In this document: positions 1 through 64,000 of the stretch, piece by piece
How positions within the stretch are numbered: position 1 is the first letter of the stretch
Layout: each line of letters opens with the position of its first letter
Origin: Lichenicoccus roseus
GTDB taxonomy: Bacteria; Pseudomonadota; Alphaproteobacteria; Acetobacterales; Acetobacteraceae
NCBI RefSeq assembly: GCF_005844085.1
Contig: NZ_VCDI01000006.1
Location: 62,001-126,000 of the forward strand
Direction of reading: 5' to 3'
DNA: 64,000 nucleotides
Translations under genes and position numbers: made by a program
Notes under the pieces: generated by a model
The model's input: only the letters and a program-made list of their open reading frames with translations
The model's database searches: none
Told to the model about the DNA's origin: nothing

Positions 1-81
1 GCCCGACCGCGCCGCACCCGCCTGCCGCGGGAACTCGTCACGCGCCCGGGTCGAGCCGCTGACGAACAGGATCTTGAGCAT
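1..81 (-). CDS. N-terminal end of a gene cut by the left edge
   Basis: On the minus strand an ATG at 81 opens a frame that stays open to the window edge (27 residues). It begins MLKILFVSGSTRARDEF. The ILFVSGSTR pattern, a beta strand followed by SGS-T-R, resembles the flavin-phosphate loop at the start of NAD(P)H-dependent FMN reductases, but so little is visible that other Rossmann-like families fit equally well. No strong Shine-Dalgarno sequence is seen upstream. The gene would run leftwards out of the window, with about 225 bp of non-coding sequence separating it from the next gene. Confidence 0.4.
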   Translation of the reverse strand, partial: MLKILFVSGSTRARDEFPRQAGAARSG

Positions 82-306
82 CGCGATCGAATCGGGACCG
101 ACCTGCTCGCCAGGGGGAACCCTAGAGATCGCGGCGGCTCCGTTTCATCGGCGCACGGCAGGGCGCTGCGACACCCGGACGCGCGGTAGCCCGATGCGCG
201 ATATCCGGGCACGCGATAACTGGCTGCGCGACGATTTGGTTACGATGTCCGATCATTTGCGCTGATGTTCGTGTCTAACCCTGAGTAAGTCAACAAATCG
301 ATGCCG

Positions 307-1209
307 TCACCCCGGCGGCGGCGGCAGGGTCCCGGTGCAGCCGACCATCCCGATGGCGGCACGGGCGCTGTGCTCGACGCCATGCAGGTCGAATCCGAGC
401 CGCAGCAGGTGGTGGTCCGGCGAGATCGTCGCAGTCACGCTGGAAGGCCGGTGCTCGTCGAGGCCCGGATAGTGCGGCAGCGTCCGCCACGTTCGCACTC
501 CGACGCCCCGGGCAGTCCCGGCATCGCCATCGATCTGCAGCTCCACCAGCTTCTGCTCCTTGAAGCCCGGCAGGTAGACCGGTACCGGACCCGGATGGTT
601 CGTCTGCCGCAGCCAATAGAAGGCCAGCGCCAGCGGCGCGCGCACCCCACGCATATCGTGCGCAAGGTCGAGATCGGGCCTGCGGTCGGCGCCGGCGGCG
701 GCGTAGTCGGCGAGCCAGGGAGCCCCGAAGCGGGACAGGTCCCAGTGCGGGGCAAAGCCAGGATGCCGGTGTTGGAAGTCCTCCAGCCGCTTGCCCTGCA
801 CCCGCCAGGCGGCGAGCCCACCCGGGACACGGTCGTAGAGGTCCCATTGCTGGCGCACGATGTGCCGGTCGAAACGGTAGCGGCTGTTCACGGCCAGTTG
901 CGAGAGCCCGTCGCGGTGCCAGACGCTGATCTCCTGCATCAGGTAGCGGGTCTGCACCAGCGGCAACGGATTGGCGTCGAGCTGCAGCCGGACATCCAGA
1001 TACACGCCGCCGATCCCGGTGACCGCGCGTGCCTCGACGGCAATGTGGCCGCCATAGTCGCTGCTGCCGGCATAGTGGCAGACCTCGTCCGCCCGCGCCG
1101 GAGCAGTCAGGGGCAAAGCCACGAGGAACCAGGAAACCCGAAGGAGTGAGGTCGCGGATGAAATCGGGGTCAATCCGGATCGCCGAGGTTGCCTTTGGCA
1201 GCGAACCAT
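307..1209 (-). CDS. Secreted DUF6134-like protein
   Basis: A 300-residue protein with an N-terminal hydrophobic segment (LLRVSWFLVALPLTAPARA, residues 22-40) ending in an ARA-type signal peptidase site, then a beta-rich body. This fits a periplasmic or exported protein. The body resembles the uncharacterised DUF6134 family of alphaproteobacteria; the resemblance is from memory of the pattern, and no enzymatic motif is visible. The ATG at 1209 makes the gene overlap the start of the divergent acetyltransferase by 52 bp. A TTG at 1173 would shorten the positively charged N-terminus and reduce the overlap, so the start is uncertain. Confidence 0.65.
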   Translation of the reverse strand: MVRCQRQPRRSGLTPISSATSLLRVSWFLVALPLTAPARADEVCHYAGSSDYGGHIAVEARAVTGIGGVYLDVRLQLDANPLPLVQTRYLMQEISVWHRDGLSQLAVNSRYRFDRHIVRQQWDLYDRVPGGLAAWRVQGKRLEDFQHRHPGFAPHWDLSRFGAPWLADYAAAGADRRPDLDLAHDMRGVRAPLALAFYWLRQTNHPGPVPVYLPGFKEQKLVELQIDGDAGTARGVGVRTWRTLPHYPGLDEHRPSSVTATISPDHHLLRLGFDLHGVEHSARAAIGMVGCTGTLPPPPG

Positions 1210-1604
1210 ATCACGAGATGGTCGCGCTGCGCAGGCGGCTGCTCCGCACGCCCCTCGGGCTGCTGCTGACGCAGACGCAGCTGGAGGCGGAGCGCGACCA
1301 GATCCACCTCGCCCTCTGGCACGACGGCGCGGTGGCCGGAACCCTGCTGGCGATCAGGCCGGACGCCGGCGGCACCGCGAAGCTGCGTCAGATGGCGGTG
1401 TCGGCATCGCTGCAGGGACGTGGCCTGGGGGCGGCCCTGGTGCATCATGCCGAGACCATCCTGCAACCGCTCGGGGCGAACCGGATCGTGCTGTCGGCGC
1501 GCGAGACCGCCGTGGGCTTCTACCGACGCCTGGGCTACCGCGTCACCGGCGAGACCTACATCGAAGTCACCATCCCGCACCTGCCGATGGGCAAAATCCT
1601 GTGA
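1158..1604 (+). CDS. GNAT-family N-acetyltransferase
   Basis: A 148-residue single-domain acetyltransferase. The acetyl-CoA binding motif A is clear: LRQMAVSASLQGRGLGAALVHHAE, with the Q/R-x-x-G-x-G/A loop as QGRGLGA near residues 88-94. It is followed by LSARETAVGFYRRLGYRVTGE, the usual alpha4/beta6 end of GNAT folds. The substrate cannot be told from sequence; small-molecule acetylation in the cytoplasm is the family norm. The ATG at 1158 was chosen because AGGAG lies about ten bases upstream; a longer upstream reading frame exists but would run into the divergent gene. It stands alone between the DUF6134-like gene and the aldo/keto reductase. Confidence 0.8.
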   Translation: MKSGSIRIAEVAFGSEPYHEMVALRRRLLRTPLGLLLTQTQLEAERDQIHLALWHDGAVAGTLLAIRPDAGGTAKLRQMAVSASLQGRGLGAALVHHAETILQPLGANRIVLSARETAVGFYRRLGYRVTGETYIEVTIPHLPMGKIL

Positions 1605-1740
1605 TGACCGGCGGCGGGCCCGACTGTCCGTCGAGGCGCCGGCTTGTCGGACCAGACCGTCCCTGTTAGGCCCGACCGATCCGAGCGAGGCCGTCCTGCA
1701 TCGTCAGGCCATTGCGGCGCGCCGGCCGGGAGACATAGCC

Positions 1741-2727
1741 ATGAAGCTTCGCAAATTCGGCAAGACCGGCCGCATGGTCGGCGAGATCGGCTTCGGTGCC
1801 TGGGCGATCGGCGCCAGCTGGGGCCATGTCGACGATGCCGACGCTCTCGCCGCCCTCAACCAGGCGCTGGATAGCGGCGTGACATTCATCGACACCGCCG
1901 ACGTTTATGGCGACGGCCGCTCCGAGCAGCTGATCGCCCAGGTGATGCGGCAACGCGGCGGTGAGCGGCCGTTCATCGCCACCAAGGCCGGGCGCCGGCT
2001 CGAGCGCCAGGAGACCGCCGGCTACAGCCGCGCCAACCTCACCGGCTGGATCGAGCGCAGCCTCGCCAACCTGCAGACCGAGACGCTCGACCTGGTGCAG
2101 CTGCACTGCCCGCCGACCGATCTGTATTATCAGCCGGAAGTATTCGGTATCCTCGATGACCTCAAGCAAGCCGGCAAGATCCGCGACTACGGGGTCAGCG
2201 TCGAGCGCATCGACGAGGCGCTGAAGGCGATCGAATATCCGGGCGTCGTCAGCATCCAGATCATCTACAACATCTTCCGGCAGCGTCCGGCGACCGAGCT
2301 GTTCAGGCAGGCGGCGGCGGCGGATGTCGCCATCATCGCGAGGGTGCCGCTGGCGAGCGGCCTGTTGTCGGGCAAGTTCAAGCCGGACAGCCGGTTCGAG
2401 GATACCGACCACCGGCAGTTCAACCGCAACGGCGAGGCCTTCGACGTCGGCGAGACCTTCTCAGGCGTCCCCTACGATGTCGGCCTTGCTGCGGTCGAGC
2501 GCATCCGCCCGCTGGTTGGCGGCGACACCACCATGGCCCGCTTCGCACTGCGCTGGATCCTGATGTCGGACGCGGTGACGGTGGCGATCCCGGGCGCGCG
2601 CAACGCCGGGCAGGCACGGTCCAATGCCGAGGCGGCTGCCCTGCCCGCGCTCAGCGACGCCGCCATGGCAGAGCTCACCGCCATTTACGACCAGGATATC
2701 CGGCCGCACGTGCATCACCGCTGGTAG
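1741..2727 (+). CDS. Aldo/keto reductase
   Basis: A 328-residue NADP(H)-dependent aldo/keto reductase. It starts MKLRKFGKTGRMVGEIGFGAW, typical of AKR11-type bacterial enzymes. FIDTADVYGDGRSE holds the catalytic Asp and Tyr, the catalytic Lys is in FIATKAG, and LDLVQLHCP has the His. RWILMSDAVTVAIPGARNAGQ is the C-terminal cofactor loop. The gene ends 5 bp before an amidohydrolase of the L-fuconolactonase type, so the pair probably acts on one sugar: the AKR oxidises an aldose to its lactone and the hydrolase opens it. L-fucose or L-rhamnose is a reasonable guess but is not proven by sequence. Confidence 0.88.
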   Translation: MKLRKFGKTGRMVGEIGFGAWAIGASWGHVDDADALAALNQALDSGVTFIDTADVYGDGRSEQLIAQVMRQRGGERPFIATKAGRRLERQETAGYSRANLTGWIERSLANLQTETLDLVQLHCPPTDLYYQPEVFGILDDLKQAGKIRDYGVSVERIDEALKAIEYPGVVSIQIIYNIFRQRPATELFRQAAAADVAIIARVPLASGLLSGKFKPDSRFEDTDHRQFNRNGEAFDVGETFSGVPYDVGLAAVERIRPLVGGDTTMARFALRWILMSDAVTVAIPGARNAGQARSNAEAAALPALSDAAMAELTAIYDQDIRPHVHHRW

Positions 2728-2732
2728 CGGTC

Positions 2733-3620
2733 ATGACCAACGCGATCATCGACGCGCACCAGCATTTCTGGGACCCGGATGCGGCCGTGGGCTCGGATGC
2801 ACGGGGCCATGACTGGCTGAGCGGGCGGTTCCAGCCGATCCGTCGGCGGTTCTCTCCCGAGGAACTGCGTCCGGCGCTGGAAGCGGACGGCGTCAGCGCC
2901 ACCATCCTGGTGCAGACGCTGAACAGCCTCGACGAGACACGGGAGTTCCTGCGCATCGCGGAGGCAACCGATTTTGTCGCCGGCGTCGTCGGCTGGGTGG
3001 ATCTTACCGATCCCGCGGTGCGCGACACCCTGGCCCGGCTGCGCGACGGTCCGGGCGGACGCTGGCTGGTCGGCGTGCGCCACCTGCTGCAGGACGAGGC
3101 GGATCCGGCCTGGATCCTGCGCCCCGACGTCCGGTCGGGACTGCAGGCCGTCGCGGAAGCCGGGCTTGTCTACGACCTGCTCGGCGACACCAGGCATCTG
3201 CCGGCGATGGTACGTATCGCCGCCGAGATGCCACACCTGCGGTTCGTGCTCGACCATATCGCCAAGCCCGATATCGCCGGACAGGTCATGGAGCCGTGGC
3301 GCGGCCTGGTCACCCAGCTGGCCGCCCAGCGCGAACATGTCTGGTGCAAGCTGTCCGGCCTGATCACCGAGGCCGACTGGACGCAGTGGAAACCGGCTGA
3401 CCTGCTGCCGTACGTCGAACACGCGCTGTCGGAATTCGGTGTCGCGCGCTGCATGTTCGGCACCGACTGGCCGGTCTGCCTAGTGGCCGGCAGCTACCGC
3501 GACGTGGTCGCGGCACTAGGGGTGGCGCTCGCCGATCTCGACGCGGTGGAGCGTGCACGGATCATGGGCGGCTCGGCGGTCGAGGCGTATCGGCTGCCCC
3601 ACCACCACCCCGGTCGCTGA
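2733..3620 (+). CDS. Amidohydrolase, L-fuconolactonase-like
   Basis: A 295-residue TIM-barrel metal hydrolase of the COG3618 / amidohydrolase_2 type. It opens with the metal-binding DAHQHFWD motif near residue 8. Other expected features are VRHLLQDEADP, LRFVLDHIAKPDI (the His on the inner barrel), VWCKLSGLITEADW and MFGTDWPVCL near the C-terminus, which supplies the catalytic Asp. Family members hydrolyse sugar lactones or related cyclic esters (L-fuconolactone, L-rhamnono-lactone, 2-pyrone dicarboxylate lactone). It starts 5 bp after the aldo/keto reductase stop, so translation is probably coupled. The exact lactone is unknown. Confidence 0.85.
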   Translation: MTNAIIDAHQHFWDPDAAVGSDARGHDWLSGRFQPIRRRFSPEELRPALEADGVSATILVQTLNSLDETREFLRIAEATDFVAGVVGWVDLTDPAVRDTLARLRDGPGGRWLVGVRHLLQDEADPAWILRPDVRSGLQAVAEAGLVYDLLGDTRHLPAMVRIAAEMPHLRFVLDHIAKPDIAGQVMEPWRGLVTQLAAQREHVWCKLSGLITEADWTQWKPADLLPYVEHALSEFGVARCMFGTDWPVCLVAGSYRDVVAALGVALADLDAVERARIMGGSAVEAYRLPHHHPGR

Positions 3621-3632
3621 GCCGCCGGATCT

Positions 3633-4391
3633 TCAGGCCCGGCCGTCGGTCGTCGGATCGGACGGCACGTGCTCGATCCGCACGTCCTCGCGGCGCACGG
3701 TGTCGCGCACCGTCTCCACGCGGTCGATCACCTGCTTGCGTAGGGTGACCTCCTCGCGCACACGCGCAGTCTTGGCGACGACGGCGACCTCGCCAACCTC
3801 GGTCATCTCGATCGCCCGCTCGGTGAACGCCTCGCCGGACACCGCGCGGTCATCGCTGACCTTGTGCCGGTCGACGATGACCGTCTCGTCATGCAACGTC
3901 ACCTGCTGCTCGACCGGCGTCTCGACCACGAAGCGGCGAACCCGCGTGGTGCCGCGGTTGACCACCCGCTGGCCGATGACGAGCTGCTCTTCGGCCAGCT
4001 GCAGCGTTTCGGCCTGCGACGAGGCGGCAGCAACGTCGTGGCGAGCGCCGGTTGGCAGGCCGTAGGTTGAGGCGCGCTCGTCGATGTCGATCGGGTTGTG
4101 TCGCTCGAGGATGTCGCTCACTGCGGTCACGTGCTCGTCCGGTACGCGCACGGAGATCACCGTCGAGCCGCTGGCAAGGCTGCGATCGTAGACTGCGGTA
4201 TCATGGTCCGGCTCGCCGCCGAACAGGCGCGACCAGAAACCCTGTTCGCGCCCACTACCGGCGTCGACCGGGTCGGTCTCGACATGATGGCTGATCGCGC
4301 CGGCCGGAACCCCGGCGGCCAGGAGATCCTGCATCGCCTCCTGCGCGTGTTCGGCGGTATCGAACACGGCAATGATGGTCTCTTCAATCAT
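3633..4391 (-). CDS. YsnF/AvaK-type stress protein (DUF2382)
   Basis: A 252-residue protein. The N-terminal part (IIAVFDTAEHAQEAMQDLLAAGV) is the short alpha/beta domain found in general-stress proteins such as YsnF, and FWSRLFGGEP links it to the C-terminal part. That part is a DUF2382 domain of repeated beta hairpins: LQLAEEQLVIGQRVVNRG, VRRFVVETPVEQQVTLHDE, VTLRKQVIDRVETVRDTVRREDVRIEH. No enzymatic residues are visible; family members are linked to stress and desiccation. Its start overlaps the stop of the upstream DUF2382 gene by 8 bp, so the two are co-transcribed and probably translationally coupled. Confidence 0.82.
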   Translation of the reverse strand: MIEETIIAVFDTAEHAQEAMQDLLAAGVPAGAISHHVETDPVDAGSGREQGFWSRLFGGEPDHDTAVYDRSLASGSTVISVRVPDEHVTAVSDILERHNPIDIDERASTYGLPTGARHDVAAASSQAETLQLAEEQLVIGQRVVNRGTTRVRRFVVETPVEQQVTLHDETVIVDRHKVSDDRAVSGEAFTERAIEMTEVGEVAVVAKTARVREEVTLRKQVIDRVETVRDTVRREDVRIEHVPSDPTTDGRA

Positions 4392-4797
4392 TCTCTGTCT
4401 CCCCAGCCTTCGATACCCGTGTGACGACCGCCTCCTGCCGACGCAGCATCACCGTCTCCTGGTGACGAACGCTGCCGCGGATCCGGCGGATGTGGATTTC
4501 CTCCTTGAGGACGAGGCGCCGCTCGACCACCAGCACCTCCTCGACGACCGGGATGATGGTCACATCCGCGTCCCTGCGGATCTCCGGCACGCTCTCTACA
4601 ACGCGCCCGACCGGAACATGCTCGATCTCGACACGCTCGTGCGCGAGATCGAGTTCGACACGCTGCTCGCGCTCATGGGTCACGGTCTCGACACGCACCG
4701 TGTCGCCGTCGACGCGATGCCGGCCGACCACCACGGCTTCGTCGTGCAGGAGCAATGAGATGCTGGTCTGGTCTGGCGGTGCGGGCGGTATTGTCAC
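4384..4797 (-). CDS. DUF2382-domain protein
   Basis: A 137-residue protein made almost entirely of one DUF2382 domain: ISLLLHDEAVVVGRHRV, VRVETVTHEREQRVELDLAHERVEIEHVPVGR, VVEEVLVVERRLVLKEEIHIRRI, SVRHQETVMLRRQEAVV. The alternating charged and hydrophobic pattern predicts stacked beta hairpins. It lies directly upstream of, and overlaps, the larger YsnF-like gene, so the pair forms a small stress operon reading leftwards. The two proteins share the domain but differ in length; this copy lacks the N-terminal alpha/beta domain. Function unknown. Confidence 0.78.
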   Translation of the reverse strand: MTIPPAPPDQTSISLLLHDEAVVVGRHRVDGDTVRVETVTHEREQRVELDLAHERVEIEHVPVGRVVESVPEIRRDADVTIIPVVEEVLVVERRLVLKEEIHIRRIRGSVRHQETVMLRRQEAVVTRVSKAGETEND

Positions 4798-4872
4798 ATC
4801 GACCCCTGGTGAAGGCCAGCCCGGTCGGGTTCGCCGACGAGCTGAACAACGCCCCGCCGGTCCGGGTTCCAG

Positions 4873-5682
4873 CTAGGCGGGGATTTCCTCGGTGATGACC
4901 GTGAAGCCGCTCAGGAAGCTCGACCCGAACGAGGTCACCATCGCCACGTCGGTGGCATCGCGCCCCATGGCCATCAGGACGCGGCCGATGCGCGGATTAT
5001 TGTGGCGCGCATCGAAGGTCCACCAGCGGCCCGACAGATACACCTGGAACCAGGCGGAGAAATCCATCGGCGCGTCGACCGGCGGCACGCCGATATCGCC
5101 GAGATAGCCGGTGCAGTATCGCGCCGGGATGTTCATGCAGCGGCACAACGTGACGGCCAGATGCGCGAAATCGCGGCACACCCCGACGCGCTCCTCGAAG
5201 CCTTCCGCAGCGGTCCGGGTCGCCCGGGCGAACTGGTAGCCGAAGGTGATGCGGTCATGTACGAAGTCGACGATCGCCTGCACGCGCGCCCAGCCCGGCT
5301 GGGTCTGCCCGAACAGCGACCAGGCGGTATCGGAAAGCCGGTCGGTGTCGCAGTACCGGCTGCCCAGCAGATACACCAGCACCTCGTCGGGCAGCTCCGG
5401 GACACGGTGCTGCTGCGCACTCCAGTCGACCAGATCGGGCAGGCCACTGTCCAGGATCTCGAAGTCGGCCGAGACGGTGAACGGTCCCGGTGGGGCCTCG
5501 ATCCGGGTGCAGTGGTTGCCGAAGCTGTCGCGATAGTCCCAGGTGCTGATCGGCCGGTTGAAGCGCATGTTCTGCGACGACAGCAGGTCGGGCTCGCGGT
5601 CGGGGAGCACGCTCAGCATCAGGATCATCGGAGTGTAGGTCGCGCAAGTGTAGCTGATCTCGTAGCCGGCGCGTATTCTCAC
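4873..5682 (-). CDS. Transglutaminase-like family protein
   Basis: A 269-residue protein with an N-terminal beta domain (residues 1-110) and a transglutaminase-like core. The nucleophile Cys is in EERVGVCRDFAHLAVTLCR and the Asp region is WWTFDARHNNPRIGRVLMA. VGVCRDFAHLA is the standard active-site pattern of this cysteine-peptidase-like fold. At the position where many family members have His before AW, the sequence reads PMDFSAWFQVYL, so the classical triad His is not obvious; related bacterial proteins can also lack it. It stands between the DUF2382 pair and a divergent acetyltransferase, with no operon partner. Confidence 0.8.
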   Translation of the reverse strand: MRIRAGYEISYTCATYTPMILMLSVLPDREPDLLSSQNMRFNRPISTWDYRDSFGNHCTRIEAPPGPFTVSADFEILDSGLPDLVDWSAQQHRVPELPDEVLVYLLGSRYCDTDRLSDTAWSLFGQTQPGWARVQAIVDFVHDRITFGYQFARATRTAAEGFEERVGVCRDFAHLAVTLCRCMNIPARYCTGYLGDIGVPPVDAPMDFSAWFQVYLSGRWWTFDARHNNPRIGRVLMAMGRDATDVAMVTSFGSSFLSGFTVITEEIPA

Positions 5683-5895
5683 ATCTGTCTCCTGCTTCGG
5701 TGCGCTGCGCGCCTGCTGACGCCCAGGCCTCGCAAACGTTGCGCCACTCCGGATCGGCGCAGGGCGGCGCGGTCGCTTCGGGAACTCCGGTCAGGCGATT
5801 GTGATATTCGATCGTGTTTGCAATGGCGGCGGCCTTGCCGGACAGTCGCTCGCATCGATGATGGACAAGAAGGACGGGGCGGGGCGCGGTACATC

Positions 5896-6447
5896 ATGCA
5901 GACCGAATTGACGATCCGGGCCGCCCGGCCCGGTGATGCCGACGACATCGGGGCGGTGCATGTCGCCACCTGGCGAAGCGCGTATGCATCACTGCTCTCG
6001 CACGTGACGCTGAGCGCGATGTCGATCTCCTACCAGTCCTCCTACTACGACGCGATGATCCGCCGTCGCGGGGGTGTGTTCGTCGCGGTCGCAGGTCTCG
6101 ACGAACAGGTCGTCGGGTTTGCCAGCGTCGGGCGGCACCGCGCCTCCTCCCCGGGCGAAGGCGAGATCTACACCCTCTATGTGCTGGATGACTGGCGGGA
6201 GGCCGGCATCGGCCGTCGCCTGATGCATGCCGGCGCGTCCCGGCTGGCCGATGATGGCTGCCGCTCGGCGTTCCTCTGGGTGCTGTCGGAAAACCCCAGC
6301 CGGTGGTTCTACGAGCACCTCGGCGGCCGGGCCGTCGCGGTCGGGACCACCCATGTCGGCGGCCGTCCGGTGCAGCAGACCGCCTATCTTTGGAACCCGA
6401 TCGAGAGCCTGCTGGCGATGACCAACCCGACCCTGGACACGCGATAG
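5896..6447 (+). CDS. GNAT-family N-acetyltransferase
   Basis: A 183-residue GNAT protein. It begins LTIRAARPGDADDIGAVHVATWRSAY, the alpha1 and alpha2 signature of the RimI/YhbS-like subgroup. Motif A is IYTLYVLDDWREAGIGRRLMHAGASRL, with the acetyl-CoA pyrophosphate loop REAGIGR. AFLWVLSENPSRWFYEHLGGRAV closes the fold. The ATG at 5896 was preferred over much longer upstream frames because the first residues match the family start. The substrate is unknown. The gene is transcribed away from the transglutaminase gene and converges on the SH3-domain gene. Confidence 0.82.
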   Translation: MQTELTIRAARPGDADDIGAVHVATWRSAYASLLSHVTLSAMSISYQSSYYDAMIRRRGGVFVAVAGLDEQVVGFASVGRHRASSPGEGEIYTLYVLDDWREAGIGRRLMHAGASRLADDGCRSAFLWVLSENPSRWFYEHLGGRAVAVGTTHVGGRPVQQTAYLWNPIESLLAMTNPTLDTR

Positions 6448-6700
6448 CCCCGGCAAGCCTGAAGCTTTTCAGGGCCCCGGCTGAAAACCGGCCGACGGTG
6501 GCGCCTTCCGCCAGGGCGGGACACCCCGCCCCTTTTGCCGAAAATCCTCGAGCGTCGACGGACGTGTTGCAGATTACGCTCGTCCGGATCCGACAAGGAG
6601 CGGCCTCGTCCTGTCGCCGAACCTGCAGCAGCCGGCGCGGAGGGCAATGACCGGGATGGCGTGGCTCGGGCGTATCGTAGCCTGAGCCAGCCTGTTTCAG

Positions 6701-7471
6701 TCAGCGGCCGCCATGGTCGTCCGGGCCGCCCCGGCCGGGACCACCGCCCCGTGGCGCTTCCGGATGGCCACCGGATCCGTGCTCGGGATGCGGTCCACCA
6801 CCAGGTCCGCCACCAGGCCCGCCACCGGGCCCACGGCCCGGGCCACCCGGTCCATGCTCGAAGCCGGGCCTGCCGCCCTCCCCGGGTCGGCCGGCGCCAG
6901 GGCCGCCCCTGTCGGCAAACCCACCGCCCCGCGGGTCATATCCACCACGATCGCCATACCCGCGACCGCCGCCGTATCCGGGACCACCGCCATATCCGGG
7001 ACCGCCGCCATATCCTGGGCCCCCTCGATACCCGGGACCGCCATGGTCGCCCCGCCAACGGCCCTCCGAGCCATACCAGGACTCGCCGCGATAGTACCGG
7101 CCCCAGTAGTTGTCGATGCTGAAGCCGACAAGCGGCAGACCCAGCGCCGGCCCGTATTGCGTCAGGTATCCGGGCTGCTCGTTGTAGAGCACCTGCAGCC
7201 GCGGACCCGCCGCCCAGCCGCGCAGGCTGCCGTCGGGCCCGTTGACCCCGATATCGCACCAGGTCCAGCCCGGCAGGCAGCCGAAGATCTCGGTCCCAGT
7301 CCCCGGGGCAAGCGGTGCGATCATCGGGTAGTCGACGCCGGGACCGGCCCGCAGGTTGACGCCGGTGCCGGTCACCACGCCGGGCGCGGCCCAGGCGACG
7401 GTCGAGCCGACGGTCGAGGCTGCCGCGGAGGCCAGCAGGACGCCGAGCAGGGCGCTGCATGTGCGCATCAT
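6701..7471 (-). CDS. Secreted SH3-domain protein with glycine-rich tail
   Basis: A 256-residue exported protein. Two adjacent ATGs (7471 and 7468) open a signal peptide ending TVAWA, with GGAG about nine bases upstream. Residues 28-90 form a bacterial SH3 domain: VVTGTGVNLRAGPGVDYPMIAPLAPGTGTEIFGC then GWTWCDI and LRGWAAGPRLQ. SFSIDNYWGRYYRGE-like text follows, as in small periplasmic SH3 proteins. From about residue 140 the chain is low complexity: a five-residue GGPGY repeat, then GGPGGGPGGGP and charged Gly-rich sequence. It probably binds cell-wall material in the periplasm. It lies 118 bp downstream of glpD in the same direction. Confidence 0.8.
   Translation of the reverse strand: MMRTCSALLGVLLASAAASTVGSTVAWAAPGVVTGTGVNLRAGPGVDYPMIAPLAPGTGTEIFGCLPGWTWCDIGVNGPDGSLRGWAAGPRLQVLYNEQPGYLTQYGPALGLPLVGFSIDNYWGRYYRGESWYGSEGRWRGDHGGPGYRGGPGYGGGPGYGGGPGYGGGRGYGDRGGYDPRGGGFADRGGPGAGRPGEGGRPGFEHGPGGPGRGPGGGPGGGPGGGPHPEHGSGGHPEAPRGGGPGRGGPDDHGGR
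6950..7045. repeat. 15-bp tandem repeat encoding GGPGY
   Basis: Within the SH3-protein gene a 15-base unit is repeated about five times with small changes, encoding successive GGPGY pentapeptides on the minus strand. It is in-frame coding repetition, so copy number can change without a frameshift. Low-complexity, glycine- and tyrosine-rich tails of this type are common on small cell-envelope proteins. Confidence 0.75.
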
Positions 7472-7589
7472 ATCGTTCAAACTCCAGGTCTGGTGCCGTG
7501 ATCTTGACGACGGACGATCGACCCCGATTGCGGCCGCACTGCGACCAAGGTGCGCCTGGATCCGCCTTGTTTCGATCACCCGTGCCGGG

Positions 7590-9158
7590 TCAGGCAATCT
7601 GCCGCATGGCGGGGACGGCCCTGTCTATGACCGCCTCGATCGCCTCGACTTCGCCGGGGCGTACCCGCAGTCCCAGCTTGCTGCGCCGCCACAGCGCATC
7701 GGCGGCGCTGCGGACCCATTCGCGGTCGACCAGGTAGCGAAGCTCGGCATCGGTCAGGTCGCCGCCATACCGCGCGCCGAGTTGCTCGAGGCTGGCCGCG
7801 TCGCCGATCAGGTCGTGGATGCAGGTGCCATAGGCGCGTACCAGCCGCCGCACATGCGGCCGCGACAGGAACCGGTAGCGAGCCGCCGCCTGCTCGACCA
7901 GGGCGTCATAGCCGTCACGCGGGAAATCGCCGCCCGGCAGCGGTGCGGTCGCGGTCCATCCGGCACGGCGCCCGACCGGTTTCGGCAGATGCGGCTGCAA
8001 CTGCGCCAGCGCCGCCTCGGCCAGCTTGCGGTAGGTGGTGATCTTGCCGCCGAAGATCGACAGCAGCGCCGGTGCCTGCGGCTCGGCAACCAGCTTCAGA
8101 ACGTAGTCGCGGGTCGCCGACTGGGCGGCGCCCCCGGGGTCCTCGCCGTCGCCGGCATAGAGCGGCCGCACCCCTGAGTAGGTCCAGACTACCTGGTCGG
8201 GGGTGACCGGCTGGCGCAGGTATTCGCTCGCAGAGCGGCACAGGTAGTCGATCTCTGCCTGGCTCGCATGCACCGCGCCCGGATCGCCGTCATAATCCTG
8301 GTCGGTGGTGCCGATGAGGGAGAAGTCCTGCTCGTACGGGATCACGAAGAAGATGCGGTTGTCGGCATTCTGGAAGATGTAGCAGCCGTCGTGGTCGTAG
8401 AGCCGGGGCACCACGATGTGGCTGCCCTGCACCAGCCGCACCGGGGAGCGCTCGTTGGTGCGCGTGACGCTGCGGGCGACCACGTCCACCCATGGGCCCG
8501 CGGCATTCACCAGCGCGCGCGCCCGCACCGTCGAGACCGTCCCGCTCGGCTCGTCGCGCAACGTGACGCTCCACAGGCCCTGCCGGTGCTCGGCGGAGAG
8601 GCAGCGCGTTCGGGTCAGGATGCTGGCGCCGAATGCTTCGGCATCCCTGGCGTTCAGCACCACCAGCCGGGAATCCTCGACCCAGCAGTCGGAATACTCG
8701 AAGCCGCGCTGGAATTCCGGCTTCAGCGGCGCGCCGGTCGGATCGGTTGCGAGATCGACCGATCGGGTCGCCGGGAGGCGCTTGCGGCCGCCGATATGGT
8801 CGTACAGGAACAGGCCCAGCCGTAGCAGCCAGCGCGGCCGCAGCTTGCGATGGTAGGGCAGCACGAAGCGCAGCGGCCAGATGATGTGCGGTGCGATACC
8901 CCACAGCGTCTCACGCTCGAGCAACGCCTCGCGGACCAGGCGGAACTCGTAGTGCTCGAGATAGCGCAGACCGCCGTGGATCAGCTTGGTCGAGGCGCTC
9001 GAGGTGCCGGACGCAAGATCGTTCTGCTCGCAGAGCAGCACGCGCCAGCCGCGCCCGGCCGCATCGCGTGCGATGCCGCAGCCGTTGATGCCGCCGCCGA
9101 TGATGACGAGGTCGTAGAGCTCGCCGGGCGGTTGGCCGAGAATTTCCTGATCCAACAC
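7590..9158 (-). CDS. glpD: Aerobic glycerol-3-phosphate dehydrogenase
   Basis: A 522-residue FAD-dependent enzyme that oxidises sn-glycerol 3-phosphate to dihydroxyacetone phosphate and feeds electrons to quinone at the inner membrane. The Rossmann FAD motif YDLVIIGGGINGCGIARDAAGRG is at residues 15-37, followed by LLCEQNDLASGTSSASTKLIHGGLRYLEHYEF, highly typical of GlpD. VNAAGPWVD and TYSGVRPLYAGD are further family motifs, and the C-terminal helical cap domain is present. The start codon is GTG at 9158. The glpR-like gene lies 79 bp upstream in the same direction, so the two are probably one glycerol-responsive unit. No glycerol kinase or transporter is present in the window. Confidence 0.93.
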   Translation of the reverse strand: MLDQEILGQPPGELYDLVIIGGGINGCGIARDAAGRGWRVLLCEQNDLASGTSSASTKLIHGGLRYLEHYEFRLVREALLERETLWGIAPHIIWPLRFVLPYHRKLRPRWLLRLGLFLYDHIGGRKRLPATRSVDLATDPTGAPLKPEFQRGFEYSDCWVEDSRLVVLNARDAEAFGASILTRTRCLSAEHRQGLWSVTLRDEPSGTVSTVRARALVNAAGPWVDVVARSVTRTNERSPVRLVQGSHIVVPRLYDHDGCYIFQNADNRIFFVIPYEQDFSLIGTTDQDYDGDPGAVHASQAEIDYLCRSASEYLRQPVTPDQVVWTYSGVRPLYAGDGEDPGGAAQSATRDYVLKLVAEPQAPALLSIFGGKITTYRKLAEAALAQLQPHLPKPVGRRAGWTATAPLPGGDFPRDGYDALVEQAAARYRFLSRPHVRRLVRAYGTCIHDLIGDAASLEQLGARYGGDLTDAELRYLVDREWVRSAADALWRRSKLGLRVRPGEVEAIEAVIDRAVPAMRQIA

Positions 9159-9237
9159 GGAGCCCCGATTTCAAGCGTGATCCTGTTCGCTCATAGCATA
9201 TTGGCGAAAAAACAGAACACACAAGCGATCAGAACGA
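9159..9237 (-). promoter_or_regulatory. Candidate glpR-glpD intergenic control region
   Basis: The 79 bp between the regulator and glpD are much more A/T-rich than their surroundings. On the minus strand they contain two GTTCTG words 17 bp apart followed by a TTTTTTCG run. DeoR/GlpR-family repressors often bind T-rich repeats next to glp genes, so this could be an operator or a second promoter. This is inference only; no consensus was computed. Confidence 0.3.
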
Positions 9238-10059
9238 TCACGCCGCCGGCTTTGCCGTCTCCGCGGATGGCTCGGCCTCGGGATCGGTCTCGATCACCTC
9301 GACCTGGCGGCTGCGGCATAATTCGGCGATCTCGCCGTCCGGCAGGCGATCGGTCACCAGCACGTCGATCTCGTCGAGGCGGGCGATGCGGACCGGCGCA
9401 CGACGGCTGAACTTGCTGCTGTCGGTGACCAGCATGACGCGGCGCGCATTCTCGATGATGGCGCGCGACACCTGAACCTCGCGCAGGTCGTAATCCAGCA
9501 GGGTGCCGTCGGCGTCGATCGCCGAGGTGCCGATGATGGCGATGTCGGCCTTGAACTGCCGGAACATCTCGGCGGCCATCCGCCCGACGATGCCGCCGTC
9601 GCTGGTACGCAGGCTGCCGCCGGCGACCACGACCTCGATCGACGGATTGCGATACAGCTCTGTCACCACGTTGACGTTGTTGGTCACCACCATCAGGCCC
9701 TGGCGCCCGCTCAGCGCCCGGCCGACTTCCTCGGTGGTGGTGCCGAGATTGATGAACAGCGAGCTGTTGTCGGGGATCAGCTCGGCGCAGGCGCGGCCGA
9801 TGCGCTGCTTCTGCGCCTGCGCCACCAGCTTGCGGGCGTCGTAGGCGAGGTTCTCCACCCCGGATGCGGCGATCGCCGCTCCATGCACGCGGGCGATCAG
9901 GCGGGCATCGCTGAGGTCGTTCAGGTCGCGGCGTATGGTCTGCGGCGTGACCTGGAACCGCGCCGCCAGCTCGTCGACCCCGATCCGGCCGATCTCGCGT
10001 ATCAGCCCGGCGATCTCGCGTTGCCGGGGCGACAACCCGGCCAGCACGCGATCATCCAT
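9238..10059 (-). CDS. glpR: DeoR/GlpR-family transcriptional regulator
   Basis: A 273-residue repressor-type regulator. The N-terminal DeoR helix-turn-helix is clear: SPRQREIAGLIREIGRIGVDELAARFQVTPQTIRRDLNDLSDARLIARVHGAA (residues 10-62). The C-terminal part is the DeoRC sugar-phosphate sensor domain, with FINLGTTTEEVGRAL, VVTNNVNVVTELYRN, VVAGGSLRTSDGGIVG and AIIGTSAIDADGTLLDYDLREVQVSRAI. It lies just upstream of glpD on the same strand, which suggests that it senses glycerol 3-phosphate and represses glpD. The gene symbol rests on that context. Confidence 0.85.
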   Translation of the reverse strand: MDDRVLAGLSPRQREIAGLIREIGRIGVDELAARFQVTPQTIRRDLNDLSDARLIARVHGAAIAASGVENLAYDARKLVAQAQKQRIGRACAELIPDNSSLFINLGTTTEEVGRALSGRQGLMVVTNNVNVVTELYRNPSIEVVVAGGSLRTSDGGIVGRMAAEMFRQFKADIAIIGTSAIDADGTLLDYDLREVQVSRAIIENARRVMLVTDSSKFSRRAPVRIARLDEIDVLVTDRLPDGEIAELCRSRQVEVIETDPEAEPSAETAKPAA

Positions 10060-10122
10060 CGGCCGCCTCCAGGAACTTGGTTTGCAAGGCCGGGGTCTGC
10101 TGCAACGCTGGGGCCTGCCCTC

Positions 10123-10908
10123 TCAGCGCACGCCGAGTCCGGCGGTGAGGCCGCCATCGATCCGGTGGTCGGTGCCGGTGATGAAGCCGGCGCGGTCGGA
10201 GGCCAGGAAGGCTACCAGCTCGGCCACCTCCTCCGGCTCGCCGATGCGACCGAGCGGATGAGCCGCGCCGAAGCGGGCGAAGGCGGCATCGAGATCGGCA
10301 TCGTCGCCGTCGAAGGCGCGGGCGGAGGCCTCCAGGATCGGCGTGCGAACCGAGCCGGGGCTGACCGACACCACCCGGATGCGATCGCCGGCAAAATCGA
10401 GCGCCATGGCGCGGGTCATGGCGTGGATCGCGCCTTTGGAAGCAACGTACGCAGCGACGCCGGACTGGCAGGCGAAGCCCTGCACGCTGGACAGCGTCAC
10501 GATCGCGCCGCCGCCACGCCGGCGCATCGCCGGGACCCCGTAATGCGCGGTGAGGTGCATCGATCCCACGTTCACCGCAAGGCAGCGCGCGAACTGCACG
10601 GGAGAGGTCTGCACGGCGTCGCCATAGGGGTGTACGGCGGCGGCATTGACGATGATGTCGAGTCCGCCGAGGCCATCGACGGTAGCCTGCACCGCCGCCT
10701 CGACGTCCCCCGGTTCGGCCACGTCGGCGTGGCGCACCTCGACGTTCAGCCCGGCAGCGCGGGCGGCGTCGGCCAGGCCCGCGTTGGCGCCCTCATCGAT
10801 CCCAAGCGCCATCACCCGCGCCCCACCGTGTGCCAGCCGGAGCACGGTCGCGCGGCCGATGCCGCTGGTGCCGGTGACGAGTGCGACCCGGCTGGCAAAC
10901 TCCTGCAT
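10123..10908 (-). CDS. Short-chain dehydrogenase/reductase (SDR)
   Basis: A 261-residue classical SDR. The cofactor motif is VALVTGTSGIGRATVLRLAHGGARV (TGxxxGxG, residues 7-31); IIVNAAAVHPYGD supplies the NAG-like motif; the catalytic Ser and YxxxK are in VTLSSVQGFACQSGVAAYVASKGAIHAMTRAMA. VVSVSPGSVRTPILEA and the C-terminal FITGTDHRIDGGLTAGLG match the family. The substrate is not predictable. The ATG at 10908 was chosen because TGTSGIG must lie near the N-terminus; the longer frame upstream overlaps the spacer. It is divergent from the next SDR gene. Confidence 0.85.
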   Translation of the reverse strand: MQEFASRVALVTGTSGIGRATVLRLAHGGARVMALGIDEGANAGLADAARAAGLNVEVRHADVAEPGDVEAAVQATVDGLGGLDIIVNAAAVHPYGDAVQTSPVQFARCLAVNVGSMHLTAHYGVPAMRRRGGGAIVTLSSVQGFACQSGVAAYVASKGAIHAMTRAMALDFAGDRIRVVSVSPGSVRTPILEASARAFDGDDADLDAAFARFGAAHPLGRIGEPEEVAELVAFLASDRAGFITGTDHRIDGGLTAGLGVR

Positions 10909-11063
10909 GGGTTCTCCGGCATGCAACTGGTGGCTACGGAAACAGGTTAGACAGCGCGGCACCCCCCGTCCAACCCGCCCCGCTCCGCACCGTCCCGATC
11001 GAGCCGGACGATGCCGCCGGCCACCCTGCCGGCTTGCGGGGCGCCAACCTGCAGGAGAATGCA

Positions 11064-11807
11064 ATGGGCTTGCTGAGTGGAAAAGTCGCCTGGATCACTG
11101 GCGCCGGCAGCGGCATCGGCGCTGCCGCGGCGGCCGCACTCGCCGGCGCCGGCGCCAGCGTGGTGCTGACCGGCCGTCGCACCGAGCCGCTTCAGGCCAC
11201 CGCGAGCCAGCTCGCCGATTCTGAAGGCACCGTCGTGGTGGAGCCGGGCGACCTCACCCACTCGGATACCGTCGCCGCCATCGCCGGCCGCATCGGCGAG
11301 CGGTTCGGACGGCTCGACATCCTGGTCAACAACGCCGGCCTGAACACGCCGCTGCGTCGGTGGGACCAGCTCGTCCCGGCTGCCATCGACAGCGTCATCC
11401 AGGGCAACCTGTCGGCTGCCTTCTACTGCGCGGCCGCAGCACTTCCGTTGATGCGCGCCAACCGCGACGGCGTGCTGATCCACACCGCCTCCTGGGCCGG
11501 CAAGTACATCCATCCGGTCAGCGGGCCGGCCTACACCGCCGCCAAGCACGCCGTGGTGGCGATGAGCCAGAGCCTGAACATGGAGGAATACGGCAACGGG
11601 ATCCGGTCGACCGCCCTGCTGCCGGCCGAGGTCGCGACGCCGATCCTGGACGCGAGGCCGAACCCTCCGGACCAGCAGGAGCGGGCACGCATGCTGCAGC
11701 CGAACGATCTGGGCGACCTGATCCTGTTCATCGCCACCCGCCCCGCGACCGTGTGCCTTAATGAGATCGTCATCAGCCCGACCTGGAACCGGATGTATCG
11801 TAACTGA
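11064..11807 (+). CDS. Short-chain dehydrogenase/reductase (SDR)
   Basis: A 247-residue classical SDR. It has VAWITGAGSGIGAAAAAALAGAGASVVLTGR for NAD(P) binding (residues 7-37), DILVNNAGLNTP, the Ser-Tyr-Lys triad in LIHTASWAGKYIHPVSGPAYTAAKHAVVAMSQS, and the PAEVATPIL loop. GGAG about ten bases before the ATG supports the start. It reads away from the other SDR with about 155 bp between the two starts, so they may share a control region. The substrate is unknown; the C-terminus (VCLNEIVISPTWNRMYRN) is typical of SDRs acting on small alcohols or sugars. Confidence 0.85.
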   Translation: MGLLSGKVAWITGAGSGIGAAAAAALAGAGASVVLTGRRTEPLQATASQLADSEGTVVVEPGDLTHSDTVAAIAGRIGERFGRLDILVNNAGLNTPLRRWDQLVPAAIDSVIQGNLSAAFYCAAAALPLMRANRDGVLIHTASWAGKYIHPVSGPAYTAAKHAVVAMSQSLNMEEYGNGIRSTALLPAEVATPILDARPNPPDQQERARMLQPNDLGDLILFIATRPATVCLNEIVISPTWNRMYRN

Positions 11808-12075
11808 GGCCCGGGTCACAGGTCTGGCGGTTTCCACGACCTGATCCGGATCAAGGCACTGGCGCTATCCGCGCGCCAGTCTGCCTGTGCCGCTCCAAAT
11901 AAACGTTGCTTCGCCGAAGTCGCTGCGATTGCTCGAAATACCATCGCCATGGAAACTTAAGCCAGTCGCCGGACGCAGTTCCGGAGTCATGCCGATTGCA
12001 AAGCCGTCGCCTCATGAGGCACTGTGCATCTTCCTGGTAAAGCTTCACCCACGGCAGGCCCACTAGGAGATTCCG

Positions 12076-13560
12076 ATGGCTGGGTCTTTGAACATTTCGG
12101 AAGCTCACGGCTCGATCGAGCCTTTCCATGGTTTCGTGCCGGCCGTCTATGAGTTGAACGTCTGCATGGTCGATGCGGATGGTATGATAACCAGCTGGAA
12201 AACAAACATAGCTTCTGCCGGCAGCCATGTCCCGTCGGGTTTTGTCGGACAACACCATTCTCATCTGTTCACCCCCGAGGACCGCACCCGGCGCCGACCC
12301 GAGCAGGTCCTCAAGCTTGCCGTCCTGCATGGCGGCTTCGCGGAAGAGGGCTGGCGGGTCCGGCGCGACGGCAGCCGGTATTGGGCCAGCGTGGTGGTCG
12401 AGCCGGTTCATGACGATGCGAGGCGGGTGCTGGGCTTCACCACGATGATGCGCGACATCTCCGAGACACGCGCCTTGCGCGAAGCTTTGCGTCGAAGCGA
12501 GCAGCACATCGACCTGATCATGAGCAGCATCACCGATTACGCAATCTTCGTGCTCGATACCGACGGCATCGTTGCAAGCTGGAACCCGGCTGCCGAGGAA
12601 ATCCTCGGCTACGGCAAGCGCGACATTGTCGGCCAGCACTTCTCCTGCTTCTTCAGCGCGGACGATCGCGAGAGCGGGAAGGATGCGCTGGTCGTGAGCA
12701 GCGCGCGGGCAGCCGGTCAGTTCGAGGACGAGGGCTGGCGCATACGTCGCGACGGCAGCCGCTTCTGGGCGCGTGTGGTGGTGGACGCGATCCGCGACGA
12801 GCACGGAGACTGCATCGGCTTCGCCCACGTCACCCGCGACATCACGCTGCAGCGGACCATCGACGAACTCGAGCAGAAGCTGGCGCACTCGCAGAGCGGC
12901 GTGGCGGACGGCATCGCCAGCGGCGAGGTCGCGCACCAGTTCAACGACCTGCTGTCCGCCGTCGCCGTCAGCCTCGACCTGATCACACGGTCCGACGACA
13001 TCAGCACGATGCACCGCCTGACCCGCATGGCGCAGCGCGCCGCACAGTCGGGTGCGCGCCTGACCGCGACACTGCTGGAGACGTCGCAGGCGGACCAGCC
13101 GCAGGTCAGCGCCGGTAGCGTCGGAGGTGTGGCGCCGGCGCTGGCCGATGACAGGCAGGTCACTGTTCTGGTTGTCGATGATGATCCGGACGTCCTGGAG
13201 CTTGCCAGCTGCGCAGTGCAGGAACTTGGCTACGTGGTGGTGAGCGCTGCCGATGCCGAGGCGGCGGTCGCCATACTGGAGAACGATCCGAGCGTCGGTC
13301 TGCTGTTCACCGATATCATCATGTCGAAGAGCGTCAGTGGCCTGGGATTGGCCAGGCGCGCGCGCGAGCTCAACCCAGCGCTGCGAATCCTCCTCACGTC
13401 GGGTTATCCCAGGGCACGCCTGCAGAGCCTGCCTGAGATCGGCGATGGCATGGCGTTCATCTCGAAGCCCTACGAGCTATCGACCCTCGATGCGAAGCTC
13501 CGCGAGTTGACCGCGATCCGCGACAAGTCGGAACACACACAAACGCCGGTCTACAGCTAG
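12076..13560 (+). CDS. PAS-PAS-histidine phosphotransfer-like-receiver protein lacking an ATPase domain
   Basis: A 494-residue soluble signalling protein. PAS 1 covers residues 25-135 and PAS 2 residues 145-260 (IFVLDTDGIVASWNPAAEEILGY), each ending in the DIS/DIT motif. An H-box-like helix follows: GEVAHQFNDLLSAV, His287, then helix 2 (RMAQRAAQSGARLTATLLETSQ). In hybrid kinases of this type an ATP-binding domain comes next, but here only about 23 residues separate it from a receiver domain (362-485; acidic DDD 368-370, Asp413, Lys464). The chain therefore cannot autophosphorylate in the usual way. A Shine-Dalgarno AGGAG lies upstream of the ATG. It may relay phosphate from another kinase. 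Confidence 0.82.
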   Translation: MAGSLNISEAHGSIEPFHGFVPAVYELNVCMVDADGMITSWKTNIASAGSHVPSGFVGQHHSHLFTPEDRTRRRPEQVLKLAVLHGGFAEEGWRVRRDGSRYWASVVVEPVHDDARRVLGFTTMMRDISETRALREALRRSEQHIDLIMSSITDYAIFVLDTDGIVASWNPAAEEILGYGKRDIVGQHFSCFFSADDRESGKDALVVSSARAAGQFEDEGWRIRRDGSRFWARVVVDAIRDEHGDCIGFAHVTRDITLQRTIDELEQKLAHSQSGVADGIASGEVAHQFNDLLSAVAVSLDLITRSDDISTMHRLTRMAQRAAQSGARLTATLLETSQADQPQVSAGSVGGVAPALADDRQVTVLVVDDDPDVLELASCAVQELGYVVVSAADAEAAVAILENDPSVGLLFTDIIMSKSVSGLGLARRARELNPALRILLTSGYPRARLQSLPEIGDGMAFISKPYELSTLDAKLRELTAIRDKSEHTQTPVYS

Positions 13561-13904
13561 ACCCTTGCGGTAGTTGGCCTACGTGGCGATGGTCCGGACA
13601 ATCCCGACGCACGGGGCGTAACGTCGCGCGTGCCTTCAGCCCGCGGCGCTGGCAGCGCATCCAAATGGTCCGGCATTTATAGTTGGGCAAGCAGCAGCTA
13701 CAAATAGTTTATAAACAGCCATAGGGTTATAAAGGGTAGTGCTCTATCCATTAACAAAACTCATTTGTCTGTCATTGCTGGCTGTCTCCGGATCTTAATC
13801 GAGAGATTATCGTATTTCTCGTTGATCACGCTGGCTCTTCGCTTTAGTTGTTGCAGTGCGGCACGCAGAGGTGCCCGAAGATCCCACTCAAAACAGGAGC
13901 GCTC
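13561..13904. other. Intergenic region, no gene seen
   Basis: These 344 bp separate the PAS-receiver gene from the phasin gene. The middle part (about 13,680-13,800) is clearly A/T-rich compared with the surroundings and probably holds the phasin promoter, but no convincing -35/-10 pair stands out. An AGGAG lies just before the phasin ATG. Short reading frames here do not look like proteins. Confidence 0.5.
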
Positions 13905-14474
13905 ATGTCGAGCAGCAAGTCTTCCGACACCGATACCGGCAAGGCGGCCGAGCAGGCTGCTTCGCGATCAAAGGAAAGTTCTTCAGCGGGTATCGCCGCC
14001 TCCAAGGAAGCGGTCTCGTCCGCCATGTCTGCAAGCCGCGAGGCCGCCACCGCCACGCTGGATGCCTCCAAGGATGCCGTCGCGTCGGCCAGCGCCGCCT
14101 ATCGCGATCTTTCCAAGCGCACCCTCGACATGACCGGCAAGGCCGTCTCGTTCAACCAGGGCACCATGGCCGCCTACATCGAGTCTGGCCGCATCATGGT
14201 CGAGGAGACGCAGGCCTTGATCCGCCATGCGATCAGGACCAGCCAGACCGCGACATCCGAGGGCCTCTCCGGCGTACGTACCCTGATGTCCGCCAAGACC
14301 GCCAAGGAGCGGCTCGAATTGCAGATGACGCTTTCGCGCAGTGCCGCGATCTGGGCCATTTCGGAGTCGAGCAATTTCGCGCGCAGCAGCGTCGAGATGT
14401 TCGAGAAAGTTACCGGACCGATGACCGCGCGCGCCTATCTGGCCGCAGAGACGTTCGACAAAGCGATCGCCTGA
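13905..14474 (+). CDS. phaP: Phasin-family protein
   Basis: A 189-residue protein. The first 65 residues are Ala/Ser/Lys-rich (KEAVSSAMSASREAATATLDASKDAVASA). A phasin-like amphipathic helical domain follows: FNQGTMAAYIESGRIMVEETQALIRHAIRTSQ, SAKTAKERLELQMTLSRSAAIWAISESSNFARSSVEMFEKV. Phasins coat PHA granules and control their size. ACAGGAGCGCTC precedes the ATG. A strong hairpin follows the stop. Its place just upstream of the PHA synthase operon supports the granule role. The symbol is given by family and context; the Ala/Ser/Lys-rich N-terminal segment is unusual for PhaP. Confidence 0.78.
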   Translation: MSSSKSSDTDTGKAAEQAASRSKESSSAGIAASKEAVSSAMSASREAATATLDASKDAVASASAAYRDLSKRTLDMTGKAVSFNQGTMAAYIESGRIMVEETQALIRHAIRTSQTATSEGLSGVRTLMSAKTAKERLELQMTLSRSAAIWAISESSNFARSSVEMFEKVTGPMTARAYLAAETFDKAIA

Positions 14475-14826
14475 TCGCCTGCTTCGGTGATGGCGACCAG
14501 CCATCGCCGAAGCCATGACCCGGGACGATGCGAGCGCCTGGAGTTGACAGCAAAGCCCTGCCCGCCTGTCCGGGACCCGGGTCGCCTCGCCTCATATCGC
14601 AGACTGGTCCTGCCATCTCGCAGCCTTGAGTGCTGCCAGTTCTTCGCTGGTCTTCACCGCAGCCACATTCGCGTCCCGTCCCCGATCCCTGGTCCGCCGC
14701 CCGTTCCACCGTGATCGGGCCCTGCCGGAGCATGCTGCCCGGTTGTCGCCTCCGGCCTGATCCGGAGCAGATCCGGTTGTCATGCCTCGCACCGGATGAT
14801 CGGCCGGCGCGCCGAAGGAGTGACAC
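14475..14826. other. Intergenic region between phasin gene and PHA operon
   Basis: No protein-coding gene is seen in these 352 bp. The first 40 bp contain a strong hairpin, listed separately. The last bases hold a good Shine-Dalgarno (GAAGGAGTGACAC) for the aldehyde dehydrogenase. The promoter of the five-gene operon is presumably here, but no clear consensus was recognised. Confidence 0.5.
14481..14513 (+). terminator. Phasin gene terminator hairpin
   Basis: A 14-bp stem (14,481-14,494 with 14,500-14,513, one G-T wobble) around a 5-base loop begins 7 bp after the phasin stop codon. It is GC-rich and very stable. It lacks a long T-run, so it may act as a terminator or as a 3' stabiliser that separates high phasin expression from the downstream operon. 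Confidence 0.7.
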
Positions 14827-16251
14827 ATGTACAGCGAGCCTCTCATATCGACCAACGGCACCCAGGCCGGCGGCACCAATTCAGGCGCACCCGCCGCCGT
14901 ACAACGCCTGATCGAGAAAGCCCGTTTGGCGCAGGAAGTTTTCGAAACCCTCTCGCAGGCCCACGTCGACGGCATCGTTCGCGAGTTCGCTAAATACGTC
15001 TATACGAATGCCGAGACGCTCGCCGCCATGGCGCACCGGGAGACCGGCCTCGGCGTGTATGAGGACAAGGTACAGAAGAAGCGCGGCAAGGCCCGCACCA
15101 TCTGGAACAGCCTCAAGAACAAGAAGTCCCGCGGCGTGATCGAAGAGGACTTCGAGCGCAACCTCGTGCTGATCGCCAAGCCGATGGGCGTGGTCGGTGC
15201 GGTATGCCCGATCACGAATCCGATCGTGACCCCCATGTGCAACGCCATGTTCGCGCTGAAGGCCGGCAACGCGATCATCTTCGCACCGCATTTCCGGGCG
15301 CAGCATGCGACCCGCCATCTCGTCGCGCAATACGAGCGGATCGTGCACGAGCATGGCGGTCCGGAAAACATGGTGCAGACCATCGAGAGCGGCTCGCGCG
15401 AAACCACGCAGACGCTCATGCGGTCGGTCGATGTCGTGGTCGCCACCGGCGGCGGATCGCTCGTCAAGGCGGCCTATTCGTCCGGCAAGCCCTCATTCGG
15501 CGTCGGTGTCGGCAACGTGCCGGTGGTCATCGATCGTGGTGTCGACCTGCGCGACGCTGCCGAGAAAGTCATCGCCGGTGCCGCCTTCGACAACGGCATC
15601 ATCTGCTCGCACGAGCAGTTCGTGCTGGCACCGCGGGAAAGCTACCAGGCGACCATCGACAGTTTCCTGGCGACCGGCGACGTGTGGTTCACCGACGATG
15701 CGGCGCAGGTCGAGCGACTGCGCGAGGTGATGTTCACCAACGGCCATCTCGAGAAGTCGATCGTCGGCCAGTCGGCGCACTTCATTGGCCGCAAGGCGGG
15801 ATTCGACGTGCCGGCTTCTGCACGCATCATCCTGGTGCCGGCGCGCGGTGCCGGAACCGCCGACCTGCTGGCCAAGGAGAAGCTCTGCCCGGTGGTGGCG
15901 ATCCTGGCCTACGACAGTTTCGAGGATGCCATCGCCAAGGCGCGCGCCAACTTGCTGGTCGAGGGCGCCGGCCACTCGGCGGCGCTGCATTCGCATGACG
16001 AGGCGAACATTCGCGCCATGGGCCTGGGGCTGCCGATCAGCCGCCTGGTGGTGAACCAGACTTCGTCGCTGACCGCCGGCGGTTCGCTCAGCAACGGCTT
16101 CGCACCGACCACGACGCTCGGCTGCGGGTCCTGGGGCGGCAACTCGATCTCGGAAAACCTCGACTACAAGCACCTGATGAATGTCTCGCGCGTCGGCCGG
16201 GTCATTGCCCACCGGCTCATTCCGACCGACGAAGAGATCTGGGCCGCCTGA
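14827..16251 (+). CDS. Acylating (CoA-dependent) aldehyde dehydrogenase
   Basis: A 474-residue aldehyde dehydrogenase of the acylating group that interconverts an aldehyde plus CoA and NAD(P) with an acyl-CoA. It resembles sulfoacetaldehyde dehydrogenase, succinate-semialdehyde dehydrogenase (SucD) and acetaldehyde dehydrogenase. Features: VGAVCPITNPIVTPMCNAM (residues 122-140), VDVVVATGGGSLVKAAYSSGKPSFGVGVGNVPVVID, and catalytic Cys260 in FDNGIICSHEQ. As in acylating members, the base Glu of ordinary ALDHs is not seen. First gene of an operon with alcohol dehydrogenase, PhaE, PhaC and CoA-transferase, so it probably makes or uses the acyl-CoA of a PHA monomer. Confidence 0.85.
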   Translation: MYSEPLISTNGTQAGGTNSGAPAAVQRLIEKARLAQEVFETLSQAHVDGIVREFAKYVYTNAETLAAMAHRETGLGVYEDKVQKKRGKARTIWNSLKNKKSRGVIEEDFERNLVLIAKPMGVVGAVCPITNPIVTPMCNAMFALKAGNAIIFAPHFRAQHATRHLVAQYERIVHEHGGPENMVQTIESGSRETTQTLMRSVDVVVATGGGSLVKAAYSSGKPSFGVGVGNVPVVIDRGVDLRDAAEKVIAGAAFDNGIICSHEQFVLAPRESYQATIDSFLATGDVWFTDDAAQVERLREVMFTNGHLEKSIVGQSAHFIGRKAGFDVPASARIILVPARGAGTADLLAKEKLCPVVAILAYDSFEDAIAKARANLLVEGAGHSAALHSHDEANIRAMGLGLPISRLVVNQTSSLTAGGSLSNGFAPTTTLGCGSWGGNSISENLDYKHLMNVSRVGRVIAHRLIPTDEEIWAA

Positions 16252-16336
16252 TCCGTGGCAAGCCCGGAGTGGCCGCACGACGCGGTCGCCGCCACAGCAA
16301 AGAGGAACGTGCCTTGAAGAGCTGCGAGAACCTGTC

Positions 16337-17467
16337 ATGAAGATCCGGGCAGCCGTGCTCGACACCATGGGCGCCGCACCGCCCTACGCCAGCAGCCTGC
16401 CGCTGCGTATCGTCGAGTTGGAGCTCGATCCGCCCGGCCGCGACGAGGTGCTGGTGAGGATCGCCGCCGCCGGCCTGTGCCATTCCGACCTCTCGGTCAT
16501 CAACGGCGACCGGCCGCGGCCGATGCCGATGGCGCTCGGCCACGAGGCCGCCGGCGTGGTGGAGCAGGTCGGCGCCGACATCACGGATCTGGTGCCGGGC
16601 GATCATGTGGTGATGGTGTTCATGCCCTCCTGCGGCCACTGCATGCCGTGCGCCGAGGGCCGGCCGGCATTGTGCGAGCCGGGTGCGGGGGCGAACGGCG
16701 CCGGAACGCTGCTCGGCGGCGGGCGGCGGCTGCATTGCGATGGCGTCACCATCAACCATCATCTCGGCTGTTCGGCGTTTGCGACCCATGCCGTGGTATC
16801 GCGCCGCTCCGTGGTGAAGCTGCCGCCGGATCTGCCGCTCGACGAGGCGGCGCTGTTCGGTTGCGCCGTGCTGACCGGAGTGGGGGCGGTGGTCAACACC
16901 GCCAGGCTGCAGCCGGGCGAGACCGCCGCGGTGATCGGGCTCGGCGGCGTCGGATTGTCGTCGGTGCTGGGCGCGGTCGCCTCCGGCGCAAGGCAGATCG
17001 TGGCGATCGACCTGTCGGACGAGAAGCTCGAGATCGCGCGCTCGCTCGGCGCCACCGACACCGTGAATGCGCGGGCGCCGGATGCGTCCGAACAGGTGCG
17101 CGCGCTGAGCGGCGGCGGTGTCGACTACGCCTTCGAGATGGCGGGCGCCGCTCGTGCCATGGAGCTTGCGTTCCGCATCACCCGTCGCGGCGGCACCACG
17201 GTGACCGCCGGACTGCCGCCGCCGACGGCGACGCTGGCGCTGCCGCTGGTTCAGCTGGTGGCCGAGGAGCGCACGGTGAAGGGTAGCTATATCGGCGCCT
17301 GCGTGCCGACGCGCGATATCCCGCGCTATGTCGGGCTGTATCGCGCCGGCAAGCTGCCGGTCGACCGGCTGATGAGCGGCAAGCTGCAGCTCGACCAGAT
17401 CAACGAAGGCTTCGACCGGCTGCATGAAGGCCGGGCGGTCCGGCAGATCATCGGGTTTCCGGCATGA
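16337..17467 (+). CDS. Zinc-dependent alcohol dehydrogenase
   Basis: A 376-residue medium-chain alcohol dehydrogenase, class III-like. Catalytic zinc ligands are in GLCHSDLSVINGD (Cys) and LGHEAAGVVEQVG (His-Glu). The structural zinc loop is CGHCMPCAEGRPALC, with four Cys. NAD binding is VIGLGGVGLSSVLGAVASGARQIVAIDLSDEKL. It interconverts an alcohol and an aldehyde. Its stop overlaps the phaE start by 4 bp (ATGA), and it lies 85 bp after the acylating aldehyde dehydrogenase, so alcohol, aldehyde and acyl-CoA could be linked in one pathway. The physiological alcohol is unknown. Confidence 0.9.
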   Translation: MKIRAAVLDTMGAAPPYASSLPLRIVELELDPPGRDEVLVRIAAAGLCHSDLSVINGDRPRPMPMALGHEAAGVVEQVGADITDLVPGDHVVMVFMPSCGHCMPCAEGRPALCEPGAGANGAGTLLGGGRRLHCDGVTINHHLGCSAFATHAVVSRRSVVKLPPDLPLDEAALFGCAVLTGVGAVVNTARLQPGETAAVIGLGGVGLSSVLGAVASGARQIVAIDLSDEKLEIARSLGATDTVNARAPDASEQVRALSGGGVDYAFEMAGAARAMELAFRITRRGGTTVTAGLPPPTATLALPLVQLVAEERTVKGSYIGACVPTRDIPRYVGLYRAGKLPVDRLMSGKLQLDQINEGFDRLHEGRAVRQIIGFPA

Positions 17468-18483
17468 GCAATGCGGCGAAGGATGGCGGGCTGCAGGCCG
17501 GCATCGAGGCGGGCCATGCGATGGCCGAGTTCTGGCATGCCGCCGGCACCGCCGCCCTGCAGGCGCAGCAGGATGCCGCCCGCGCCTTCGCCGGCTTCTT
17601 CACGCTTGGCGCCAGGCCGGGAGCGGAACCGGCCGACGCAGCACCATTGTCCACGCCCGGCGCGCATGCGGGACGGCCCCTGTCCGATCTGATGCAGTCC
17701 GCATCGGCGCTGCACGAGAAGCTGCTCGCCGCCTTCATGGCGGCGGTGAGTTCGGGCAACGCCGGCGTCGAGGCGGGTTGGCGCGCGATGACCGAGCCGA
17801 ATGCGTGGCTGACCGGCGCGATGGGGTTCGGCGCGACCGGCCTGGAGGCGATGCAGGGTCCAGCCGCCTACCTGGCGGAAGGACCCAGGTTCGCCGATCT
17901 GTGGACCGCCGAGCGACAGCAGGCGGCGGTGACGAAGGCATGGCTCGACATGAGCCGTTGCCGGCTGGAGCACGGCGCGATCGTGCTCGCGGCCTGGATC
18001 CGCGCCGGCCAGATCTTTCTGGGCGAAATGACGGCAAAGACGCGGGTCGACCAGCATCCGCCGGCCGGCCGCGCGCTGCTGACGCTGTGGACCGAGACCG
18101 CCAACCGCGAGCTGCTCGAGACGCAGCGGTCCGAGCCATTCCTGCGCACCCAGGCGGCGCTGATGCGCGCCAGTACCGAGCTGAAGCTGGCGCAGCGCGA
18201 GGTGGTGGAGGCCTGGGCCAACCAGTTCGGCCTGCCGACGCGCACCGAGCTGGATGACGTGCATCGCACTGTGACGACCTTGCGTCGGGAACTGCGCCTG
18301 CTGCAGCGGCAGTTGCGCATGCCGACGGCCGGGCAGGCAGACCCGGCGCGTGTGCATCCGGCCTACCCGCCGGAGCCGCGCGAGCCGGTTGCCCCGGTCG
18401 CCACGCGACGCGGCATCAACGGCCACAAGCCCCGTTCGTCTTCGAAGCAGGTACGGCCGGGCCAGGGGAGCCAGCGTCCATGA
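17464..18483 (+). CDS. phaE: Class III PHA synthase subunit PhaE
   Basis: A 339-residue largely helical protein without enzymatic motifs. The C-terminal third matches PhaE: FLRTQAALMRASTELKLAQREVVEAWANQFGLPTRTELDDVHRTVTTLRRELRLLQRQL, where the LPTR-E-D segment and following coiled coil are characteristic. PhaE partners PhaC in class III synthases and is needed for activity. The gene overlaps the alcohol dehydrogenase upstream and phaC downstream by 4 bp each, so the subunits are made together. The N-terminal half (Ala/Gly-rich, phasin-like) is less conserved. The identification rests on the C-terminus plus the position next to phaC. Confidence 0.82.
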   Translation: MSNAAKDGGLQAGIEAGHAMAEFWHAAGTAALQAQQDAARAFAGFFTLGARPGAEPADAAPLSTPGAHAGRPLSDLMQSASALHEKLLAAFMAAVSSGNAGVEAGWRAMTEPNAWLTGAMGFGATGLEAMQGPAAYLAEGPRFADLWTAERQQAAVTKAWLDMSRCRLEHGAIVLAAWIRAGQIFLGEMTAKTRVDQHPPAGRALLTLWTETANRELLETQRSEPFLRTQAALMRASTELKLAQREVVEAWANQFGLPTRTELDDVHRTVTTLRRELRLLQRQLRMPTAGQADPARVHPAYPPEPREPVAPVATRRGINGHKPRSSSKQVRPGQGSQRP

Positions 18484-19751
18484 ACGCCATGGCGCCCGAG
18501 CGCAAGAGTTCGGCGGGATCACCCACGCCGCCGGCGGCCGCTTCCCCCATGGCCGCCGCCATCCCGTTGCCTTGGACCCAGGCCTTGACGGTGACGGCCG
18601 ACATGATGGCGGCCACGGCGCGGATGAACGGCAAGATGCTGTCCGGCGCGTCGCGCCTGGGCCGCCTCCGCGACAGCGATGTCGAGATCGCCACCACCCC
18701 GAAGGACCTGGTGTGGAGCCAGGACAAGGTGACGCTGCACCGCTACCGCCCGCTCGCCGGGCAGAAGGTCCGCATTCCGTTGCTTGTCACCTACGGGCTG
18801 ATCGGGCGCTGGACCATGACCGACCTGCAGGACGACCGCTCGCTGGTGCGCAACCTGCTGCACCTGGGCGTCGATCTGTATGTGGTGGATTGGGGCAATC
18901 CGTCGCGCGCCGACCGCTACCTGACGATGGACGACTATATCTGCGGCTATCTCGACCGGTGCATCGAGGAAGTGGCGCGGCTGTCCGGGGTGGAGAGGGT
19001 CAACCTGTTCGGCCTTTGCGAAGGCGGCGTGTTCACCACCTGCTATGCGGCGCTCGAGCCCGAGCGCGTCAACACCATGACGCTGGCGATCACGCCAATC
19101 GATTTCCATGCCGACACCAGGCAGGACCGGCTCGGCCACGGACTGATCAACGTGTGGACGCGATCGCTGCCGGCCCAGGATGTCGAGCGGCTGATCGAGG
19201 CGCACGGCAACGTACCGGGCCGGTTCTTCGGCGCGATGTTCAACCAGCTGACGCCGATGCGCACCGCGCTCAAATACAATCTCGACATGCTCGACATCGT
19301 CGATGACGACAAGCGGCTGCTCAACTGGCTGCGCATGGAGAAATGGATCGCCGACCGGCCCGACCATCCCGGCGAGGCCGCCAGGCAGTGGCTGATCGAG
19401 CTGTATCAGCAGAACAAGCTGATCCGCAACGAATTGGAACTGGATGGCCGGCGCGTCGAGCTTGGGCGCATCACCATGCCGGTGCTGAACGTGTTCGGCA
19501 GCGACGACCACATCATCCCGGCCGAGACCAGCCGGGCGCTCGGGCGCGAGGTCGGCACCGACGAGTACGAGGAGCTGGCGTTGCCCGGTGGCCATGTCGG
19601 CATCTTCGTCGGCGGCCGGTCGCAGCGACTGTTTGCGCCCGCCCTCGCGGATTTCGTGATGCGACACGACCGAGACCCCGCGCGCCGGGACGGCGAAATG
19701 GACCCCGCGCGCCGGGACGGCGCGACCGAACACGGAGCAATTCCGACATGA
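18480..19751 (+). CDS. phaC: Class III PHA synthase subunit PhaC
   Basis: A 423-residue alpha/beta hydrolase-fold polymerase that joins hydroxyacyl-CoA monomers into polyester. The lipase-like box is NLFGLCEGGVFT, with nucleophile Cys180 in place of Ser. The catalytic Asp is in VFGSDDHIIP (342/343) and the His in GGHVGIFVGGRS (372). LYVVDWGNPSRADRYLTMDDY is a signature of PHA synthases. About 400 residues and a phaE partner place it in class III. Its tail (400-414) carries a duplicated DPARRDG. Start and stop overlap the neighbouring genes by 4 bp, so expression is tightly coupled. Confidence 0.93.
   Translation: MNAMAPERKSSAGSPTPPAAASPMAAAIPLPWTQALTVTADMMAATARMNGKMLSGASRLGRLRDSDVEIATTPKDLVWSQDKVTLHRYRPLAGQKVRIPLLVTYGLIGRWTMTDLQDDRSLVRNLLHLGVDLYVVDWGNPSRADRYLTMDDYICGYLDRCIEEVARLSGVERVNLFGLCEGGVFTTCYAALEPERVNTMTLAITPIDFHADTRQDRLGHGLINVWTRSLPAQDVERLIEAHGNVPGRFFGAMFNQLTPMRTALKYNLDMLDIVDDDKRLLNWLRMEKWIADRPDHPGEAARQWLIELYQQNKLIRNELELDGRRVELGRITMPVLNVFGSDDHIIPAETSRALGREVGTDEYEELALPGGHVGIFVGGRSQRLFAPALADFVMRHDRDPARRDGEMDPARRDGATEHGAIPT
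19677..19723. repeat. Direct repeat at the end of phaC
   Basis: A 20-odd-base segment beginning GACCCCGCGCGCCGGGACGG occurs twice in tandem, in frame, encoding DPARRDG-EM-DPARRDG at the very C-terminus of PhaC, followed by ATEHGAIPT. The duplication adds a charged tail beyond the usual end of the fold; it is probably recent because the copies are identical. Confidence 0.75.
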
Positions 19752-21409
19752 GCAACAAGATCGTCTCCGCGGACGAGGCCGTCGCCGCGATCCGGACCGG
19801 CTGCACCGTCTCGGTTTCCGGCTTCGTGGGGGTCGGCACGCCGGACGAGGTCCTGCTGGCGCTCGAGCGGCGCTACAACGACACCGGTCTCTCCGGCGAG
19901 CTGACGCTGGTGTTCGCGGCCGCCCCTGGCGACGGCAAGGATCGCGGCCTCAACCGCCTGGCGCATCCCGGCCTGGTGCGGCGCGCGGTCGGCGGCCACT
20001 GGTCGCTGGTGCCGAAGCTCGGCCAGTGCGCCATGAACGGCGAGATCGAGGCCTACAACCTGCCGCTGGGTTGCATCGCGCAGCTCTATCGCGACATCGC
20101 CGCGCACCGGCCCGGCCTGCTGTCGAAGGTCGGACTGCGCACCTTCGTCGACCCGCGGCTCGGCGGCGGCAAGATCAACGACCGCACCACCGAGGACCTG
20201 GTCCGGCTGCTGGAAATCGATGGCGAGGAGGTGCTGCTCTACAAGGCCTTCCCGATCGACGTCGCCATCGTACGCGGTACCACCGCGGACACCGCCGGCA
20301 ACATCACCATGGAGCGCGAGGCACTGCAGCTCGACGTGCTGTCGGCGGCGATGGCGGCGCACAATTCGGGCGGCATCGTGATCGCCCAGGTCGAGCGCAT
20401 CGCCCAGGAAGGCTCGCTGGATGCAAGGCGGGTACAGGTCCCCGGCATACTGGTCGACTACGTGGTGCTCGCCGAGCCGAAGAATCACTGCCAGACCTAC
20501 GCGACGGCGCATAACGGCGCCTTCTCCGGCCAGATCCGGGTGCCGCTGGACCGCATCCCGACGCTGCCGTTCGACGAGCGCAAGATCGTCGCCCGCCGGG
20601 TGGCACTCGAGCTGCCGGTTGGCGGCGTGGTCAATCTCGGCATCGGGATGCCGGAGTGCGTCGCCACCGTGGCGGCCGAGGAGAAGATCCTCAGGCACGT
20701 CACCCTGACCGCGGAGCCGGGGGTGATCGGCGGCCTGCCGCAGAGCGGGCTGAACTTCGGCACCGCGCTGAACCCGGCGGCGGTGATCCAGCAGAACCAG
20801 CAGTTCGACTTCTACGACGGCGGCGGGCTGGACCTGGCCTGCCTCGGGATGGCGCAGTCGGACGCCAAGGGCAACGTCAATGTCAGCCGCTTCAACGGGC
20901 GGCTCGCTGGCGCCGGCGGCTTCATCAACATCAGCCAGAGCGCGCACAAGCTGGTGTTCGCCGGCACCTTCACGGCCGGCGGCCTGCTGGTGCATATCGA
21001 GGATGGCCGCCTGCACATCGTGCGCGAGGGCAGGACGCACAAGTTCATCGAGGCGGTCGAGCAGATCACCTTCAGCGGCGACTATGCCGGCGAGAAGGGC
21101 CAGCAGGTGCTGTATGTCACCGAGCGCTGCGTGTTCGCCCGCACGCATGACGGTGTCGAGCTCGTCGAGGTCGCGCCCGGGATCGACATCGAGCGGGACA
21201 TCCTGGCGCAGATGGGGTTCCGGCCGATCGTGGACCGGCCACGGATGATGGATGCCCGACTGTTCCGGCCCGAAGCGATGGGCCTGCATCTCGCACTACA
21301 CGAACTGAGCGTTCCGGAGCGGGCCAGTCATGCGGGCGAGCGGCAGCAGCGTCCGCAAAGAGGCGTGCCCGCGGTTCTGGAACCGCAATACGCTGCCGCA
21401 GGAGACTGA
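19748..21409 (+). CDS. Fused acyl-CoA:carboxylate CoA-transferase
   Basis: A 553-residue single-chain CoA-transferase of the propionate/acetate CoA-transferase (COG4670) type, with alpha and beta halves fused. The N-terminal half has GCTVSVSGFVGVGTPDEVL and DPRLGGGKIND. The C-terminal half has VVNLGIGMPECVATVAAEE (about 296-312), catalytic Glu323 in LTAEPGVIGGLPQSG, and GGGLDLACLGMAQSDAKGNVNVSRF. It moves CoA between carboxylic acids through a glutamyl-CoA thioester. It overlaps phaC by 4 bp, so it probably activates the hydroxy acid that PhaC polymerises. About 40 residues at the C-terminus look unconserved. Confidence 0.87.
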   Translation: MSNKIVSADEAVAAIRTGCTVSVSGFVGVGTPDEVLLALERRYNDTGLSGELTLVFAAAPGDGKDRGLNRLAHPGLVRRAVGGHWSLVPKLGQCAMNGEIEAYNLPLGCIAQLYRDIAAHRPGLLSKVGLRTFVDPRLGGGKINDRTTEDLVRLLEIDGEEVLLYKAFPIDVAIVRGTTADTAGNITMEREALQLDVLSAAMAAHNSGGIVIAQVERIAQEGSLDARRVQVPGILVDYVVLAEPKNHCQTYATAHNGAFSGQIRVPLDRIPTLPFDERKIVARRVALELPVGGVVNLGIGMPECVATVAAEEKILRHVTLTAEPGVIGGLPQSGLNFGTALNPAAVIQQNQQFDFYDGGGLDLACLGMAQSDAKGNVNVSRFNGRLAGAGGFINISQSAHKLVFAGTFTAGGLLVHIEDGRLHIVREGRTHKFIEAVEQITFSGDYAGEKGQQVLYVTERCVFARTHDGVELVEVAPGIDIERDILAQMGFRPIVDRPRMMDARLFRPEAMGLHLALHELSVPERASHAGERQQRPQRGVPAVLEPQYAAAGD

Positions 21410-21588
21410 CACCGGCCCAGGCTTAACCCGATCTTGTGGATGAACGGAGTACAAGGTCCGTGCGTTCAGTGGATCCCGGCTCCGAGGCTGTTGACGCACC
21501 AATGCCGCAGCTGGTCCCCTCGGGGCCGCCAGTCTCCGGGGGGTCGGGCGTGATCGGGTCCGGAGGATGGGTTCACACCCTTGGCAAG

Positions 21589-22524
21589 ATGCTGCGAAAA
21601 ACCGTGACGACGACAGGCCCATCATTTGAATTCGATCTGGCGGTCGACCCGATCGAGCAGTTCCGCACTCCAGACCGCACCGGCTCCTATCTCGGCGTCT
21701 CGAAACATGGGTTCCACCGGGTCGCCTACGTCGAGTGGGGCGATCCGCAATCAGAGCGTGTTGCGATCTGCCTGCACGGGCTCTCCCGCCAGGGGCGCGA
21801 CTTCGACCTGATCGCTGCCGAGCTGGCGCGCCGGGGCTGGCGTGTGATCTGTCCGGACCTGGTCGGCCGCGGCCGCAGCGACTGGCTGCGCGAGCCGACC
21901 GAATATACGCTGCCGCAATATGTTTCCGACCTCGCCGCCCTGGTAGCCCGCCTCGATGTGCCGCGCATCGACTGGATCGGCACCTCGCTCGGCGGCATCG
22001 TCGGCATGCTGATGGCCGGGCAACGGCAATCTCCGGTAAGCCGGCTGGTGGTGAACGATATCGGCCCGTTCGTAACCTGGCAGGTGCTGCAGCGCCTCGC
22101 CGAAGCGGTGCGCGCGGCTCCGCTCACCATGCCGGACCTCGCATCGGCGACAAGTTTCGTCCGGACCTCCCTGTCCGGCTTCGGCCCGCTTTCCGACGAG
22201 AAGTGGGAGCACATGGCGCGGCACGGCTTCGTCCAGAACAATGTAGGCGCATGGAGGAAGCTTGCCGATTCCGACATCGCAGGTCCGCTGCGCTCCAGCC
22301 TGCTGTTCAACCTGAGCATCTGGAACTACTGGGACCAGATCGAGTGTCCGACTCTGGTGCTACGCGGCACCGAGTCGGACGTCCTGCCGGCGGCCATCGC
22401 CACCGAGATGACGCAGCGCGGCCCGAAGGCGGATCTCGTCGAGTTCCGCGGCTGCGGCCACGCGCCGGCGCTGATGGACGCCGACCAGATCGCCACGGTG
22501 GCGGACTGGCTCGGCCAGGATTAG
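21589..22524 (+). CDS. Alpha/beta hydrolase
   Basis: A 311-residue alpha/beta-fold hydrolase. The oxyanion motif is ICLHGLSRQGRDFD, the nucleophile Ser is in IDWIGTSLGGIVGMLMAG, the acid lies near LVLRGTESDVLP, and the His is in FRGCGHAPALMD. It probably hydrolyses an ester or a PHA oligomer, but the substrate is not evident. The start is uncertain: an ATG at 21,589 matches the expected N-terminus, while the frame is open back to 21,436. It follows the PHA operon in the same direction after a gap of about 180 bp. Convergent with the dehydrogenase gene downstream. Confidence 0.82.
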   Translation: MLRKTVTTTGPSFEFDLAVDPIEQFRTPDRTGSYLGVSKHGFHRVAYVEWGDPQSERVAICLHGLSRQGRDFDLIAAELARRGWRVICPDLVGRGRSDWLREPTEYTLPQYVSDLAALVARLDVPRIDWIGTSLGGIVGMLMAGQRQSPVSRLVVNDIGPFVTWQVLQRLAEAVRAAPLTMPDLASATSFVRTSLSGFGPLSDEKWEHMARHGFVQNNVGAWRKLADSDIAGPLRSSLLFNLSIWNYWDQIECPTLVLRGTESDVLPAAIATEMTQRGPKADLVEFRGCGHAPALMDADQIATVADWLGQD

Positions 22525-22596
22525 CGACCGGGCGGTTAGCGCGCAGCGCACACCGATACCGACCGTCCGCGCGCTCCTCGGACAACACCCGGGACA

Positions 22597-24012
22597 TCAG
22601 AGCCGGTCGGACCAGACGGTCTGGGCGTTGAGGAATTCGCGCAGGCCGAAGTGCGACAGTTCCCGGCCATAGCCGCTCTTCTTGATGCCGCCGATCGGCA
22701 CCCGCGGATCGGAGATCGCGTAGCCGTTGACGAACACGCCCCCGGTATTCATCCGCCGCGCCAGCCGGCGGCCGATGCTGCGATCGCCGGTCCAGAGGCT
22801 GCCGCTCAGCCCGAACTCGCTCTGGTTCGCAAGCTGCACCGCGTGATCGGCATCGCTGGCAATCGTGATCGCCGCCACCGGCCCGAAGGTCTCGGCATCG
22901 AAGGCCTGCATGCCAGGCAGCACCTGGTCGAGCACCGTCGGCGCATAGAAGCAGCCCGGCCCCTCGACCGCATGGCCGCCGGTCAACAGCCTGGCGCCGG
23001 CGGCGAGGCTCGCCTCGACCTGGCCGTGCAGTTCGTCTCGCAGGTCTGCCCGTGCCATCGGACCGACCTCGGTGTTCTCGTCGAGCGGATTGCCGACCCG
23101 TAGCGCCTTCACGGCCCCGACAAAACGCTCGGTGAAGCGCTCGGCCACCGGCGCCTCGATGATGAAGCGCTTGGCGGCGATGCAGACCTGGCCGCAATTC
23201 TGGAATCGCGCGGTGACGGCGGCGCGTATCGCGGCGTCGAGGTCGGCATCGGCGAGCACGATGAACGGGTCGGAGCCGCCCAGCTCCAGCACCGACTTCT
23301 TCAGCGCGGCGGCCGCCTGCGAGGCGATCTGCCGGCCCGCCGCAACACCACCGGTCAGCGTGACCGCGGCGATGCGGTCATCGGCGATCACTACCGGGCT
23401 CTGGCTGCGGGTCAGGTTGGCGACGGTGAACACCCCGTCCGGCAGTCCGGCCTCCTGCCAGGCCTGTTCCAGCAGCAGCGCCGAGCCGACCACGTTGCCG
23501 GCCGGCTTGAGGAAGAAGCCGTTGCCGCCCATCATGATCGGCACCGCGCCCCGCATGGCCTGCCAGTACGGGAAATTCCACGGCATCACCGCATACACGG
23601 TACCCAGCGGCAGGAACGAGACGGTCGCGCGGTCGCCCTCGACACTGGTGCTCTCATCCTCCAGCAGCCGCGGACCGTTCTCGCCATACCAGTCGCAGAG
23701 CGCTGCGCATTTCTCGATCTCGGCCCGCGCCTGGATGATCGGCTTGCCCATCTCGCGGGTCGCCATCAAGGCCATCTCGTTCTGGCGCCGGCGCAGCACC
23801 GACGCCATGCGGTGCAGCAGGGCGGCGCGTCTGGTGGCGGCGGTGTCGCGCCAGCGCTCGAACCCGATCTGCGCCCGCTCGAGCAGGCTGCGCAGCTCGC
23901 TGTCGGTCAGGAACGGATGGCGGGCGAATACGACGCCGTCGGTGGGATCGGTCGACACCGCGCCGGGCAGATTGCCAGGATGCCGGTCGGTGGAAGTCTG
24001 GAAGGCTGACAT
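22597..24012 (-). CDS. NAD(P)-dependent succinate-semialdehyde-type dehydrogenase
   Basis: A 471-residue non-acylating aldehyde dehydrogenase. PWNFPYWQAMRGAVP is the cofactor-binding start, VTLTGGVAAGRQIASQAA and SVLELGGSDPFIVLADADLD give the Gly-rich loop and base Glu, and FQNCGQVCIAAKRFII has the nucleophile Cys. FDAETFGPVAAI and GYGRELSHFGLREFLNAQTV are typical of the short succinate-semialdehyde dehydrogenase (Sad/GabD) group. The likely reaction is succinate semialdehyde to succinate. The ATG at 24,012 (MSAFQTS) is preferred to one ten codons upstream. It converges on the alpha/beta hydrolase and may help dispose of C4 intermediates of PHA metabolism. Confidence 0.87.
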   Translation of the reverse strand: MSAFQTSTDRHPGNLPGAVSTDPTDGVVFARHPFLTDSELRSLLERAQIGFERWRDTAATRRAALLHRMASVLRRRQNEMALMATREMGKPIIQARAEIEKCAALCDWYGENGPRLLEDESTSVEGDRATVSFLPLGTVYAVMPWNFPYWQAMRGAVPIMMGGNGFFLKPAGNVVGSALLLEQAWQEAGLPDGVFTVANLTRSQSPVVIADDRIAAVTLTGGVAAGRQIASQAAAALKKSVLELGGSDPFIVLADADLDAAIRAAVTARFQNCGQVCIAAKRFIIEAPVAERFTERFVGAVKALRVGNPLDENTEVGPMARADLRDELHGQVEASLAAGARLLTGGHAVEGPGCFYAPTVLDQVLPGMQAFDAETFGPVAAITIASDADHAVQLANQSEFGLSGSLWTGDRSIGRRLARRMNTGGVFVNGYAISDPRVPIGGIKKSGYGRELSHFGLREFLNAQTVWSDRL

Positions 24013-24154
24013 GGCTTGAACATCCTCGTGCACCGGCTGCAATGCGGCGCTTGCACAGGCTGGATGTATGCGCCTCGACAGGAGCCCACCAGATAAGCTC
24101 TCAACCTATGACCTGCGGTCCCCGTCGGGGAGACCCAGGCCCGCAGGGGGACGC

Positions 24155-24961
24155 TCAGGGGGGCGCGCGCTCGGATGGGCGCGGGATGTAGGTAACCAGC
24201 GAGAGATCGTGCCGGCTTTCCGGGACCATCGAGACGTAGGTCAGGTCGACCGTCCCATGCACCGGATGATCGATGCGCTTCACGCCTTCATCGAAATGCC
24301 GCACGTCGTGGTCCGGCCACCACAGCCGGAACTCCGTGCTGCTGGCGATCAGCTCGTCTGCCAGCGTGCGGAACGGCGTCTTGTCGGCCGCCTGCGCCTG
24401 GGCGGCGCGGAAGGTCGCCAGCATGCCGCGTGCCACGACTTCCCAATCGACGATCAGGCGCCGGTATGGCGGATGCAGGAACAGCAGCCGCAGGGTGTTG
24501 CGCTCGTGCGGCTCCAGGACGCCGTAGTCGGTGAACAGGTCGGCGATCGCGCTGTTCCAGGCCAGGATATCCAGCCTGGTGTTGCGGATGTAGGCCGGCA
24601 CCGGATCGAGCGCTCGCAGCAGCAGCAGCAGCCCGTTGCTGAGGCTGTCGTCGGGCGGCGCTTCCGGCGGCCTGCGCTCGGACAGCGCGAACAGGTGGAC
24701 GCGCTCGGTGTAATCCAGCCGAAGCGCCTCGGCGACGCGATCCAGGGTTTCTGGGGAGGCACGGATCTCGCGGCCCTGCTCGAGCCAGGTGTACCAGCTC
24801 ACGCTGACGCCGGCGAGTTGTGCCACCTCCTCGCGGCGCAAGCCCGGCGTACGGCGGCGTCCGACCGCGAAACCGGCAGCGGCGGGGTCCAGCCGCGCAC
24901 GCCGGTCGACCAGGAACGCGCCCAGGATCTTGCGCTGCTCGTCGGAAGGCGCCTTCTGCAC
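24155..24961 (-). CDS. XRE-type regulator with MmyB-like ligand domain
   Basis: A 268-residue transcriptional regulator. The helix-turn-helix covers residues 30-95: GRRRTPGLRREEVAQLAGVSVSWYTWLEQGREIRASPETLDRVAEALRL. The C-terminal part has the MmyB-like PAS-fold ligand pocket: PAYIRNTRLDILAWNSAIADLFTDYG, RNTLRLLFLHPPYRRLIVDWEVVARGMLATFR, FRLWWPDHDVRHFDEGVKRIDHPVHGTVDLTY. Such proteins bind a fatty-acid-like ligand and usually control adjacent reductase or dehydrogenase genes. It lies between the dehydrogenase (same strand, downstream) and the esterase (divergent), either of which may be its target. Confidence 0.87.
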   Translation of the reverse strand: MQKAPSDEQRKILGAFLVDRRARLDPAAAGFAVGRRRTPGLRREEVAQLAGVSVSWYTWLEQGREIRASPETLDRVAEALRLDYTERVHLFALSERRPPEAPPDDSLSNGLLLLLRALDPVPAYIRNTRLDILAWNSAIADLFTDYGVLEPHERNTLRLLFLHPPYRRLIVDWEVVARGMLATFRAAQAQAADKTPFRTLADELIASSTEFRLWWPDHDVRHFDEGVKRIDHPVHGTVDLTYVSMVPESRHDLSLVTYIPRPSERAPP

Positions 24962-25089
24962 GACGAACCTCCCGCTGCGGGAAGCATTCTACCATCTCCG
25001 CCGGGGGATCCGCATTCCAGCGCTCGACGATCCGGCCAGTGCCGCGTGCCGGACACGATGATCCAGTTTCTTGCAAAGGCGGCCAGACC

Positions 25090-26256
25090 ATGACCGACGG
25101 CACCACCCGACGCCCTCGCGCACCCCGCGACTGGCACGCGACAGCCCAGGCCGCCTGGCAGCGCGTCGCCGGCAGCAATATCGCCAAGGCCCCTGCCGGC
25201 GCCGGGCCCTCATCGGCCTGGCTCGACTTCGTTCCGGAGGGAGTACGCAGCCTGCTGCGCACCCAGCCCGGTGCGGACCAGCCCGGCGGCTGGAGCGTCC
25301 CGCCCGCCTCCTGGTCCCAGCCGCTCCACCGCACTCCCCCGGAGCCCAACGACGCGCCGCATACACCCCGGCCCGATCCGTCCGGAGCCGGCGGCCAGTT
25401 CCTGTACGGCACCTTCACCAGCGAAGCCGGCACTCGCCCGTACCGGCTCTATGTCCCGGGCAGCTATGCCGGCCAGCGGGTTCCACTGATCGTCATGCTG
25501 CACGGCTGCATGCAGTCGCCGGAGGATTTCGCCGCCGGCACCGGCATGAATGCGGCCGCGGAGGAACATGGCTTCCTGGTCGTCTATCCCGGCCAGCCGG
25601 CGGCGGCGCATGCGCAACGCTGCTGGAAATGGTTCAGCGCGCAGGACCAGCGGCGCGACCACGGCGAGCCGGCAATCATCGCCGGCATTACCCGCCTGGT
25701 CATGGCGGAGTATGAAGTCGATCCGGCACGCGTGCACGTCGCCGGGCTATCGGCCGGCGGTGCCGAGGCGGCGATCCTCGGTCAGGCCTATCCGGATCTC
25801 TACGCGTCCATCGGGGTGCATTCCGGACTCGCCTGCGGCGCCGCACAGGACCTGCCGTCGGCCCTGCTGGCCATGCAGCGAGGCAATCCGGAGCTGCGGC
25901 ACCGTCGCCATTCGGCACGCGCCCGCCCGATGCCGGCCATCGTCTTCCACGGCGACCGCGACAGCGTCGTCAGCCCGCGCAACGCCGAGGATGTGGTGGC
26001 GCAGCTGGCGCAGGGGGCCGGCCTGCGCATCTCGGCGGAGGACGGCCAGGACCCCGGCAGCTATCCGTATCGCCGGACCCTCTACCGGGATGCGACCGGC
26101 CGGCCGGTCATCGAGCAGTGGAGCCTGCTGGGAGCCGGCCACGCCTGGTCCGGCGGCAGCGAGGCGGGATCCTATACCGACCGGCGCGGCCCCGACGCCA
26201 CCCGTGAGATGGTGCGCTTCTTCGCCGAGCATCCGCATCCGGCACCTCCATCATGA
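25090..26256 (+). CDS. PHB-depolymerase-family esterase
   Basis: A 388-residue esterase of the PHB depolymerase / LpqC family. After a poorly conserved 110-residue N-terminus come LYVPGSYAGQRVPLIVMLHGCMQSPEDFAAGTGMNAAAEEHGFLVVYP, the nucleophile Ser in VHVAGLSAGGAEAAILGQAYPDLYA, the Asp in AIVFHGDRDSVV, and the His in LLGAGHAWSGGSEAGSYTDRRGPDA. This order is standard for intracellular or periplasmic PHB depolymerase-like proteins. No signal peptide is visible, so an intracellular role on PHA is plausible given the nearby PHA genes; related proteins also act on short-chain esters. Confidence 0.87.
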   Translation: MTDGTTRRPRAPRDWHATAQAAWQRVAGSNIAKAPAGAGPSSAWLDFVPEGVRSLLRTQPGADQPGGWSVPPASWSQPLHRTPPEPNDAPHTPRPDPSGAGGQFLYGTFTSEAGTRPYRLYVPGSYAGQRVPLIVMLHGCMQSPEDFAAGTGMNAAAEEHGFLVVYPGQPAAAHAQRCWKWFSAQDQRRDHGEPAIIAGITRLVMAEYEVDPARVHVAGLSAGGAEAAILGQAYPDLYASIGVHSGLACGAAQDLPSALLAMQRGNPELRHRRHSARARPMPAIVFHGDRDSVVSPRNAEDVVAQLAQGAGLRISAEDGQDPGSYPYRRTLYRDATGRPVIEQWSLLGAGHAWSGGSEAGSYTDRRGPDATREMVRFFAEHPHPAPPS

Positions 26257-26305
26257 CGGATCATGCTGTAGCCTGATGCCGTAACCTTCCGGACCGGGGG
26301 CTGGC

Positions 26306-26716
26306 ATGAACAGACGGGGCCACCTCCTGCGCATCAAGCAGCTCACGCCGGAGATGGTGCGCGGCATGCCGGACACCCTGTTCGTCCTCGACGACAACAT
26401 GCAGCGGGCCAGCCCGAGCGATCGCGCAGAGGCGCTGCGCCGGGAGCCAAACGTGATCGGGTTGCCGACGCGCTGGGCGCTGGGCGACGATCCGGCGGCC
26501 CTGTTCGGAGATGCGGACTGGCGCTCGAACGGCATCTTCCAGACTATCAGCGACGTGTTCGACGAGATCGAGGCGGCTCTGGTGCATGGCCGCACGGTGG
26601 TGGTGCCGAGCGCCGGATTCGGGCAGGCGGGATCCGACCTGCCGCGCCGGGCACCGGAGATACACGCCTTCATCACCGGCCGGCTGCAGGAGCTGGAAAC
26701 GGACTACCCCGGCTGA
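26306..26716 (+). CDS. Small protein similar to a phage/plasmid-borne DUF family
   Basis: A 136-residue protein. Its pattern, MPDTLFVLDDNMQRASPSDRAEALRREPNVIGLPTRWALGDDPAALFGDADW then VHGRTVVVPSAGFGQAGSDLPRRAPEIHAFI, resembles a small family often seen in phages and plasmids with motifs FVFGDN, EPNAIGIPTK and PSDGIGTGLADLP. The similarity is from memory, and the biochemical role is unknown; a nucleotide- or ADP-ribose-binding fold is possible. It is a lone gene whose end overlaps the convergent heme-binding-like gene by 13 bp. Confidence 0.65.
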   Translation: MNRRGHLLRIKQLTPEMVRGMPDTLFVLDDNMQRASPSDRAEALRREPNVIGLPTRWALGDDPAALFGDADWRSNGIFQTISDVFDEIEAALVHGRTVVVPSAGFGQAGSDLPRRAPEIHAFITGRLQELETDYPG

Positions 26717-27129
26717 GCCTCGCCCCCCGAAGCTGCGAACGCCGCCAGGGCCGCATTGCAGATCGCCTCGTCCTGGTCCGGCTGGGCCCCTGACGAAGCC
26801 ACCCCGCCGACGACCGCGCCGCGATAGATGACCGGCATGCCGCCGGCCAGCGGCATGCGGCCGGGGAACGACAGCAGGGCGGGATCGTGGGCAACCTGCT
26901 GCTCCAGGGCGGCGGTCGGCTGCTGCACGATGGCGGCGGTGCGCGCCTTCATCCACGCCGCTTCCGGCGTGTGCAGCCGGGCACCGTCGAGGCGTTCCAG
27001 CGCCAGCAACACTCCGGCCTCGTCGACCACCGCGATGCTGACCTTCACACCGAGCCGGACCGCGGCCTCGCGCGACGCCTGCATGAGGAGCCGCGTCTCG
27101 CTCTCCCCAAGCGCTGCCTTCGCAAGCAT
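26704..27129 (-). CDS. GlcG/HbpS-like heme-binding-family protein
   Basis: A 141-residue protein of the GlcG/HbpS (DUF336) family. It has an N-terminal helix (LLMQASREAAVRLGVKVSIAVVDEAGVLLALERLDGARLHTPEAAWMKARTAA), FPGRMPLAGGMPVIYRGAVVGGVASSGAQPDQDEAICNAALAAF. The PxxGGxPI-GxVVGGVGVSG pattern is diagnostic. Members bind heme or act with dehydrogenases; the function here is unknown. The ATG at 27,129 shares a base with the stop of the upstream gene (TGATG), so translation is coupled. Also overlaps the convergent gene at its 3' end. Confidence 0.83.
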   Translation of the reverse strand: MLAKAALGESETRLLMQASREAAVRLGVKVSIAVVDEAGVLLALERLDGARLHTPEAAWMKARTAAIVQQPTAALEQQVAHDPALLSFPGRMPLAGGMPVIYRGAVVGGVASSGAQPDQDEAICNAALAAFAASGGEAQPG

Positions 27130-27470
27130 CAGGTGGAACCGGCGGGGGGCAGGACGGTGGCCTCGGTAACAAGGTGATAGAAGCGGCCCTCGAACAGCTT
27201 CATGACCTCGACAGTCGCCGAATGCGATTCGGGACGGATCGACGAGGCGAGGCACGCGTCGATGGCGGCCTGGTCGGGGAAATCCATCTCCAGGATCATC
27301 GCGATCGGACGCGCATCCGGATCGGCAGATCGCAGCCGCTGCACCCGCACCTCGGTCACGTTGGGAAAGCGGCGCCAGAGCGGCTCCAGCTCGTCGCGCA
27401 CCCGGCGGAAGAACTCCTCCTCGTGCCCCGGGGTCACGCGTCCCTCGTAGATGGCGGTTCTGGTCAGCAT
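27129..27470 (-). CDS. Dimeric alpha/beta-barrel (NIPSNAP/EthD-like) protein
   Basis: A 113-residue protein that begins MLTRTAIYEGRVTPGHEEEFFRRVRDELEPLWRRFPNVTEVRVQRLRSADPDARPIAMILEMDFPDQAAIDACLAS, a ferredoxin-like beta-alpha-beta arrangement typical of small dimeric barrel proteins such as EthD, NIPSNAP and antibiotic-biosynthesis monooxygenases. No metal or heme ligand pattern can be assigned. The stop overlaps the start of the GlcG/HbpS-like gene, so the pair is one operon; the two small proteins may act on the same substrate. Confidence 0.7.
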   Translation of the reverse strand: MLTRTAIYEGRVTPGHEEEFFRRVRDELEPLWRRFPNVTEVRVQRLRSADPDARPIAMILEMDFPDQAAIDACLASSIRPESHSATVEVMKLFEGRFYHLVTEATVLPPAGST

Positions 27471-27558
27471 GGTCGTGCTCCTTTCGGGCCTGCCGAGCCC
27501 AACGCCTCGCGCTGCCCCGGTTCCTCCCGCCTCGACCAGGCCCGGCGGCGGCGGTCCG

Positions 27559-28497
27559 CTACAACAGCTTGCGGAACTTGAGGAAGCCGAACATTCCGAT
27601 CAGGGACAGCAGGCAGATCACGCCGGCCATGATGGTGCCACCATGCCCGTGCGTGCCGGCGAGGAACATGCCGCCGGTGTTCATGCCGAAGAAGCCGGTG
27701 ACGAAGGTTGCCGGCAGCATTAGGGCGGTCACGATCGAGACCAGGTAGAGCCGCTCGTTGGCCTCCTCCGCCTGCCGCGAGGAAAGCTCGTCCTGCAGCG
27801 AGCGTGAGCGGTCCTGCAACGCGAACAGGTCGTCGGCGACGTTGTGGATCTCCCGCTGCAGGCGTTCGTACACCGTCTGGATCTCCCAGTCGGGCAGTTC
27901 GGTGTCGCTGTGGAAGACGCGGTCGAGCGGCGCCATCACCCGCTTCAGGCGGGTCGCGTGGCGACGAACCCGGCCGATGATGCTGCCGACCCCGTCCGGC
28001 ACGCCGGCGGCTTCCTTCAGGAGGTGATCCTCGGCATCGTCCAGGTCGAGCGCGAGCCGGGCCACCGCCTTGCGCACCTCGATGGTGAAGCTGGTGACGG
28101 CGTAGTCGATCAGCGCCGCCGGCGTGTCCATGCCCCCGTCGCCGATCCGGCGATACGCCTCGCCGAGCGTGGAGACCGGGGCGCGGCGGGAGGTGACCAG
28201 GCTGGCCGGACTGACCGCGAACCGCCAGGCGGCCACGGCAAAGCCGTCTTCGCCGAGCCGCCCCTCGAGCCCCGGCAGCACGCCGAACACGGTGTGGCCC
28301 TCGCTTTCAAGCCGAAGCGTTTCGTCGGCCGCCACCAGCGTGTCCCTGGCGTCCTCCGGCAGGCTGTCCATCGCCTCGATGGCGGGCCGCGCGGCCGAAT
28401 GCACCAGATCGTAATGCACCCAGTGCCAGCCGGGGCCGATCGGTCCGGCTTCCCAGACCAGCCCATCGGGCCGTGTCTCCGGCGGCAGGATGCTCAA
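27559..28497 (-). CDS. zntB: ZntB/CorA-family metal transporter
   Basis: A 312-residue inner-membrane transporter. The N-terminal cytoplasmic funnel domain (1-250) has long helices (VYERLQREIHNVADDLFALQDRSRSLQDELSSRQAEEANERLYLVSIVTALMLPATFVTGFFGMNTGG). TM1 ends in the GMNTGG motif that defines CorA/ZntB pore loops, and TM2 is GGTIMAGVICLLSLIGMFGFLKF, with a basic C-terminus. CorA-family members carry Mg, Co or Zn; the length and the GMNTGGM-F loop favour the ZntB branch. It lies close to ppk2 on the same strand (25-bp gap). Confidence 0.83.
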   Translation of the reverse strand: MSILPPETRPDGLVWEAGPIGPGWHWVHYDLVHSAARPAIEAMDSLPEDARDTLVAADETLRLESEGHTVFGVLPGLEGRLGEDGFAVAAWRFAVSPASLVTSRRAPVSTLGEAYRRIGDGGMDTPAALIDYAVTSFTIEVRKAVARLALDLDDAEDHLLKEAAGVPDGVGSIIGRVRRHATRLKRVMAPLDRVFHSDTELPDWEIQTVYERLQREIHNVADDLFALQDRSRSLQDELSSRQAEEANERLYLVSIVTALMLPATFVTGFFGMNTGGMFLAGTHGHGGTIMAGVICLLSLIGMFGFLKFRKLL

Positions 28498-28522
28498 CCT
28501 TCGATCCTCGGCACGGCGCTGC

Positions 28523-29443
28523 TCAGAACAGCTCCGGGACGATCATCTCCGGCGGCACCGGATGGCGGACATAGTCCGGGTGGAACACCCGATCCGGCAT
28601 CGCCACCGGCGTGTGCTCGACTTCGTCGTACGGCAGCTGGCCAAGCAGGTGGCTGATGCAGTTCAGCCTGGCGCGCTTCTTGTCGACCGCCGGCACCACC
28701 CACCACGGCGCATCCGCGGTATGGGTGCGCTGCAAGGTGATCTCCTTGGCCGCGGTATAGGCCTCCCAGCGGCTGCGGCTTTCGAGATCCATCGGGCTCA
28801 GCTTCCATTGCTTGAGTGGATCCTCGATACGCGCGCGGAACCGTGCCCCCTGCTCCTCGTCGGTGATCGAGAACCAGTATTTCACCAGCTTGATGCCGCT
28901 GCGTGTCAGCATCCGCTCGAATTCCGGCACCATGTCCAGGAAGGTCTCGTATTCCTGCTCGTTGCAGAAGCCCATGACGCGCTCGACGCCGGAGCGGTTG
29001 TACCAGGAGCGGTCGAACAGCACGATCTCGCCCGCCGCCGGCAGGTGCGCGACATAGCGCTGGAAATACCATTGCGTGCGCTCGCGATCGTTTGGCGCCG
29101 GCAACGCAGCGGTGCGGCAGATGCGCGGGTTGAGCCGCTGGGTGATGCGCTTGATCACGCCACCCTTGCCGGCGGCATCGCGCCCCTCGAAAATCACCAC
29201 CAGCCTCTGGCCGGTATGCGCCACCCAGTCCTGCAGCTTCACCAGTTCGCCCTGCAGCCGGAACAGCTCGCGGAAATAGGTGCGGCGCGACAGGGTCGAG
29301 CCACCCTCGCCGCTCGATCCGCCAAGACGATCGTCGTCGAGTTCGGACTCGAGTTCCTCGTCCCAGCTGTCGAGGAAATCGGCGCGCAGACGGGCGATCT
29401 GCTCATGATCTACGACAGCCGCATCGGTATCCGGCATCGACAT
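28523..29443 (-). CDS. ppk2: Polyphosphate kinase 2
   Basis: A 306-residue PPK2-family enzyme that moves phosphate between polyphosphate and nucleotides. The P-loop is VVIFEGRDAAGKGGVIKRIT (residues 82-101), followed by RTQWYFQRYVAHLPAAGEIVLFDRSWYNRSGVERVMGFC with the Walker B Asp, and YWFSITDEEQGARFRARIEDPLKQWKLSPMDLESRSRWEAYT, highly diagnostic for PPK2. One domain of this length fits class I, usually forming ATP or GTP from the diphosphate. A possible start 20 codons upstream was rejected because its extension is not family-like. Head gene of a pair with zntB. Confidence 0.92.
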   Translation of the reverse strand: MSMPDTDAAVVDHEQIARLRADFLDSWDEELESELDDDRLGGSSGEGGSTLSRRTYFRELFRLQGELVKLQDWVAHTGQRLVVIFEGRDAAGKGGVIKRITQRLNPRICRTAALPAPNDRERTQWYFQRYVAHLPAAGEIVLFDRSWYNRSGVERVMGFCNEQEYETFLDMVPEFERMLTRSGIKLVKYWFSITDEEQGARFRARIEDPLKQWKLSPMDLESRSRWEAYTAAKEITLQRTHTADAPWWVVPAVDKKRARLNCISHLLGQLPYDEVEHTPVAMPDRVFHPDYVRHPVPPEMIVPELF

Positions 29444-29624
29444 GAATTCCCGGTGTTCAGGATCTGGGCGGTCAGGCTGGCAGACGATGTCCTTGCGATC
29501 CAAGCCTTAGCCGGGGCTGTAGCAAGTTGCGACGGTGCAGCCTGCAATCTTCATCAATGTGTCATGGCGGAAGACGCCCGTGTCCCGGTGGCGCAGGCCG
29601 GCCTATCCCGCCTATCGTCCGCCG

Positions 29625-30512
29625 ATGACCGGCATCCCGACCTTTGCGACACCCCCCAGCTTCCTCGGCCTGCAGCGCAACGATCGCGCCGCGGCCTACA
29701 CCGTCGCCGGCATTCCGCTCGATATCGGCGTCACCAACCGGCCGGGCGCACGCTTCGGGGCGCAGGCGATCCGCCAGGCCAGCCGGATGCTGGTCGATGG
29801 CGCCCATCCGCACAGCTGGATCGATCCCGCCGCGTTGCCGGTCGCCGATATCGGCGACTTCGAAATCGCGCTCGGTGACCTCGCCGGCAGCCTCGCCTTG
29901 ATCGAGCAGCAGGCCGCCGTCTGCACGCACCTCCTTGCCCTCGGCGGCGAGCACGGCATCACGCTGCCGCTGCTGCGCGCCCTGAACCGTCGCGAGGCCG
30001 CCCCGGGGCTGGTGCATTTCGACGCCCATGTCGATACCTGGCCGGACAGCTTCGGGCAGGCGTACGGCCACGGCTCGCCGTTCTTCCATGCCATCCGCGA
30101 GAATCTGGTCGATCCGCACCGGATGATCCAGGTCGGCATCCGCTCGCCGGTGCAGCGCGAGGTGTGGGACTGGACCCTGGCCCAGGGGGTCACCATCCTT
30201 ACGGCGCAGGACGTCCACGAGCTCGGCCCGGCCATGGTCGCCGAACGCATCCGCATCGTCACCGGCAACGGTCCGACCTATCTCAGCTTCGACATCGACG
30301 CGCTCGATCCGGCCTTCGCCCCCGGCACCGGCACACCCGAGATTGGCGGCCTCGCCTCCTGGCAGGTCCAGGCGATCCTGCGTCGGCTGCAGGGGCTGCG
30401 CTTCGTCGGCATGGACGTCGTCGAGGTGGCGCCGCCCTACGACGTCTCGGAGATCACCGCCCTGGCCGCGGCCACCGTCGTCTGGGAATACCTCTCCCTG
30501 GTCGCACGCTGA
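29625..30512 (+). CDS. speB: Agmatinase / ureohydrolase
   Basis: A 295-residue ureohydrolase that splits agmatine into putrescine and urea (or a related guanidino compound). Binuclear manganese ligands are in LALGGEHGITLPLL, GLVHFDAHVDTWPD and LSFDIDALDPAFAPGTGTPEIGG. PGARFGAQAIRQASRM and FVGMDVVEVAPPYD complete the family pattern. The ATG at 29,625 was taken because MTGIPTFATPPSFLGL fits the usual N-terminus. It heads a polyamine block: the structured leader and ornithine decarboxylase gene follow, and both enzymes would yield putrescine. Related enzymes for guanidinobutyrate or proclavaminate have the same motifs, so the substrate is inferred. Confidence 0.88.
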   Translation: MTGIPTFATPPSFLGLQRNDRAAAYTVAGIPLDIGVTNRPGARFGAQAIRQASRMLVDGAHPHSWIDPAALPVADIGDFEIALGDLAGSLALIEQQAAVCTHLLALGGEHGITLPLLRALNRREAAPGLVHFDAHVDTWPDSFGQAYGHGSPFFHAIRENLVDPHRMIQVGIRSPVQREVWDWTLAQGVTILTAQDVHELGPAMVAERIRIVTGNGPTYLSFDIDALDPAFAPGTGTPEIGGLASWQVQAILRRLQGLRFVGMDVVEVAPPYDVSEITALAAATVVWEYLSLVAR

Positions 30513-30904
30513 TCACACCCAAGCTGCATGCATTTTTTGCATAGCTAGTCGGGATCGGCGTCCCCTATATCAGCGATCCCTGCCGGGGTGGTCTACCAGT
30601 CCGGCCAGGGTGCTTGACGCAAATCGCACGAGCCGCGAGCCCTCCCACTGGGGCACAGCTACGACGTATCGCGTCCTTTTCGTCCGGGCCGGCCTGAGAG
30701 GGCCGGGGTCGTTAGGGAGCCGCCCATGTTGTTGCTTCGGTCCGCTGCGATGCCCAGCCATCGCGACATCATCACAGCCAGGGCTTCGGTGCTTTAGCGC
30801 CGGAGCCTAAGCCCACCCGCCTGCGCGTCCGGCAACAGGCCGAACCGACGCGTCGACTGTGATCCGCACATCCCAAGTGTGCCCTGTCCGATCGTGAGCC
30901 TGTC
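30513..30904 (+). promoter_or_regulatory. Structured 5' leader of ornithine decarboxylase, speF-motif candidate
   Basis: A 392-nt non-coding region precedes the decarboxylase. A two-part helix is visible: GCGAT (30,573-30,577) pairs with ATCGC (30,623-30,627), enclosing CCCTG/CAGGG and CCGG/CCGG (30,578-30,586 with 30,601-30,610). A second hairpin, CCGGCC/GGCCGG, spans 30,689-30,706. A conserved RNA called speF has been described upstream of alphaproteobacterial ornithine decarboxylase genes, so this is probably the same element, controlling the gene in response to polyamine or related signals. No strong Shine-Dalgarno is seen at the start codon. Confidence 0.6.
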
Positions 30905-32176
30905 ATGTCCCATCTCGGTGCCCGTACCGCGGTCTCGGTCCTGCGTCGCGACCTCCCGCTGCATTCCGCCCTGCTGCCTGCGGTCGACGATGTCGTCGCC
31001 GTCGAGCAGCCGTCCGAGCCGCTGCACGCCCTGCGTCCGGCCGCGGTGGTCCAGGCGAGCCGCGCCTTCGTCAACGGCTTCGACGGCGACGTGCTCTATG
31101 CGGTGAAATGCAACCCCGACCCAAGCCTGCTGCGCGCGGTCTGGGACGGCGGCGTGCGTCATTTCGACTGCGCCTCGCCGAACGAGGTTGCCCTGGTGCG
31201 TGGCCTGTTCCCGCGCGCGGCGATCCACTTCATGCACCCGGTAAAGTCGCGCCAGGCGATCCGCGAGGCGTGGGAGCGGTTCGGCGTGCGTGACTTCGTG
31301 CTCGACAGCGCCAGCGAGCTCGCCAAGATCCTGCAGGAGACCGGCAACGACGTGATCCCCGCGCCGGAGCGCGGCCTGGGCCTGGTGGTGCGCATCGCGC
31401 TGCCGAAGGGCGAGGCGCTGCTCGACCTGTCCGGCAAGTTCGGCGCCCCGCTCGACGAGGCGGCCGCCCTGCTGCGCGCCGCACGCCCGTTTGCGGCCCG
31501 GCTCGGCGTGTCGTTCCATGTCGGCTCGCAGTGCATGGATCCGACCGCCTGGAGCCGGGCGATGGAATTGGCGGGCGCGGCGATCCGCGCCTCCGGCATG
31601 CGCGTGGACATCGTCGATGTCGGCGGCGGATTCCCGGTTGCCTATCCCGACCTGACCCCGCCGCCGATGGGGACGTATTTCGCCGAGATCGAGCGGTCGT
31701 TCGAGTCGCTCGGCCTGCCCGCCGGCACCCGTCTCTGGGCCGAGCCCGGGCGCGCACTGGTGGCAGGCGGCGCCTCGGTGGTGGTGCAGGTGCAGATGCG
31801 CCGCGGGACGTCGCTGTACATCAACGATGGCGTCTACGGCAGCCTGTCGGATGCCGGCGCGCTCGGTTTCCGCTATCCGGTGCGCCGGATGCGCCCGCAG
31901 GCGCCAGCCTCCGATGCATCCCTCGCGGCGTTCAGCTTCTTCGGACCGACCTGCGACAGCGCCGACGTCATGCACGGGCCGTTCCTGCTGCCGGACGATA
32001 TCGAGGAAGGCGACTGGATCGAGATCGGCCAGCTCGGCGCCTACGGAGCGTGCCTGCGCACAAGCTTCAACGGTTTCGACCGCACCCATACGGTCGAGGT
32101 GCGCGACCCGCCGCTGCTGCAGGGCGTCGCGCCGGTCGCCCCGGCGACGGTGGCCCCGGAGCTGCTCGCGGCCTGA
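30905..32176 (+). CDS. odc: Ornithine decarboxylase, alanine-racemase fold (type III PLP)
   Basis: A 423-residue PLP enzyme that converts ornithine to putrescine. PLP Lys68 is in VLYAVKCNPDPSLLR. The substrate and phosphate loops are HVGSQCMDPTAW, VDVGGGFPVAYPDL and AEPGRALVAGGASVVVQV. FFGPTCDSADVMHGPF supplies the Cys-Asp of the partner subunit. The length and these motifs match the eukaryote-like ODC branch common in alphaproteobacteria; lysine decarboxylation is also possible in some members. It is preceded by a long structured leader and followed by homospermidine synthase, so putrescine and homospermidine are the likely products. Confidence 0.9.
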   Translation: MSHLGARTAVSVLRRDLPLHSALLPAVDDVVAVEQPSEPLHALRPAAVVQASRAFVNGFDGDVLYAVKCNPDPSLLRAVWDGGVRHFDCASPNEVALVRGLFPRAAIHFMHPVKSRQAIREAWERFGVRDFVLDSASELAKILQETGNDVIPAPERGLGLVVRIALPKGEALLDLSGKFGAPLDEAAALLRAARPFAARLGVSFHVGSQCMDPTAWSRAMELAGAAIRASGMRVDIVDVGGGFPVAYPDLTPPPMGTYFAEIERSFESLGLPAGTRLWAEPGRALVAGGASVVVQVQMRRGTSLYINDGVYGSLSDAGALGFRYPVRRMRPQAPASDASLAAFSFFGPTCDSADVMHGPFLLPDDIEEGDWIEIGQLGAYGACLRTSFNGFDRTHTVEVRDPPLLQGVAPVAPATVAPELLAA

Positions 32177-32184
32177 CCCGCACG

Positions 32185-32220
32185 AGGTGTCCGCCGACAT
32201 CAGATTGTCGGTGGACACCT
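32185..32220 (+). terminator. Long intergenic hairpin between odc and hss
   Basis: A 15-bp stem (32,185-32,199 with 32,206-32,220, one G-U pair) with a 6-base loop starts 9 bp after the odc stop codon. There is no T-run on the plus strand, so it may be a weak terminator, an mRNA stabiliser or a processing site that sets the ratio of odc to hss. It is the most stable element in this intergenic gap. Confidence 0.6.
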
Positions 32221-32309
32221 CACCCGCGAAAAAGTTAGTGGCCTGACGGTCTCCGGAGCTGCCCGCGGCGCCGGCGCACAGGCTGCGCACGACATCAGGA
32301 GTTCTGCCC

Positions 32310-33713
32310 ATGAAGCACGTCGCGTTCGGCGGCCGCCTCGTCATGCTCGGCCTCGGCAGCATCGGCCAGGGCGTGCTGCCGCTGATCCTGTCGCATATCG
32401 ACATGCCGCGCGACCGCATCACCATCGTTACCGCCGACGCCCGCGGCGGCGCGGTGGCGAGCGAGCTCGGCATCCGGGTGCTGGTGCAGCCGATCGACCG
32501 CCAGAACCTGCGCGACGTGCTGGCGCCGCTGCTCGAAGCCGGCGACTTCCTGCTCAACCTGTCCGTCGACGTCTCGTCGGTCGCCCTGATCGAGCTGTGT
32601 CGCGCGGCCGGCGCACTCTATCTCGACACCTGCATCGAGCCCTGGGCCGGCGGCTATACCGATCCGACGCTGACCCCGTCGCAGCGCTCGAACTACGCGC
32701 TGCGGGAGAGTGCCCGCGCCCTCGCCGTTCCCGGCGGCCAGCTTCCGACGGCAATCGTCGGGCACGGCGCCAATCCCGGACTGGTCTCGCACTTCGTCAA
32801 GCAGGCGCTGCTCGATGTCGCGCGCGACACCGGCGCGGGCGGCGAGGCCCCCGCCACGCAGGCCGGCTGGGCGGCGCTGGCGCAGCGGCTCGGCATCCAG
32901 GCGATCCATATCGCCGAACGCGACACCCAGGTCGGCGGCATCGCCAAGCGTCGCGGCGAGTTCGTCAACACCTGGTCGATCGACGGCTTCGTCGGCGAAG
33001 GCTGCCAGCCGGCGGAGCTTGGATGGGGCACCCACGAGGGCGCATTGCCCGCGGACGGACGCCGGCACGAATTCGGCTGCGACGCCGCGATCTACCTGAT
33101 GCGCCCGGGGGCCTCGGTGCGCGTGCGCAGCTGGACGCCGCTGGAAGGCCCGTTCCACGGCTTCCTGATCACCCACAACGAGTCGATCTCGATCGCCGAC
33201 TACTACACCGTGCGCGACGGCGATGCCGTGCGCTACCGGCCGACCGTGCATTACGCCTACCATCCCTGCGACGATGCGGTGCTGTCGATCCACGAGCTGG
33301 CCGGGCGGAACTGGCAGATGCAGCCGACGCAGCGGCTGATGATGGACGAGATCGGGAGCGGCATGGACGAGCTCGGCGTGCTGCTGCTCGGCCATGAGCG
33401 CGGCGCCTACTGGTATGGCTCGCGGCTCACCATCGAGGAGGCGCGCCGCCTCGCGCCGCACAACAACGCAACCAGCCTGCAGGTCACCGCCGCGGTAATG
33501 GCCGGCATGGTGTGGGCGATGGAGCATCCGTCCAGGGGACTGATGGAGGCGGATGAGCTCGACCATGCGCGTGTCCTCGACATCATGCGGCCGTATCTTG
33601 GCGAGCTGGTCGGCGTCTATTCCGACTGGACGCCGCTGCAGGATCGCGCGAGGCTGTTCCCGGAGGATCTCGACCGCGCGCAGCCTTTCCGGTTCAGCAA
33701 CATAAGGGTCTGA
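32310..33713 (+). CDS. hss: Homospermidine synthase
   Basis: A 467-residue NAD-dependent enzyme that joins two putrescines (or putrescine and spermidine) to homospermidine. It has a Rossmann start (VMLGLGSIGQGVLPLILSHID), LNLSVDVSSVALIELCRAAGALYLDTCIEPW, HGANPGLVSHFVKQAL and TNSE-like loops (FLITHNESISIADYYTV), and GSGMDELGVLLLGH. These match bacterial Hss of the saccharopine-dehydrogenase-like fold. A clear AGGAG lies upstream of the ATG. It completes the block agmatinase-odc-hss; homospermidine is the typical long polyamine of many alphaproteobacteria. Confidence 0.92.
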   Translation: MKHVAFGGRLVMLGLGSIGQGVLPLILSHIDMPRDRITIVTADARGGAVASELGIRVLVQPIDRQNLRDVLAPLLEAGDFLLNLSVDVSSVALIELCRAAGALYLDTCIEPWAGGYTDPTLTPSQRSNYALRESARALAVPGGQLPTAIVGHGANPGLVSHFVKQALLDVARDTGAGGEAPATQAGWAALAQRLGIQAIHIAERDTQVGGIAKRRGEFVNTWSIDGFVGEGCQPAELGWGTHEGALPADGRRHEFGCDAAIYLMRPGASVRVRSWTPLEGPFHGFLITHNESISIADYYTVRDGDAVRYRPTVHYAYHPCDDAVLSIHELAGRNWQMQPTQRLMMDEIGSGMDELGVLLLGHERGAYWYGSRLTIEEARRLAPHNNATSLQVTAAVMAGMVWAMEHPSRGLMEADELDHARVLDIMRPYLGELVGVYSDWTPLQDRARLFPEDLDRAQPFRFSNIRV

Positions 33714-33757
33714 TCCCTGTCGGCACCCATTCCGCCGCTGCCGCAGCAGGCCGGCCG

Positions 33758-34882
33758 GTGAGCGAGCCACCGGCGCTGCAGATCGTCGATGGCGAGATCA
33801 TCGTCTATCGGCTGTTCGATTTTGCCTACGAGGCCGACCTGGTGCGGGCGGAAGAGATCTGGCGGCTGCACACCGGCGCCACCAGCGCCCGCAAGACCCT
33901 GCGGGCGACCTCCCCGAAGGCGATCTCCTACGATGTGCCGCCACTGGTATTGCCGCTGGAGCCGGTGCGGCTGGCACTGGCCGATGGCGAGGTGACCGCC
34001 ACCGCGACGGCGCGGCTCTATGATTTCGGCGTGCTGACGATCGCCTTCTCGGTGACCGCCGGTGGCTGCAACTGGGAGGGGTTCACCGCCCGGCTCAACG
34101 CCGTCGACGATGCAATCGGACCGGGTTCGCCGCATGCGGTCTGGAGCCGGCTCAATGCCGAGCTGCACGAGGTGCTCGGACCGGCGCTGACACGCCCGGC
34201 GCGATCGATCCTGCAGGAGGATTACTTGGTCGGCGTGGTGCGCGCGTTCGATATCCCGATCACCGCGGCCGCCCTGCTCGAGCGCTGCGACCTGGTGCCG
34301 TTGCTGTCCGGGGAGCAGCGCACGCTGTCCGATGGCGCACGGGCCGACCTGCTGCGCAAGCGGTTCTCGTACTACACCGACGACCTGGCGGTGCTGACCT
34401 GGGACCGCGCCTTCATCTACGAGCCTCGCGGCGATTCCGACGTGCTGGACGTGATCGAGGTCGCGAACGCGCAGCTGCTGGAGATGCGCTACTACGACGA
34501 GCTGCTCGATGACGAGCTGCCGAGCATGTACGACCTGGTCGAGAAGACCCATCGCATCGGCGGCCTGCTGAGCTCGCGCCGGTTCGCAAGCCTGGCGCGC
34601 AGGCTCTACACGCTGGTTGCGGAGGTCACCGAGCTGACCGAAAAGGTCGACAACGCGCTGCAGGTCACCGAGGACGTCTATCTGGCGCGCATCTACACCG
34701 CGGCGCTGGATCTGTTCCGTGTCAGCACCGTGAGCGCTGCCGTCGACCGCAAGCTCGCGATCATTCGCGACACGTATGCAGCGCTCTACGAGGAAGCCTC
34801 CAGCGGCCGTGCCGCCGCGATGGAATTCATCATCGTGATCCTCATCCTGGCCGAGGTGCTGCTGGCGCTGCTGCGGCACTGA
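33758..34882 (+). CDS. RMD1/DUF155-like membrane-anchored protein
   Basis: A 374-residue protein with a GTG start. The soluble body is followed by one C-terminal transmembrane helix (MEFIIVILILAEVLLALL) and a short basic end. The pattern YYDELLDDELPSMYDLVEKTHRIGGLLSSRRFASLARRLYTLVAEVTELTEKVDNALQVTEDVYLARIYTAALDLF is characteristic of the RMD1/YagE (DUF155) family. Its role in bacteria is poorly known; the yeast relatives affect sporulation and mitochondria. It follows hss after 44 bp and could be in the same transcript. Function not assigned. Confidence 0.8.
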   Translation: MSEPPALQIVDGEIIVYRLFDFAYEADLVRAEEIWRLHTGATSARKTLRATSPKAISYDVPPLVLPLEPVRLALADGEVTATATARLYDFGVLTIAFSVTAGGCNWEGFTARLNAVDDAIGPGSPHAVWSRLNAELHEVLGPALTRPARSILQEDYLVGVVRAFDIPITAAALLERCDLVPLLSGEQRTLSDGARADLLRKRFSYYTDDLAVLTWDRAFIYEPRGDSDVLDVIEVANAQLLEMRYYDELLDDELPSMYDLVEKTHRIGGLLSSRRFASLARRLYTLVAEVTELTEKVDNALQVTEDVYLARIYTAALDLFRVSTVSAAVDRKLAIIRDTYAALYEEASSGRAAAMEFIIVILILAEVLLALLRH

Positions 34883-35019
34883 GGCCATCGCCGGGCGGTG
34901 ACGGCTCCGGATATGCGTATTTTCCGTGCCTGTCGTCGGAAGGATCCCGTCGCTACGGTCGCCTGGGCCGGCCCACTTGCGGTGGGCGCTGCTTTGCCGT
35001 GACGACTGAAAGATCAGCC

Positions 35020-35865
35020 ATGCCCCTGTCCGTAGGCCTTCTCGTGACAACCATGGCGTGCGCCGTGGTGGTGCTGTTCACGCTCTTCATCCTGAGTGCG
35101 ACGGTCAAGATCCTTCGCGAGTATGAGCGTGCGGTGGTCTTTACTCTGGGACGGTTCCAAGAGGTGAAGGGGCCAGGACTGGTCCTCCTGCTGCCTTTCA
35201 TCCAGGAAATGGTCAGGGTGGATCTTCGCATCCAGGTCATCGAGATCCCCAGCCAGGATGTCATCTCCCACGACAACGTCTCGATGAAGGTCGATGCTGT
35301 CCTGTATTTCAACGTCGTCGATCCCGAGCGGGCGATCATCAAGGTGCAGCACTTCATGCCGGCGACCAACATGCTGGCTCAGACGACGCTGCGTGCGGTG
35401 CTGGGACAGCATGAGCTCGACGAGATGCTGTCGGAGCGCAAGAAGTTGAGCGTCGACGTCCAGAGCATTCTCGACAGCCAGACGGAGGCTTGGGGGATCA
35501 AGGTCAGCAACGTCGAGATCCGGACCGTCGAGCTCACCGAGAATATGGTCCGTGCCATCGCCAAGCAGGCCGAGGCGGAACGTGACCGGCGTGCGAAGAT
35601 CATCCACGCCGAAGCCGAGTTCCAGGCCTCGCAGACCCTGGTGAATGCAGCCAGGATCCTCTCCAGTGTCCCAGCGGCGATGCAGCTTCGCTATCTGCAG
35701 ACGCTGACCGAGATCGGCGCCGAGCAGAACTCGACCATCGTCTTTCCAATGCCGATCGACATCATGAAACCGTTCCTGGAGATCCTGGACAAGGCAGGCA
35801 AGCCAGCAACCGCGAACGGGGTGTTGCACGGCGCCGCCGCCAATGGCTTCCCGCTGACGACCTGA
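35020..35865 (+). CDS. Slipin / stomatin-like SPFH-domain protein
   Basis: A 281-residue SPFH protein anchored by an N-terminal transmembrane helix (VGLLVTTMACAVVVLFTLFILSA). The SPFH core is VKILREYERAVVFTLGRFQEVKGPGLVLLLPFIQEMVRVDLRIQVIEIPSQDVISHDNVSMKVDAVLYFNVVDPERAIIKV, then TLRAVLGQHELDEMLSERKKLSVDVQSILDSQTEAWGIKVSNVEIRTVEL. The coiled-coil tail (QAEAERDRRAKIIHAEAEFQASQTLVNAA) drives oligomer formation. It would form rings in membrane microdomains. An alternative GTG start at 34,999 exists. Usually slipin genes sit with an NfeD gene; none is seen here. Confidence 0.86.
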   Translation: MPLSVGLLVTTMACAVVVLFTLFILSATVKILREYERAVVFTLGRFQEVKGPGLVLLLPFIQEMVRVDLRIQVIEIPSQDVISHDNVSMKVDAVLYFNVVDPERAIIKVQHFMPATNMLAQTTLRAVLGQHELDEMLSERKKLSVDVQSILDSQTEAWGIKVSNVEIRTVELTENMVRAIAKQAEAERDRRAKIIHAEAEFQASQTLVNAARILSSVPAAMQLRYLQTLTEIGAEQNSTIVFPMPIDIMKPFLEILDKAGKPATANGVLHGAAANGFPLTT

Positions 35866-36009
35866 TCGCGATCCTGCCCCCTCCCGCCCTCGCGGGTGGC
35901 TATGACCAGAGAAGTCCCGTTCCAACTTTGCGGCCGGTAGCCGCCCCCTGGGTGGCTGATCGGGCAAGACGAAGAGGCGTTGGCCTGCGTGGCCGGGACC
36001 GACACTGGC

Positions 36010-37491
36010 CTATGACGCGCGCACTTCAGCAACGAAGCGACCGACCTCCTGGGTGAGCTGCACGGCCTGAGCCGAGAGACCATTGGCGGCGCCGAGCACC
36101 TTGTCGGCGGCAGCACCCGTCTCGTTCGCGGCTCCATTCACGCCTGCGATGTTGGACGTGACAGCTTGGGTGCTGGATGCCGCCTGCTGCACGTTGCGAG
36201 CGATCTCGGCGGTGGCGGCGCCCTGCTGCTCTACCGCGGCAGCTATCGAGTTCGTCGTGTGACTGACCTCTTCGATCCGGCTGCCGATTTCCTTGATGGC
36301 GGTCACCGCCTCGACCGTCGCGGCCTGCGTCTGGGCGATCTGTGCACCGATCTCCTGGGTCGCCTTGGCCGTCTGCAGCGCAAGATTTTTCACCTCGCTG
36401 GCGACAACGGCGAAGCCCTTCCCGGCGTCTCCGGCCCGCGCAGCTTCGATGGTCGCGTTGAGGGCGAGCAGGTTGGTCTGTGCGGCGATCCCGGTGATGA
36501 GTTCGATGACCTGACCGATCTTATGGGCGCCCTCCGCCAGAGCGCGAACGATGGCATCGGTGCGATGGGCACTGGCTACCGCCTGTCCGGTGATGAGTGT
36601 GGACTGGCTGACTTGCCTGCTGATCTCCTGGATCGACGCCGAAAGCTGCTCGGCTGCAGCGGCGACGGTTCCGACGCCCTGGCTTGCCTCCAGCGCGGAG
36701 GTGGCGACCGCACCGGCCATGTCGTTGGTCCGCAGTGCCGTCGCGGACATGGATCGCGCCGTGGCCTGCAAGCCTTCCGCATCTCCGGCCAGAGCATCAA
36801 CCATGCTGCCGATCTTGCTCTCGAATTGCCGGGCCAGCGTGGAAAGCGCGTCCTTCTGAGCTGAGGAAGCCGCCTTGTGGATACGCGCTTCCTCATCCTT
36901 CTGGCGCGCGGCAGTGTCCTCGATCCTCGCACCAAGTGCTTCGGCACTGGTTATCGCATTCGCGGCCATCGCGACGAGCCAGCCAAGTGCGACGCACTCC
37001 ATGATGAGCACGACCGCGTGGAAGATGACACGGACGAAGCTCGCTCCGCCTGGAAAGACCATGTCGGGCATCGTGTAATTCATCACCAGGTGGTGGATGG
37101 CAACGATCGAGGCTCCGACGATGACTGCCTGGAGATCGAGCATTGCCGCAGTCATTGCCAGCTCGGCAAAGAACAGCGTGTGCCCGTCCAGCTGCCAGGA
37201 TGTACCTGCGAGAGTAAGCAGGAGCAGCACAGGCATGGCGCACGTTGCGGCGGCTGTTGCGCTCCGGGAGCTCGATGTTCCGGGCCGAAGCCAGTGGACA
37301 CCCGATACCAAGACACCGACAACCAACCAGAGCGCCAAGGCGAGCAGCAGATGCTGCCCGGTCAGCAAGCCGACCACCAGCAGAACAGGCCCGTGAGCCC
37401 ATGCGAACCAGATCAGGGCAGCTTCAGCCGTCCGCTGAAGCTTGCCGAGAAGGCTGATGGACGCCGGAAGAGCTTCGTGCCTGGCGGACAT
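36010..37491 (-). CDS. Methyl-accepting chemotaxis protein with multi-helix membrane sensor
   Basis: A 493-residue chemoreceptor. The N-terminus has several membrane helices (about residues 22-190) without an obvious periplasmic domain: [106 protein letters not shown]. No HAMP-like linker is clear. The cytoplasmic signalling tip is [48 protein letters not shown], which binds CheA and CheW. It is transcribed away from the other receptor gene, with 509 bp between. The signal sensed is unknown. Confidence 0.88.
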
Positions 37492-38000
37492 GGTTCACGC
37501 TCTGAGCCTTCTGTTTGCGTGCGACATCTAGCTCGGACTCGTAAACTTTGGCTTAACCGGATCGAAACCGTACCCGCGCTCCTCCCCTGTCCGATCGACC
37601 CCCACGACGCCACCGATGGCAGCAGGCTGCGATCGGAACAGGGAGGACAGCAGGATCAACCGATCATGATCCGCGTCCGGCTTCTTCCGGCACACGGCAA
37701 CCGAAGCCAGTGTCTTGAAGTCATTTTCCGATTGGGGAGCCAACGGCGGAAGGGTTTGGCAGTAGAACGACCGGAGCGGACTGAAGGTTCTGGATCTCGA
37801 CTTCAGCTATTCGCTAGGTCCGTTGCTACATGACGACTTCATCCGGCGCCAAAGACTTGAGGTTTGATTTCTAAAAATCCCGCATTAAGCCACATATACT
37901 GGAAGTAGGCGGCATGGACTTAGGGTTATATTAACTTTTCCTTGCCAAGGTGTGAAGGTATTCGAGGCAAGCCGATGACCCATGCAGCAAGGAGCGCGAA
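37492..38000. other. Divergent promoter region between two chemoreceptor genes
   Basis: No gene is seen in these 509 bp, which separate the divergent starts of the two receptors. The right part (37,850-37,990) is A/T-rich and probably holds the promoter of the rightward gene. AAGGAGCG precedes the ATG at 38,001. Possible short reading frames here have no protein-like composition. Confidence 0.5.
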
Positions 38001-39686
38001 ATGAAGCTCATGTCGAACCTTACGATACGGGTCAAGCTTATCGTAGTCTTCGCGATGATTGTCGGGTGCGTCGCCGGCCTCGGGACATTCTCTGTCTCGC
38101 GGATCGCGGCGCTACATGCAGCGGTCAGTCAAGTCGCCACTAACGTTCTTGCCGTCCAGCAACTCGGCCGGATTTCGGGAGACCTGGCGGAGCTTTCCGG
38201 ACTTGCCACGAGGCGTCACTATGCGCGTGAAGCCAATGAGCGCGCTGCAGTAGTCTCGCAAATCGCGACGACGATCGAGGACGTATCGAAGAACTGGAGC
38301 CAGTACAAGCCTACCTGCGACCCGGGCGAGGAGGCGCAGGACGCATCTGCCGTAGACAAGGGGTATGGTGTGTTTTTGAAAACGCACGGCAGCCTCATCG
38401 AGCTTGAGGCAAACGCCGACGAGGATACCTACAGGGCCTTCTTCCTTGACGACTACATTGCCGCCCTCGACCGCGTCCAGGACCTGGTCCAGGCAAGCAT
38501 CAACTACCAGGACCGCCAGACGAAGCAGAGCACGGCCGCTGCCGCGACTTACGCTTCTTCTGCACAAGCAATGATGATTCTCGTTGTCAGCTTGGTCGCA
38601 GCCTTCTGCCTGCTCGTAGCCTGGGTGCTGATCCGCGGCATCTCCAACCCGATCGCTGCGGCAACGCATGCAATGCGCAGCCTTGCCGCCAACAACCTGG
38701 CGACGGTCATCCCGGGAATCGGGCGTGGGGACGAGATCGGCGGCATGGCCGCTGCCGTCCAGGTGTTCAAGGACAACATGATCAAGGCGGACGCGACGGC
38801 ATCGGAGCAGGAGCGTGAACGACAGGCGGTAGCGCAGCGGACTGCCCGGATCGAGAGCTTGATCGGCGGCTTCGAGCGGCAGATCGGTGGCACGGTGGCG
38901 GCCCTTGCGGCGGCCTCGACCGGGATGGAGGCGACCGCCCGGTCGATGACCGGCAACGCGGAGCAGACCGACCAGCAGGCGACCAAGGTTGCCCATGCCG
39001 CCCGGTCGTCGGACGCCGGCGTGCAGACCGTGGCGGCGGCGGCGGAAGAGCTCGCGTCCTCGATCACCGAGATCAACCGCCAGGTATCGGCGTCGGCATC
39101 CCTCACCGGCAGGGTTGTGCAGAGCATCCGGCAGACGGACGCAACCGTCCGTATGCTGGCGGAAGCCGCCGTGCGTATCGGGCAAGTTGTCGACCTGATC
39201 CACAACATCGCGAGCCAGACCAACCTGTTGGCCCTGAATGCCACCATCGAGGCAGCGCGCGCCGGTGACGCGGGCAAAGGCTTTGCGGTGGTGGCAAGCG
39301 AGGTCAAGAGCCTGGCACAGCAGACCGCCAAGGCGACGGAGGAGATCGGTTCGCAGATCACCGCGGTGCAGCAGGCGACGCAGGCCGCGGTTGAAGCGAT
39401 CAAGGAAATCGCGGTCCAGATCGAGGAGGTCGGCTCCATCACGACCTCGATTGCGGCCGCGGTCGAGGAACAGGGTGCGGCCACCGGTGAGATCGCGCGC
39501 AACGTGCAGGAGACTGCTACCAGCACACGTGCGGTGACGGAAAACATCGCCGGCGTCAGCCGCGCGGCGAACGAGACCGGCGCCTCGGCCGGTCAGGTGC
39601 TCCACGCGGCGGGCGGCCTGTCCCTGCAGGCGGAAAGGCTGTCTTCGGAGGTTGGGAGCTTCCTCTCTGCGGTGAGGGCGGCCTGA
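38001..39686 (+). CDS. Methyl-accepting chemotaxis protein with four-helix-bundle sensor
   Basis: A 561-residue chemoreceptor of classical layout. TM1 is [20 protein letters not shown] (residues 12-31). The periplasmic four-helix bundle runs to about residue 190, TM2 is [24 protein letters not shown], and HAMP is [43 protein letters not shown]. The cytoplasmic hairpin tip is [48 protein letters not shown]. The sensor bundle is of the 4HB_MCP type, with no ligand evident. Its tip is nearly identical to the tip of the divergent receptor, so both should feed the same CheA. Confidence 0.92.
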
Positions 39687-39831
39687 ACACCTCTTCAACA
39701 GGATAGGAGCGATGTTGTTCGGGGCCTCCCTCGCTCATCCCGAGCGAGGAAGGGGGGACGTCACCGAGGTGTCGTGCGGCATCTCACCTCGACCGCATGT
39801 CTGTCGACATGCTGTTCATCCGCATAGCACA

Positions 39832-40956
39832 TTATTTGACAAGGTCGGATTCACGCCGCCGATGTGCTCGTTGCTCGTCTAGCTTCTCCACCGCCTCGAC
39901 ATAAGCTCTCACTTTCGGACCGAATTCGGTCATGAAAACGCGACGAACAGCTTGTGCCGCCTGATCGAGTAGCTCCGCATTACGGGACTGGTTCGTGTCG
40001 ATGAACCAGATTATGAAACTGTCCCCTTTGCCGGGTTTGAAGACGTTTTCGAGGCCGAGTACGCGCCGCAATTCCTGTTCTACCAGAGCAAGTCCACGTG
40101 CGCTCAGCCGCGCCCAATCTGCGCCAATCGCGTTGCGTATCGGTCCCAGGTCCAATACTTCAACCTGCCGTACTCGAGTCGATCCCATGCCAGGTGGACC
40201 AGCACCAAAGCCTTCGGTAAGCGTGATCACTCGGAGCTGCTTGACTTCGGCTTCGACCAGGATGGACGAGTTTATGACCACCTGCACGCGGTGACCGTCT
40301 CGGAGTTCGACGGTCGTCAGCAGCGAGTAGGACCGCCCATCAAGCATTTGCTGGGAGTGCGCGGCCTGTGCTGCGCCGTTACGATCAGGAGGTAGAAGAG
40401 CGCTGACATTGAGACCTGCAACGCCTACGGAGTCATATCCCATGAACGTCTGGAAGGCTTTATTGCTCAGCAGAACAAAGCCGTCCGCCCGAACAACCAG
40501 AGCCGGCGTGTTGATCCGCATGAAGACGGATGCCAGAAGGCGCTGCGACTCAGTCCGTTGCACGACTTCACGTCTGGCTAGAGTCAGATCTGTAATGTCC
40601 TGGACGACAGCCATGAACGTCGTAGCGTTGATCTTGTTGATGTCCAGCATCAAGGTGATCTTGCTGGCTGGAATCAGTATCTGCATCTGGTCGAAGATCT
40701 GCCCGGCATCTGGCTGATATCGTTTAACATGCATCTGGAGATCGGGGACAATGCTCCTCAGAAGCCGGTACAGGTTTGACATGTCGCCGTCGGTAGCAAG
40801 CGGCATAAGGAGTTGCGCTGCCGCCGGATTAGCCATGTCGATCATCCCATCGACCGCGAACTTAACGATGCCAGCAGGCGTCAGGTAAAGGAACTCGAGC
40901 AAACCTTCATAGGCAGCGGCGTAGTCAAATTCGCCTTCATCTAGATCGCTCATCAA
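39832..40956 (-). CDS. PAS-PAS sensor protein with unusual C-terminal domain
   Basis: A 374-residue soluble protein. PAS 1 (residues 8-125) begins FLYLTPAGIVKFAVDGMIDMANPAAAQLLMPLA and ends in VVQDITDL. PAS 2 (150-250) reads INTPALVVRADGFVLLSNKAFQTFMGYDSVGVAGLNVSALLPPD. The C-terminus (268-365) has VEVLDLGPIRNAIGADWARLSARGLALVEQELRRVLGLENVFKPGKGDSFIIWFIDTNQ; the GDSFIIWF segment loosely recalls the GGDEF/cyclase fold but lacks the catalytic GGDEF. The start overlaps the end of the PYP-like gene by 4 bp, so both proteins are made from one message and probably act together. Confidence 0.75.
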   Translation of the reverse strand: MMSDLDEGEFDYAAAYEGLLEFLYLTPAGIVKFAVDGMIDMANPAAAQLLMPLATDGDMSNLYRLLRSIVPDLQMHVKRYQPDAGQIFDQMQILIPASKITLMLDINKINATTFMAVVQDITDLTLARREVVQRTESQRLLASVFMRINTPALVVRADGFVLLSNKAFQTFMGYDSVGVAGLNVSALLPPDRNGAAQAAHSQQMLDGRSYSLLTTVELRDGHRVQVVINSSILVEAEVKQLRVITLTEGFGAGPPGMGSTRVRQVEVLDLGPIRNAIGADWARLSARGLALVEQELRRVLGLENVFKPGKGDSFIIWFIDTNQSRNAELLDQAAQAVRRVFMTEFGPKVRAYVEAVEKLDEQRAHRRRESDLVK

Positions 40957-41384
40957 GTGCGCCTTTGGACGATCAAATACATTCTTGAGACGTCACTGCG
41001 CTTCAAGAGTCGTAGTTGTACTTTCTGGGGCTTCATCCTGAGGGTGAGGACGTAGTCGATGATCACATCGAGATCCACTTCCGTCTGGAAGCGGTGCGCG
41101 ACCATGAAGTTGTTCATGCACGGGGCTACATTGCTGAAGAAATTTCGCCCGAGCACACGTTCAACCCCGAGTCCGGCATATTTCGACTCTGCGGAATTGT
41201 AGGCCAGCACTACGCCGTCAAGGTCCATGGCGATGACGCCATAGGGCAGCGTATCCAGATCGCTCGCCGCGGCTACGATCAGCCAGTCGAACAGGTCAGG
41301 AGCGGCAAAAGGGCCTGGAAGGTCCCGGCTGTTTGTTTCCTGACGACCAGGCGATACATCCGGTTCAGCGACTGTCTGGGTCAT
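40953..41384 (-). CDS. Photoactive-yellow-protein-like PAS protein
   Basis: A 143-residue single PAS domain with clear resemblance to photoactive yellow protein (PYP). TLPYGVIAMDLDGVVLAYNSAES aligns with the [20 protein letters not shown] region of Halorhodospira PYP. The tract NFFSNVAPC (residues 81-89) matches PYP's NFFKDVAPC, whose Cys binds p-coumaric acid. Tyr62, Glu66 and Cys89 align with Tyr42, Glu46 and Cys69 at identical spacing; Thr50 and Arg52 are replaced by Ala70 and Leu72. The C-terminal beta strands (KPQKVQLRLLKRSDVSRMYLIVQRR) also match. Chromophore-synthesis genes (tal, pcl) are absent from the window. It overlaps the PAS-partner gene by 4 bp. Confidence 0.75.
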   Translation of the reverse strand: MTQTVAEPDVSPGRQETNSRDLPGPFAAPDLFDWLIVAAASDLDTLPYGVIAMDLDGVVLAYNSAESKYAGLGVERVLGRNFFSNVAPCMNNFMVAHRFQTEVDLDVIIDYVLTLRMKPQKVQLRLLKRSDVSRMYLIVQRRT

Positions 41385-42126
41385 TGTCCCGCCTATTCAT
41401 CAACCGGCTTGCGTAAAGACCTGCTTGTTTCACGAGACTAGAAATCAATAGTTAATGACTAGTTAACGGCGATTGGGGAGCTGATTGCCAAGCCTCATCC
41501 GGCGATACCGTTTCCAGGCTGGCTTTTCAAAGAACCACATCTGTTCCAGCCAGGATTGTAATATGCCCGGCCCGCCATCAGTAGGACCGAGTATTGCCTG
41601 CTGCAGCACGCGCACCGGAGCGATAGGTGGATCAACGATGCCTCGCCTCGAGCGGATCCGATCAGTCCGGCGGGATCAAGCGGCGTCCCGCACTGGCGGG
41701 GACTGCACCGAACCTCTACATGGTGACCGGTCTCCAAGGTGCTGCGAACCGTGGCCAACTGCTGGCGGTCTCCGGGGGAGCAACCGGGCGTTGTCCGGTA
41801 CCCCGGCCTTGACCCCGGACAGGACGAGCCAGCACACCCGCGGAGCGACGCGGCAGGCCGGGCCGGCACCCATGGCGACCCATTAACACGGGCATCAGGC
41901 AATCGGATCCCTCGGCAGCACGACCTCGCGCCCGGGAAAGCGGACGCTCCGCCGGCAGCGCCTGACCGATGCGCCAAGGCCGCTAAATCTTCTACCCGCT
42001 GAGAAACGTGAGCTTATGGATACTGAGCACTGAACCGTCCCATCGGACCGGTTTTCGTCCAGGGCCACATATCAGCCAACTATAGGGCATCCGCGCCAGC
42101 GCTCGCGGCTAACTCACTGGTCTTCC
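41385..42126. other. Intergenic region next to the integrated element
   Basis: These 742 bp lie between the PYP-like gene and the left attachment repeat. Several reading frames are open, but their amino-acid make-up and lack of ribosome sites do not support a gene. The first 90 bp are A/T-rich and probably contain the PYP promoter. Before insertion of the element, this sequence would have been directly downstream of the tRNA-Glu gene. Confidence 0.5.
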
Positions 42127-42170
42127 TGGCGTCCCGTACGGGGTTCGAACCCGTGTTACCGCCGTGAAAG
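42127..42170 (-). repeat. Left attachment repeat (3' fragment of tRNA-Glu)
   Basis: Identical over 44 bp to 59,176-59,219. It equals the tRNA-Glu sequence from the anticodon loop through the T-arm and acceptor strand to the CCA end. The match stops at both ends exactly at tRNA landmarks. It is not a functional tRNA, because the 5' half is missing. It marks the left junction of the integrated element. Confidence 0.93.
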
Positions 42171-42276
42171 AGGCGTTAGTTCGTTCACCAGCGTCCAGGA
42201 TTATCCGCTTAAACCGCTGATGCGCAACGGAAGATGTCCTTCTCCGTATCATCTTGTTCAAGGCTGTCTAGCCACA

Positions 42277-42298
42277 TATATTGGACAGATATTGGACA
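42277..42298 (+). repeat. Left copy of a 22-bp repeat, putative integrase arm site
   Basis: TATATTGGACAGATATTGGA followed by CA, with an internal tandem of TTGGACA. A near-identical copy (20 of 22 bases) lies at 59,117-59,138 near the other end of the element, in the same orientation. The position just inside each attachment repeat fits arm-type binding sites of the integrase; the left copy also sits in the integrase promoter region and could serve autoregulation. Confidence 0.6.
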
Positions 42299-42361
42299 GA
42301 CGCCCTACTGCTGGCCTCGTCTCGGCTGGTGGTCGGATGGCCGTCCGGGATGGAGGATGTG

Positions 42362-43654
42362 ATGGCTAGGACCGTCCGTGACGCCAACCTTGAGAGCCGC
42401 GCGGCTCGGCTGCGCCTAAAGGCGGCTGCCAAGCCATACTACCGGGCGATCGACGTGGGCCTGCACATTGGCTATCGCCGCGGCAAGACCGCCGGCAAGT
42501 GGGTGATGCGCGCCTATCTCGGGAACGAGATATACCGTGTCGAGACCATCGGCAGCGCTGACGATACCCTGGATGCCGACGGCGTCGAGTTCCTGAACTT
42601 CTCCCAGGCGCAGACCCTCGCCCGGACCAAGTTCGTCGAAAGCAAGCGCATCGCGGCTGGCCTGCCGGCGCAGGGTGGTCCGTACACGGTGGCGCTGTGC
42701 ATCGAGGACTACCTTCGCTGGCTCGAGCAGCACCGGAAGACCGCCAAGGATGCCCGGTGGCGGGCTCTTGCCCTGATCCTGCCGACGCTCGGCAAGATCG
42801 ACTGCGAGAAGCTCAGCACCAAGCAGCTGCGCGATTGGCGGGACGCTGCGGCCGAGGCCCCTGCCCGCATCCGGACGAAGATCGGCGACAAGCAGCTATT
42901 CCGGACGGCACCCGACCAGGATCCGGCCGAGGCCAGGCGCCGGCGCCGAGCATCGGCCAACCGGGTGCTGACGATCCTGAAGGCGGCCCTCAACCACGCC
43001 TGGCGTGACCAGAAGATCTCCAGCGATCAGGCGTGGCGTGCGCTGAAGCCGTTCGCGCAGGCTGACGCAGCCCGGGTGCGCTACCTCACCGTCGAGGAAG
43101 CCAAGCGCCTGCTGAACGCAACCTCAGGCAGCTTCCACGACCTGGTGCACGCCGCCCTGCTCACCGGATGCAGGTTCGGCGAGCTCGCGGCGCTACAGGC
43201 CGGCGACTTCAACCAGGACAGCGGCACGCTGCAGATCCGGACCAGCAAATCCGGCAAGGGGCGGCACGTGGTGCTGACCGAGGAGGGCTTGGGGTTCTTC
43301 AGCCGACTTGCTGCCGGGCAGCCCACGCGCTCGATCCTGCTGCCTACCGAGGCTGGCACGCGCTGGGCCAAGAGCCAGCAGTCGCGGCCTATGACGGATG
43401 CCTGCAAGGCGGCACGGATCGACCCGCCGGCTGGCTTCCACACGCTGCGCCATACCTACGCCAGCCTGTCGATCATGAACGGCGCCCCGCTGATGGTGAT
43501 CGCGCGCAACCTGGGTCACGTCGACACCAGGATGGTCGAGAAGCATTACGGCCACATGTCGTCGACCTACATCGCCGATGCGATCCGGGCGGCCGTGCCG
43601 CGGTTCGGCGTTGAGATGGACCGGAAGGTGGTGGCGCTGGAGACGACCCGGTGA
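42362..43654 (+). CDS. int: Tyrosine-family site-specific integrase
   Basis: A 430-residue phage-type integrase. An N-terminal arm-binding region and a core-binding SAM-like region (110-235) precede the catalytic domain. Catalytic residues are Arg271 in LLTGCRFGELAAL, Lys in TSKSGKGRHVVL, His360 and Arg363 in FHTLRHTYASLS, His386 in LGHVD, and nucleophile Tyr396 in EKHYGHMS. It would recombine the attachment site in tRNA-Glu. The ATG at 42,362 was chosen because GGAGG precedes it; the frame is open 81 bp upstream. The stop overlaps the next gene by 4 bp (GTGA). Confidence 0.93.
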   Translation: MARTVRDANLESRAARLRLKAAAKPYYRAIDVGLHIGYRRGKTAGKWVMRAYLGNEIYRVETIGSADDTLDADGVEFLNFSQAQTLARTKFVESKRIAAGLPAQGGPYTVALCIEDYLRWLEQHRKTAKDARWRALALILPTLGKIDCEKLSTKQLRDWRDAAAEAPARIRTKIGDKQLFRTAPDQDPAEARRRRRASANRVLTILKAALNHAWRDQKISSDQAWRALKPFAQADAARVRYLTVEEAKRLLNATSGSFHDLVHAALLTGCRFGELAALQAGDFNQDSGTLQIRTSKSGKGRHVVLTEEGLGFFSRLAAGQPTRSILLPTEAGTRWAKSQQSRPMTDACKAARIDPPAGFHTLRHTYASLSIMNGAPLMVIARNLGHVDTRMVEKHYGHMSSTYIADAIRAAVPRFGVEMDRKVVALETTR

Positions 43655-44325
43655 CTGTCGATCCCAAGATCGCCTCGGCGGCAGACGTGAAAGATTGGTT
43701 CGAGAACGCCCTGAAGCAGAACGATCCGCGACCCTCAGAGGCGGTCTACCTGCAGGTAGCAGAGGAGCTGAAAAAGTCAGTCAACCGATACAGGAACCAG
43801 TCGACAACGCCGGATAAACATCGCGATGCAGAGCCGAGCCAATACATCGCACAGGCACAGATTGAAGTGACGCTTGCCGCGAACAAGCTGCTCTTCTCTC
43901 TCGAGCGGCTTGGTGAGCTGCTGCAGGGGGGACTGTGGACCCGTGAGGCAGATGGTATCCCCTATGCCGAGCTTGCGGACTTCCTCCGTGGCATGGCCGT
44001 CTCAGGGAATGTCCGCGAGGCGCCAAGAAAGTTGGCCGGAAAGCCGAAGGCCGGGTGGCACACATGGGGCCGACCTTTCTGTAGCAGGGTCGAAGAAGCC
44101 CTCCGCAACGCTGGCTATAGTGGCAACCTGAACCGGACTGACCGCACAGGAGTGATTGCCTGCATAGGCGCGAGCATGGTGCAGCATGTCTGCGACCTGG
44201 AAAGGATGTCGCCGGAGACATTCGCCGACGCTATGGCGAACCGGCGACCGTCACGCGCGCGACGCTCACCGGGGGAATCTCCACAGACGAGCCGGCTGAA
44301 GCAGGGACCTTATTCACAACAATAA
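43651..44325 (+). CDS. Hypothetical protein after integrase
   Basis: A 224-residue soluble protein of unknown function with a GTG start overlapping the integrase stop. The N-terminal half is helical and charged (VKDWFENALKQNDPRPSEAVYLQVAEELKKSVNRYRN). The middle is amphipathic (IEVTLAANKLLFSLERLGELLQGG), and the C-terminus carries a basic, Arg-rich end. No known domain was recognised. Its coupling to integrase suggests a role in excision, regulation or element maintenance. Confidence 0.6.
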   Translation: MTVDPKIASAADVKDWFENALKQNDPRPSEAVYLQVAEELKKSVNRYRNQSTTPDKHRDAEPSQYIAQAQIEVTLAANKLLFSLERLGELLQGGLWTREADGIPYAELADFLRGMAVSGNVREAPRKLAGKPKAGWHTWGRPFCSRVEEALRNAGYSGNLNRTDRTGVIACIGASMVQHVCDLERMSPETFADAMANRRPSRARRSPGESPQTSRLKQGPYSQQ

Positions 44326-44389
44326 GGTCCGTATTTTTCCTAGGTCTGCCAATTCAGTCTTGTTCCGTCACCAATAGACGGAGACGGTC

Positions 44390-44584
44390 ATGCAAAGGCA
44401 CATCTTTTCGGTCGATGAGTTCGGACAGTCCCATGGGTTGTCCCGCGCCACCCTCTATAATCTGTGGAAGGCGGGGAAAGGCCCAGTTTTCATGAAAGTC
44501 GGGTCTCGCCGCCTGATCAGCGAAGAGGCGGCGACCGCGTGGCGCCGGCAGATGGAAGCCGAGACCGCTTCCCACGCCGCCTAA
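44390..44584 (+). CDS. AlpA-like excisionase / DNA-binding protein
   Basis: A 64-residue protein with a winged helix-turn-helix of the MerR/AlpA type: IFSVDEFGQSHGLSRATLYNLWKAGKGPVFMKVGSRRLISEEAATAWRRQME. The LSRATLYNLWKAGKGP plus RLISEEAATAW pattern is typical of excisionases and AlpA regulators of P4-like elements, which switch integrase and excision genes. It stands between the integrase unit and the replication operon, and a GC-rich hairpin (about 44,593-44,622) follows, probably ending its transcript. Confidence 0.83.
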   Translation: MQRHIFSVDEFGQSHGLSRATLYNLWKAGKGPVFMKVGSRRLISEEAATAWRRQMEAETASHAA

Positions 44585-44592
44585 AATAGAAA

Positions 44593-44622
44593 CCCCCACC
44601 AACGCGGGCAGCGTGGCGGGGG
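44593..44622 (+). terminator. Hairpin after the AlpA-like gene
   Basis: A C-rich left arm (CCCCCACC then ACGC) pairs with GCGT then GGCGGGGG around a short loop, with a small bulge. It lies 8 bp after the AlpA-like stop. No T-run follows. It could terminate the short transcript or lower read-through into the replication genes. Confidence 0.5.
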
Positions 44623-44741
44623 CCAATCAAGTCAACAGCAGTCGGTCGCGGCACGATCGACATAGCGGTTTTGGTTGGCTCGTTCAAGCCGTTGCTGCTC
44701 CTATCCTGGAGCTACCAAGCGTGCGTATCGATTCTTCTCGG

Positions 44742-44927
44742 ATGGCTGGACAAGCCGATCCTCTTCGGAACAATCACTTTCGCCGGCGCTGGTCGGAACC
44801 TCGCCTCACCTCACGCGAGGCCGAACACCTCTCCGAGCTGGCGGCAGCTGCAGGCAATCAGCCTCGCGCGGAAGCTCTTTCCTGGCTTGCGCACCATCTC
44901 AGGACCGGGTCTGAGGTGCGGCCGTGA
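44742..44927 (+). CDS. Small hypothetical protein, start of replication operon
   Basis: A 61-residue protein. The last 40 residues are helical (LTSREAEHLSELAAAAGNQPRAEALSWLAHHL). The frame is open upstream to a GTG at 44,613, but the extension has poor composition, so the ATG at 44,742 is preferred. It ends overlapping the next gene by 4 bp (GTGA), the first of three such overlaps leading into the primase and ATPase. Function unknown. Confidence 0.5.
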   Translation: MAGQADPLRNNHFRRRWSEPRLTSREAEHLSELAAAAGNQPRAEALSWLAHHLRTGSEVRP

Positions 44928-45151
44928 GCCCGGCGCAGCGCCTCCAGCTGGAGAGGGGCGTCCAGCACCTACACGGCCTCGGTCCCCGCGCGACCGCTGA
45001 GCTGCTGGCGGAGGTGGTCTCTCCTGTCGGAGAGGTCGACTTTTTGCTGGATAAGCTTGAGCAGTATCGCCGGCTTTCTCCGGATCTGCTGCGCGCGGTC
45101 GGTGGCGATCGCTTCCCGCGGCGGATCTTCCGGGTGGAGGATGCAGCGTGA
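44924..45151 (+). CDS. Small hypothetical protein of the replication operon
   Basis: A 75-residue protein with GTG start: LQLERGVQHLHGLGPRATAELLAEVVSPVGEVDFLLDKLEQYRRLSPDLLRAVGGDRFPRRIFRV. It is mainly helical with a Pro-Arg-rich end. Both ends overlap neighbouring genes by 4 bp, which supports real coding. No family recognised; the position just before the primase suggests a replication accessory or regulator. Confidence 0.62.
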   Translation: MSPAQRLQLERGVQHLHGLGPRATAELLAEVVSPVGEVDFLLDKLEQYRRLSPDLLRAVGGDRFPRRIFRVEDAA

Positions 45152-45903
45152 GAGCGGCATTGGAGCTGGCAGCCCTTGGCTACCGGGTCTTCCCCTGCCT
45201 GCTCAACAAGGCGCCGGCTTGCCCGCGTGGATTCAAGGATGCCGTCGCCGACCCGGATGCGGCGAGCCAGCTCTTTCGCCAATACCCGAGTGAACTGATC
45301 GGCGTCGCGACCGGTTCTGGATCCGGCATCGACGTCCTCGACCTAGATCCCGACAACGGCTCGGACGCTTGGCTGGAGCAACATCGGCACCGGCTGCCCG
45401 CGACGCGCACGCACCGCACGCGATCCGGGGGACTGCACCTGCTGTTCTTGCATCGCGAAGGCGTACGCAACACCGCTGGCCGCATTGCGTCGGGCGTAGA
45501 TACTCGCGGGCAGGGTGGCTACATCGTTTGGTGGCCAGCCGCAGGCTTGGCCGTATCGCATCCGGAAGACCTCGCACAGTGGCCAGGATGGCTACTGGAG
45601 ACGCTACTACCGAAACCGGTGGTTCGACCCGTCCCAGTCGAGACGGTGGTGTCTGGCGCAGGCTATGCGGCCGCAGCGTTGCAGCGGGCGGAGGCCTTGG
45701 TGAAGAACGCTCCCGAGGGCACACGACATGATCAGCTGAATTACCAGACCTGGAGCCTCGCGCGCTTCATCCCGAAGGGAGAACTGAGCGCAGGCGAGAT
45801 CATCAGCGTCATGACCAGCGCCGCCCGGCATGCGGGGCTCGACGACAAAGAGATCATCCGCACCGTCGCGCAGGCTGTCGAGGCCGGGCAGGTTCGGACA
45901 TGA
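45148..45903 (+). CDS. Bifunctional primase/polymerase (prim-pol) domain protein
   Basis: A 251-residue protein with the archaeo-eukaryotic-type prim-pol fold found in many plasmids and phages. LAALGYRVFPCLLNKAPACPRGFKDAVADPDAASQLFRQYPSELIGVATGSGSGIDVLDLDPDNGSDAWLEQH holds the metal-binding DxD motif (VLDLDPDNG). THRTRSGGLHLLFLHREG has the conserved His. GRIASGVDTRGQGGYIVWWPA is the next motif. It would make primers and short extensions for replication of the element. GTG start; overlaps neighbours by 4 bp. The helicase-like ATPase follows, so together they form a replicase module. Confidence 0.85.
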   Translation: MRAALELAALGYRVFPCLLNKAPACPRGFKDAVADPDAASQLFRQYPSELIGVATGSGSGIDVLDLDPDNGSDAWLEQHRHRLPATRTHRTRSGGLHLLFLHREGVRNTAGRIASGVDTRGQGGYIVWWPAAGLAVSHPEDLAQWPGWLLETLLPKPVVRPVPVETVVSGAGYAAAALQRAEALVKNAPEGTRHDQLNYQTWSLARFIPKGELSAGEIISVMTSAARHAGLDDKEIIRTVAQAVEAGQVRT

Positions 45904-47138
45904 TGATCAATGGCGCCCTTCGTCCGATCGCCGGCAGCTACGATCTCTGGGCGGCCGAAGCACTGCGGCGCGCAGAGTTCGATCAGGCAAACCCAGGCTG
46001 GAACGGAACTGCCGATAAGCCACCGGCCGAATATCAACCGTTGGCTTTCACTGCTCCGCAGCATCTGCAGGGCGTACCGGTGCCAGCGCGGAAGTGGATC
46101 GTGTCGGGCTGGCTGCCGGCCGGCAACGTGACGCTGAACTATGCGGCCGGGGGCGAGGGCAAAACGCTGCTCGCCCAGCAGCTGATGACAAGCGTCGCGA
46201 CCGGGCTGCGCTGGATCGGGCTGCCGGTGACCCAGTGCCGCGCCATGGGTCTCTTCTGCGAGGACGATGACGACGAGATGCACCGGCGCCAGGACGCGAT
46301 CAACCGGAGCTACGGCATCCAGTTCAACGACCTAGTCGACATGCGCTGGACCTGCCCGGTGGGTGACGACAACACGCTCATCCGGTTCGAAGCAGACGGC
46401 TCTCCAGTCTTCACCGAGCGCTACCGCGACTTCCGCGAGCAGGCGCTCGAGTTCAAGCCCGGATTCGTGGTCTTCGACGTTGCAGCGGATCTGTTTGGCG
46501 GCAATGAAAATGTGCGGCAGCAGGTGGGACAGTTCCTCAAGCACGGCCTCGGCAGCCTGGCGCTCGAGCTCGGCGCCGGCGTGTTGCTCAATGCGCACCC
46601 TAGCCGCGCTGGCATAAGCAGCGGCGACCTGGACGGTGGCTCAACCGGCTGGAACGGCGCAGCCCGGTCGCGCTGGGCGATGCTCACGCCAAGTGGCGAA
46701 GAGGGTGAGCCGCTCGACCTCGACGCTCGCATCCTGGCCAAGAAAAAGGCGAACTACGCCAGTCGCGGTGACGAGATCAAACTGCGGTGGGTCGAAGGTG
46801 TCTTGGTCTTGGACCCGAAGGTCATGCACGGCACGGTCGCCGGCATAGGCAAGGGCAACGCCGAAGCGGTGTTCCTGGCGCTGCTCGACAAGATCGGAAC
46901 CCAGGGCCGCCACGCTTCCGACAGCCGCAACTCGGCAAACTTCGCGCCAAGGCTGTTCAGCCAGCATCCCGACCGCCACGGCTTCTCGAAGCGCGACTTT
47001 GAGGGCGCCATGAACCGTCTGTTTGCCAGCGGTCAGATCCGCCGCGAGCACTATGGATGGGCGTCCGACAAGACCTTCCACATCGTGCATGTCGACCACT
47101 TCGAGGATGCCAAAGAAGCACTCGAAGGTCTCCCGTAA
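45900..47138 (+). CDS. RepA-like AAA ATPase / helicase
   Basis: A 412-residue ATPase of the RepA/RecA-like hexameric-helicase type. The Walker A motif GGEGKT is at residues 84-89 (YAAGGEGKTLLAQQL). Walker B is FVVFDVAADLFGGNE, and LLNAHPSRAG and STGWNGAARSRWAMLTP are typical of this plasmid/phage helicase family. The C-terminus (FAPRLFSQHPDRHGFSKRDFEGAMNRLFASGQIRREHYGW) is a winged-helix DNA-binding domain. It overlaps the primase gene by 4 bp. An iteron-like repeat cluster begins inside its last codons, consistent with an origin it would unwind. Confidence 0.85.
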   Translation: MMINGALRPIAGSYDLWAAEALRRAEFDQANPGWNGTADKPPAEYQPLAFTAPQHLQGVPVPARKWIVSGWLPAGNVTLNYAAGGEGKTLLAQQLMTSVATGLRWIGLPVTQCRAMGLFCEDDDDEMHRRQDAINRSYGIQFNDLVDMRWTCPVGDDNTLIRFEADGSPVFTERYRDFREQALEFKPGFVVFDVAADLFGGNENVRQQVGQFLKHGLGSLALELGAGVLLNAHPSRAGISSGDLDGGSTGWNGAARSRWAMLTPSGEEGEPLDLDARILAKKKANYASRGDEIKLRWVEGVLVLDPKVMHGTVAGIGKGNAEAVFLALLDKIGTQGRHASDSRNSANFAPRLFSQHPDRHGFSKRDFEGAMNRLFASGQIRREHYGWASDKTFHIVHVDHFEDAKEALEGLP

Positions 47139-47231
47139 CTCATTGATATTGCTTAGTCGAGAGTCTCTCGAAGGTGTCCGTCGAAGGTTCTCCAAGGTCG
47201 CAGGAAACTGCGTCGAAGGTCCGTCGAAGGT
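47122..47231 (+). repeat. Iteron-like cluster of TCGAAGGT, candidate replication origin
   Basis: The octamer TCGAAGGT occurs in the same orientation at 47,122, 47,168, 47,181, 47,213 and 47,224, with a one-base variant (TCCAAGGT) at 47,191. Distances of 13, 10, 22 and 11 bp place most copies on one helix face. Two copies extend to GTCCGTCGAAGGT. An A/T-rich stretch (about 47,137-47,158) lies beside them, and a small CGCAG-GAAA-CTGCG hairpin sits between two copies. Iterons beside a RepA-like gene are the usual form of a plasmid-type origin. Confidence 0.65.
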
Positions 47232-47232
47232 G

Positions 47233-47264
47233 CACTCCGCAGAGTGTCTCTCCCTACGGGAGAG
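47233..47264. other. Two adjacent hairpins downstream of the iterons
   Basis: CACTC/GAGTG (47,233-47,246) with loop CGCA, and CTCTCCC/GGGAGAG (47,248-47,264) with loop TAC, lie directly after the last iteron. They may be part of the origin (a single-strand initiation structure), or simply end the upstream transcript. The sequence cannot tell which. Confidence 0.55.
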
Positions 47265-47324
47265 GTGCGCTGCCCGACCTTGGTGGTCGGCGCACGCACC
47301 AAGAGCAGAACGAAAGGGAAGCTT

Positions 47325-47636
47325 TTGAGCAGACTGTTCACGTCGCCGAGCGGGCGCGTCATCTCCGCTAGCCAGGCCGAATTCCAGCGCAACGTCTTCA
47401 TGCCCTACGGCGAATGGACCTGCAGCAGCGGGCGCTTGGTGCTCTTCAACCGGTTCTACGAGCCGATCTGGAGCCGTTGGAACGGGCTCACGACGCCAGC
47501 AGACCCGAGAGAGTGGGTGAAGGGCCTAGCGGTTCAGCGCTGGTTCTACAGCGAGCAGGATAGCGAGCGACAGAAGACCGAGAAGGCGAAGGCAGCGCTC
47601 CAGGCGTGGGGATTGCCAACCGATATCCCCGTCTGA
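47325..47636 (+). CDS. Hypothetical protein, TTG start
   Basis: A 103-residue protein. AAAGGGA five bases before a TTG at 47,325 decides the start: LSRLFTSPSGRVISASQAEFQRNVFMPYGEWTCSSGRLVLFNRFYEPIWSRWNG. It is rich in aromatic residues (Trp, Tyr, Phe) with a compact beta-like pattern. The C-terminus is helical. No family recognised. The next gene lies 222 bp downstream. Presumably an early or regulatory protein of the element. Confidence 0.55.
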   Translation: MSRLFTSPSGRVISASQAEFQRNVFMPYGEWTCSSGRLVLFNRFYEPIWSRWNGLTTPADPREWVKGLAVQRWFYSEQDSERQKTEKAKAALQAWGLPTDIPV

Positions 47637-47858
47637 CCACCAGCGTGAAGAAGCTTCGTTTTTCCGATCCGAATGCTTCCGCCGGAAGAATATTCGCGAC
47701 CGTCGCGAGACGCCTGAACACAACAGTATCCGCTCATACACGGCGGTATCTAGTAATGGACGTTGGTGCACAACCCACTGATTTCGCGAAGTTCCTTGAT
47801 ATGTCTGCAGCTTTCTGTCCAATCTCTGAACGATAAGCGTCGCGGATTTGCTCCAGAA

Positions 47859-48230
47859 ATGACGAAAGCGGCCCACCCTCACCGAGCCAACAGCCTCCTG
47901 TCACTCGATGGACGCAGCACTGAAGGCCGGCTTCTCCGGAAGGTCCGCGAGGAGCTGATCGCGCACGTCGGCGGCAAGCCGAGCGCGACGCAGAAACAGA
48001 TCATCGAGCAGATCTGCTGGCTCCGGCTGCACATCACAAAGATGGACGCGAAGGCCCTGCAGGCGGGCGAATTCAGCCTCGCGGCCGGCAAGCAGTATCT
48101 AGCCTGGTCGAACAGCCTGGAGAGGCTAAGCCGCCAGCTGGGCCTTCAGGGTCCCAAGCAGAAGCCACCTACGGCGGCTGAGATGGTCGCGGCGCTGCAC
48201 GCCCGTGCGCGGGCCGGGGTGGCAGCATGA
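47859..48230 (+). CDS. Possible terminase small subunit
   Basis: A 123-residue helical protein: RLLRKVREELIAHVGGKPSATQKQIIEQICWLRLHITKMDAKALQAGEFSLAAGKQYLAWSNSLERLSRQLGLQG. This resembles a small protein often found just upstream of terminase large subunits in alphaproteobacterial prophages, where it may act as the small subunit that recognises DNA. The resemblance is from memory and weak. It overlaps the next gene by 4 bp (ATGA). The terminase large subunit follows after three small or medium genes in the same direction. Confidence 0.55.
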   Translation: MTKAAHPHRANSLLSLDGRSTEGRLLRKVREELIAHVGGKPSATQKQIIEQICWLRLHITKMDAKALQAGEFSLAAGKQYLAWSNSLERLSRQLGLQGPKQKPPTAAEMVAALHARARAGVAA

Positions 48231-48457
48231 GCGGCAGCACCGACACCAGCACGGCAGTGCAGCGTGTGGCGTTTTGCACCCTGGTCACCGGCGCCGGTGG
48301 CGCGGCGCTGACGGTAGCAGCGGCAGCGGTGGCCCGGTGCACCCTCACCCTGCCTGAGGACACCGCCTACCTGCTCAGCCTTCCCGCAGGCGCCACGTTT
48401 GCCCAGGGTGCTGCCCAGCTGCAGCTCAAGTGGTCGCAGGGGCTGGCGAGCATCTAA
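48227..48457 (+). CDS. Small hydrophobic protein of the packaging block
   Basis: A 76-residue protein with a hydrophobic stretch (VAFCTLVTGAGGAALTVAAAAVARCTLTL) that may cross the membrane or be buried, and a polar C-terminus. It overlaps the genes on both sides (ATGA at its start, TAATG at its end), so it is very likely translated. Function unknown. Confidence 0.6.
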   Translation: MSGSTDTSTAVQRVAFCTLVTGAGGAALTVAAAAVARCTLTLPEDTAYLLSLPAGATFAQGAAQLQLKWSQGLASI

Positions 48458-49281
48458 TGGGCAGCATGGCACCCACCGGCCTGCTGAACCGACCACTGGC
48501 GCGGCACGACTTCGGTATTGCACCTGAACACAACCAGTCCGTCCGGTCGTTCATGGCGCGGTGTGCCAGTGACGGTGGACTGATGTCGTTGCGGGGCAAT
48601 GGCATCAGATCCCAGACCATCGCCAACGCGGTTGCCAAAGGCCCGATCGGCCGGGATCGCGCCTGGCAGCAGATCGAGCGCGCAATGGTCGTCCCCCCCC
48701 TGGTGGCAGAGCCGCGCGTTCGGGTGTGGCGCTACCTGATCGGCCGGGATCATCCGTTCGTGCTGCCCGATGATCGTCCTGGCAAGGCCAGCCTCGGCCG
48801 CGATGCTGTCGAGGTCCGTTATGCCGCGATGGGCAACCTCCACACCGGGTTGATCATGGGCGGCGGCTCCTGGTCCTTCGCCGTGAGTGATCATGCGGTC
48901 GGTCGCATCTACCAGCGCAGCCCCGGTGTCGACCCACGGCAGGCCATCCTGGAGGCCCATGATGGCCTTCTGAGCCTCACAGCCGGCGACGTGGCGATCA
49001 TGCTCGACCGTGGCTTTTGGACCGTTCCAACGGCCTCAGGCGCCTTCCTGGTCAATGTCCGCATGATGGTGCTGGCGTCCGAGCTGGAGATCCCGGCGCG
49101 CGACCGCGAGGTCGGCGTGTTCGTGTTCGCCGACACCTATCTCGATCAGGACGCGCTGCAGCCCGCGCAGGAAGCCGAGGCGGCGCTGCTGCAGCGTCGT
49201 GAGCCCCGGTATCTCGGCGGTGCTCTCTGCCCGGCAGCGCTACGGCCGCCGATCCATCTGCCGCCGGAGGCGCTGCAGTGA
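48457..49281 (+). CDS. Uncharacterised 274-residue protein of the element
   Basis: A 274-residue protein with no recognised family. Distinctive segments include FMARCASDGGLMSLRGNGIRSQTIANAVAKGPIGRDRAWQQIERAM, RVWRYLIGRDHPFVLPDDRPGKASL, LIMGGGSWSFAVSDHAVGRIYQRSPGVDPRQAILEAHDGLLSL, and FLVNVRMMVLASELEIPARDREVGVFVFADTYLDQDAL. SDHAVGRIYQR loosely recalls proteins with a conserved HA-R motif. It lies between the putative terminase small and large subunits and overlaps both neighbours by 1-4 bp, so it probably belongs to the packaging or transfer function. Confidence 0.65.
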   Translation: MGSMAPTGLLNRPLARHDFGIAPEHNQSVRSFMARCASDGGLMSLRGNGIRSQTIANAVAKGPIGRDRAWQQIERAMVVPPLVAEPRVRVWRYLIGRDHPFVLPDDRPGKASLGRDAVEVRYAAMGNLHTGLIMGGGSWSFAVSDHAVGRIYQRSPGVDPRQAILEAHDGLLSLTAGDVAIMLDRGFWTVPTASGAFLVNVRMMVLASELEIPARDREVGVFVFADTYLDQDALQPAQEAEAALLQRREPRYLGGALCPAALRPPIHLPPEALQ

Positions 49282-49478
49282 CCTGCACGATCGACCTGGA
49301 CGGGCGCCGTACCGACATCGACTGGACGATGAAGGCTAAGTGCGAAGCGATGGCGCGAAAGGGCATGGCGTTCGATGCAGCCTGGTGCCCTGAGCTAAGA
49401 AGCCGGCCGGTCCTGGCTACCCGGCGCCGCAACACTTGGCGCGGCAAGTTTGCTCGCCCCAAATTCGTGAGCGACTAG
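49278..49478 (+). CDS. Small hypothetical protein before terminase
   Basis: A 66-residue basic protein with GTG start overlapping the previous stop by 4 bp: MTCTIDLDGRRTDIDWTMKA then MAFDAAWCPELRSRPVLATRRRNTWRGKF. Its stop is directly followed by the GTG start of the terminase. It may be a DNA-binding or scaffolding peptide; no family recognised. Confidence 0.58.
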   Translation: MTCTIDLDGRRTDIDWTMKAKCEAMARKGMAFDAAWCPELRSRPVLATRRRNTWRGKFARPKFVSD

Positions 49479-50969
49479 GTGTTCCAGTTCACCATTCTAG
49501 AAGCCATGGATGGCGTGTTCCACGAAATGTTCGCCGATCCGTCGTGGATGGCCTGGCGAGCACTGTGCGCAGCCGCCTTCGGCCTGCCCATGACGCCCGA
49601 GATGCTGGAGGTCTACCGCACCTGCACTGGTCGGCAGGACGCACCAACAACGCCAGTGAAGGAGTTGTTCCTGATCTGCGGCCGACGGGCGGGTAAGTCG
49701 CGCATCCTGGCCCTGATCGCAGTTTATTTTGCTATCGCAAGGGATTATGCCGCTTATCTGGGTCCTGGCGAGCTGGCCGTTATCCCGGTGGTCGCGAGCG
49801 ACACCGACCAGGCGAAGGTGATCTTCCGTTACATCCTGGGCATGCTGGACAGTGTTCCGGGCTTGTCGAGTGCGAAGAGCAACGAGACCCAGGACTCAGT
49901 TATCGTCAATGGACAGGTGAAGATCGAGATCCACGCCGCCAGTTATCGCGGGCTGCGGGGAAGTTCATATCCGCTCTGTGTCGTGGATGAATTGGCTCAT
50001 CTGCGGACCTCGGACTACAGCGCCAATCCAGATCGCGAGATAGTTAAAGCAATTCGCGGCGGCTTGCTGAACATCCCAGGTTCGATGTTGTGGGGTGGTT
50101 CGACCCCATACGCCGAAATGGGCGTCTTGTGGGATATGCACAAGCGGCACTACGGGCAGGACAATTCCCGGACTTTGATTTGGAAGTCCCCCTCTTGGGC
50201 GATGAATCCTACGCTCGATCCGTCTGAGATCAAGGAAGCGTATGACCAAGATCCGGAAGGTGCCGCCAGCGAGCTGGGCGCCGAGTTCCGATCGGGGCTG
50301 GCTGCTTTCGTAAGCCGTGAGGTGGTCGAGGCCTGTGTTGAACCCGGCTGTTATGAGCGGGCGCCGGCGCTGAGTGCCGGCAAGCGCTACATGGCCTTCC
50401 TGGACGCCGCCGGCGGCTCCGGTTCGGACAGCATGGTCGTCTGCGTGTCTCACATGGAGGACGGCATTCCGGTTATCGACGCGATCAGGGAGCGCAAGCC
50501 CCAGTTTCGGCCGTCCGATGTCGTCGCTGAGTTTGCCGACCTGCTGCACACCTACGGCGTCCGGTCTGCGCAGTCGGACAAATGGGGCGGCAGCTGGGTG
50601 ATAGAGGCCTTCGCACAGCACAAAATCACGGTCACGCCGAGTGCGAAGCCGAAGTCCGATCTGTACCGGGAAGCGCTACCGATGCTCAACCAGGGCGCCT
50701 GCGCTCTGCTGGATCATCCGCGGACGATAGCGCAGCTGTGCTCGCTCGAGCGGCGGACTGCTCGAGGCGGGAGGGATTCGATCGACCACCCGCCCGGTGC
50801 AGGATCTCATGATGATTGCGCCAACGCAACGGTTGGTGCGCTGCTGATGCCGGCGTCGGTGCGCAAACCGATCGTGATCAGCGACGCCACTCTTGAACGC
50901 ATCCGAACGATGCCGCGACGACCTGCCTCCACTCCATTCCGTCCCCGCCTCGGTTTTAATGCACGATAG
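49479..50969 (+). CDS. terL: Phage terminase large subunit
   Basis: A 496-residue DNA-packaging ATPase/nuclease. Walker A is ICGRRAGKSRIL (residues 67-77), Walker B is LCVVDELAHL with Asp170-Glu171, and GGSTPYAEMG is the coupling motif. The RNase H-like nuclease domain supplies Asp309 (YMAFLDAAGG), Asp367 (SAQSDKWGGSW) and Asp445/Asp446 (SHDDCANATVGAL). These are the parts of a working terminase. It starts with GTG directly after the previous stop. No portal or capsid gene follows, which is unusual unless the element uses another phage's capsid. Confidence 0.88.
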   Translation: MFQFTILEAMDGVFHEMFADPSWMAWRALCAAAFGLPMTPEMLEVYRTCTGRQDAPTTPVKELFLICGRRAGKSRILALIAVYFAIARDYAAYLGPGELAVIPVVASDTDQAKVIFRYILGMLDSVPGLSSAKSNETQDSVIVNGQVKIEIHAASYRGLRGSSYPLCVVDELAHLRTSDYSANPDREIVKAIRGGLLNIPGSMLWGGSTPYAEMGVLWDMHKRHYGQDNSRTLIWKSPSWAMNPTLDPSEIKEAYDQDPEGAASELGAEFRSGLAAFVSREVVEACVEPGCYERAPALSAGKRYMAFLDAAGGSGSDSMVVCVSHMEDGIPVIDAIRERKPQFRPSDVVAEFADLLHTYGVRSAQSDKWGGSWVIEAFAQHKITVTPSAKPKSDLYREALPMLNQGACALLDHPRTIAQLCSLERRTARGGRDSIDHPPGAGSHDDCANATVGALLMPASVRKPIVISDATLERIRTMPRRPASTPFRPRLGFNAR

Positions 50970-50978
50970 GAAACGCCA

Positions 50979-51293
50979 ATGCCGTCTTATGCCTACGACA
51001 CCCAGCTCGCCGCCGACCGGGCCGTGAAGGCGGTGCAGTCTCTCCAACGCGCCGAACAGGAGTGCCAGGGCTTCGCAGCTGACACGGCCGCCATGACCAC
51101 GCCCTACCAGGTGTATGTGTCGGCGCTGCAGAACATGGGCGTTGGCACGAGCGATCTGGGCAACAATGCGGCCACGGCCCGCGCGGTGTTCCTGGCCAGC
51201 AAGCGTGCCGGGCGCCAGCGGACCGAACGGATGAGCCAGGCCGACGATGCGGATTACCGTCGGCGCTTCCCGAACGCGGGTCGGCTGAAGTGA
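50979..51293 (+). CDS. Small helical protein after terminase
   Basis: A 104-residue protein: YAYDTQLAADRAVKAVQSLQRAEQECQGFAADTAAMTTPYQVYVSALQNMGVGTSDLGNNAATARAVFLASKRAGRQRTERMSQADDADYRRRFPNAG. Mostly helical, with no transmembrane segment. It overlaps the next gene by 4 bp (GTGA). The place after terL, where a portal gene would be in a phage, makes its role interesting, but no function can be assigned. Confidence 0.62.
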   Translation: MPSYAYDTQLAADRAVKAVQSLQRAEQECQGFAADTAAMTTPYQVYVSALQNMGVGTSDLGNNAATARAVFLASKRAGRQRTERMSQADDADYRRRFPNAGRLK

Positions 51294-52090
51294 GATCGGT
51301 GATGCAGAAGCTAGTCTCAGCCTCCTCGGCTCGTCAGGCGCTGGCTGCAGCGATCGCGGACGTGCAGCAGTTTGAGAACACCAAGCGTGAGCTCGAGCAG
51401 CAGCGGCAGCGGCTCGAGGCGTCAGTCTACCAGGCAGTCGAGGATGTTGACGCCGCTAGGCAGGCGCTGGGCGAGTTCGAGCGGGCCTTGAGCGCGTACT
51501 ACCTCGCCGAGGCGCAGGGTACGGCGACCGGGAAGCCGCCCTCGCGCCGGCAGCTCGAGGATGCGGTGGAGGAGGCCGAGCTGCGCTTGCAGGCCCGGCG
51601 GGACGCGCAGGCTGCGTGTGCAAGCGCTATTCGCGACCGGCCGTGGCAGGACCACCTGGTGCGGCAGAAGCTCGATGCTGCCATCGCGGCGGTTCTGGCA
51701 GCCGATGGGCGAGACGCTGCTCAGGCTGTCTCGCAGCATGTCGCTGGCTTGCAGCGCGAGCTCGCAAGCTGGGGCGCAGCGCTGCTCTTTCTCCAGGAAA
51801 TGGGTGCTTACGAAAAGGATCCCGAGCCCGGCGGTTCGCACGGCCAACCAATCGACAACGAGGTGAGACGAGCGGCCAAGCGCCTTCTCGCGGCGCCGGT
51901 CGACTGGGGGAGCGAAGCCGTCTCGGAGGACCGGGACAGCTGGAAAGCTCAGGCCCTGGACGCGTCGAAGCCCTGGCGCCAGGCGGTCGCGGCCCTCGCC
52001 ACTGACCCGAACGTACCGTTGCCGGATGGCCCGGCTCGCACCGTGGCCCTGGTCGGCAAGTCACCGCGGCTGGTTGGGTCGGCGGCGTGA
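51290..52090 (+). CDS. Coiled-coil protein of the element
   Basis: A 266-residue protein whose first 130 residues are a long coiled coil (QFENTKRELEQQRQRLEASVYQAVEDVDAARQALGEFERALSAYYLAEAQ and RRQLEDAVEEAELRLQARRDAQAACASAI). The remainder is helical with Pro-Gly breaks. It resembles phage scaffold- or tape-like helical proteins only in general features. GTG start, overlapping the previous gene by 4 bp. Function unknown; it closes the rightward block that begins with the replication genes. Confidence 0.62.
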   Translation: MRSVMQKLVSASSARQALAAAIADVQQFENTKRELEQQRQRLEASVYQAVEDVDAARQALGEFERALSAYYLAEAQGTATGKPPSRRQLEDAVEEAELRLQARRDAQAACASAIRDRPWQDHLVRQKLDAAIAAVLAADGRDAAQAVSQHVAGLQRELASWGAALLFLQEMGAYEKDPEPGGSHGQPIDNEVRRAAKRLLAAPVDWGSEAVSEDRDSWKAQALDASKPWRQAVAALATDPNVPLPDGPARTVALVGKSPRLVGSAA

Positions 52091-52197
52091 CGGCAGCAAC
52101 GTGGGGCAGGTGCAGCCAACACAGGTGGATCCCAGCGTGCTTAGAACAAGCGAGCTTCGAAGCGTTCTCGGCACCTTCTCATAAATGCCGCCCGCCC

Positions 52198-52566
52198 TCA
52201 CGCCGCCGCTGAGATCTCGGTGAACTCCATCGCCTGCTTCCAATGCTGTTCGGCCATGCCGTCAGGGCGCCCAGCATCAATCCACATGAAGTACGCGCGG
52301 GTGCGAATGGCATCGCGCCGACGGTCTTCCTCATCAGCCCGCAACTGCAGGACGTCAGCGACGGGTGTCAGGCTCCCTCCGCGGCAGACATGGGGGCGGC
52401 CGTGCAGCCTAGGAACATCCTCGTCTGGCACCAGCTTCAGGTGCGCTGCTTCCTGAACCGCCTGCTGGACGCAGTCTTCCTCACTCCGTCCCCCGTCTGC
52501 AGGGACCGGAAAGACGTGCAGGATGCGGTTGTGGCCGTCCAAGACGTCCACCAGACGTTCTTCCAT
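52198..52566 (-). CDS. DUF2934-containing protein
   Basis: A 122-residue protein. The C-terminus (DAIRTRAYFMWIDAGRPDGMAEQHWKQAMEF) matches the DUF2934 pattern IRxRAYxLWEExGRPxGxxxxHWxxA, known from many alphaproteobacterial small proteins. The N-terminal part (LVDVLDGHNRILHVFPVPADGGRSEEDCVQQAVQEAAHLKLV) is not recognised. It is convergent with the coiled-coil gene. Function unknown. Confidence 0.75.
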   Translation of the reverse strand: MEERLVDVLDGHNRILHVFPVPADGGRSEEDCVQQAVQEAAHLKLVPDEDVPRLHGRPHVCRGGSLTPVADVLQLRADEEDRRRDAIRTRAYFMWIDAGRPDGMAEQHWKQAMEFTEISAAA

Positions 52567-52854
52567 GGCAGCTTCCTAAAATATCTTGATGAAATGCCCA
52601 GCATCAGCAGACGTTCGGGAGATCGGACCCCACCCTGCCGTTCTGCTATCAAAATGATAGTGGGCTCTCCCGGCGGTCGTCAACATGGAGATGATGTCCG
52701 CCCACAGATTTCATCCCCGTCAGCCGTCCACACTCGTCCGCACTGGTCGGTCTGCTCGAGCCGCAACCGTGTCGGCGTCACTGGTCCGCAACAAGGCGCC
52801 GCTAGTAAGGAAATTGCCACCTCACAGCGCTTCAGCAGCGTAGGAGCAACGGAC

Positions 52855-53019
52855 ATGTCGGCCGTGACCATCCGAGACTTCCTGGAGGGTTTGGAGCTCG
52901 GAGGTGGACCAGGCGCACCAGCGTCGATTAACGAGGCACTGGTCCAAGCCTGGGCTGGGGCGCTCGCCCTGGCGGCGAGCCTCGCTGGTGTCTCCGTCTT
53001 GGTGGTGGTCTATCCGTAG
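52855..53019 (+). CDS. Small membrane protein (54 residues)
   Basis: A 54-residue protein too short for most gene callers. TAGGAGCAACGGAC gives a very good ribosome site before the ATG. It begins MSAVTIRDFLEGLELGGG and ends with one hydrophobic helix (AWAGALALAASLAGVSVLVVVYP). The end overlaps the convergent zinc-ribbon gene by 10 bp. Small single-helix proteins are common in phages and satellites (holin-like, membrane-modulating or exclusion proteins); function here unknown. Confidence 0.6.
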   Translation: MSAVTIRDFLEGLELGGGPGAPASINEALVQAWAGALALAASLAGVSVLVVVYP

Positions 53020-53312
53020 GCACCCGGCCCGGCCAGAACCATCATATCGGCGTTGCCGGTCGTGCTGCTTGGCACGCTTTGCAACAGAACCCCGGTCGGC
53101 GGCTGCCTGCAGCGCTGGCACCGGAGCATCGCCAGCACCTCCCGGATCGTAGTGGATGCGTGCGCCGGTAGTAGCTTGGCGATCGGCAGGTCAACCTCGG
53201 CGGAGCAGGCCCGGCAGGCGCACACGAGCACCCAAGGCTTGTTCCGATAATTCGAAAGCGGCGTGGCGAGCACCACCTGCAGACGCCGGCTCCGGGTGAG
53301 GTTCTGTCCCAT
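53010..53312 (-). CDS. Small zinc-ribbon-like protein
   Basis: A 100-residue protein with two Cys pairs: LVCACRACSAEV and LRCQRCRQPPTG, consistent with a zinc ribbon. The rest is not recognised. It ends overlapping the small membrane protein gene on the other strand. It may bind nucleic acid, but this is not shown. Confidence 0.6.
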   Translation of the reverse strand: MGQNLTRSRRLQVVLATPLSNYRNKPWVLVCACRACSAEVDLPIAKLLPAHASTTIREVLAMLRCQRCRQPPTGVLLQSVPSSTTGNADMMVLAGPGAYG

Positions 53313-53397
53313 GCTGAGAACATAAAGGGAACAGGGGTCGGGATACTAGACCGTTCGAGAGGCCGCAGTCATCGACGGCCCCCAACGCCTCTACCGG

Positions 53398-53790
53398 TCA
53401 ACAATATAAGGAGAGGGACAACACCTTCGTAACCTGTACGACAGCCTGAACGAGTTGCGTCAACGTGAACGGCTTTGCCAGCATGACGCTGCCTGGCACG
53501 CCTCTCGCGTTCCATGCTCCCGGCTCGCCGCCGGTCATGTGGATGATAGGTAGCGTTGGGTTGATCCAGCGAGCCCGTGCGGCAACCTCCCACCCCGACA
53601 GCAGGCCCGGAAGTACCACGTCGGTGATCATGACGTCATACCGAGAGCCCTCATGGTCGAGGAACGACATCGCCTCGATGCCATCTGACGCGGCCGCGAT
53701 GCGGTAGCCGTTGTCTATCAAGACTTCGGCCATTAAGTCTTGAATAAAGGGTTCGTCTTCCACGATCAATACAAACATCGGGACAGCCAT
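53398..53790 (-). CDS. Stand-alone response-regulator receiver
   Basis: A 130-residue CheY-like receiver domain without an output domain: MFVLIVEDEPFIQDLMAEVLIDNGYRIAAASDGIEAMSFLDHEGSRYDVMITDVVLPGLLSGWEVAARARWINPTLPIIHMTGGEPGAWNARGVPGSVMLAKPFTLTQLVQAV. The acidic ED pair, phosphoacceptor Asp in MITDVVLPG, Thr of HMTGG and Lys in LAKPF are all present, so it should be phosphorylated. It lies within the mobile element with no kinase next to it; a chromosomal kinase could be the partner. Confidence 0.85.
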   Translation of the reverse strand: MAVPMFVLIVEDEPFIQDLMAEVLIDNGYRIAAASDGIEAMSFLDHEGSRYDVMITDVVLPGLLSGWEVAARARWINPTLPIIHMTGGEPGAWNARGVPGSVMLAKPFTLTQLVQAVVQVTKVLSLSLYC

Positions 53791-54004
53791 TGCCGCTAAT
53801 CCTATCTGTAAACGAATGATCGCGGAAAGCGGTGTGCGATTTCTACACTACATTTAATTATGAGATACTAGGTAGTCACCGCAGTCAATACGGTCTGCTA
53901 AGTATATTCCGCACTGGGTCTCTCATCGCACATTCCGCTGACAAGCTGTATTCCAGGCTATCGCGATAGCTTCATGCAGTCGGCTGAATTTGGGGCTCGT
54001 GCGA

Positions 54005-54250
54005 ATGGCTGACTTCCAGTTGCTTGTAATCGACAGCGCCGGCGCCGTGGTCTTGATCGACGGATTTGCCGCTGCCACTCCCGCCATCGCTTGGGCTCAC
54101 ACGCGGACTTGGACCTCTATTGGACAGTGCATTGAATTATGGTGCGACGGTCTCCGGATCTGGCCAGAACAGCCTGACGGAACCGCAGGCCTCTCTGACG
54201 GTAACGGCGGTGCCGGCCGGCCCGATCGACAGCACGAAGTAGAAGCCTAG
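54005..54250 (+). CDS. Small protein, IELW-type family
   Basis: An 81-residue protein: MADFQLLVIDSAGAVVLIDGFAAATPAIAWAHTRTWTSIGQCIELWCDGLRIWPEQ. The pattern, a short beta strand, helix and final IELWxxxR strand, matches a family of tiny alphaproteobacterial proteins of unknown function. A second member lies at 54,837-55,019 on the other strand. The C-terminal tail after residue 60 is not conserved. The ATG at 54,005 is preferred to one five codons upstream. Confidence 0.55.
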   Translation: MADFQLLVIDSAGAVVLIDGFAAATPAIAWAHTRTWTSIGQCIELWCDGLRIWPEQPDGTAGLSDGNGGAGRPDRQHEVEA

Positions 54251-54505
54251 AGCAGCGGGGGCATTCTATGGCCAATCGGCTGACAATGCCGTTGACCGCG
54301 GCAGCGACGCTACCAGCCTCTTTCACCAGGCGAGAGGAGATCCCTACGCCTGCTAGGTACGATGCCTACCTGAAGGCACGTCTCGTAAACAGATGCGGAC
54401 AAAACGGGATCTTCAATCAACGATCCAGCGGTAAACCTTCGTCATACAGACACTCCCACACACATTTTGGCACCGTCGGACGCTCCCTTGGCGCTTAATG
54501 TCAGG

Positions 54506-54733
54506 ATGCATGCGCTTACGGATGATGCTGCCGGACTACGCGATCAGGCTCTAGCGTGCGAGGCGCACGGCCACATGAGCCAAGCCGTGAGCCTCTGGCG
54601 GGCTGCCATCTCTGCCGCTGAGCATGGCCAGGCTGGCGACAAGTCGATCGACATCGGCTGGATGCGTCGGCGCCTGCTCCTCGCGCAGGCTGTCATCAAA
54701 CGACAACCTCCTGCTAGCGACCGGCTGCACTGA
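54506..54733 (+). CDS. Small helical protein
   Basis: A 75-residue protein: MHALTDDAAGLRDQALACEAHGHMSQAVSLWRAAISAAEHGQAGDKSIDIGWMRRRLLLAQAVIKRQ. Two or three helices with a tetratricopeptide-like rhythm (A-L-A-C-E-A-x-G-H, A-V-S-L-W-R-A-A). A TTG start at 54,467 is also possible. Function unknown. Confidence 0.5.
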   Translation: MHALTDDAAGLRDQALACEAHGHMSQAVSLWRAAISAAEHGQAGDKSIDIGWMRRRLLLAQAVIKRQPPASDRLH

Positions 54734-54836
54734 TTTCGGGCGGCTCCCAGAGCGAGTTGATCATGCCTTTCCGGATCTGTCGATCGCCTCAACTGCGACT
54801 AGACGCTAGCGAAAACTCTTCTGCCCGATGCGTTCG

Positions 54837-55019
54837 TCAAACGCGCGGCGCTCGGGAGAATATCTTCTTGTCGCCGCGCCAGATCTCAACATAGTCGCCC
54901 TTCGCTACGACGGACTCCCCACGGACCCGGGCATCTCCGTCACTGTCGAATTCGTACTCGCTACCGACCCCGGTGATTTTGCCATCTGGATCAATCGGAA
55001 AAAGCTTGTAGACAGGCAT
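54837..55019 (-). CDS. Small protein, IELW-type family
   Basis: A 60-residue protein: MPVYKLFPIDPDGKITGVGSEYEFDSDGDARVRGESVVAKGDYVEIWRGDKKIF. It shares the layout of the gene at 54,005: an N-terminal strand with a D-x-G turn and a final EIWxGDKK strand. A GGGAG about ten bases before the ATG supports translation. Function unknown. Confidence 0.65.
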   Translation of the reverse strand: MPVYKLFPIDPDGKITGVGSEYEFDSDGDARVRGESVVAKGDYVEIWRGDKKIFSRAPRV

Positions 55020-55427
55020 GCGGTTCTCCCGTGCCGATAAGGCGGGAGGCTTGAGCCCTCTCAGTCGCTAACGCCTAACGCGATTGGCGGATGTCAGCGA
55101 TGCGTAGTGTATACCTTCATTTAGGCTTCGGCGTCCTGCTGAAAGCGTTCGACGCCGGATCGCCGCTGAAAGTGACGCAATCCACTAGCGAGGACGTTAC
55201 TCGCTTGGCCGGTAGCGGCGGCCGGGTGTCGCGAAGGTGGGGGCTGCTGGCAGGAAGCCAATCACGGGAAGGTCCAAGGGAGGCGCTCTCCCGGCACCTC
55301 GGATCTGTCACGATAATAACGCACAGAGGCTACGTGTCACGTTCTATTCACTACGTCAAAGCAGCACAGGCGCATAGATAGCACCCCAGCCAACACGCTA
55401 ACGTAACGTTAGGCAGGGATCGCTGAC
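55020..55427. other. Intergenic region in the element
   Basis: These 408 bp hold no convincing gene. A rightward frame at 55,091-55,381 encodes 96 residues (starting MSAMRSVYLHLGFGVLLKAFDAG) but has no clear ribosome site, and its composition is not protein-like in the second half; it is possible but unsupported. The first part probably holds the promoter for the leftward small gene. Confidence 0.4.
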
Positions 55428-55538
55428 ATGCTCGAAATGGTTCTTATGCTCATGAGCTTCGTCTTGTTCGGAGCGTTCTGGTCCGTTTGTGCCGTCCTGT
55501 ACGACACGACGCCCATGATCTCCGCGGACGACGTCTGA
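55428..55538 (+). CDS. Very small membrane peptide (36 residues)
   Basis: A 36-residue peptide, MLEMVLMLMSFVLFGAFWSV followed by CAVLYDTTPMISADDV, with one hydrophobic helix and an acidic end. An AGGCAGGGA purine tract lies upstream at a somewhat long spacing. It is followed 24 bp later by another small membrane gene, so the two may be a pair. It is too short for firm identification; toxin-like, holin-like and regulatory peptides all look like this. Confidence 0.45.
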   Translation: MLEMVLMLMSFVLFGAFWSVCAVLYDTTPMISADDV

Positions 55539-55562
55539 AACCCGGCCGCAGGATACATTGCC

Positions 55563-55826
55563 GTGCCGCACCGTGGTGCTCATGTCGACCTTAAGACCCC
55601 CTCGACCTTCCCGACCTCTATGCCGGAAGTTGTCGTGGCCGACAGGGCTGTATTACAGGCTGAGAGCCTGAAGTGGAGCCGCAAGGCAGCCAGCCTCTAC
55701 CGCCAGTATATCTTGGCTATGGCCGCGACAGTGTTGACCGTCGCAGCTGTGGTCGTCCTTTGGGCACTGCCCCTGATCGCACCACTCTTCGGTGACGTGT
55801 ACCTCTTCGGGTCACCTTCGGTCTGA
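55563..55826 (+). CDS. Small membrane protein (87 residues)
   Basis: An 87-residue protein with a GTG start (an ATG at 55,620 is an alternative). The helix ESLKWSRKAASLYRQYILAMAATVLTVAAVVVLWALPLIAPLFG forms an amphipathic then transmembrane segment. The C-terminus is short. It follows the 36-residue peptide gene closely. Function unknown. Confidence 0.52.
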   Translation: MPHRGAHVDLKTPSTFPTSMPEVVVADRAVLQAESLKWSRKAASLYRQYILAMAATVLTVAAVVVLWALPLIAPLFGDVYLFGSPSV

Positions 55827-55932
55827 CCGCCGCCATGAACACGACCGGCGGCTCGACGAGCGTCAGCACCGTGGCGACTTACGCCGCTGCCTTTCGAACA
55901 GAGAACTTGAACTGAATTACTAGCGGTGCCTT

Positions 55933-56268
55933 TTACGGCGCCTCGCCTTGCCACCGGCTCGGTTTCTGGACTCGCAAGCTAAGAGCGTCATACTCCCATG
56001 GCCCGGGGAGAAAGTCGGCAGTCCCGGTGTGGTTGTTTAAGTCCCACCTCGCGTGAAGCACAGACTGACCATAGTAGTGCACGCGCAACGTCGTCCTCGT
56101 CGGGGTTTCGATACAGGTGATTAAATAGTCGGCTGACTGAAAGCGCCCAGATGCACCGCTCCTGACTCCCCAGCTGCGGATCAGTCCCTCACAGTGCATG
56201 ATGAGCCGATTGCACCTTGCAACCTGTGTAATCGTTAGATCCATGAAAGCCTCCAGACGGCGCGTCAT
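55933..56268 (-). CDS. Hypothetical protein
   Basis: A 111-residue protein: ITQVARCNRLIMHCEGLIRSWGVRSGASGRFQSADYLITCIETPTRTTLRVHYYGQSVLHARWDLNNHTGTADFLPGPWEYDALSLR. It has a mixed alpha/beta pattern with good amino-acid composition and no membrane segment. A second ATG at residue 9 is a likely alternative start. No family recognised. Confidence 0.6.
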   Translation of the reverse strand: MTRRLEAFMDLTITQVARCNRLIMHCEGLIRSWGVRSGASGRFQSADYLITCIETPTRTTLRVHYYGQSVLHARWDLNNHTGTADFLPGPWEYDALSLRVQKPSRWQGEAP

Positions 56269-56311
56269 GCCAATCTAAAAGATTTTCACGCAAGTAAAGA
56301 ATGCGACATTA

Positions 56312-56533
56312 TTATGTTGTGAAGTTAGTTTGATGAGCTCTGCAGCAGGAGACTGCGTTTAGGATCCGCCCCCTTGGCACCTCGATCGCTGTCCCCAGGA
56401 AGCCGTCGTCGATCTGCTCGAGCAGCAGCCGGTGGCCTGGCCGCCAGCCGAGCTTCTCGGCCAGTGTTGCGGGAATGATGAGGCTGCCGTCAGGGCCGAA
56501 CACAGCCTCGTATTGATCTACGTCGTCGAACAT
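56312..56533 (-). CDS. AbrB/SpoVT-like domain protein
   Basis: A 73-residue protein. MFDDVDQYEAVFGPDGSLIIPATLAEKLGWRPGHRLLLEQIDDGFLG is a swapped-hairpin AbrB pattern (G-S-L-I-I-P-A, L-G-W-x-P-G-D/H-x-L). Such proteins are transcriptional regulators or antitoxins of toxin-antitoxin pairs. The neighbour 26 bp away is divergent and has no toxin-like motif, so an antitoxin role is unproven. The start at 56,533 fits the domain; an upstream ATG adds an unlikely extension. Confidence 0.72.
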   Translation of the reverse strand: MFDDVDQYEAVFGPDGSLIIPATLAEKLGWRPGHRLLLEQIDDGFLGTAIEVPRGRILNAVSCCRAHQTNFTT

Positions 56534-56559
56534 GGATGCCCCTCGGCTATGCTGGCGCC

Positions 56560-56844
56560 ATGGCTCTACCACGCGATCGCCCCAGCACCCTCGCCGACCT
56601 CTATGCCGAGACCGACACTGTCCGGGTGGCGTGCAATCGCTGCGGGCTCGACGAACGCTGGCCGCTAGCGCAGGAACTGGCGTTCCACGGGCCGCGGGAG
56701 CTGGTGTGGATGGTGGTGGAGGCTCGGGCGGATGATTGCCCTCGTAAGGGGGAAACCCGTCCCTACGAGCTCTGCGGGATCCATTGTCCCAGCCTGAAGG
56801 AGCACATGGACTGGACCCCGCTACCGAAGCGCGGCTTAGCTTAG
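56560..56844 (+). CDS. Small zinc-ribbon-like protein
   Basis: A 94-residue protein: STLADLYAETDTVRVACNRCGLDERWPLAQELAFHGPRELVWMVVEARADDCPRKGETRPYELCGIHCPSLKEHM. CNRCG, DDCP and LCGIHC supply at least five Cys and one His, consistent with a zinc-binding fold. Similar small proteins are common in alphaproteobacterial prophages. Divergent from the AbrB-like gene with 26 bp between them, so control is probably shared. Confidence 0.65.
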   Translation: MALPRDRPSTLADLYAETDTVRVACNRCGLDERWPLAQELAFHGPRELVWMVVEARADDCPRKGETRPYELCGIHCPSLKEHMDWTPLPKRGLA

Positions 56845-56886
56845 GGCAAGGCTTTACGTCCGATCCCGCCTGGTGGAGCAGAGGCG

Positions 56887-57081
56887 ATGTCTGAACCCTA
56901 TGCCTATTCCGTTCCTCAGCTAGCCCGCATCTGGGGCGTGTCCGAGAGGACTGTCTACACTCTGGTGTCGACTGGCAAGCTGGGTCACCTCCGCATCGGC
57001 AACTCGATCCGGATCAAGCAGTCTGATCGGGATGCCTACGAGACCGGGGTGTGGCAGGGACCGGGCGAAATGCCGCGCTAA
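56887..57081 (+). CDS. Excisionase-like helix-turn-helix protein
   Basis: A 64-residue DNA-binding protein: YAYSVPQLARIWGVSERTVYTLVSTGKLGHLRIGNSIRIKQSDRDAYETG. This is the SinI/excisionase-type helix-turn-helix (WGVSERTVYTLVSTGKL, IRIKQSDRDAY). It is the second AlpA/excisionase-like protein in the element, 12 kb from the first. A strong hairpin terminator follows. It may regulate excision or accessory genes. Confidence 0.8.
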   Translation: MSEPYAYSVPQLARIWGVSERTVYTLVSTGKLGHLRIGNSIRIKQSDRDAYETGVWQGPGEMPR

Positions 57082-57098
57082 CAGGGAGTGCTAAAGAG

Positions 57099-57124
57099 AA
57101 GGCGGGGGTCGAAACCCCCGCCTT
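57099..57124. terminator. Perfect hairpin, bidirectional terminator
   Basis: AAGGCGGGGGT and its complement flank the loop CGAA (11-bp stem, 57,099-57,124). It starts 17 bp after the excisionase-like stop and lies just before the end of the leftward gene at 57,130, so it would end transcription from both sides. Confidence 0.85.
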
Positions 57125-57129
57125 GTCAG

Positions 57130-57312
57130 TTAGATATGCTTCCCAGGTCTGAAGGTTGTTCGCTTTCCGTTTTTCAATTCGGAAAGCCTACCCTGATTGA
57201 CCAGATAATCGGCGGCTACGATGTGCTGGTGTTCACCAGCTTCTAGCCGTTTCAAGACCAGGATGATTTCAGACTGTGGAAGCTCTGGGTAACGATTGGA
57301 TCGCGTTGCCAT
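57130..57312 (-). CDS. Small DNA-binding-like protein
   Basis: A 60-residue basic protein: MATRSNRYPELPQSEIILVLKRLEAGEHQHIVAADYLVNQGRLSELKNGKRTTFRPGKHI. The helix-turn-helix-like middle (QHIVAADYLVNQGRLSELKNGKR) suggests DNA binding and resembles small proteins of the sigma-like or HTH type seen in phages. It ends next to the bidirectional terminator. Function unknown. Confidence 0.6.
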   Translation of the reverse strand: MATRSNRYPELPQSEIILVLKRLEAGEHQHIVAADYLVNQGRLSELKNGKRTTFRPGKHI

Positions 57313-57583
57313 TTGGGATCTCCTTCATGGCGAGATCCGCTTGACACCACGCTCTTAGAAGACGAGGTTCCGGTTGTTGGTGGGTTCCTAATCTCCCAGT
57401 AAGCGTAACCCGGGCGCGGGTTACCAGGTTGGACTCGGTGGCGGCCGCAGTTTCAGCTGCGGCCGTCGCTCCACCTGAGCGGCATCAATGTTTACATGGC
57501 GTACTTCTGAATAAGAGTCGAGCCCCAGTAATCGAGGGCTCAGCGATTCGTTGTGTGCTTTTAGTTGTTGATTGTTATGGCCT

Positions 57584-57886
57584 CTAGACTGTGGCCAACC
57601 GCAGCCTCACCCCCGCCCCACCCCCGTTCTCCTGGATGAACTCGACTCCGGCGGCCTCTAGAGCCCTACGTAGAGCCGACAGGGTCGCCCCCCGAGGCCG
57701 TGAGCCTTGGTCCTCAAACCTCACCAGGGTGCTCTTCGGGACGCCGCTGCTCGCGACCAGCTGATCGCGGGTCCAGTCTAGGAGTCCTCGGGCCGCTCGG
57801 ACTTGGGCCGGGGAAATGGTATCCACGATGTCACTTTCCGCTTGATCTTCGACCAGCATAGTGACATTGAGGATGTCGTTCCGCAA
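57584..57886 (-). CDS. XRE-family regulator, repressor candidate
   Basis: A 100-residue regulator: ISPAQVRAARGLLDWTRDQLVASSGVPKSTLVRFEDQGSRPRGATLSALRRALEAAGVEFIQENGGGAGVRLR. This is a Cro/CI-type helix-turn-helix with the ARGLLxWxQxxLAxxSGVS pattern common in alphaproteobacterial small regulators. It may be the repressor of the element. The start may be the ATG at 57,859 rather than 57,886. It reads leftwards with 270 bp of empty sequence after it. Confidence 0.82.
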   Translation of the reverse strand: MRNDILNVTMLVEDQAESDIVDTISPAQVRAARGLLDWTRDQLVASSGVPKSTLVRFEDQGSRPRGATLSALRRALEAAGVEFIQENGGGAGVRLRLATV

Positions 57887-57960
57887 GGAACAACGGCCGA
57901 GCGCGGTGGTGGAACACCGAGCCCGGCCTCACCGCAACCCTGACGCTGGAGCGCAGGATC

Positions 57961-58464
57961 ATGGCTATTTCTGCCGATATCACACCCGAGGTGGGTTCGT
58001 CGCGCCGTGCTTTATTAACCGCCGCCGGTTTTACCGGCTTAGCTGCAGTGGCGGCCGTCGGCTGGATGCGCCCAGACTTGCCGGCGGCCGCGGTCCAGGT
58101 TGGTGACCAAGAAGGGTTAGACGGCGGTCTCCACAGCCTTCAGTCGAGCACCGGCCCAGACGCCGAACTGATCGCCCTATGCGCCGCCTTCGACGAGTTC
58201 GAGCAGCAGCGCATCCAGTCGCATGCGGAGGATGGCGAGGACGACGAGGTGGAGGCGTTCCGGGACGACCTGTTCGACAAGCAGGAGCCTCTGCTGCGGC
58301 AGATCGTCACCCTTCGAGCTACGACCATGGAGGGTGCGCGAGCTCGGGCAAGGATGCTTCGTCTCTGGGATGCCGAGCTTGAGAAGAATGGCCGTCACGA
58401 GGACGATTTCTGGAACAGCCAGATGATCTGGGCGCTGGTTCGTGACCTGACAGGTGCAGCTTGA
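57961..58464 (+). CDS. Hypothetical protein with Tat-like N-terminus
   Basis: A 167-residue protein. The N-terminus (SRRALLTAAGFTGLAAVAAVGWMRP) has a twin-arginine followed by a hydrophobic stretch, suggesting Tat export or a lipid-free anchor. The rest is acidic and helical (LCAAFDEFEQQRIQSHAEDGEDDEVEAFRDDLFDKQEPLLRQIVTLRATTMEGARARARMLRLWDAELEKNGRHEDDFWNSQMIWALVRDL). Similar proteins with this layout are frequent in acetic-acid-type alphaproteobacteria. Function unknown. Divergent from the repressor candidate. Overlaps the next gene by 4 bp. Confidence 0.68.
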   Translation: MAISADITPEVGSSRRALLTAAGFTGLAAVAAVGWMRPDLPAAAVQVGDQEGLDGGLHSLQSSTGPDAELIALCAAFDEFEQQRIQSHAEDGEDDEVEAFRDDLFDKQEPLLRQIVTLRATTMEGARARARMLRLWDAELEKNGRHEDDFWNSQMIWALVRDLTGAA

Positions 58465-58721
58465 CCGCGGGCGTTGACGGTAACGCCCTGGTCCGGATGG
58501 CAGCGATGAGGACTGAGCAGCAGCTCGGCCGCGTCCATGCCGCGATGACCTTGCTCTTCGTGCGGATGGCGGAGGTGACGCCACCTATCCACGAGGAACT
58601 GGACAGCTGGATCCGGGTGCTCCAGTGGCTGTCGGACGTTGTCGCCGACCTCGAGAGCAACCTGACGCGGTCGCTGCAGCACAATGCGCTTCAGGCCACC
58701 GCCGGGCAGGTGCAGCAATGA
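58461..58721 (+). CDS. Small helical protein
   Basis: An 86-residue protein with a TTG start overlapping the previous stop; an ATG at 58,497 or 58,506 is an alternative. MRTEQQLGRVHAAMTLLFVRMAEVTPPIHEELDSWIRVLQWLSDVVADLESNLTRSLQHNALQ is fully helical and amphipathic. It overlaps the next gene by 4 bp. Function unknown; part of a three-gene unit. Confidence 0.55.
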   Translation: MTAGVDGNALVRMAAMRTEQQLGRVHAAMTLLFVRMAEVTPPIHEELDSWIRVLQWLSDVVADLESNLTRSLQHNALQATAGQVQQ

Positions 58722-58852
58722 GCCGCCTTGTGCGCGAGATCGCGCTGCTGGTCATGCTGCCACCGACGCGGGCGATGATGTACGTCACCACCCGGTTGCT
58801 CGAGGAGGACCGGAAAGCGCACGCTGCGCGTTCTCCGAGCTACCGTACATGA
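58718..58852 (+). CDS. Small protein (44 residues)
   Basis: A 44-residue protein, MSRLVREIALLVMLPPTRAM followed by MYVTTRLLEEDRKAHAARSPSYRT, starting at an ATGA overlap with the preceding gene. The hydrophobic first half and charged second half suggest membrane association. Third gene of the small rightward unit at the end of the element. Function unknown. Confidence 0.5.
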   Translation: MSRLVREIALLVMLPPTRAMMYVTTRLLEEDRKAHAARSPSYRT

Positions 58853-58887
58853 CCCGCCCGGCCCCGAAGCAACCGTCCCGGCGCGCG

Positions 58888-59097
58888 TCAGACCTTGTCC
58901 ACCTCCTGCTCGAGGAAGCGCCGGCGCAGGTCTTCCTGGAGGCCTCTCAGGTGGCGCCGCAGCACGCGCAGCTTCGTCTGCCAGGACCGGCCGTAGGTTT
59001 GATGCAGCTGCTGCTCGACCAGGTTGAGGTGGAAGTCCGTGCGCTGCAGCAGCGCCTCGTGCTGAGCCACTTCCAAGCCACGTCTGAGTTTCACCAT
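58888..59097 (-). CDS. Small helical protein at the element's right end
   Basis: A 69-residue, strongly helical and charged protein: MVKLRRGLEVAQHEALLQRTDFHLNLVEQQLHQTYGRSWQTKLRVLRRHLRGLQEDLRRRFLEQEVDKV. It would form a coiled coil or bind nucleic acid. No clear ribosome site was found, so the call is tentative. It begins beside the right arm-type repeat. Confidence 0.45.
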   Translation of the reverse strand: MVKLRRGLEVAQHEALLQRTDFHLNLVEQQLHQTYGRSWQTKLRVLRRHLRGLQEDLRRRFLEQEVDKV

Positions 59098-59116
59098 TTA
59101 CCCGTGTCCAAGACTG

Positions 59117-59138
59117 TATATTGGCCAGATCTTGGACA
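59117..59138 (+). repeat. Right copy of the 22-bp repeat, putative integrase arm site
   Basis: Matches 42,277-42,298 at 20 of 22 positions in the same orientation, including both TTGG words. It lies 37 bp inside the right attachment repeat. The occurrence of a shared repeat just inside both ends is what phage integrase arm sites look like. Confidence 0.6.
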
Positions 59139-59175
59139 ACCAATCCAGGCAAAGCAACTAAGTCATTGGAAGGAT

Positions 59176-59219
59176 TGGCGTCCCGTACGGGGTTCGAACC
59201 CGTGTTACCGCCGTGAAAG
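59176..59219 (-). repeat. Right attachment repeat
   Basis: Identical over 44 bp to 42,127-42,170; both end at the CCA base and at the first base of the anticodon loop. The crossover must fall somewhere inside this block. Confidence 0.93.
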
Positions 59220-59251
59220 GGCGGTGTCCTAGGCCACTAGACGAACGGGAC
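59176..59251 (-). tRNA. tRNA-Glu (anticodon UUC), intact
   Basis: Read leftwards from 59,251, the sequence folds as a tRNA. The acceptor strands are GTCCCGT and ACGGGAC, and the anticodon arm is CCGCC-CTTTCAC-GGCGG, giving anticodon TTC. The T-arm is ACGGG-TTCGAAC-CCCGT, the discriminator base is G, and the CCA is encoded. It is the target of the integrated element: its last 44 bases are duplicated at the left end. The tRNA remains whole because the element's copy replaces the lost 3' part. Confidence 0.97.
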
Positions 59252-59290
59252 ATGCGGCCCGCGGTGGGTAGCGGAGCGGGGCCGGGTCGG

Positions 59291-61081
59291 TCAAGACAGG
59301 TGAGCGTTCCCCAAGGCGAGAGCCGCATCGGCGATGAAGAAGCCGGCTTCCACCCGCCCCTGCCAGGCCTCGGCGCGCAGCTGGCCTGCAAGGTGCAACC
59401 TGGCCCCATCGCGGCTCTCCAGCATTGGCGCCAGCGCGCCCTCACCCGCGCGGAACAGCAACGCCTTCAGTCGCGGACCGCCGCCCTCGCCCTCGACCAG
59501 CAGCCTGAGCGTGTTGCCTTCCTTGCCGATGCGGTCGGCACGCGCCACGCGAACGTTCGGCAGCACGAACACCGGCTCGTCATTTCCGGGTCCGAACGGC
59601 GCCAGCCTGCCGACATGGGCGGCCAGCTCGGCATTGGCACCCGCCACGCCAAGCACCGCATCCACCGGCAGATCGACCGCCGCCGGACGGTGGCGCGCTG
59701 CCGCCAGCCTCTCGTCCAGGAAGCCGTGCAACGCCGCGATACCGTCCGCGCGCAGCGAGAAGCCCGCCGCCATGGCGTGGCCGCCGCCGGTCAGCAGCAG
59801 TCCGGACTGCCGCGCCGCGATGATCACGGTGCCAAGATCAAGCCCCGGCACCGACCGGCCGGAGCCCTTGACGCTGCCATCCTCCAATTCCGCGCCGACC
59901 AGGGCGGGGCGGTTGAACCGCTCCTTGACCCGGCCGGCGACGATGCCGACCACACCCGGATGCCAGCCGGTGCCGCTCAGCAGCAGGACGGCATGGCCGG
60001 CCGCCACCTGCGCCGCCGCCAGTTCCATCGCATGATCGAGGATCGCGGCCTCGACGCCGCGCCGTTGCCGGTTGACCGCGTCGAGACGCTCGGCCAGCCC
60101 GCGCGCCTCGTCGGCATCCTCGCACAGCAGCAGACGCAGCCCGAGATCGGCCTCGGCGATGCGGCCACCGGCATTGATGCGCGGGCCGATCGCGTAGCCG
60201 CAGGTGAAGGCGCTCGGCGCTTCGTGCGCCATCGCCACCTCGAGCAGCGCCTTGAGGCCGATCCGCTCGCGCCGACCCATCACCTTCAACCCCTGCGTGA
60301 CCAGCGCCCGGTTCAACCCGGTCAGCGGCATCACGTCACAGATCGTCGCCAGCGCCACCATGTCGAGGCGCGAGATCAGGTCCGGCTCGCGCCTCGCCCC
60401 GAACCAGCCGCGGCGGCGCAGTGCCCGCACCATCGCCACCGCGGCGAGGAACGCGATCGCGGTAGCGCACAGCGTGCCCAGGCCCGATGCACAATCGAGC
60501 CGGTTCGGATTGACCGTCGCAAGCACCGGCGGCGGCGGTCCTTCCGCCTTGTGGTGGTCCAGGATCACCACGTCTGCACGCCCCACCACCGCGATCAGCG
60601 GCTCGGGCGCGGCGGTGCCGCAATCGACGCACACGATCAGGCCGGCGCCGCGCTCCACCATGGCAAGCAGTGCCGGCGCGTTCGGCCCGTAGCCCTCCAG
60701 CATCCGATCCGGCACGTGCGTCAGCACCGCGCAGCCGAGTTCGCGCAGCAGTCCCGCCAGCAGGCCGGTGGCACAGGCGCCGTCCACATCGTAGTCGCCG
60801 AAGATGCCGACCGTCTCGCCACCGGCTACGGCATCGGCCAGTCGCTCGGCGGCGGCGTCCATGTCGGTGAGGCAACTCGGATCCGGCAGCAGCGCACGCA
60901 GGGTCGGCTCGAGGAAATGCGCCGCGCCTTCGGCGGTGATCCCGCGCGCATGCAGCAGCCGGCCGATCAGTTCCGGCAGACCACAGGTCTGGGAGATGGC
61001 GGCCGCCAGTCGCTCCTGCCCCATCCCTTCGCTGCGCCACTGCCAGCGTCGTCCGCTCAGGCTGTTCGAGACATCCAGCAC
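59291..61081 (-). CDS. recJ: Single-stranded-DNA-specific exonuclease RecJ
   Basis: A 596-residue 5'-3' exonuclease used in recombination and mismatch repair. The DHH-family metal motifs are present: VGIFGDYDVDGACATGLLAG (96-101), GLIVCVDCGTAAPEP, VVILDHHKAEGPPPP (175-177) and GYAIGPRINAGGRI. DHHA1 is SVKGSGRSVPGLDLGTVI then LLLTGGGHAMAAGFSL, and the C-terminal OB fold (RLLVEGEGGGPRLKALLFRAGEGAL) closes it. It is the last gene of a leftward cluster after glpX. It lies immediately next to the tRNA-Glu, where the element entered. Confidence 0.95.
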   Translation of the reverse strand: MLDVSNSLSGRRWQWRSEGMGQERLAAAISQTCGLPELIGRLLHARGITAEGAAHFLEPTLRALLPDPSCLTDMDAAAERLADAVAGGETVGIFGDYDVDGACATGLLAGLLRELGCAVLTHVPDRMLEGYGPNAPALLAMVERGAGLIVCVDCGTAAPEPLIAVVGRADVVILDHHKAEGPPPPVLATVNPNRLDCASGLGTLCATAIAFLAAVAMVRALRRRGWFGARREPDLISRLDMVALATICDVMPLTGLNRALVTQGLKVMGRRERIGLKALLEVAMAHEAPSAFTCGYAIGPRINAGGRIAEADLGLRLLLCEDADEARGLAERLDAVNRQRRGVEAAILDHAMELAAAQVAAGHAVLLLSGTGWHPGVVGIVAGRVKERFNRPALVGAELEDGSVKGSGRSVPGLDLGTVIIAARQSGLLLTGGGHAMAAGFSLRADGIAALHGFLDERLAAARHRPAAVDLPVDAVLGVAGANAELAAHVGRLAPFGPGNDEPVFVLPNVRVARADRIGKEGNTLRLLVEGEGGGPRLKALLFRAGEGALAPMLESRDGARLHLAGQLRAEAWQGRVEAGFFIADAALALGNAHLS

Positions 61082-61116
61082 CGGCCGGACGGCCGGTATC
61101 TGCGTCGCGATGACGT

Positions 61117-62118
<1,002 letters not shown>

Positions 62119-62132
62119 GAATTCGATCCTTT

Positions 62133-63485
62133 TCAGCCAGCTTCTATGCGGATCATCGCGGGCGGCTCGATCACCACGTCAAGGGCGGCGATCAGTTCGA
62201 GTGCACGCCGCATCGCATGCTCGCGGGTCTGGTGGGTAACCAGCACGATCGGCACCGCATCGGGTACATCGTTGCCGGACACGTCCTCGGTCGCGCCATG
62301 CTGCAGCATGCTCTTCAACGAGACGCCGCTGTCACGCAGGATCGCCGCGATCTCGGCGATCACGCCGGGACGGTCGAGCACCTGCAGGCGCAGATAATAC
62401 GCGCCGACCCGCTCGCCGATCGGGACACTGACGACCTGCGACAGATGTTCGGCGTTGGCGCCCCAGACCGGGATCGTGGTGCCGCGCGCGACGTCGATCA
62501 GGTCCGCCACCACCGCCGAGGCGGTCGGGCCGGCGCCGGCGCCGCGGCCTTCGAGCATGACGCGCCCGACGAAGTCGCCCTCGGCGAACACCGCGTTGAA
62601 CACGCCGTCGACCAGGGCGATCGGCATGGTCTGCGGCACCAGGCACGGATGCACCCGCGCCTCGACGCCGGCTTCCGCCAGGCGCGCGATGCCGAGCAGC
62701 TTGATGCGGTAGCCGAGCTCCTGCGCAAACGCGATGTCCAGCGCGCCCACGGCGCGTATGCCCTCGACATGCACGGAGGCGAAGTCCACCGGCCGGCCGA
62801 AGGCGAGCGCCGCCAGGATCGCCAGCTTGTGCGCGGCGTCGATGCCGTCGATGTCGGTGGAAGGATCGGCCTCCGCGTAACCCAGTGCCTGCGCCTCGGC
62901 AAGGATGGATGCGAAGTCGCGCCCGCTCTCGCGCATGGCGGTGAGGATGTAGTTGCAGGTGCCGTTCAGGATGCCGCCGACCCGGGTCAGCCGGTCGGCC
63001 GCGAGCCCCTCGCGCACCGCCTTGATGACCGGAATGCCGCCGGCCACCGCCGCCTCGAAGCACAGCGGCACCGCGCTGCGTTCCGCCATGGCGGCGAGGC
63101 TGGCGCCGTGGATTGCGATCAGCGCCTTGTTGGCGGTCACCACCGGCCGTCCGGCGGCGAGCGAGGCCTCGACCAGCTGCCGCGCCGGCCCCTCGGCGCC
63201 ACCGATCAGTTCGACCACCACATCGACATCCGGGTCGCCGGCGAGCCCGCGCGCATCGTCATGCCAGCGCAGGCCGGAGAGGTCCACGCCACGCTCCCGG
63301 GTGCGGTCGCGCGCAGCCACCGCGGTGATCGCGATCGGACGTCCGGCGCGGGTGGCGATCAGCTCGGCATTGGCGGCGAGCAGGCGGACCACGCCGACGC
63401 CGACGGTGCCGAGGCCGGCGATACCGACACGCAGCGTCGCCGGTCGCAGTCTATCTCCCTGCCGTGGATCGCCCGGGAAACTCAC
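62133..63485 (-). CDS. hom: Homoserine dehydrogenase
   Basis: A 450-residue enzyme that reduces aspartate semialdehyde to homoserine for threonine and methionine. The NAD(P) motif is LRVGIAGLGTVGVGVVRLLA (residues 19-38). VVTANKALIAIHGASLA, AAVAGGIPVIKAVREGLAADRLTRVGGILNGTCNYILTAM and GYAEADPSTDIDGIDAAHKLAILAALAFG are all diagnostic. The C-terminal ACT domain (AYYLRLQVLDRPGVIAEIAAILRDSGVSLKSMLQHGA) gives threonine feedback control. It overlaps the upstream aminotransferase by 4 bp. Confidence 0.96.
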   Translation of the reverse strand: MSFPGDPRQGDRLRPATLRVGIAGLGTVGVGVVRLLAANAELIATRAGRPIAITAVAARDRTRERGVDLSGLRWHDDARGLAGDPDVDVVVELIGGAEGPARQLVEASLAAGRPVVTANKALIAIHGASLAAMAERSAVPLCFEAAVAGGIPVIKAVREGLAADRLTRVGGILNGTCNYILTAMRESGRDFASILAEAQALGYAEADPSTDIDGIDAAHKLAILAALAFGRPVDFASVHVEGIRAVGALDIAFAQELGYRIKLLGIARLAEAGVEARVHPCLVPQTMPIALVDGVFNAVFAEGDFVGRVMLEGRGAGAGPTASAVVADLIDVARGTTIPVWGANAEHLSQVVSVPIGERVGAYYLRLQVLDRPGVIAEIAAILRDSGVSLKSMLQHGATEDVSGNDVPDAVPIVLVTHQTREHAMRRALELIAALDVVIEPPAMIRIEAG

Positions 63486-64000
63486 GATGCGTCGGCCAGC
63501 GTGCCGTCGGCCGGCACCTCGGTGCGGGCCGGACCGCCATTATGCGCGTTCAGGAAGGTGCGGATGTTGCGCGTCGCCTGGCGCAGGCGCTGGGTGTTCT
63601 CGACCAGCCCGATGCGCACGAAGCCCTCGCCGTACTCGCCGAAGCCGAGGCCGGGTGCGACCGCGACACCGGCCTCCTGCATCAGCAGCTTGGCGAAGCC
63701 GACGCTGCCCAGATGCACGAAGCGCTCGGGGATTGGTGCCCAGGCAAACATCGAGCCCTCCGGCGACGGCACGTTCCAGCCGGCCGCGGAGAGCCCGCGG
63801 ATCAGCACGTCGCGACGGTCGCGGTACAGCGTGCGCATCTGCTCGACGCACTCCTGCGGACCGTTGAGGGCCGCTACCGAGGCCACCTGGATCGGGGTGA
63901 AGGCACCGTAGTCGAGATAGGACTTGATGCGGGTGAGCGCATTGATCAGGCGCGGATTGCCCGCCGCGAAACCCATGCGCCAGCCGGCCATCGAATAGGT
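63482..64000 (-). CDS. Class I aminotransferase, C-terminal part (cut by right edge)
   Basis: The last 172 residues of a PLP aminotransferase that continues beyond the window. TYSMAGWRMGFAAGNPRLINALTRIKSYLDYGAFTPIQVASVAALNGPQECVEQMRTLYRDRRDVLIRGLSAAGWNV follows the PLP-Lys region, and GVAVAPGLGFGEYGEGFVRIGLVENTQRLRQATRNI has the conserved Arg that binds the substrate carboxylate. It resembles aminotransferases next to hom in many alphaproteobacteria, variously called alanine/aspartate or LL-diaminopimelate aminotransferase-like. The stop overlaps the hom start by 4 bp (ATGA), so the pair is an operon. Confidence 0.9.
   Translation of the reverse strand, partial: TYSMAGWRMGFAAGNPRLINALTRIKSYLDYGAFTPIQVASVAALNGPQECVEQMRTLYRDRRDVLIRGLSAAGWNVPSPEGSMFAWAPIPERFVHLGSVGFAKLLMQEAGVAVAPGLGFGEYGEGFVRIGLVENTQRLRQATRNIRTFLNAHNGGPARTEVPADGTLADAS

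Follow-up and report, generated by a model that had tools for sequence, protein, structure and literature searches.

A putative operon linking the citric acid cycle to a 4-hydroxybutyrate polyester in Lichenicoccus roseus

Gene arrangement of the operon

In Lichenicoccus roseus, the genes for a PHA synthase lie together with genes for two dehydrogenases and a CoA-transferase, which raises the question of which monomer is polymerized and from which metabolite it is formed. The window analysed here is a stretch of 64,000 nucleotides. Reading of its open frames identified five genes on the + strand, encoding an acylating aldehyde dehydrogenase of the SucD type (14827..16251), a zinc-containing MDR alcohol dehydrogenase (ADH; 16337..17467; Pfam ADH_N and ADH_zinc_N), the class III PHA synthase subunit PhaE (17464..18483; Pfam PF09712, 65.3 bits, cut-off 25.7), a PhaC of class III type (18480..19751) and a fused family-I CoA-transferase resembling YdiF and Pct (19748..21409). 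The sequence AAGGAG is located six bases 5' of the aldehyde dehydrogenase ATG at 14827. The first two genes are separated by 85 bp, and 4-bp overlaps are present at 17464-17467, 18480-18483 and 19748-19751, so that the first-pass annotation, which described five genes in one direction with overlaps at the last three junctions, was borne out. A scan for sigma-70 promoters found none, and terminator matches were not in excess over shuffled sequence.

The same annotation placed a phasin gene upstream and genes for a semialdehyde dehydrogenase and a PHB-depolymerase-like protein close by, in agreement with the profile matches. The phasin, a PHA granule coat protein (13905..14474, + strand; Pfam Phasin_2, 44.7 bits, cut-off 24.9), is encoded by a gene that ends 352 bp upstream of the aldehyde dehydrogenase gene. 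Downstream follow an alpha/beta-hydrolase (21436..22524, + strand, start codon uncertain; Pfam Abhydrolase_6/1), an enzyme similar to succinate-semialdehyde dehydrogenase (SSADH; 22597..24042, - strand; NF010575, 637 bits, under the cut-off of 855), an MmyB-like transcription regulator of unknown role (24155..24961, - strand; Pfam MLTR_LBD, 154 bits) and an esterase of the PHB-depolymerase family (about 25090..26256, + strand; NF050058, 320.6 bits, cut-off 150). For the alpha/beta-hydrolase, a role as intracellular depolymerase or lactonase is possible; P0007 matches general hydrolases and, weakly, a PHB depolymerase.

It is probable that the operon forms a self-contained pathway draining a citric acid cycle intermediate into a polyester of 4-hydroxybutyrate (4HB). 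The gene identities, the operon structure, the residue matches and the conservation and exchange of genes in relatives are observed; the substrates of the window proteins, the reaction direction and the polymer are predicted. The SucD-type enzyme would convert succinyl-CoA, which the 2-oxoglutarate dehydrogenase present in the genome could supply, to succinic semialdehyde (SSA), and the zinc dehydrogenase would reduce SSA to 4HB. The CoA-transferase would place CoA onto 4HB, with acetyl-CoA as the probable donor, and PhaE and PhaC would convert 4HB-CoA to the polyester on phasin-coated granules. The alpha/beta-hydrolase and the SSADH-like enzyme might lead the stored polymer back to succinate, the latter by returning SSA to succinate.

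Related operons and the exchange of the entry enzyme

The gene order ADH-PhaE-PhaC-CoA-transferase was found again in other alphaproteobacteria and in a gammaproteobacterium, which makes the arrangement more than chance. In most of the related operons examined (Acidisphaera, Methylobacterium, Bosea, Sinorhizobium and others), the place of SucD is held by a thiamine-diphosphate (ThDP) enzyme, which is tentatively assigned as a 2-oxoglutarate decarboxylase. Among these, the operons of Methylobacterium trifolii DSM 23632 and M. hispanicum DSM 16372 have the ThDP form; the ThDP enzyme also occurs in Skermanella. Both enzymes would make SSA. In the trees, the window PhaC and the window CoA-transferase each pair with the protein of locus L163 as sister (support 100/99 and 96/97), and the L163 operon starts with the ThDP enzyme; the two CoA-transferases are 79% identical. 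The zinc ADH, to which the ADH models gave no specific name, is 85% identical to that of L163, 72% to those of L091 and L092 and 66% to that of L077. In the window genome, no such ThDP enzyme was identified over the cut-off (best match 344 bits, cut-off 509).

For MaKGD, two lysines (386 and 471) were docked on 2-oxoglutarate, according to the available part of the study (PMC10418658). When the positions of MaKGD residues were assigned by their distance from the GDGG motif, which left the assignments of E50, Q254 and Y531 unreliable, K386, K471, A408, M410 and D435 were kept in all of the eight ThDP proteins compared and D462 and Y465 in seven; Val382, Ala384, His385 and Leu467 were replaced in all eight. 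The NCBIfam name for the enzyme is acetolactate synthase, and the nearest PDB chain, 13bb, also named "acetolactate synthase", has Lys at 471 and Met at 386. In Leisingera and Sphingobium, the ThDP gene adjoins an aldehyde dehydrogenase (ALDH) gene, an arrangement resembling the cyanobacterial pair, but the ALDHs score below every SSADH cut-off. The ThDP copies carried by R. johnstonii pRL12 and by an Agrobacterium plasmid have no ALDH neighbour.

The conservation that the first-pass annotation proposed to survey is real, the order recurring in relatives, but patchy, and the operon is rare. A search of 59 other relatives at E 1e-40 detected no PhaC of the window type. Five other genomes of the class carry one, and in three of them (L116, a 9.8-kb contig, L119 and L120) no CoA-transferase was found; the sole zinc-ADH match at L119 is weak and lies some 7 kb away. 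L091 and L092 contain the ThDP enzyme, zinc ADH and CoA-transferase with no PhaC nearby; at L095, PhaC is in two pieces with no CoA-transferase nearby; at L164 only PhaC remnants are left, and at L168 and L170, the latter cut by the contig end, the CoA-transferase stands alone. The searches of class and phylum scored at most four candidates per genome, so that misses are possible. Homologues of the alpha/beta-hydrolase were identified in seven of the related loci examined (L163, 58% identity; L090, 47%; L077 and L117, 43%; L118, 42%; L092, 41%; L169, 40%); the remaining loci gave no match. The Bosea operon L090 additionally contains genes for aconitase, a dehydrogenase of the isocitrate/isopropylmalate family, Acs, a pyrophosphatase, an adenylate kinase and a citrate symporter.

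This kind of operon is already known from rhizobia. In S. meliloti HM006, the pSymA pha-1/pha-2 operon consists of ghbD-phaE-phaC2-ghbT-acs, and the purified iron alcohol dehydrogenase GhbD of S. meliloti reduces SSA to 4HB (2025 preprint, PMC12636752, cited here and below from its available part). It was also described there that SSA and 4HB are raised in M. sativa nodules, that granules are lost after a 223-kb deletion spanning both loci and that ghbD knockouts have a lower Nile-Red signal; a poly-4HB cycle in nodules was proposed, with the identity of the polymer as poly-4HB being the authors' proposal. The HM006 operon and the window have homologous genes for PhaE, PhaC and CoA-transferase, arranged alike, and share the proposed polymerization of 4HB-CoA. 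However, the SSA reductase is an iron ADH in HM006 and, by prediction, the zinc MDR enzyme in the window, and SSA was attributed to plant GABA by the S. meliloti authors, whereas in the window a SucD-type enzyme is predicted as its source inside the operon. Upstream of ghbD, HM006 has an interrupted ThDP gene, the reading of which is split over two frames. This suggests that an SSA source was lost, a piece now lacking from the P4HB cycle of rhizobia, and such a loss would agree with the proposal of the authors that SSA has another origin, for example, plant GABA.

The first-pass annotation had alcohol or aldehyde oxidation feeding the polymer. This direction is probably reversed: the first enzyme of the relatives, if a decarboxylase, works one way toward the aldehyde, so that in the window the dehydrogenases most likely reduce a citric acid cycle intermediate. 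A much less probable reading, although the best placed of the alternatives, is that external 4HB, butyrolactone or 1,4-butanediol is imported, with one part activated and stored and another oxidized, the zinc ADH forming SSA from 4HB and the SucD-type enzyme forming succinyl-CoA from SSA. Dehydrogenases are reversible, an SSADH-like gene lies next door, and the rhizobial pha genes adjoin att catabolic genes and correlate with 4HB use, as reported for pRL100103-105 in 72 R. leguminosarum isolates (PMC4313370); this correlation also speaks for the 4HB polyester pathway proposed above. However, a decarboxylase in the relatives could not serve SSA oxidation, and the window already has the SSADH-like gene for this step.

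Specificity of the first enzyme and the synthase

The best PDB match of the first enzyme is C. kluyveri SucD (8cei, 494 bits), followed by AdhE at 315 bits. With a clostridial relative (L060) it shares 55% identity, and with two SauS-like proteins 37-38%. In C. kluyveri SucD, Lys70 and Ser243 hold the acyl carboxylate, as stated in the available part of PMC10249356. Cys242, Lys70 and Ser243 of this enzyme correspond to C260, K88 and S261 of the window protein, and all three are kept. Over 89 aligned rows, with the window included and six duplicates among them, the Cys is conserved in 89, the Lys in 89 and the Ser in 87. An acetaldehyde or butyryl type was rejected, since Ala replaces both K70 and S243 in AdhE (13he) and in 3k9d; an Enterococcus relative adjoining butyrate kinase has Met and Ala there. 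Sulfoacetaldehyde dehydrogenase (SauS) was likewise rejected by the low identity and by 401 bits on NF047625 against the curated cut-off of 600, below which the two SauS-like plasmid proteins also fall (509-511 bits). The grouping with an unrelated pathway (here SauS), which the first-pass annotation had named as refuting its reading, was thus not seen. The sequence assigns the enzyme to the SucD type, for which succinyl-CoA reductase activity is predicted.

The SauS-like proteins also retain K70 and S243, so that these residues argue for an acidic acyl group and not for succinyl alone. In the ALDH tree, from which L171-L176 were dropped as repeats and the Caballeronia homologue L182, no repeat, by the same rule, the window SucD has a branch of 0.44 compared to 0.03-0.09 for the five nearest rows, and its specificity may therefore have shifted. 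Next to these five rows and L037, no match of the ThDP, ADH, PhaC or CoA-transferase probes was found, nor was there any in 41 of the 80 SucD-like loci. A ThDP gene is present in 14 of the 80 and an iron-ADH gene in 22, a linkage that appears to point to SSA. The SucD proteins of the window and L077 are found in separate supported clades, and the most parsimonious count gives two apparent entries of SucD into such operons.

PCT-type CoA-transferases have a broad substrate range. With this breadth, and with pocket residues that alone do not distinguish succinyl groups from sulfo- and other acidic ones, another hydroxy acid might be polymerized: 3-hydroxypropionate, formed from malonyl-CoA through malonic semialdehyde, or an acid that is sulfonated or longer. 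This is improbable, since the ThDP exchange, the ThDP/SucD linkage at other loci and the GhbD biochemistry (PMC12636752) point to SSA, and the score on the SauS model stays at 401 of 600 bits. Of the monomers suggested by the first-pass annotation, 4HB or another hydroxy acid, it is 4HB that is well supported, by the SucD type, the ThDP exchange and the SSA reductase tested for the S. meliloti homologue.

In the window PhaC, Cys180, Asp343 and His372 were placed by the Cys-Asp-His motifs that we take to be catalytic, with GLCEGG at the elbow. The triad and a PhaE partner over the Pfam cut-off conform to class III; both proteins score below the TIGRFAM cut-offs (PhaE, TIGR01834, 64.6 of 154.95 bits; PhaC, TIGR01836, 356.6 of 365.3), and by their sequences they are a divergent subgroup of this class. 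In a tree leaving out L095 and L184, the operon PhaCs separate from 28 other class III PhaCs, which have no CoA-transferase match within their 4-kb loci, and in 12 of 14 operon PhaCs the residue next to the catalytic Cys is Glu instead of Gln. The CoA-transferase aligns to YdiF (2ahu, 445 bits) over residues 5-515 as a fused alpha-beta chain, with Glu323, presumably catalytic, in the motif TAEPGVIGG; a role as 4HB CoA-transferase is predicted. From its tree, L129 was dropped as a repeat of L168, and L096, L170 and L184 were left out.

The window PhaC is the only match to the PhaC_N family in the whole genome. As stated by the first-pass annotation, phaA and phaB are absent from the window: no thiolase match was found there, and two short-chain dehydrogenases (about 10.1-11.7 kb) reach 134 and 70 bits against the PhaB cut-off of 302. 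In the whole genome, four strong thiolase matches were identified, and no PhaB over the cut-off (best 249 bits). A simple 3HB operon of the phaCAB kind was rejected. The least probable reading is that 3HB is stored in the ordinary way and that broad oxidoreductases are mere hitchhikers: class III synthases commonly make PHB, and the genome has thiolases and many reductases below the PhaB cut-off, but the operon PhaCs stand apart, and neither phaA nor phaB is annotated in the incompletely annotated plasmid loci L090-L097.

Comparison to known 4HB routes

In C. kluyveri, 4HbD is an iron ADH and OrfZ/Cat2 is another kind of CoA-transferase. The sequence from succinyl-CoA via SSA and 4HB to 4HB-CoA proposed for the window is the one encoded there by sucD-4hbD-orfZ (PMC7147479, available part), with a SucD homologous to the first window enzyme; unlike the window operon, this pathway is fermentative and without a PHA synthase. 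Engineered P4HB producers described in the same review, E. coli with sucD, 4hbD, orfZ and pha genes, Synechococcus with 2-oxoglutarate decarboxylase and Halomonas with both SSA sources, have the reaction sequence and the two alternative SSA sources of the natural operons, but combine genes of different organisms, whereas the window route is natural and in one operon. The cyanobacterial bypass by 2-oxoglutarate decarboxylase and SSADH uses the reaction presumed for the ThDP gene of the relatives, but ends in succinate and not in a polymer (PMC10418658).

In the published literature, no account was found of a built-in SSA source in two interchangeable forms, of a zinc enzyme in such operons or of their spread beyond rhizobia. 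According to the available parts of two reviews, wild-type strains depend on 4HB precursors, or the microbes able to form 4HB from unrelated carbon are few, and these parts leave the pathway of a natural de novo 4HB polymer open (PMC7147479, PMC8659255). The bacterium appears to carry a complete natural route from the citric acid cycle to poly-4HB in one operon. On balance, we lean towards the wider view that non-rhizobial bacteria synthesize poly-4HB de novo for storage, in L. roseus as the only storage polyester, from the citric acid cycle and not from acetoacetyl-CoA, by a modular operon in which the entry enzyme (2-oxoglutarate decarboxylase or succinyl-CoA reductase) and the reductase (iron or zinc) were exchanged in evolution. 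Since the genome has a single PhaC, the monomer can be read directly from the polymer.

P4HB is the PHA with FDA approval for medical use. If the proposal is true, the genes for a natural de novo 4HB polymer would be at hand, and the whole-route operon would represent a ready, co-evolved set of enzymes with a PhaC subgroup apart from the other class III synthases. 2-Oxoglutarate is a signal of nitrogen hunger, and polymer storage could then be tied to this metabolite.

Layout of the operon and its first gene

In the window, a five-gene operon on the forward strand (14827-21409) encodes a SucD-type acylating aldehyde dehydrogenase, a zinc alcohol dehydrogenase, PhaE, PhaC and a fused CoA-transferase. 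Re-reading of the open frames bore out the five genes and overlaps described in the first-pass annotation: a gap of 85 bp separates the first gene from that of the zinc dehydrogenase, which begins at 16337, and the next three junctions (zinc dehydrogenase/PhaE, PhaE/PhaC and PhaC/CoA-transferase) are 4-bp overlaps. A phasin gene lies upstream, and an alpha/beta-hydrolase frame, the true start of which is uncertain, opens 26 bp 3' of the CoA-transferase gene. Downstream of the hydrolase, a gene similar to succinic semialdehyde (SSA) dehydrogenase and a regulator gene lie on the opposite strand, and a gene for a PHB-depolymerase-family esterase was also identified there.

The closest solved protein to the first gene product is the succinyl-CoA reductase of C. 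kluyveri (CkSucD, PDB 8cei; 494 bits), followed by AdhE (315 bits). On the model for the sulfoacetaldehyde dehydrogenase SauS it scored 401 bits, below the cut-off of 600, a level similar to that of a clostridial relative and the gammaproteobacterial homologue L077 (411 and 419 bits); two SauS-like plasmid proteins reached 509 and 511 bits, likewise below this cut-off. Identity to the first gene product is 37-38% for these plasmid proteins and 55% for the clostridial L060. In CkSucD, the distal carboxylate of the CoA ester is held by Lys70 and Ser243 (PMC10249356). Both equivalents are retained in the window's protein, and AdhE 13he and 3k9d have Ala at both positions. In the alignment of 89 rows, which takes in the window itself and six duplicates, Lys is present in 89 and Ser in 87. 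Since SauS-like proteins also have both residues, they indicate an acidic acyl pocket and not succinyl specificity alone. The primer named K70R in PMC10249356 seems to alter Lys63, not Lys70, when counted on the 8cei chain, and the residue numbering of that paper may be inconsistent.

Related operons and probable recruitment of the SucD-type gene

Genome stretches were chosen from PhaC, CoA-transferase and aldehyde dehydrogenase searches, and plasmid loci comprised eight stretches out of 80 matches listed, then S. meliloti HM006; neither sample was random. PhaC and an alcohol dehydrogenase were found together in sixteen of the loci examined (the window, L077, L090, L093-L097, L117, L118, L163, L165-L167, L169 and L184). 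By our reading, a candidate SSA-making gene or its remnant adjoins them in all sixteen. In 14 this is a thiamine-diphosphate (ThDP) enzyme, its gene being in pieces in L094, L096, L097 and L184; in two, the window and L077, it is a SucD-type enzyme, encoded by the last gene in L077, not the first. The window, L163 and L077 have a zinc-type reductase, and the other 13 loci an iron-type one. L094 and L097, both Rhizobium plasmids, each contain two units of ThDP enzyme and iron dehydrogenase about 9-12 kb apart, PhaE/PhaC lying with one and the CoA-transferase with the other; in both plasmids the ThDP genes are fragmented.

Closest to the window operon is L163, an Acidisphaera MAG locus that begins with the gene for a ThDP enzyme. 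Identities are 85% for the zinc dehydrogenase, 44% for PhaE, 67% for PhaC, 79% for the CoA-transferase and 58% for the hydrolase, and the two PhaCs (100/99) and CoA-transferases (96/97) are sisters. A supported branch (100/99) sets the 28 other class III PhaCs apart as a group, and the L116 PhaC takes an intermediate position without support. Next to the catalytic cysteine, Glu is present in 12 of 14 operon PhaCs (GxCEGG, residues 178-183 in the window) and Gln in L093, L097 and all 28 others; this Glu is possibly a mark of the substrate.

In the aldehyde dehydrogenase tree, the window's protein clusters with three Methylobacterium proteins (99/96) and that of L077 with another gammaproteobacterium (100/99). 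Because supported branches force two changes of the label 'in a PHA operon', the SucD-type gene would most simply have been recruited twice. The branch of the window's protein is long (0.44), so caution is required on its specificity. Three Methylobacterium genomes contain the order ThDP enzyme, iron dehydrogenase, PhaE, PhaC and CoA-transferase; these and the genome of L163 each have a SucD-like gene on a separate contig, and a donor for a swap therefore exists in such genomes.

The window's PhaC is the sole PhaC_N match in its genome (completeness 100%, contamination 1.26%). With this genome included in each set, those with a match to this PhaC numbered one among 60 relatives at E 1e-40, six among 385 genomes of the class at E 1e-70 and 36 among 398 of the phylum at E 1e-90. 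Judged by its closest matches, the organism probably belongs to the Acetobacteraceae.

The ThDP enzyme and succinic semialdehyde

The ThDP protein was assigned to NCBIfam PRK08322, 'acetolactate synthase large subunit' (820 bits, cut-off 509), the family to which the cyanobacterial 2-oxoglutarate decarboxylase (MaKGD) presumably also belongs. Searches of the window's genome for PRK08322 and for PhaB gave none above cut-off; 2-oxoglutarate dehydrogenase is present. The cyanobacterial enzyme has 550 amino acids, and Lys386 and Lys471 of MaKGD were placed on 2-oxoglutarate by docking (PMC10418658). The ThDP protein of the operons is equal in size, and in eight of eight ThDP proteins both lysines are retained and Val382, Ala384, His385 and Leu467 are changed. 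The two lysine positions are occupied by His and Gln in 1ozf, a catabolic acetolactate synthase, and by Met and Lys in 13bb ('acetolactate synthase'), the closest PDB chain. SSA is the intermediate compatible with SucD, a 2-oxoglutarate decarboxylase, a 4-hydroxybutyrate (4HB) dehydrogenase and a CoA-transferase with PHA synthase. The Bosea cluster (L090) additionally encodes an aconitase, an isocitrate/isopropylmalate-family dehydrogenase, a citrate symporter, acetyl-CoA synthetase, pyrophosphatase and adenylate kinase. Together these may form 2-oxoglutarate and recycle acetate, PPi and AMP, as a CoA-transferase drawing on acetyl-CoA would require.

Published systems and SucD-like loci outside PHA operons

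The S. meliloti HM006 genes described in PMC12636752 are homologous to the window operon. Purified GhbD, the iron dehydrogenase, reduced SSA with NADH or NADPH, and ghbD knockouts had a lower Nile-Red signal; granules were absent after a 223-kb deletion spanning both loci. SSA and 4HB rose in M. sativa nodules, with no rise in M. truncatula, and symbiotic collapse was caused by 4HB formation, not polymer synthesis. The authors proposed a poly-4HB cycle, suggested GABA as the SSA source and noted two annotated pseudogenes upstream (PMC12636752). Since the ThDP enzyme upstream of ghbD is encoded in two frames on pSymA (L184, 4473-6055), these pseudogenes most likely represent an interrupted SSA source. 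In R. leguminosarum, the pha genes are reported to correlate with the use of 4HB, and the alcohol dehydrogenase is 51% identical to AttL (PMC4313370). Both SSA sources were employed in engineered poly-4HB routes (PMC7147479). A natural 4HB operon is of a kind already known, as PMC12636752, the one such paper among the matches listed, describes it. The variant led by SucD or a decarboxylase was not met in print among the matches listed, judged by titles and abstract starts, with most subscription papers and bioRxiv outside the scope.

Among 80 SucD-like loci, a ThDP gene adjoins the SucD-like gene in 14 and an iron dehydrogenase accompanies it in 22 (at 2.5-3.3 kb in L067, L072 and L079); 41, including the window's closest SucD relatives, had no match to any ThDP, alcohol dehydrogenase, PhaC or CoA-transferase probe. 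The ThDP gene lies directly 5' of the SucD-like gene in SAR86 MAGs (L022, L024, L025, L028, L031, L032, L034 and L039-L041), and also in L026, labelled Flavobacteriaceae, L061 and L066. If the ThDP enzyme is a 2-oxoglutarate decarboxylase and the SucD-like enzyme works oxidatively, marine bacteria would possess a bypass of 2-oxoglutarate dehydrogenase, leading from 2-oxoglutarate via SSA to succinyl-CoA.
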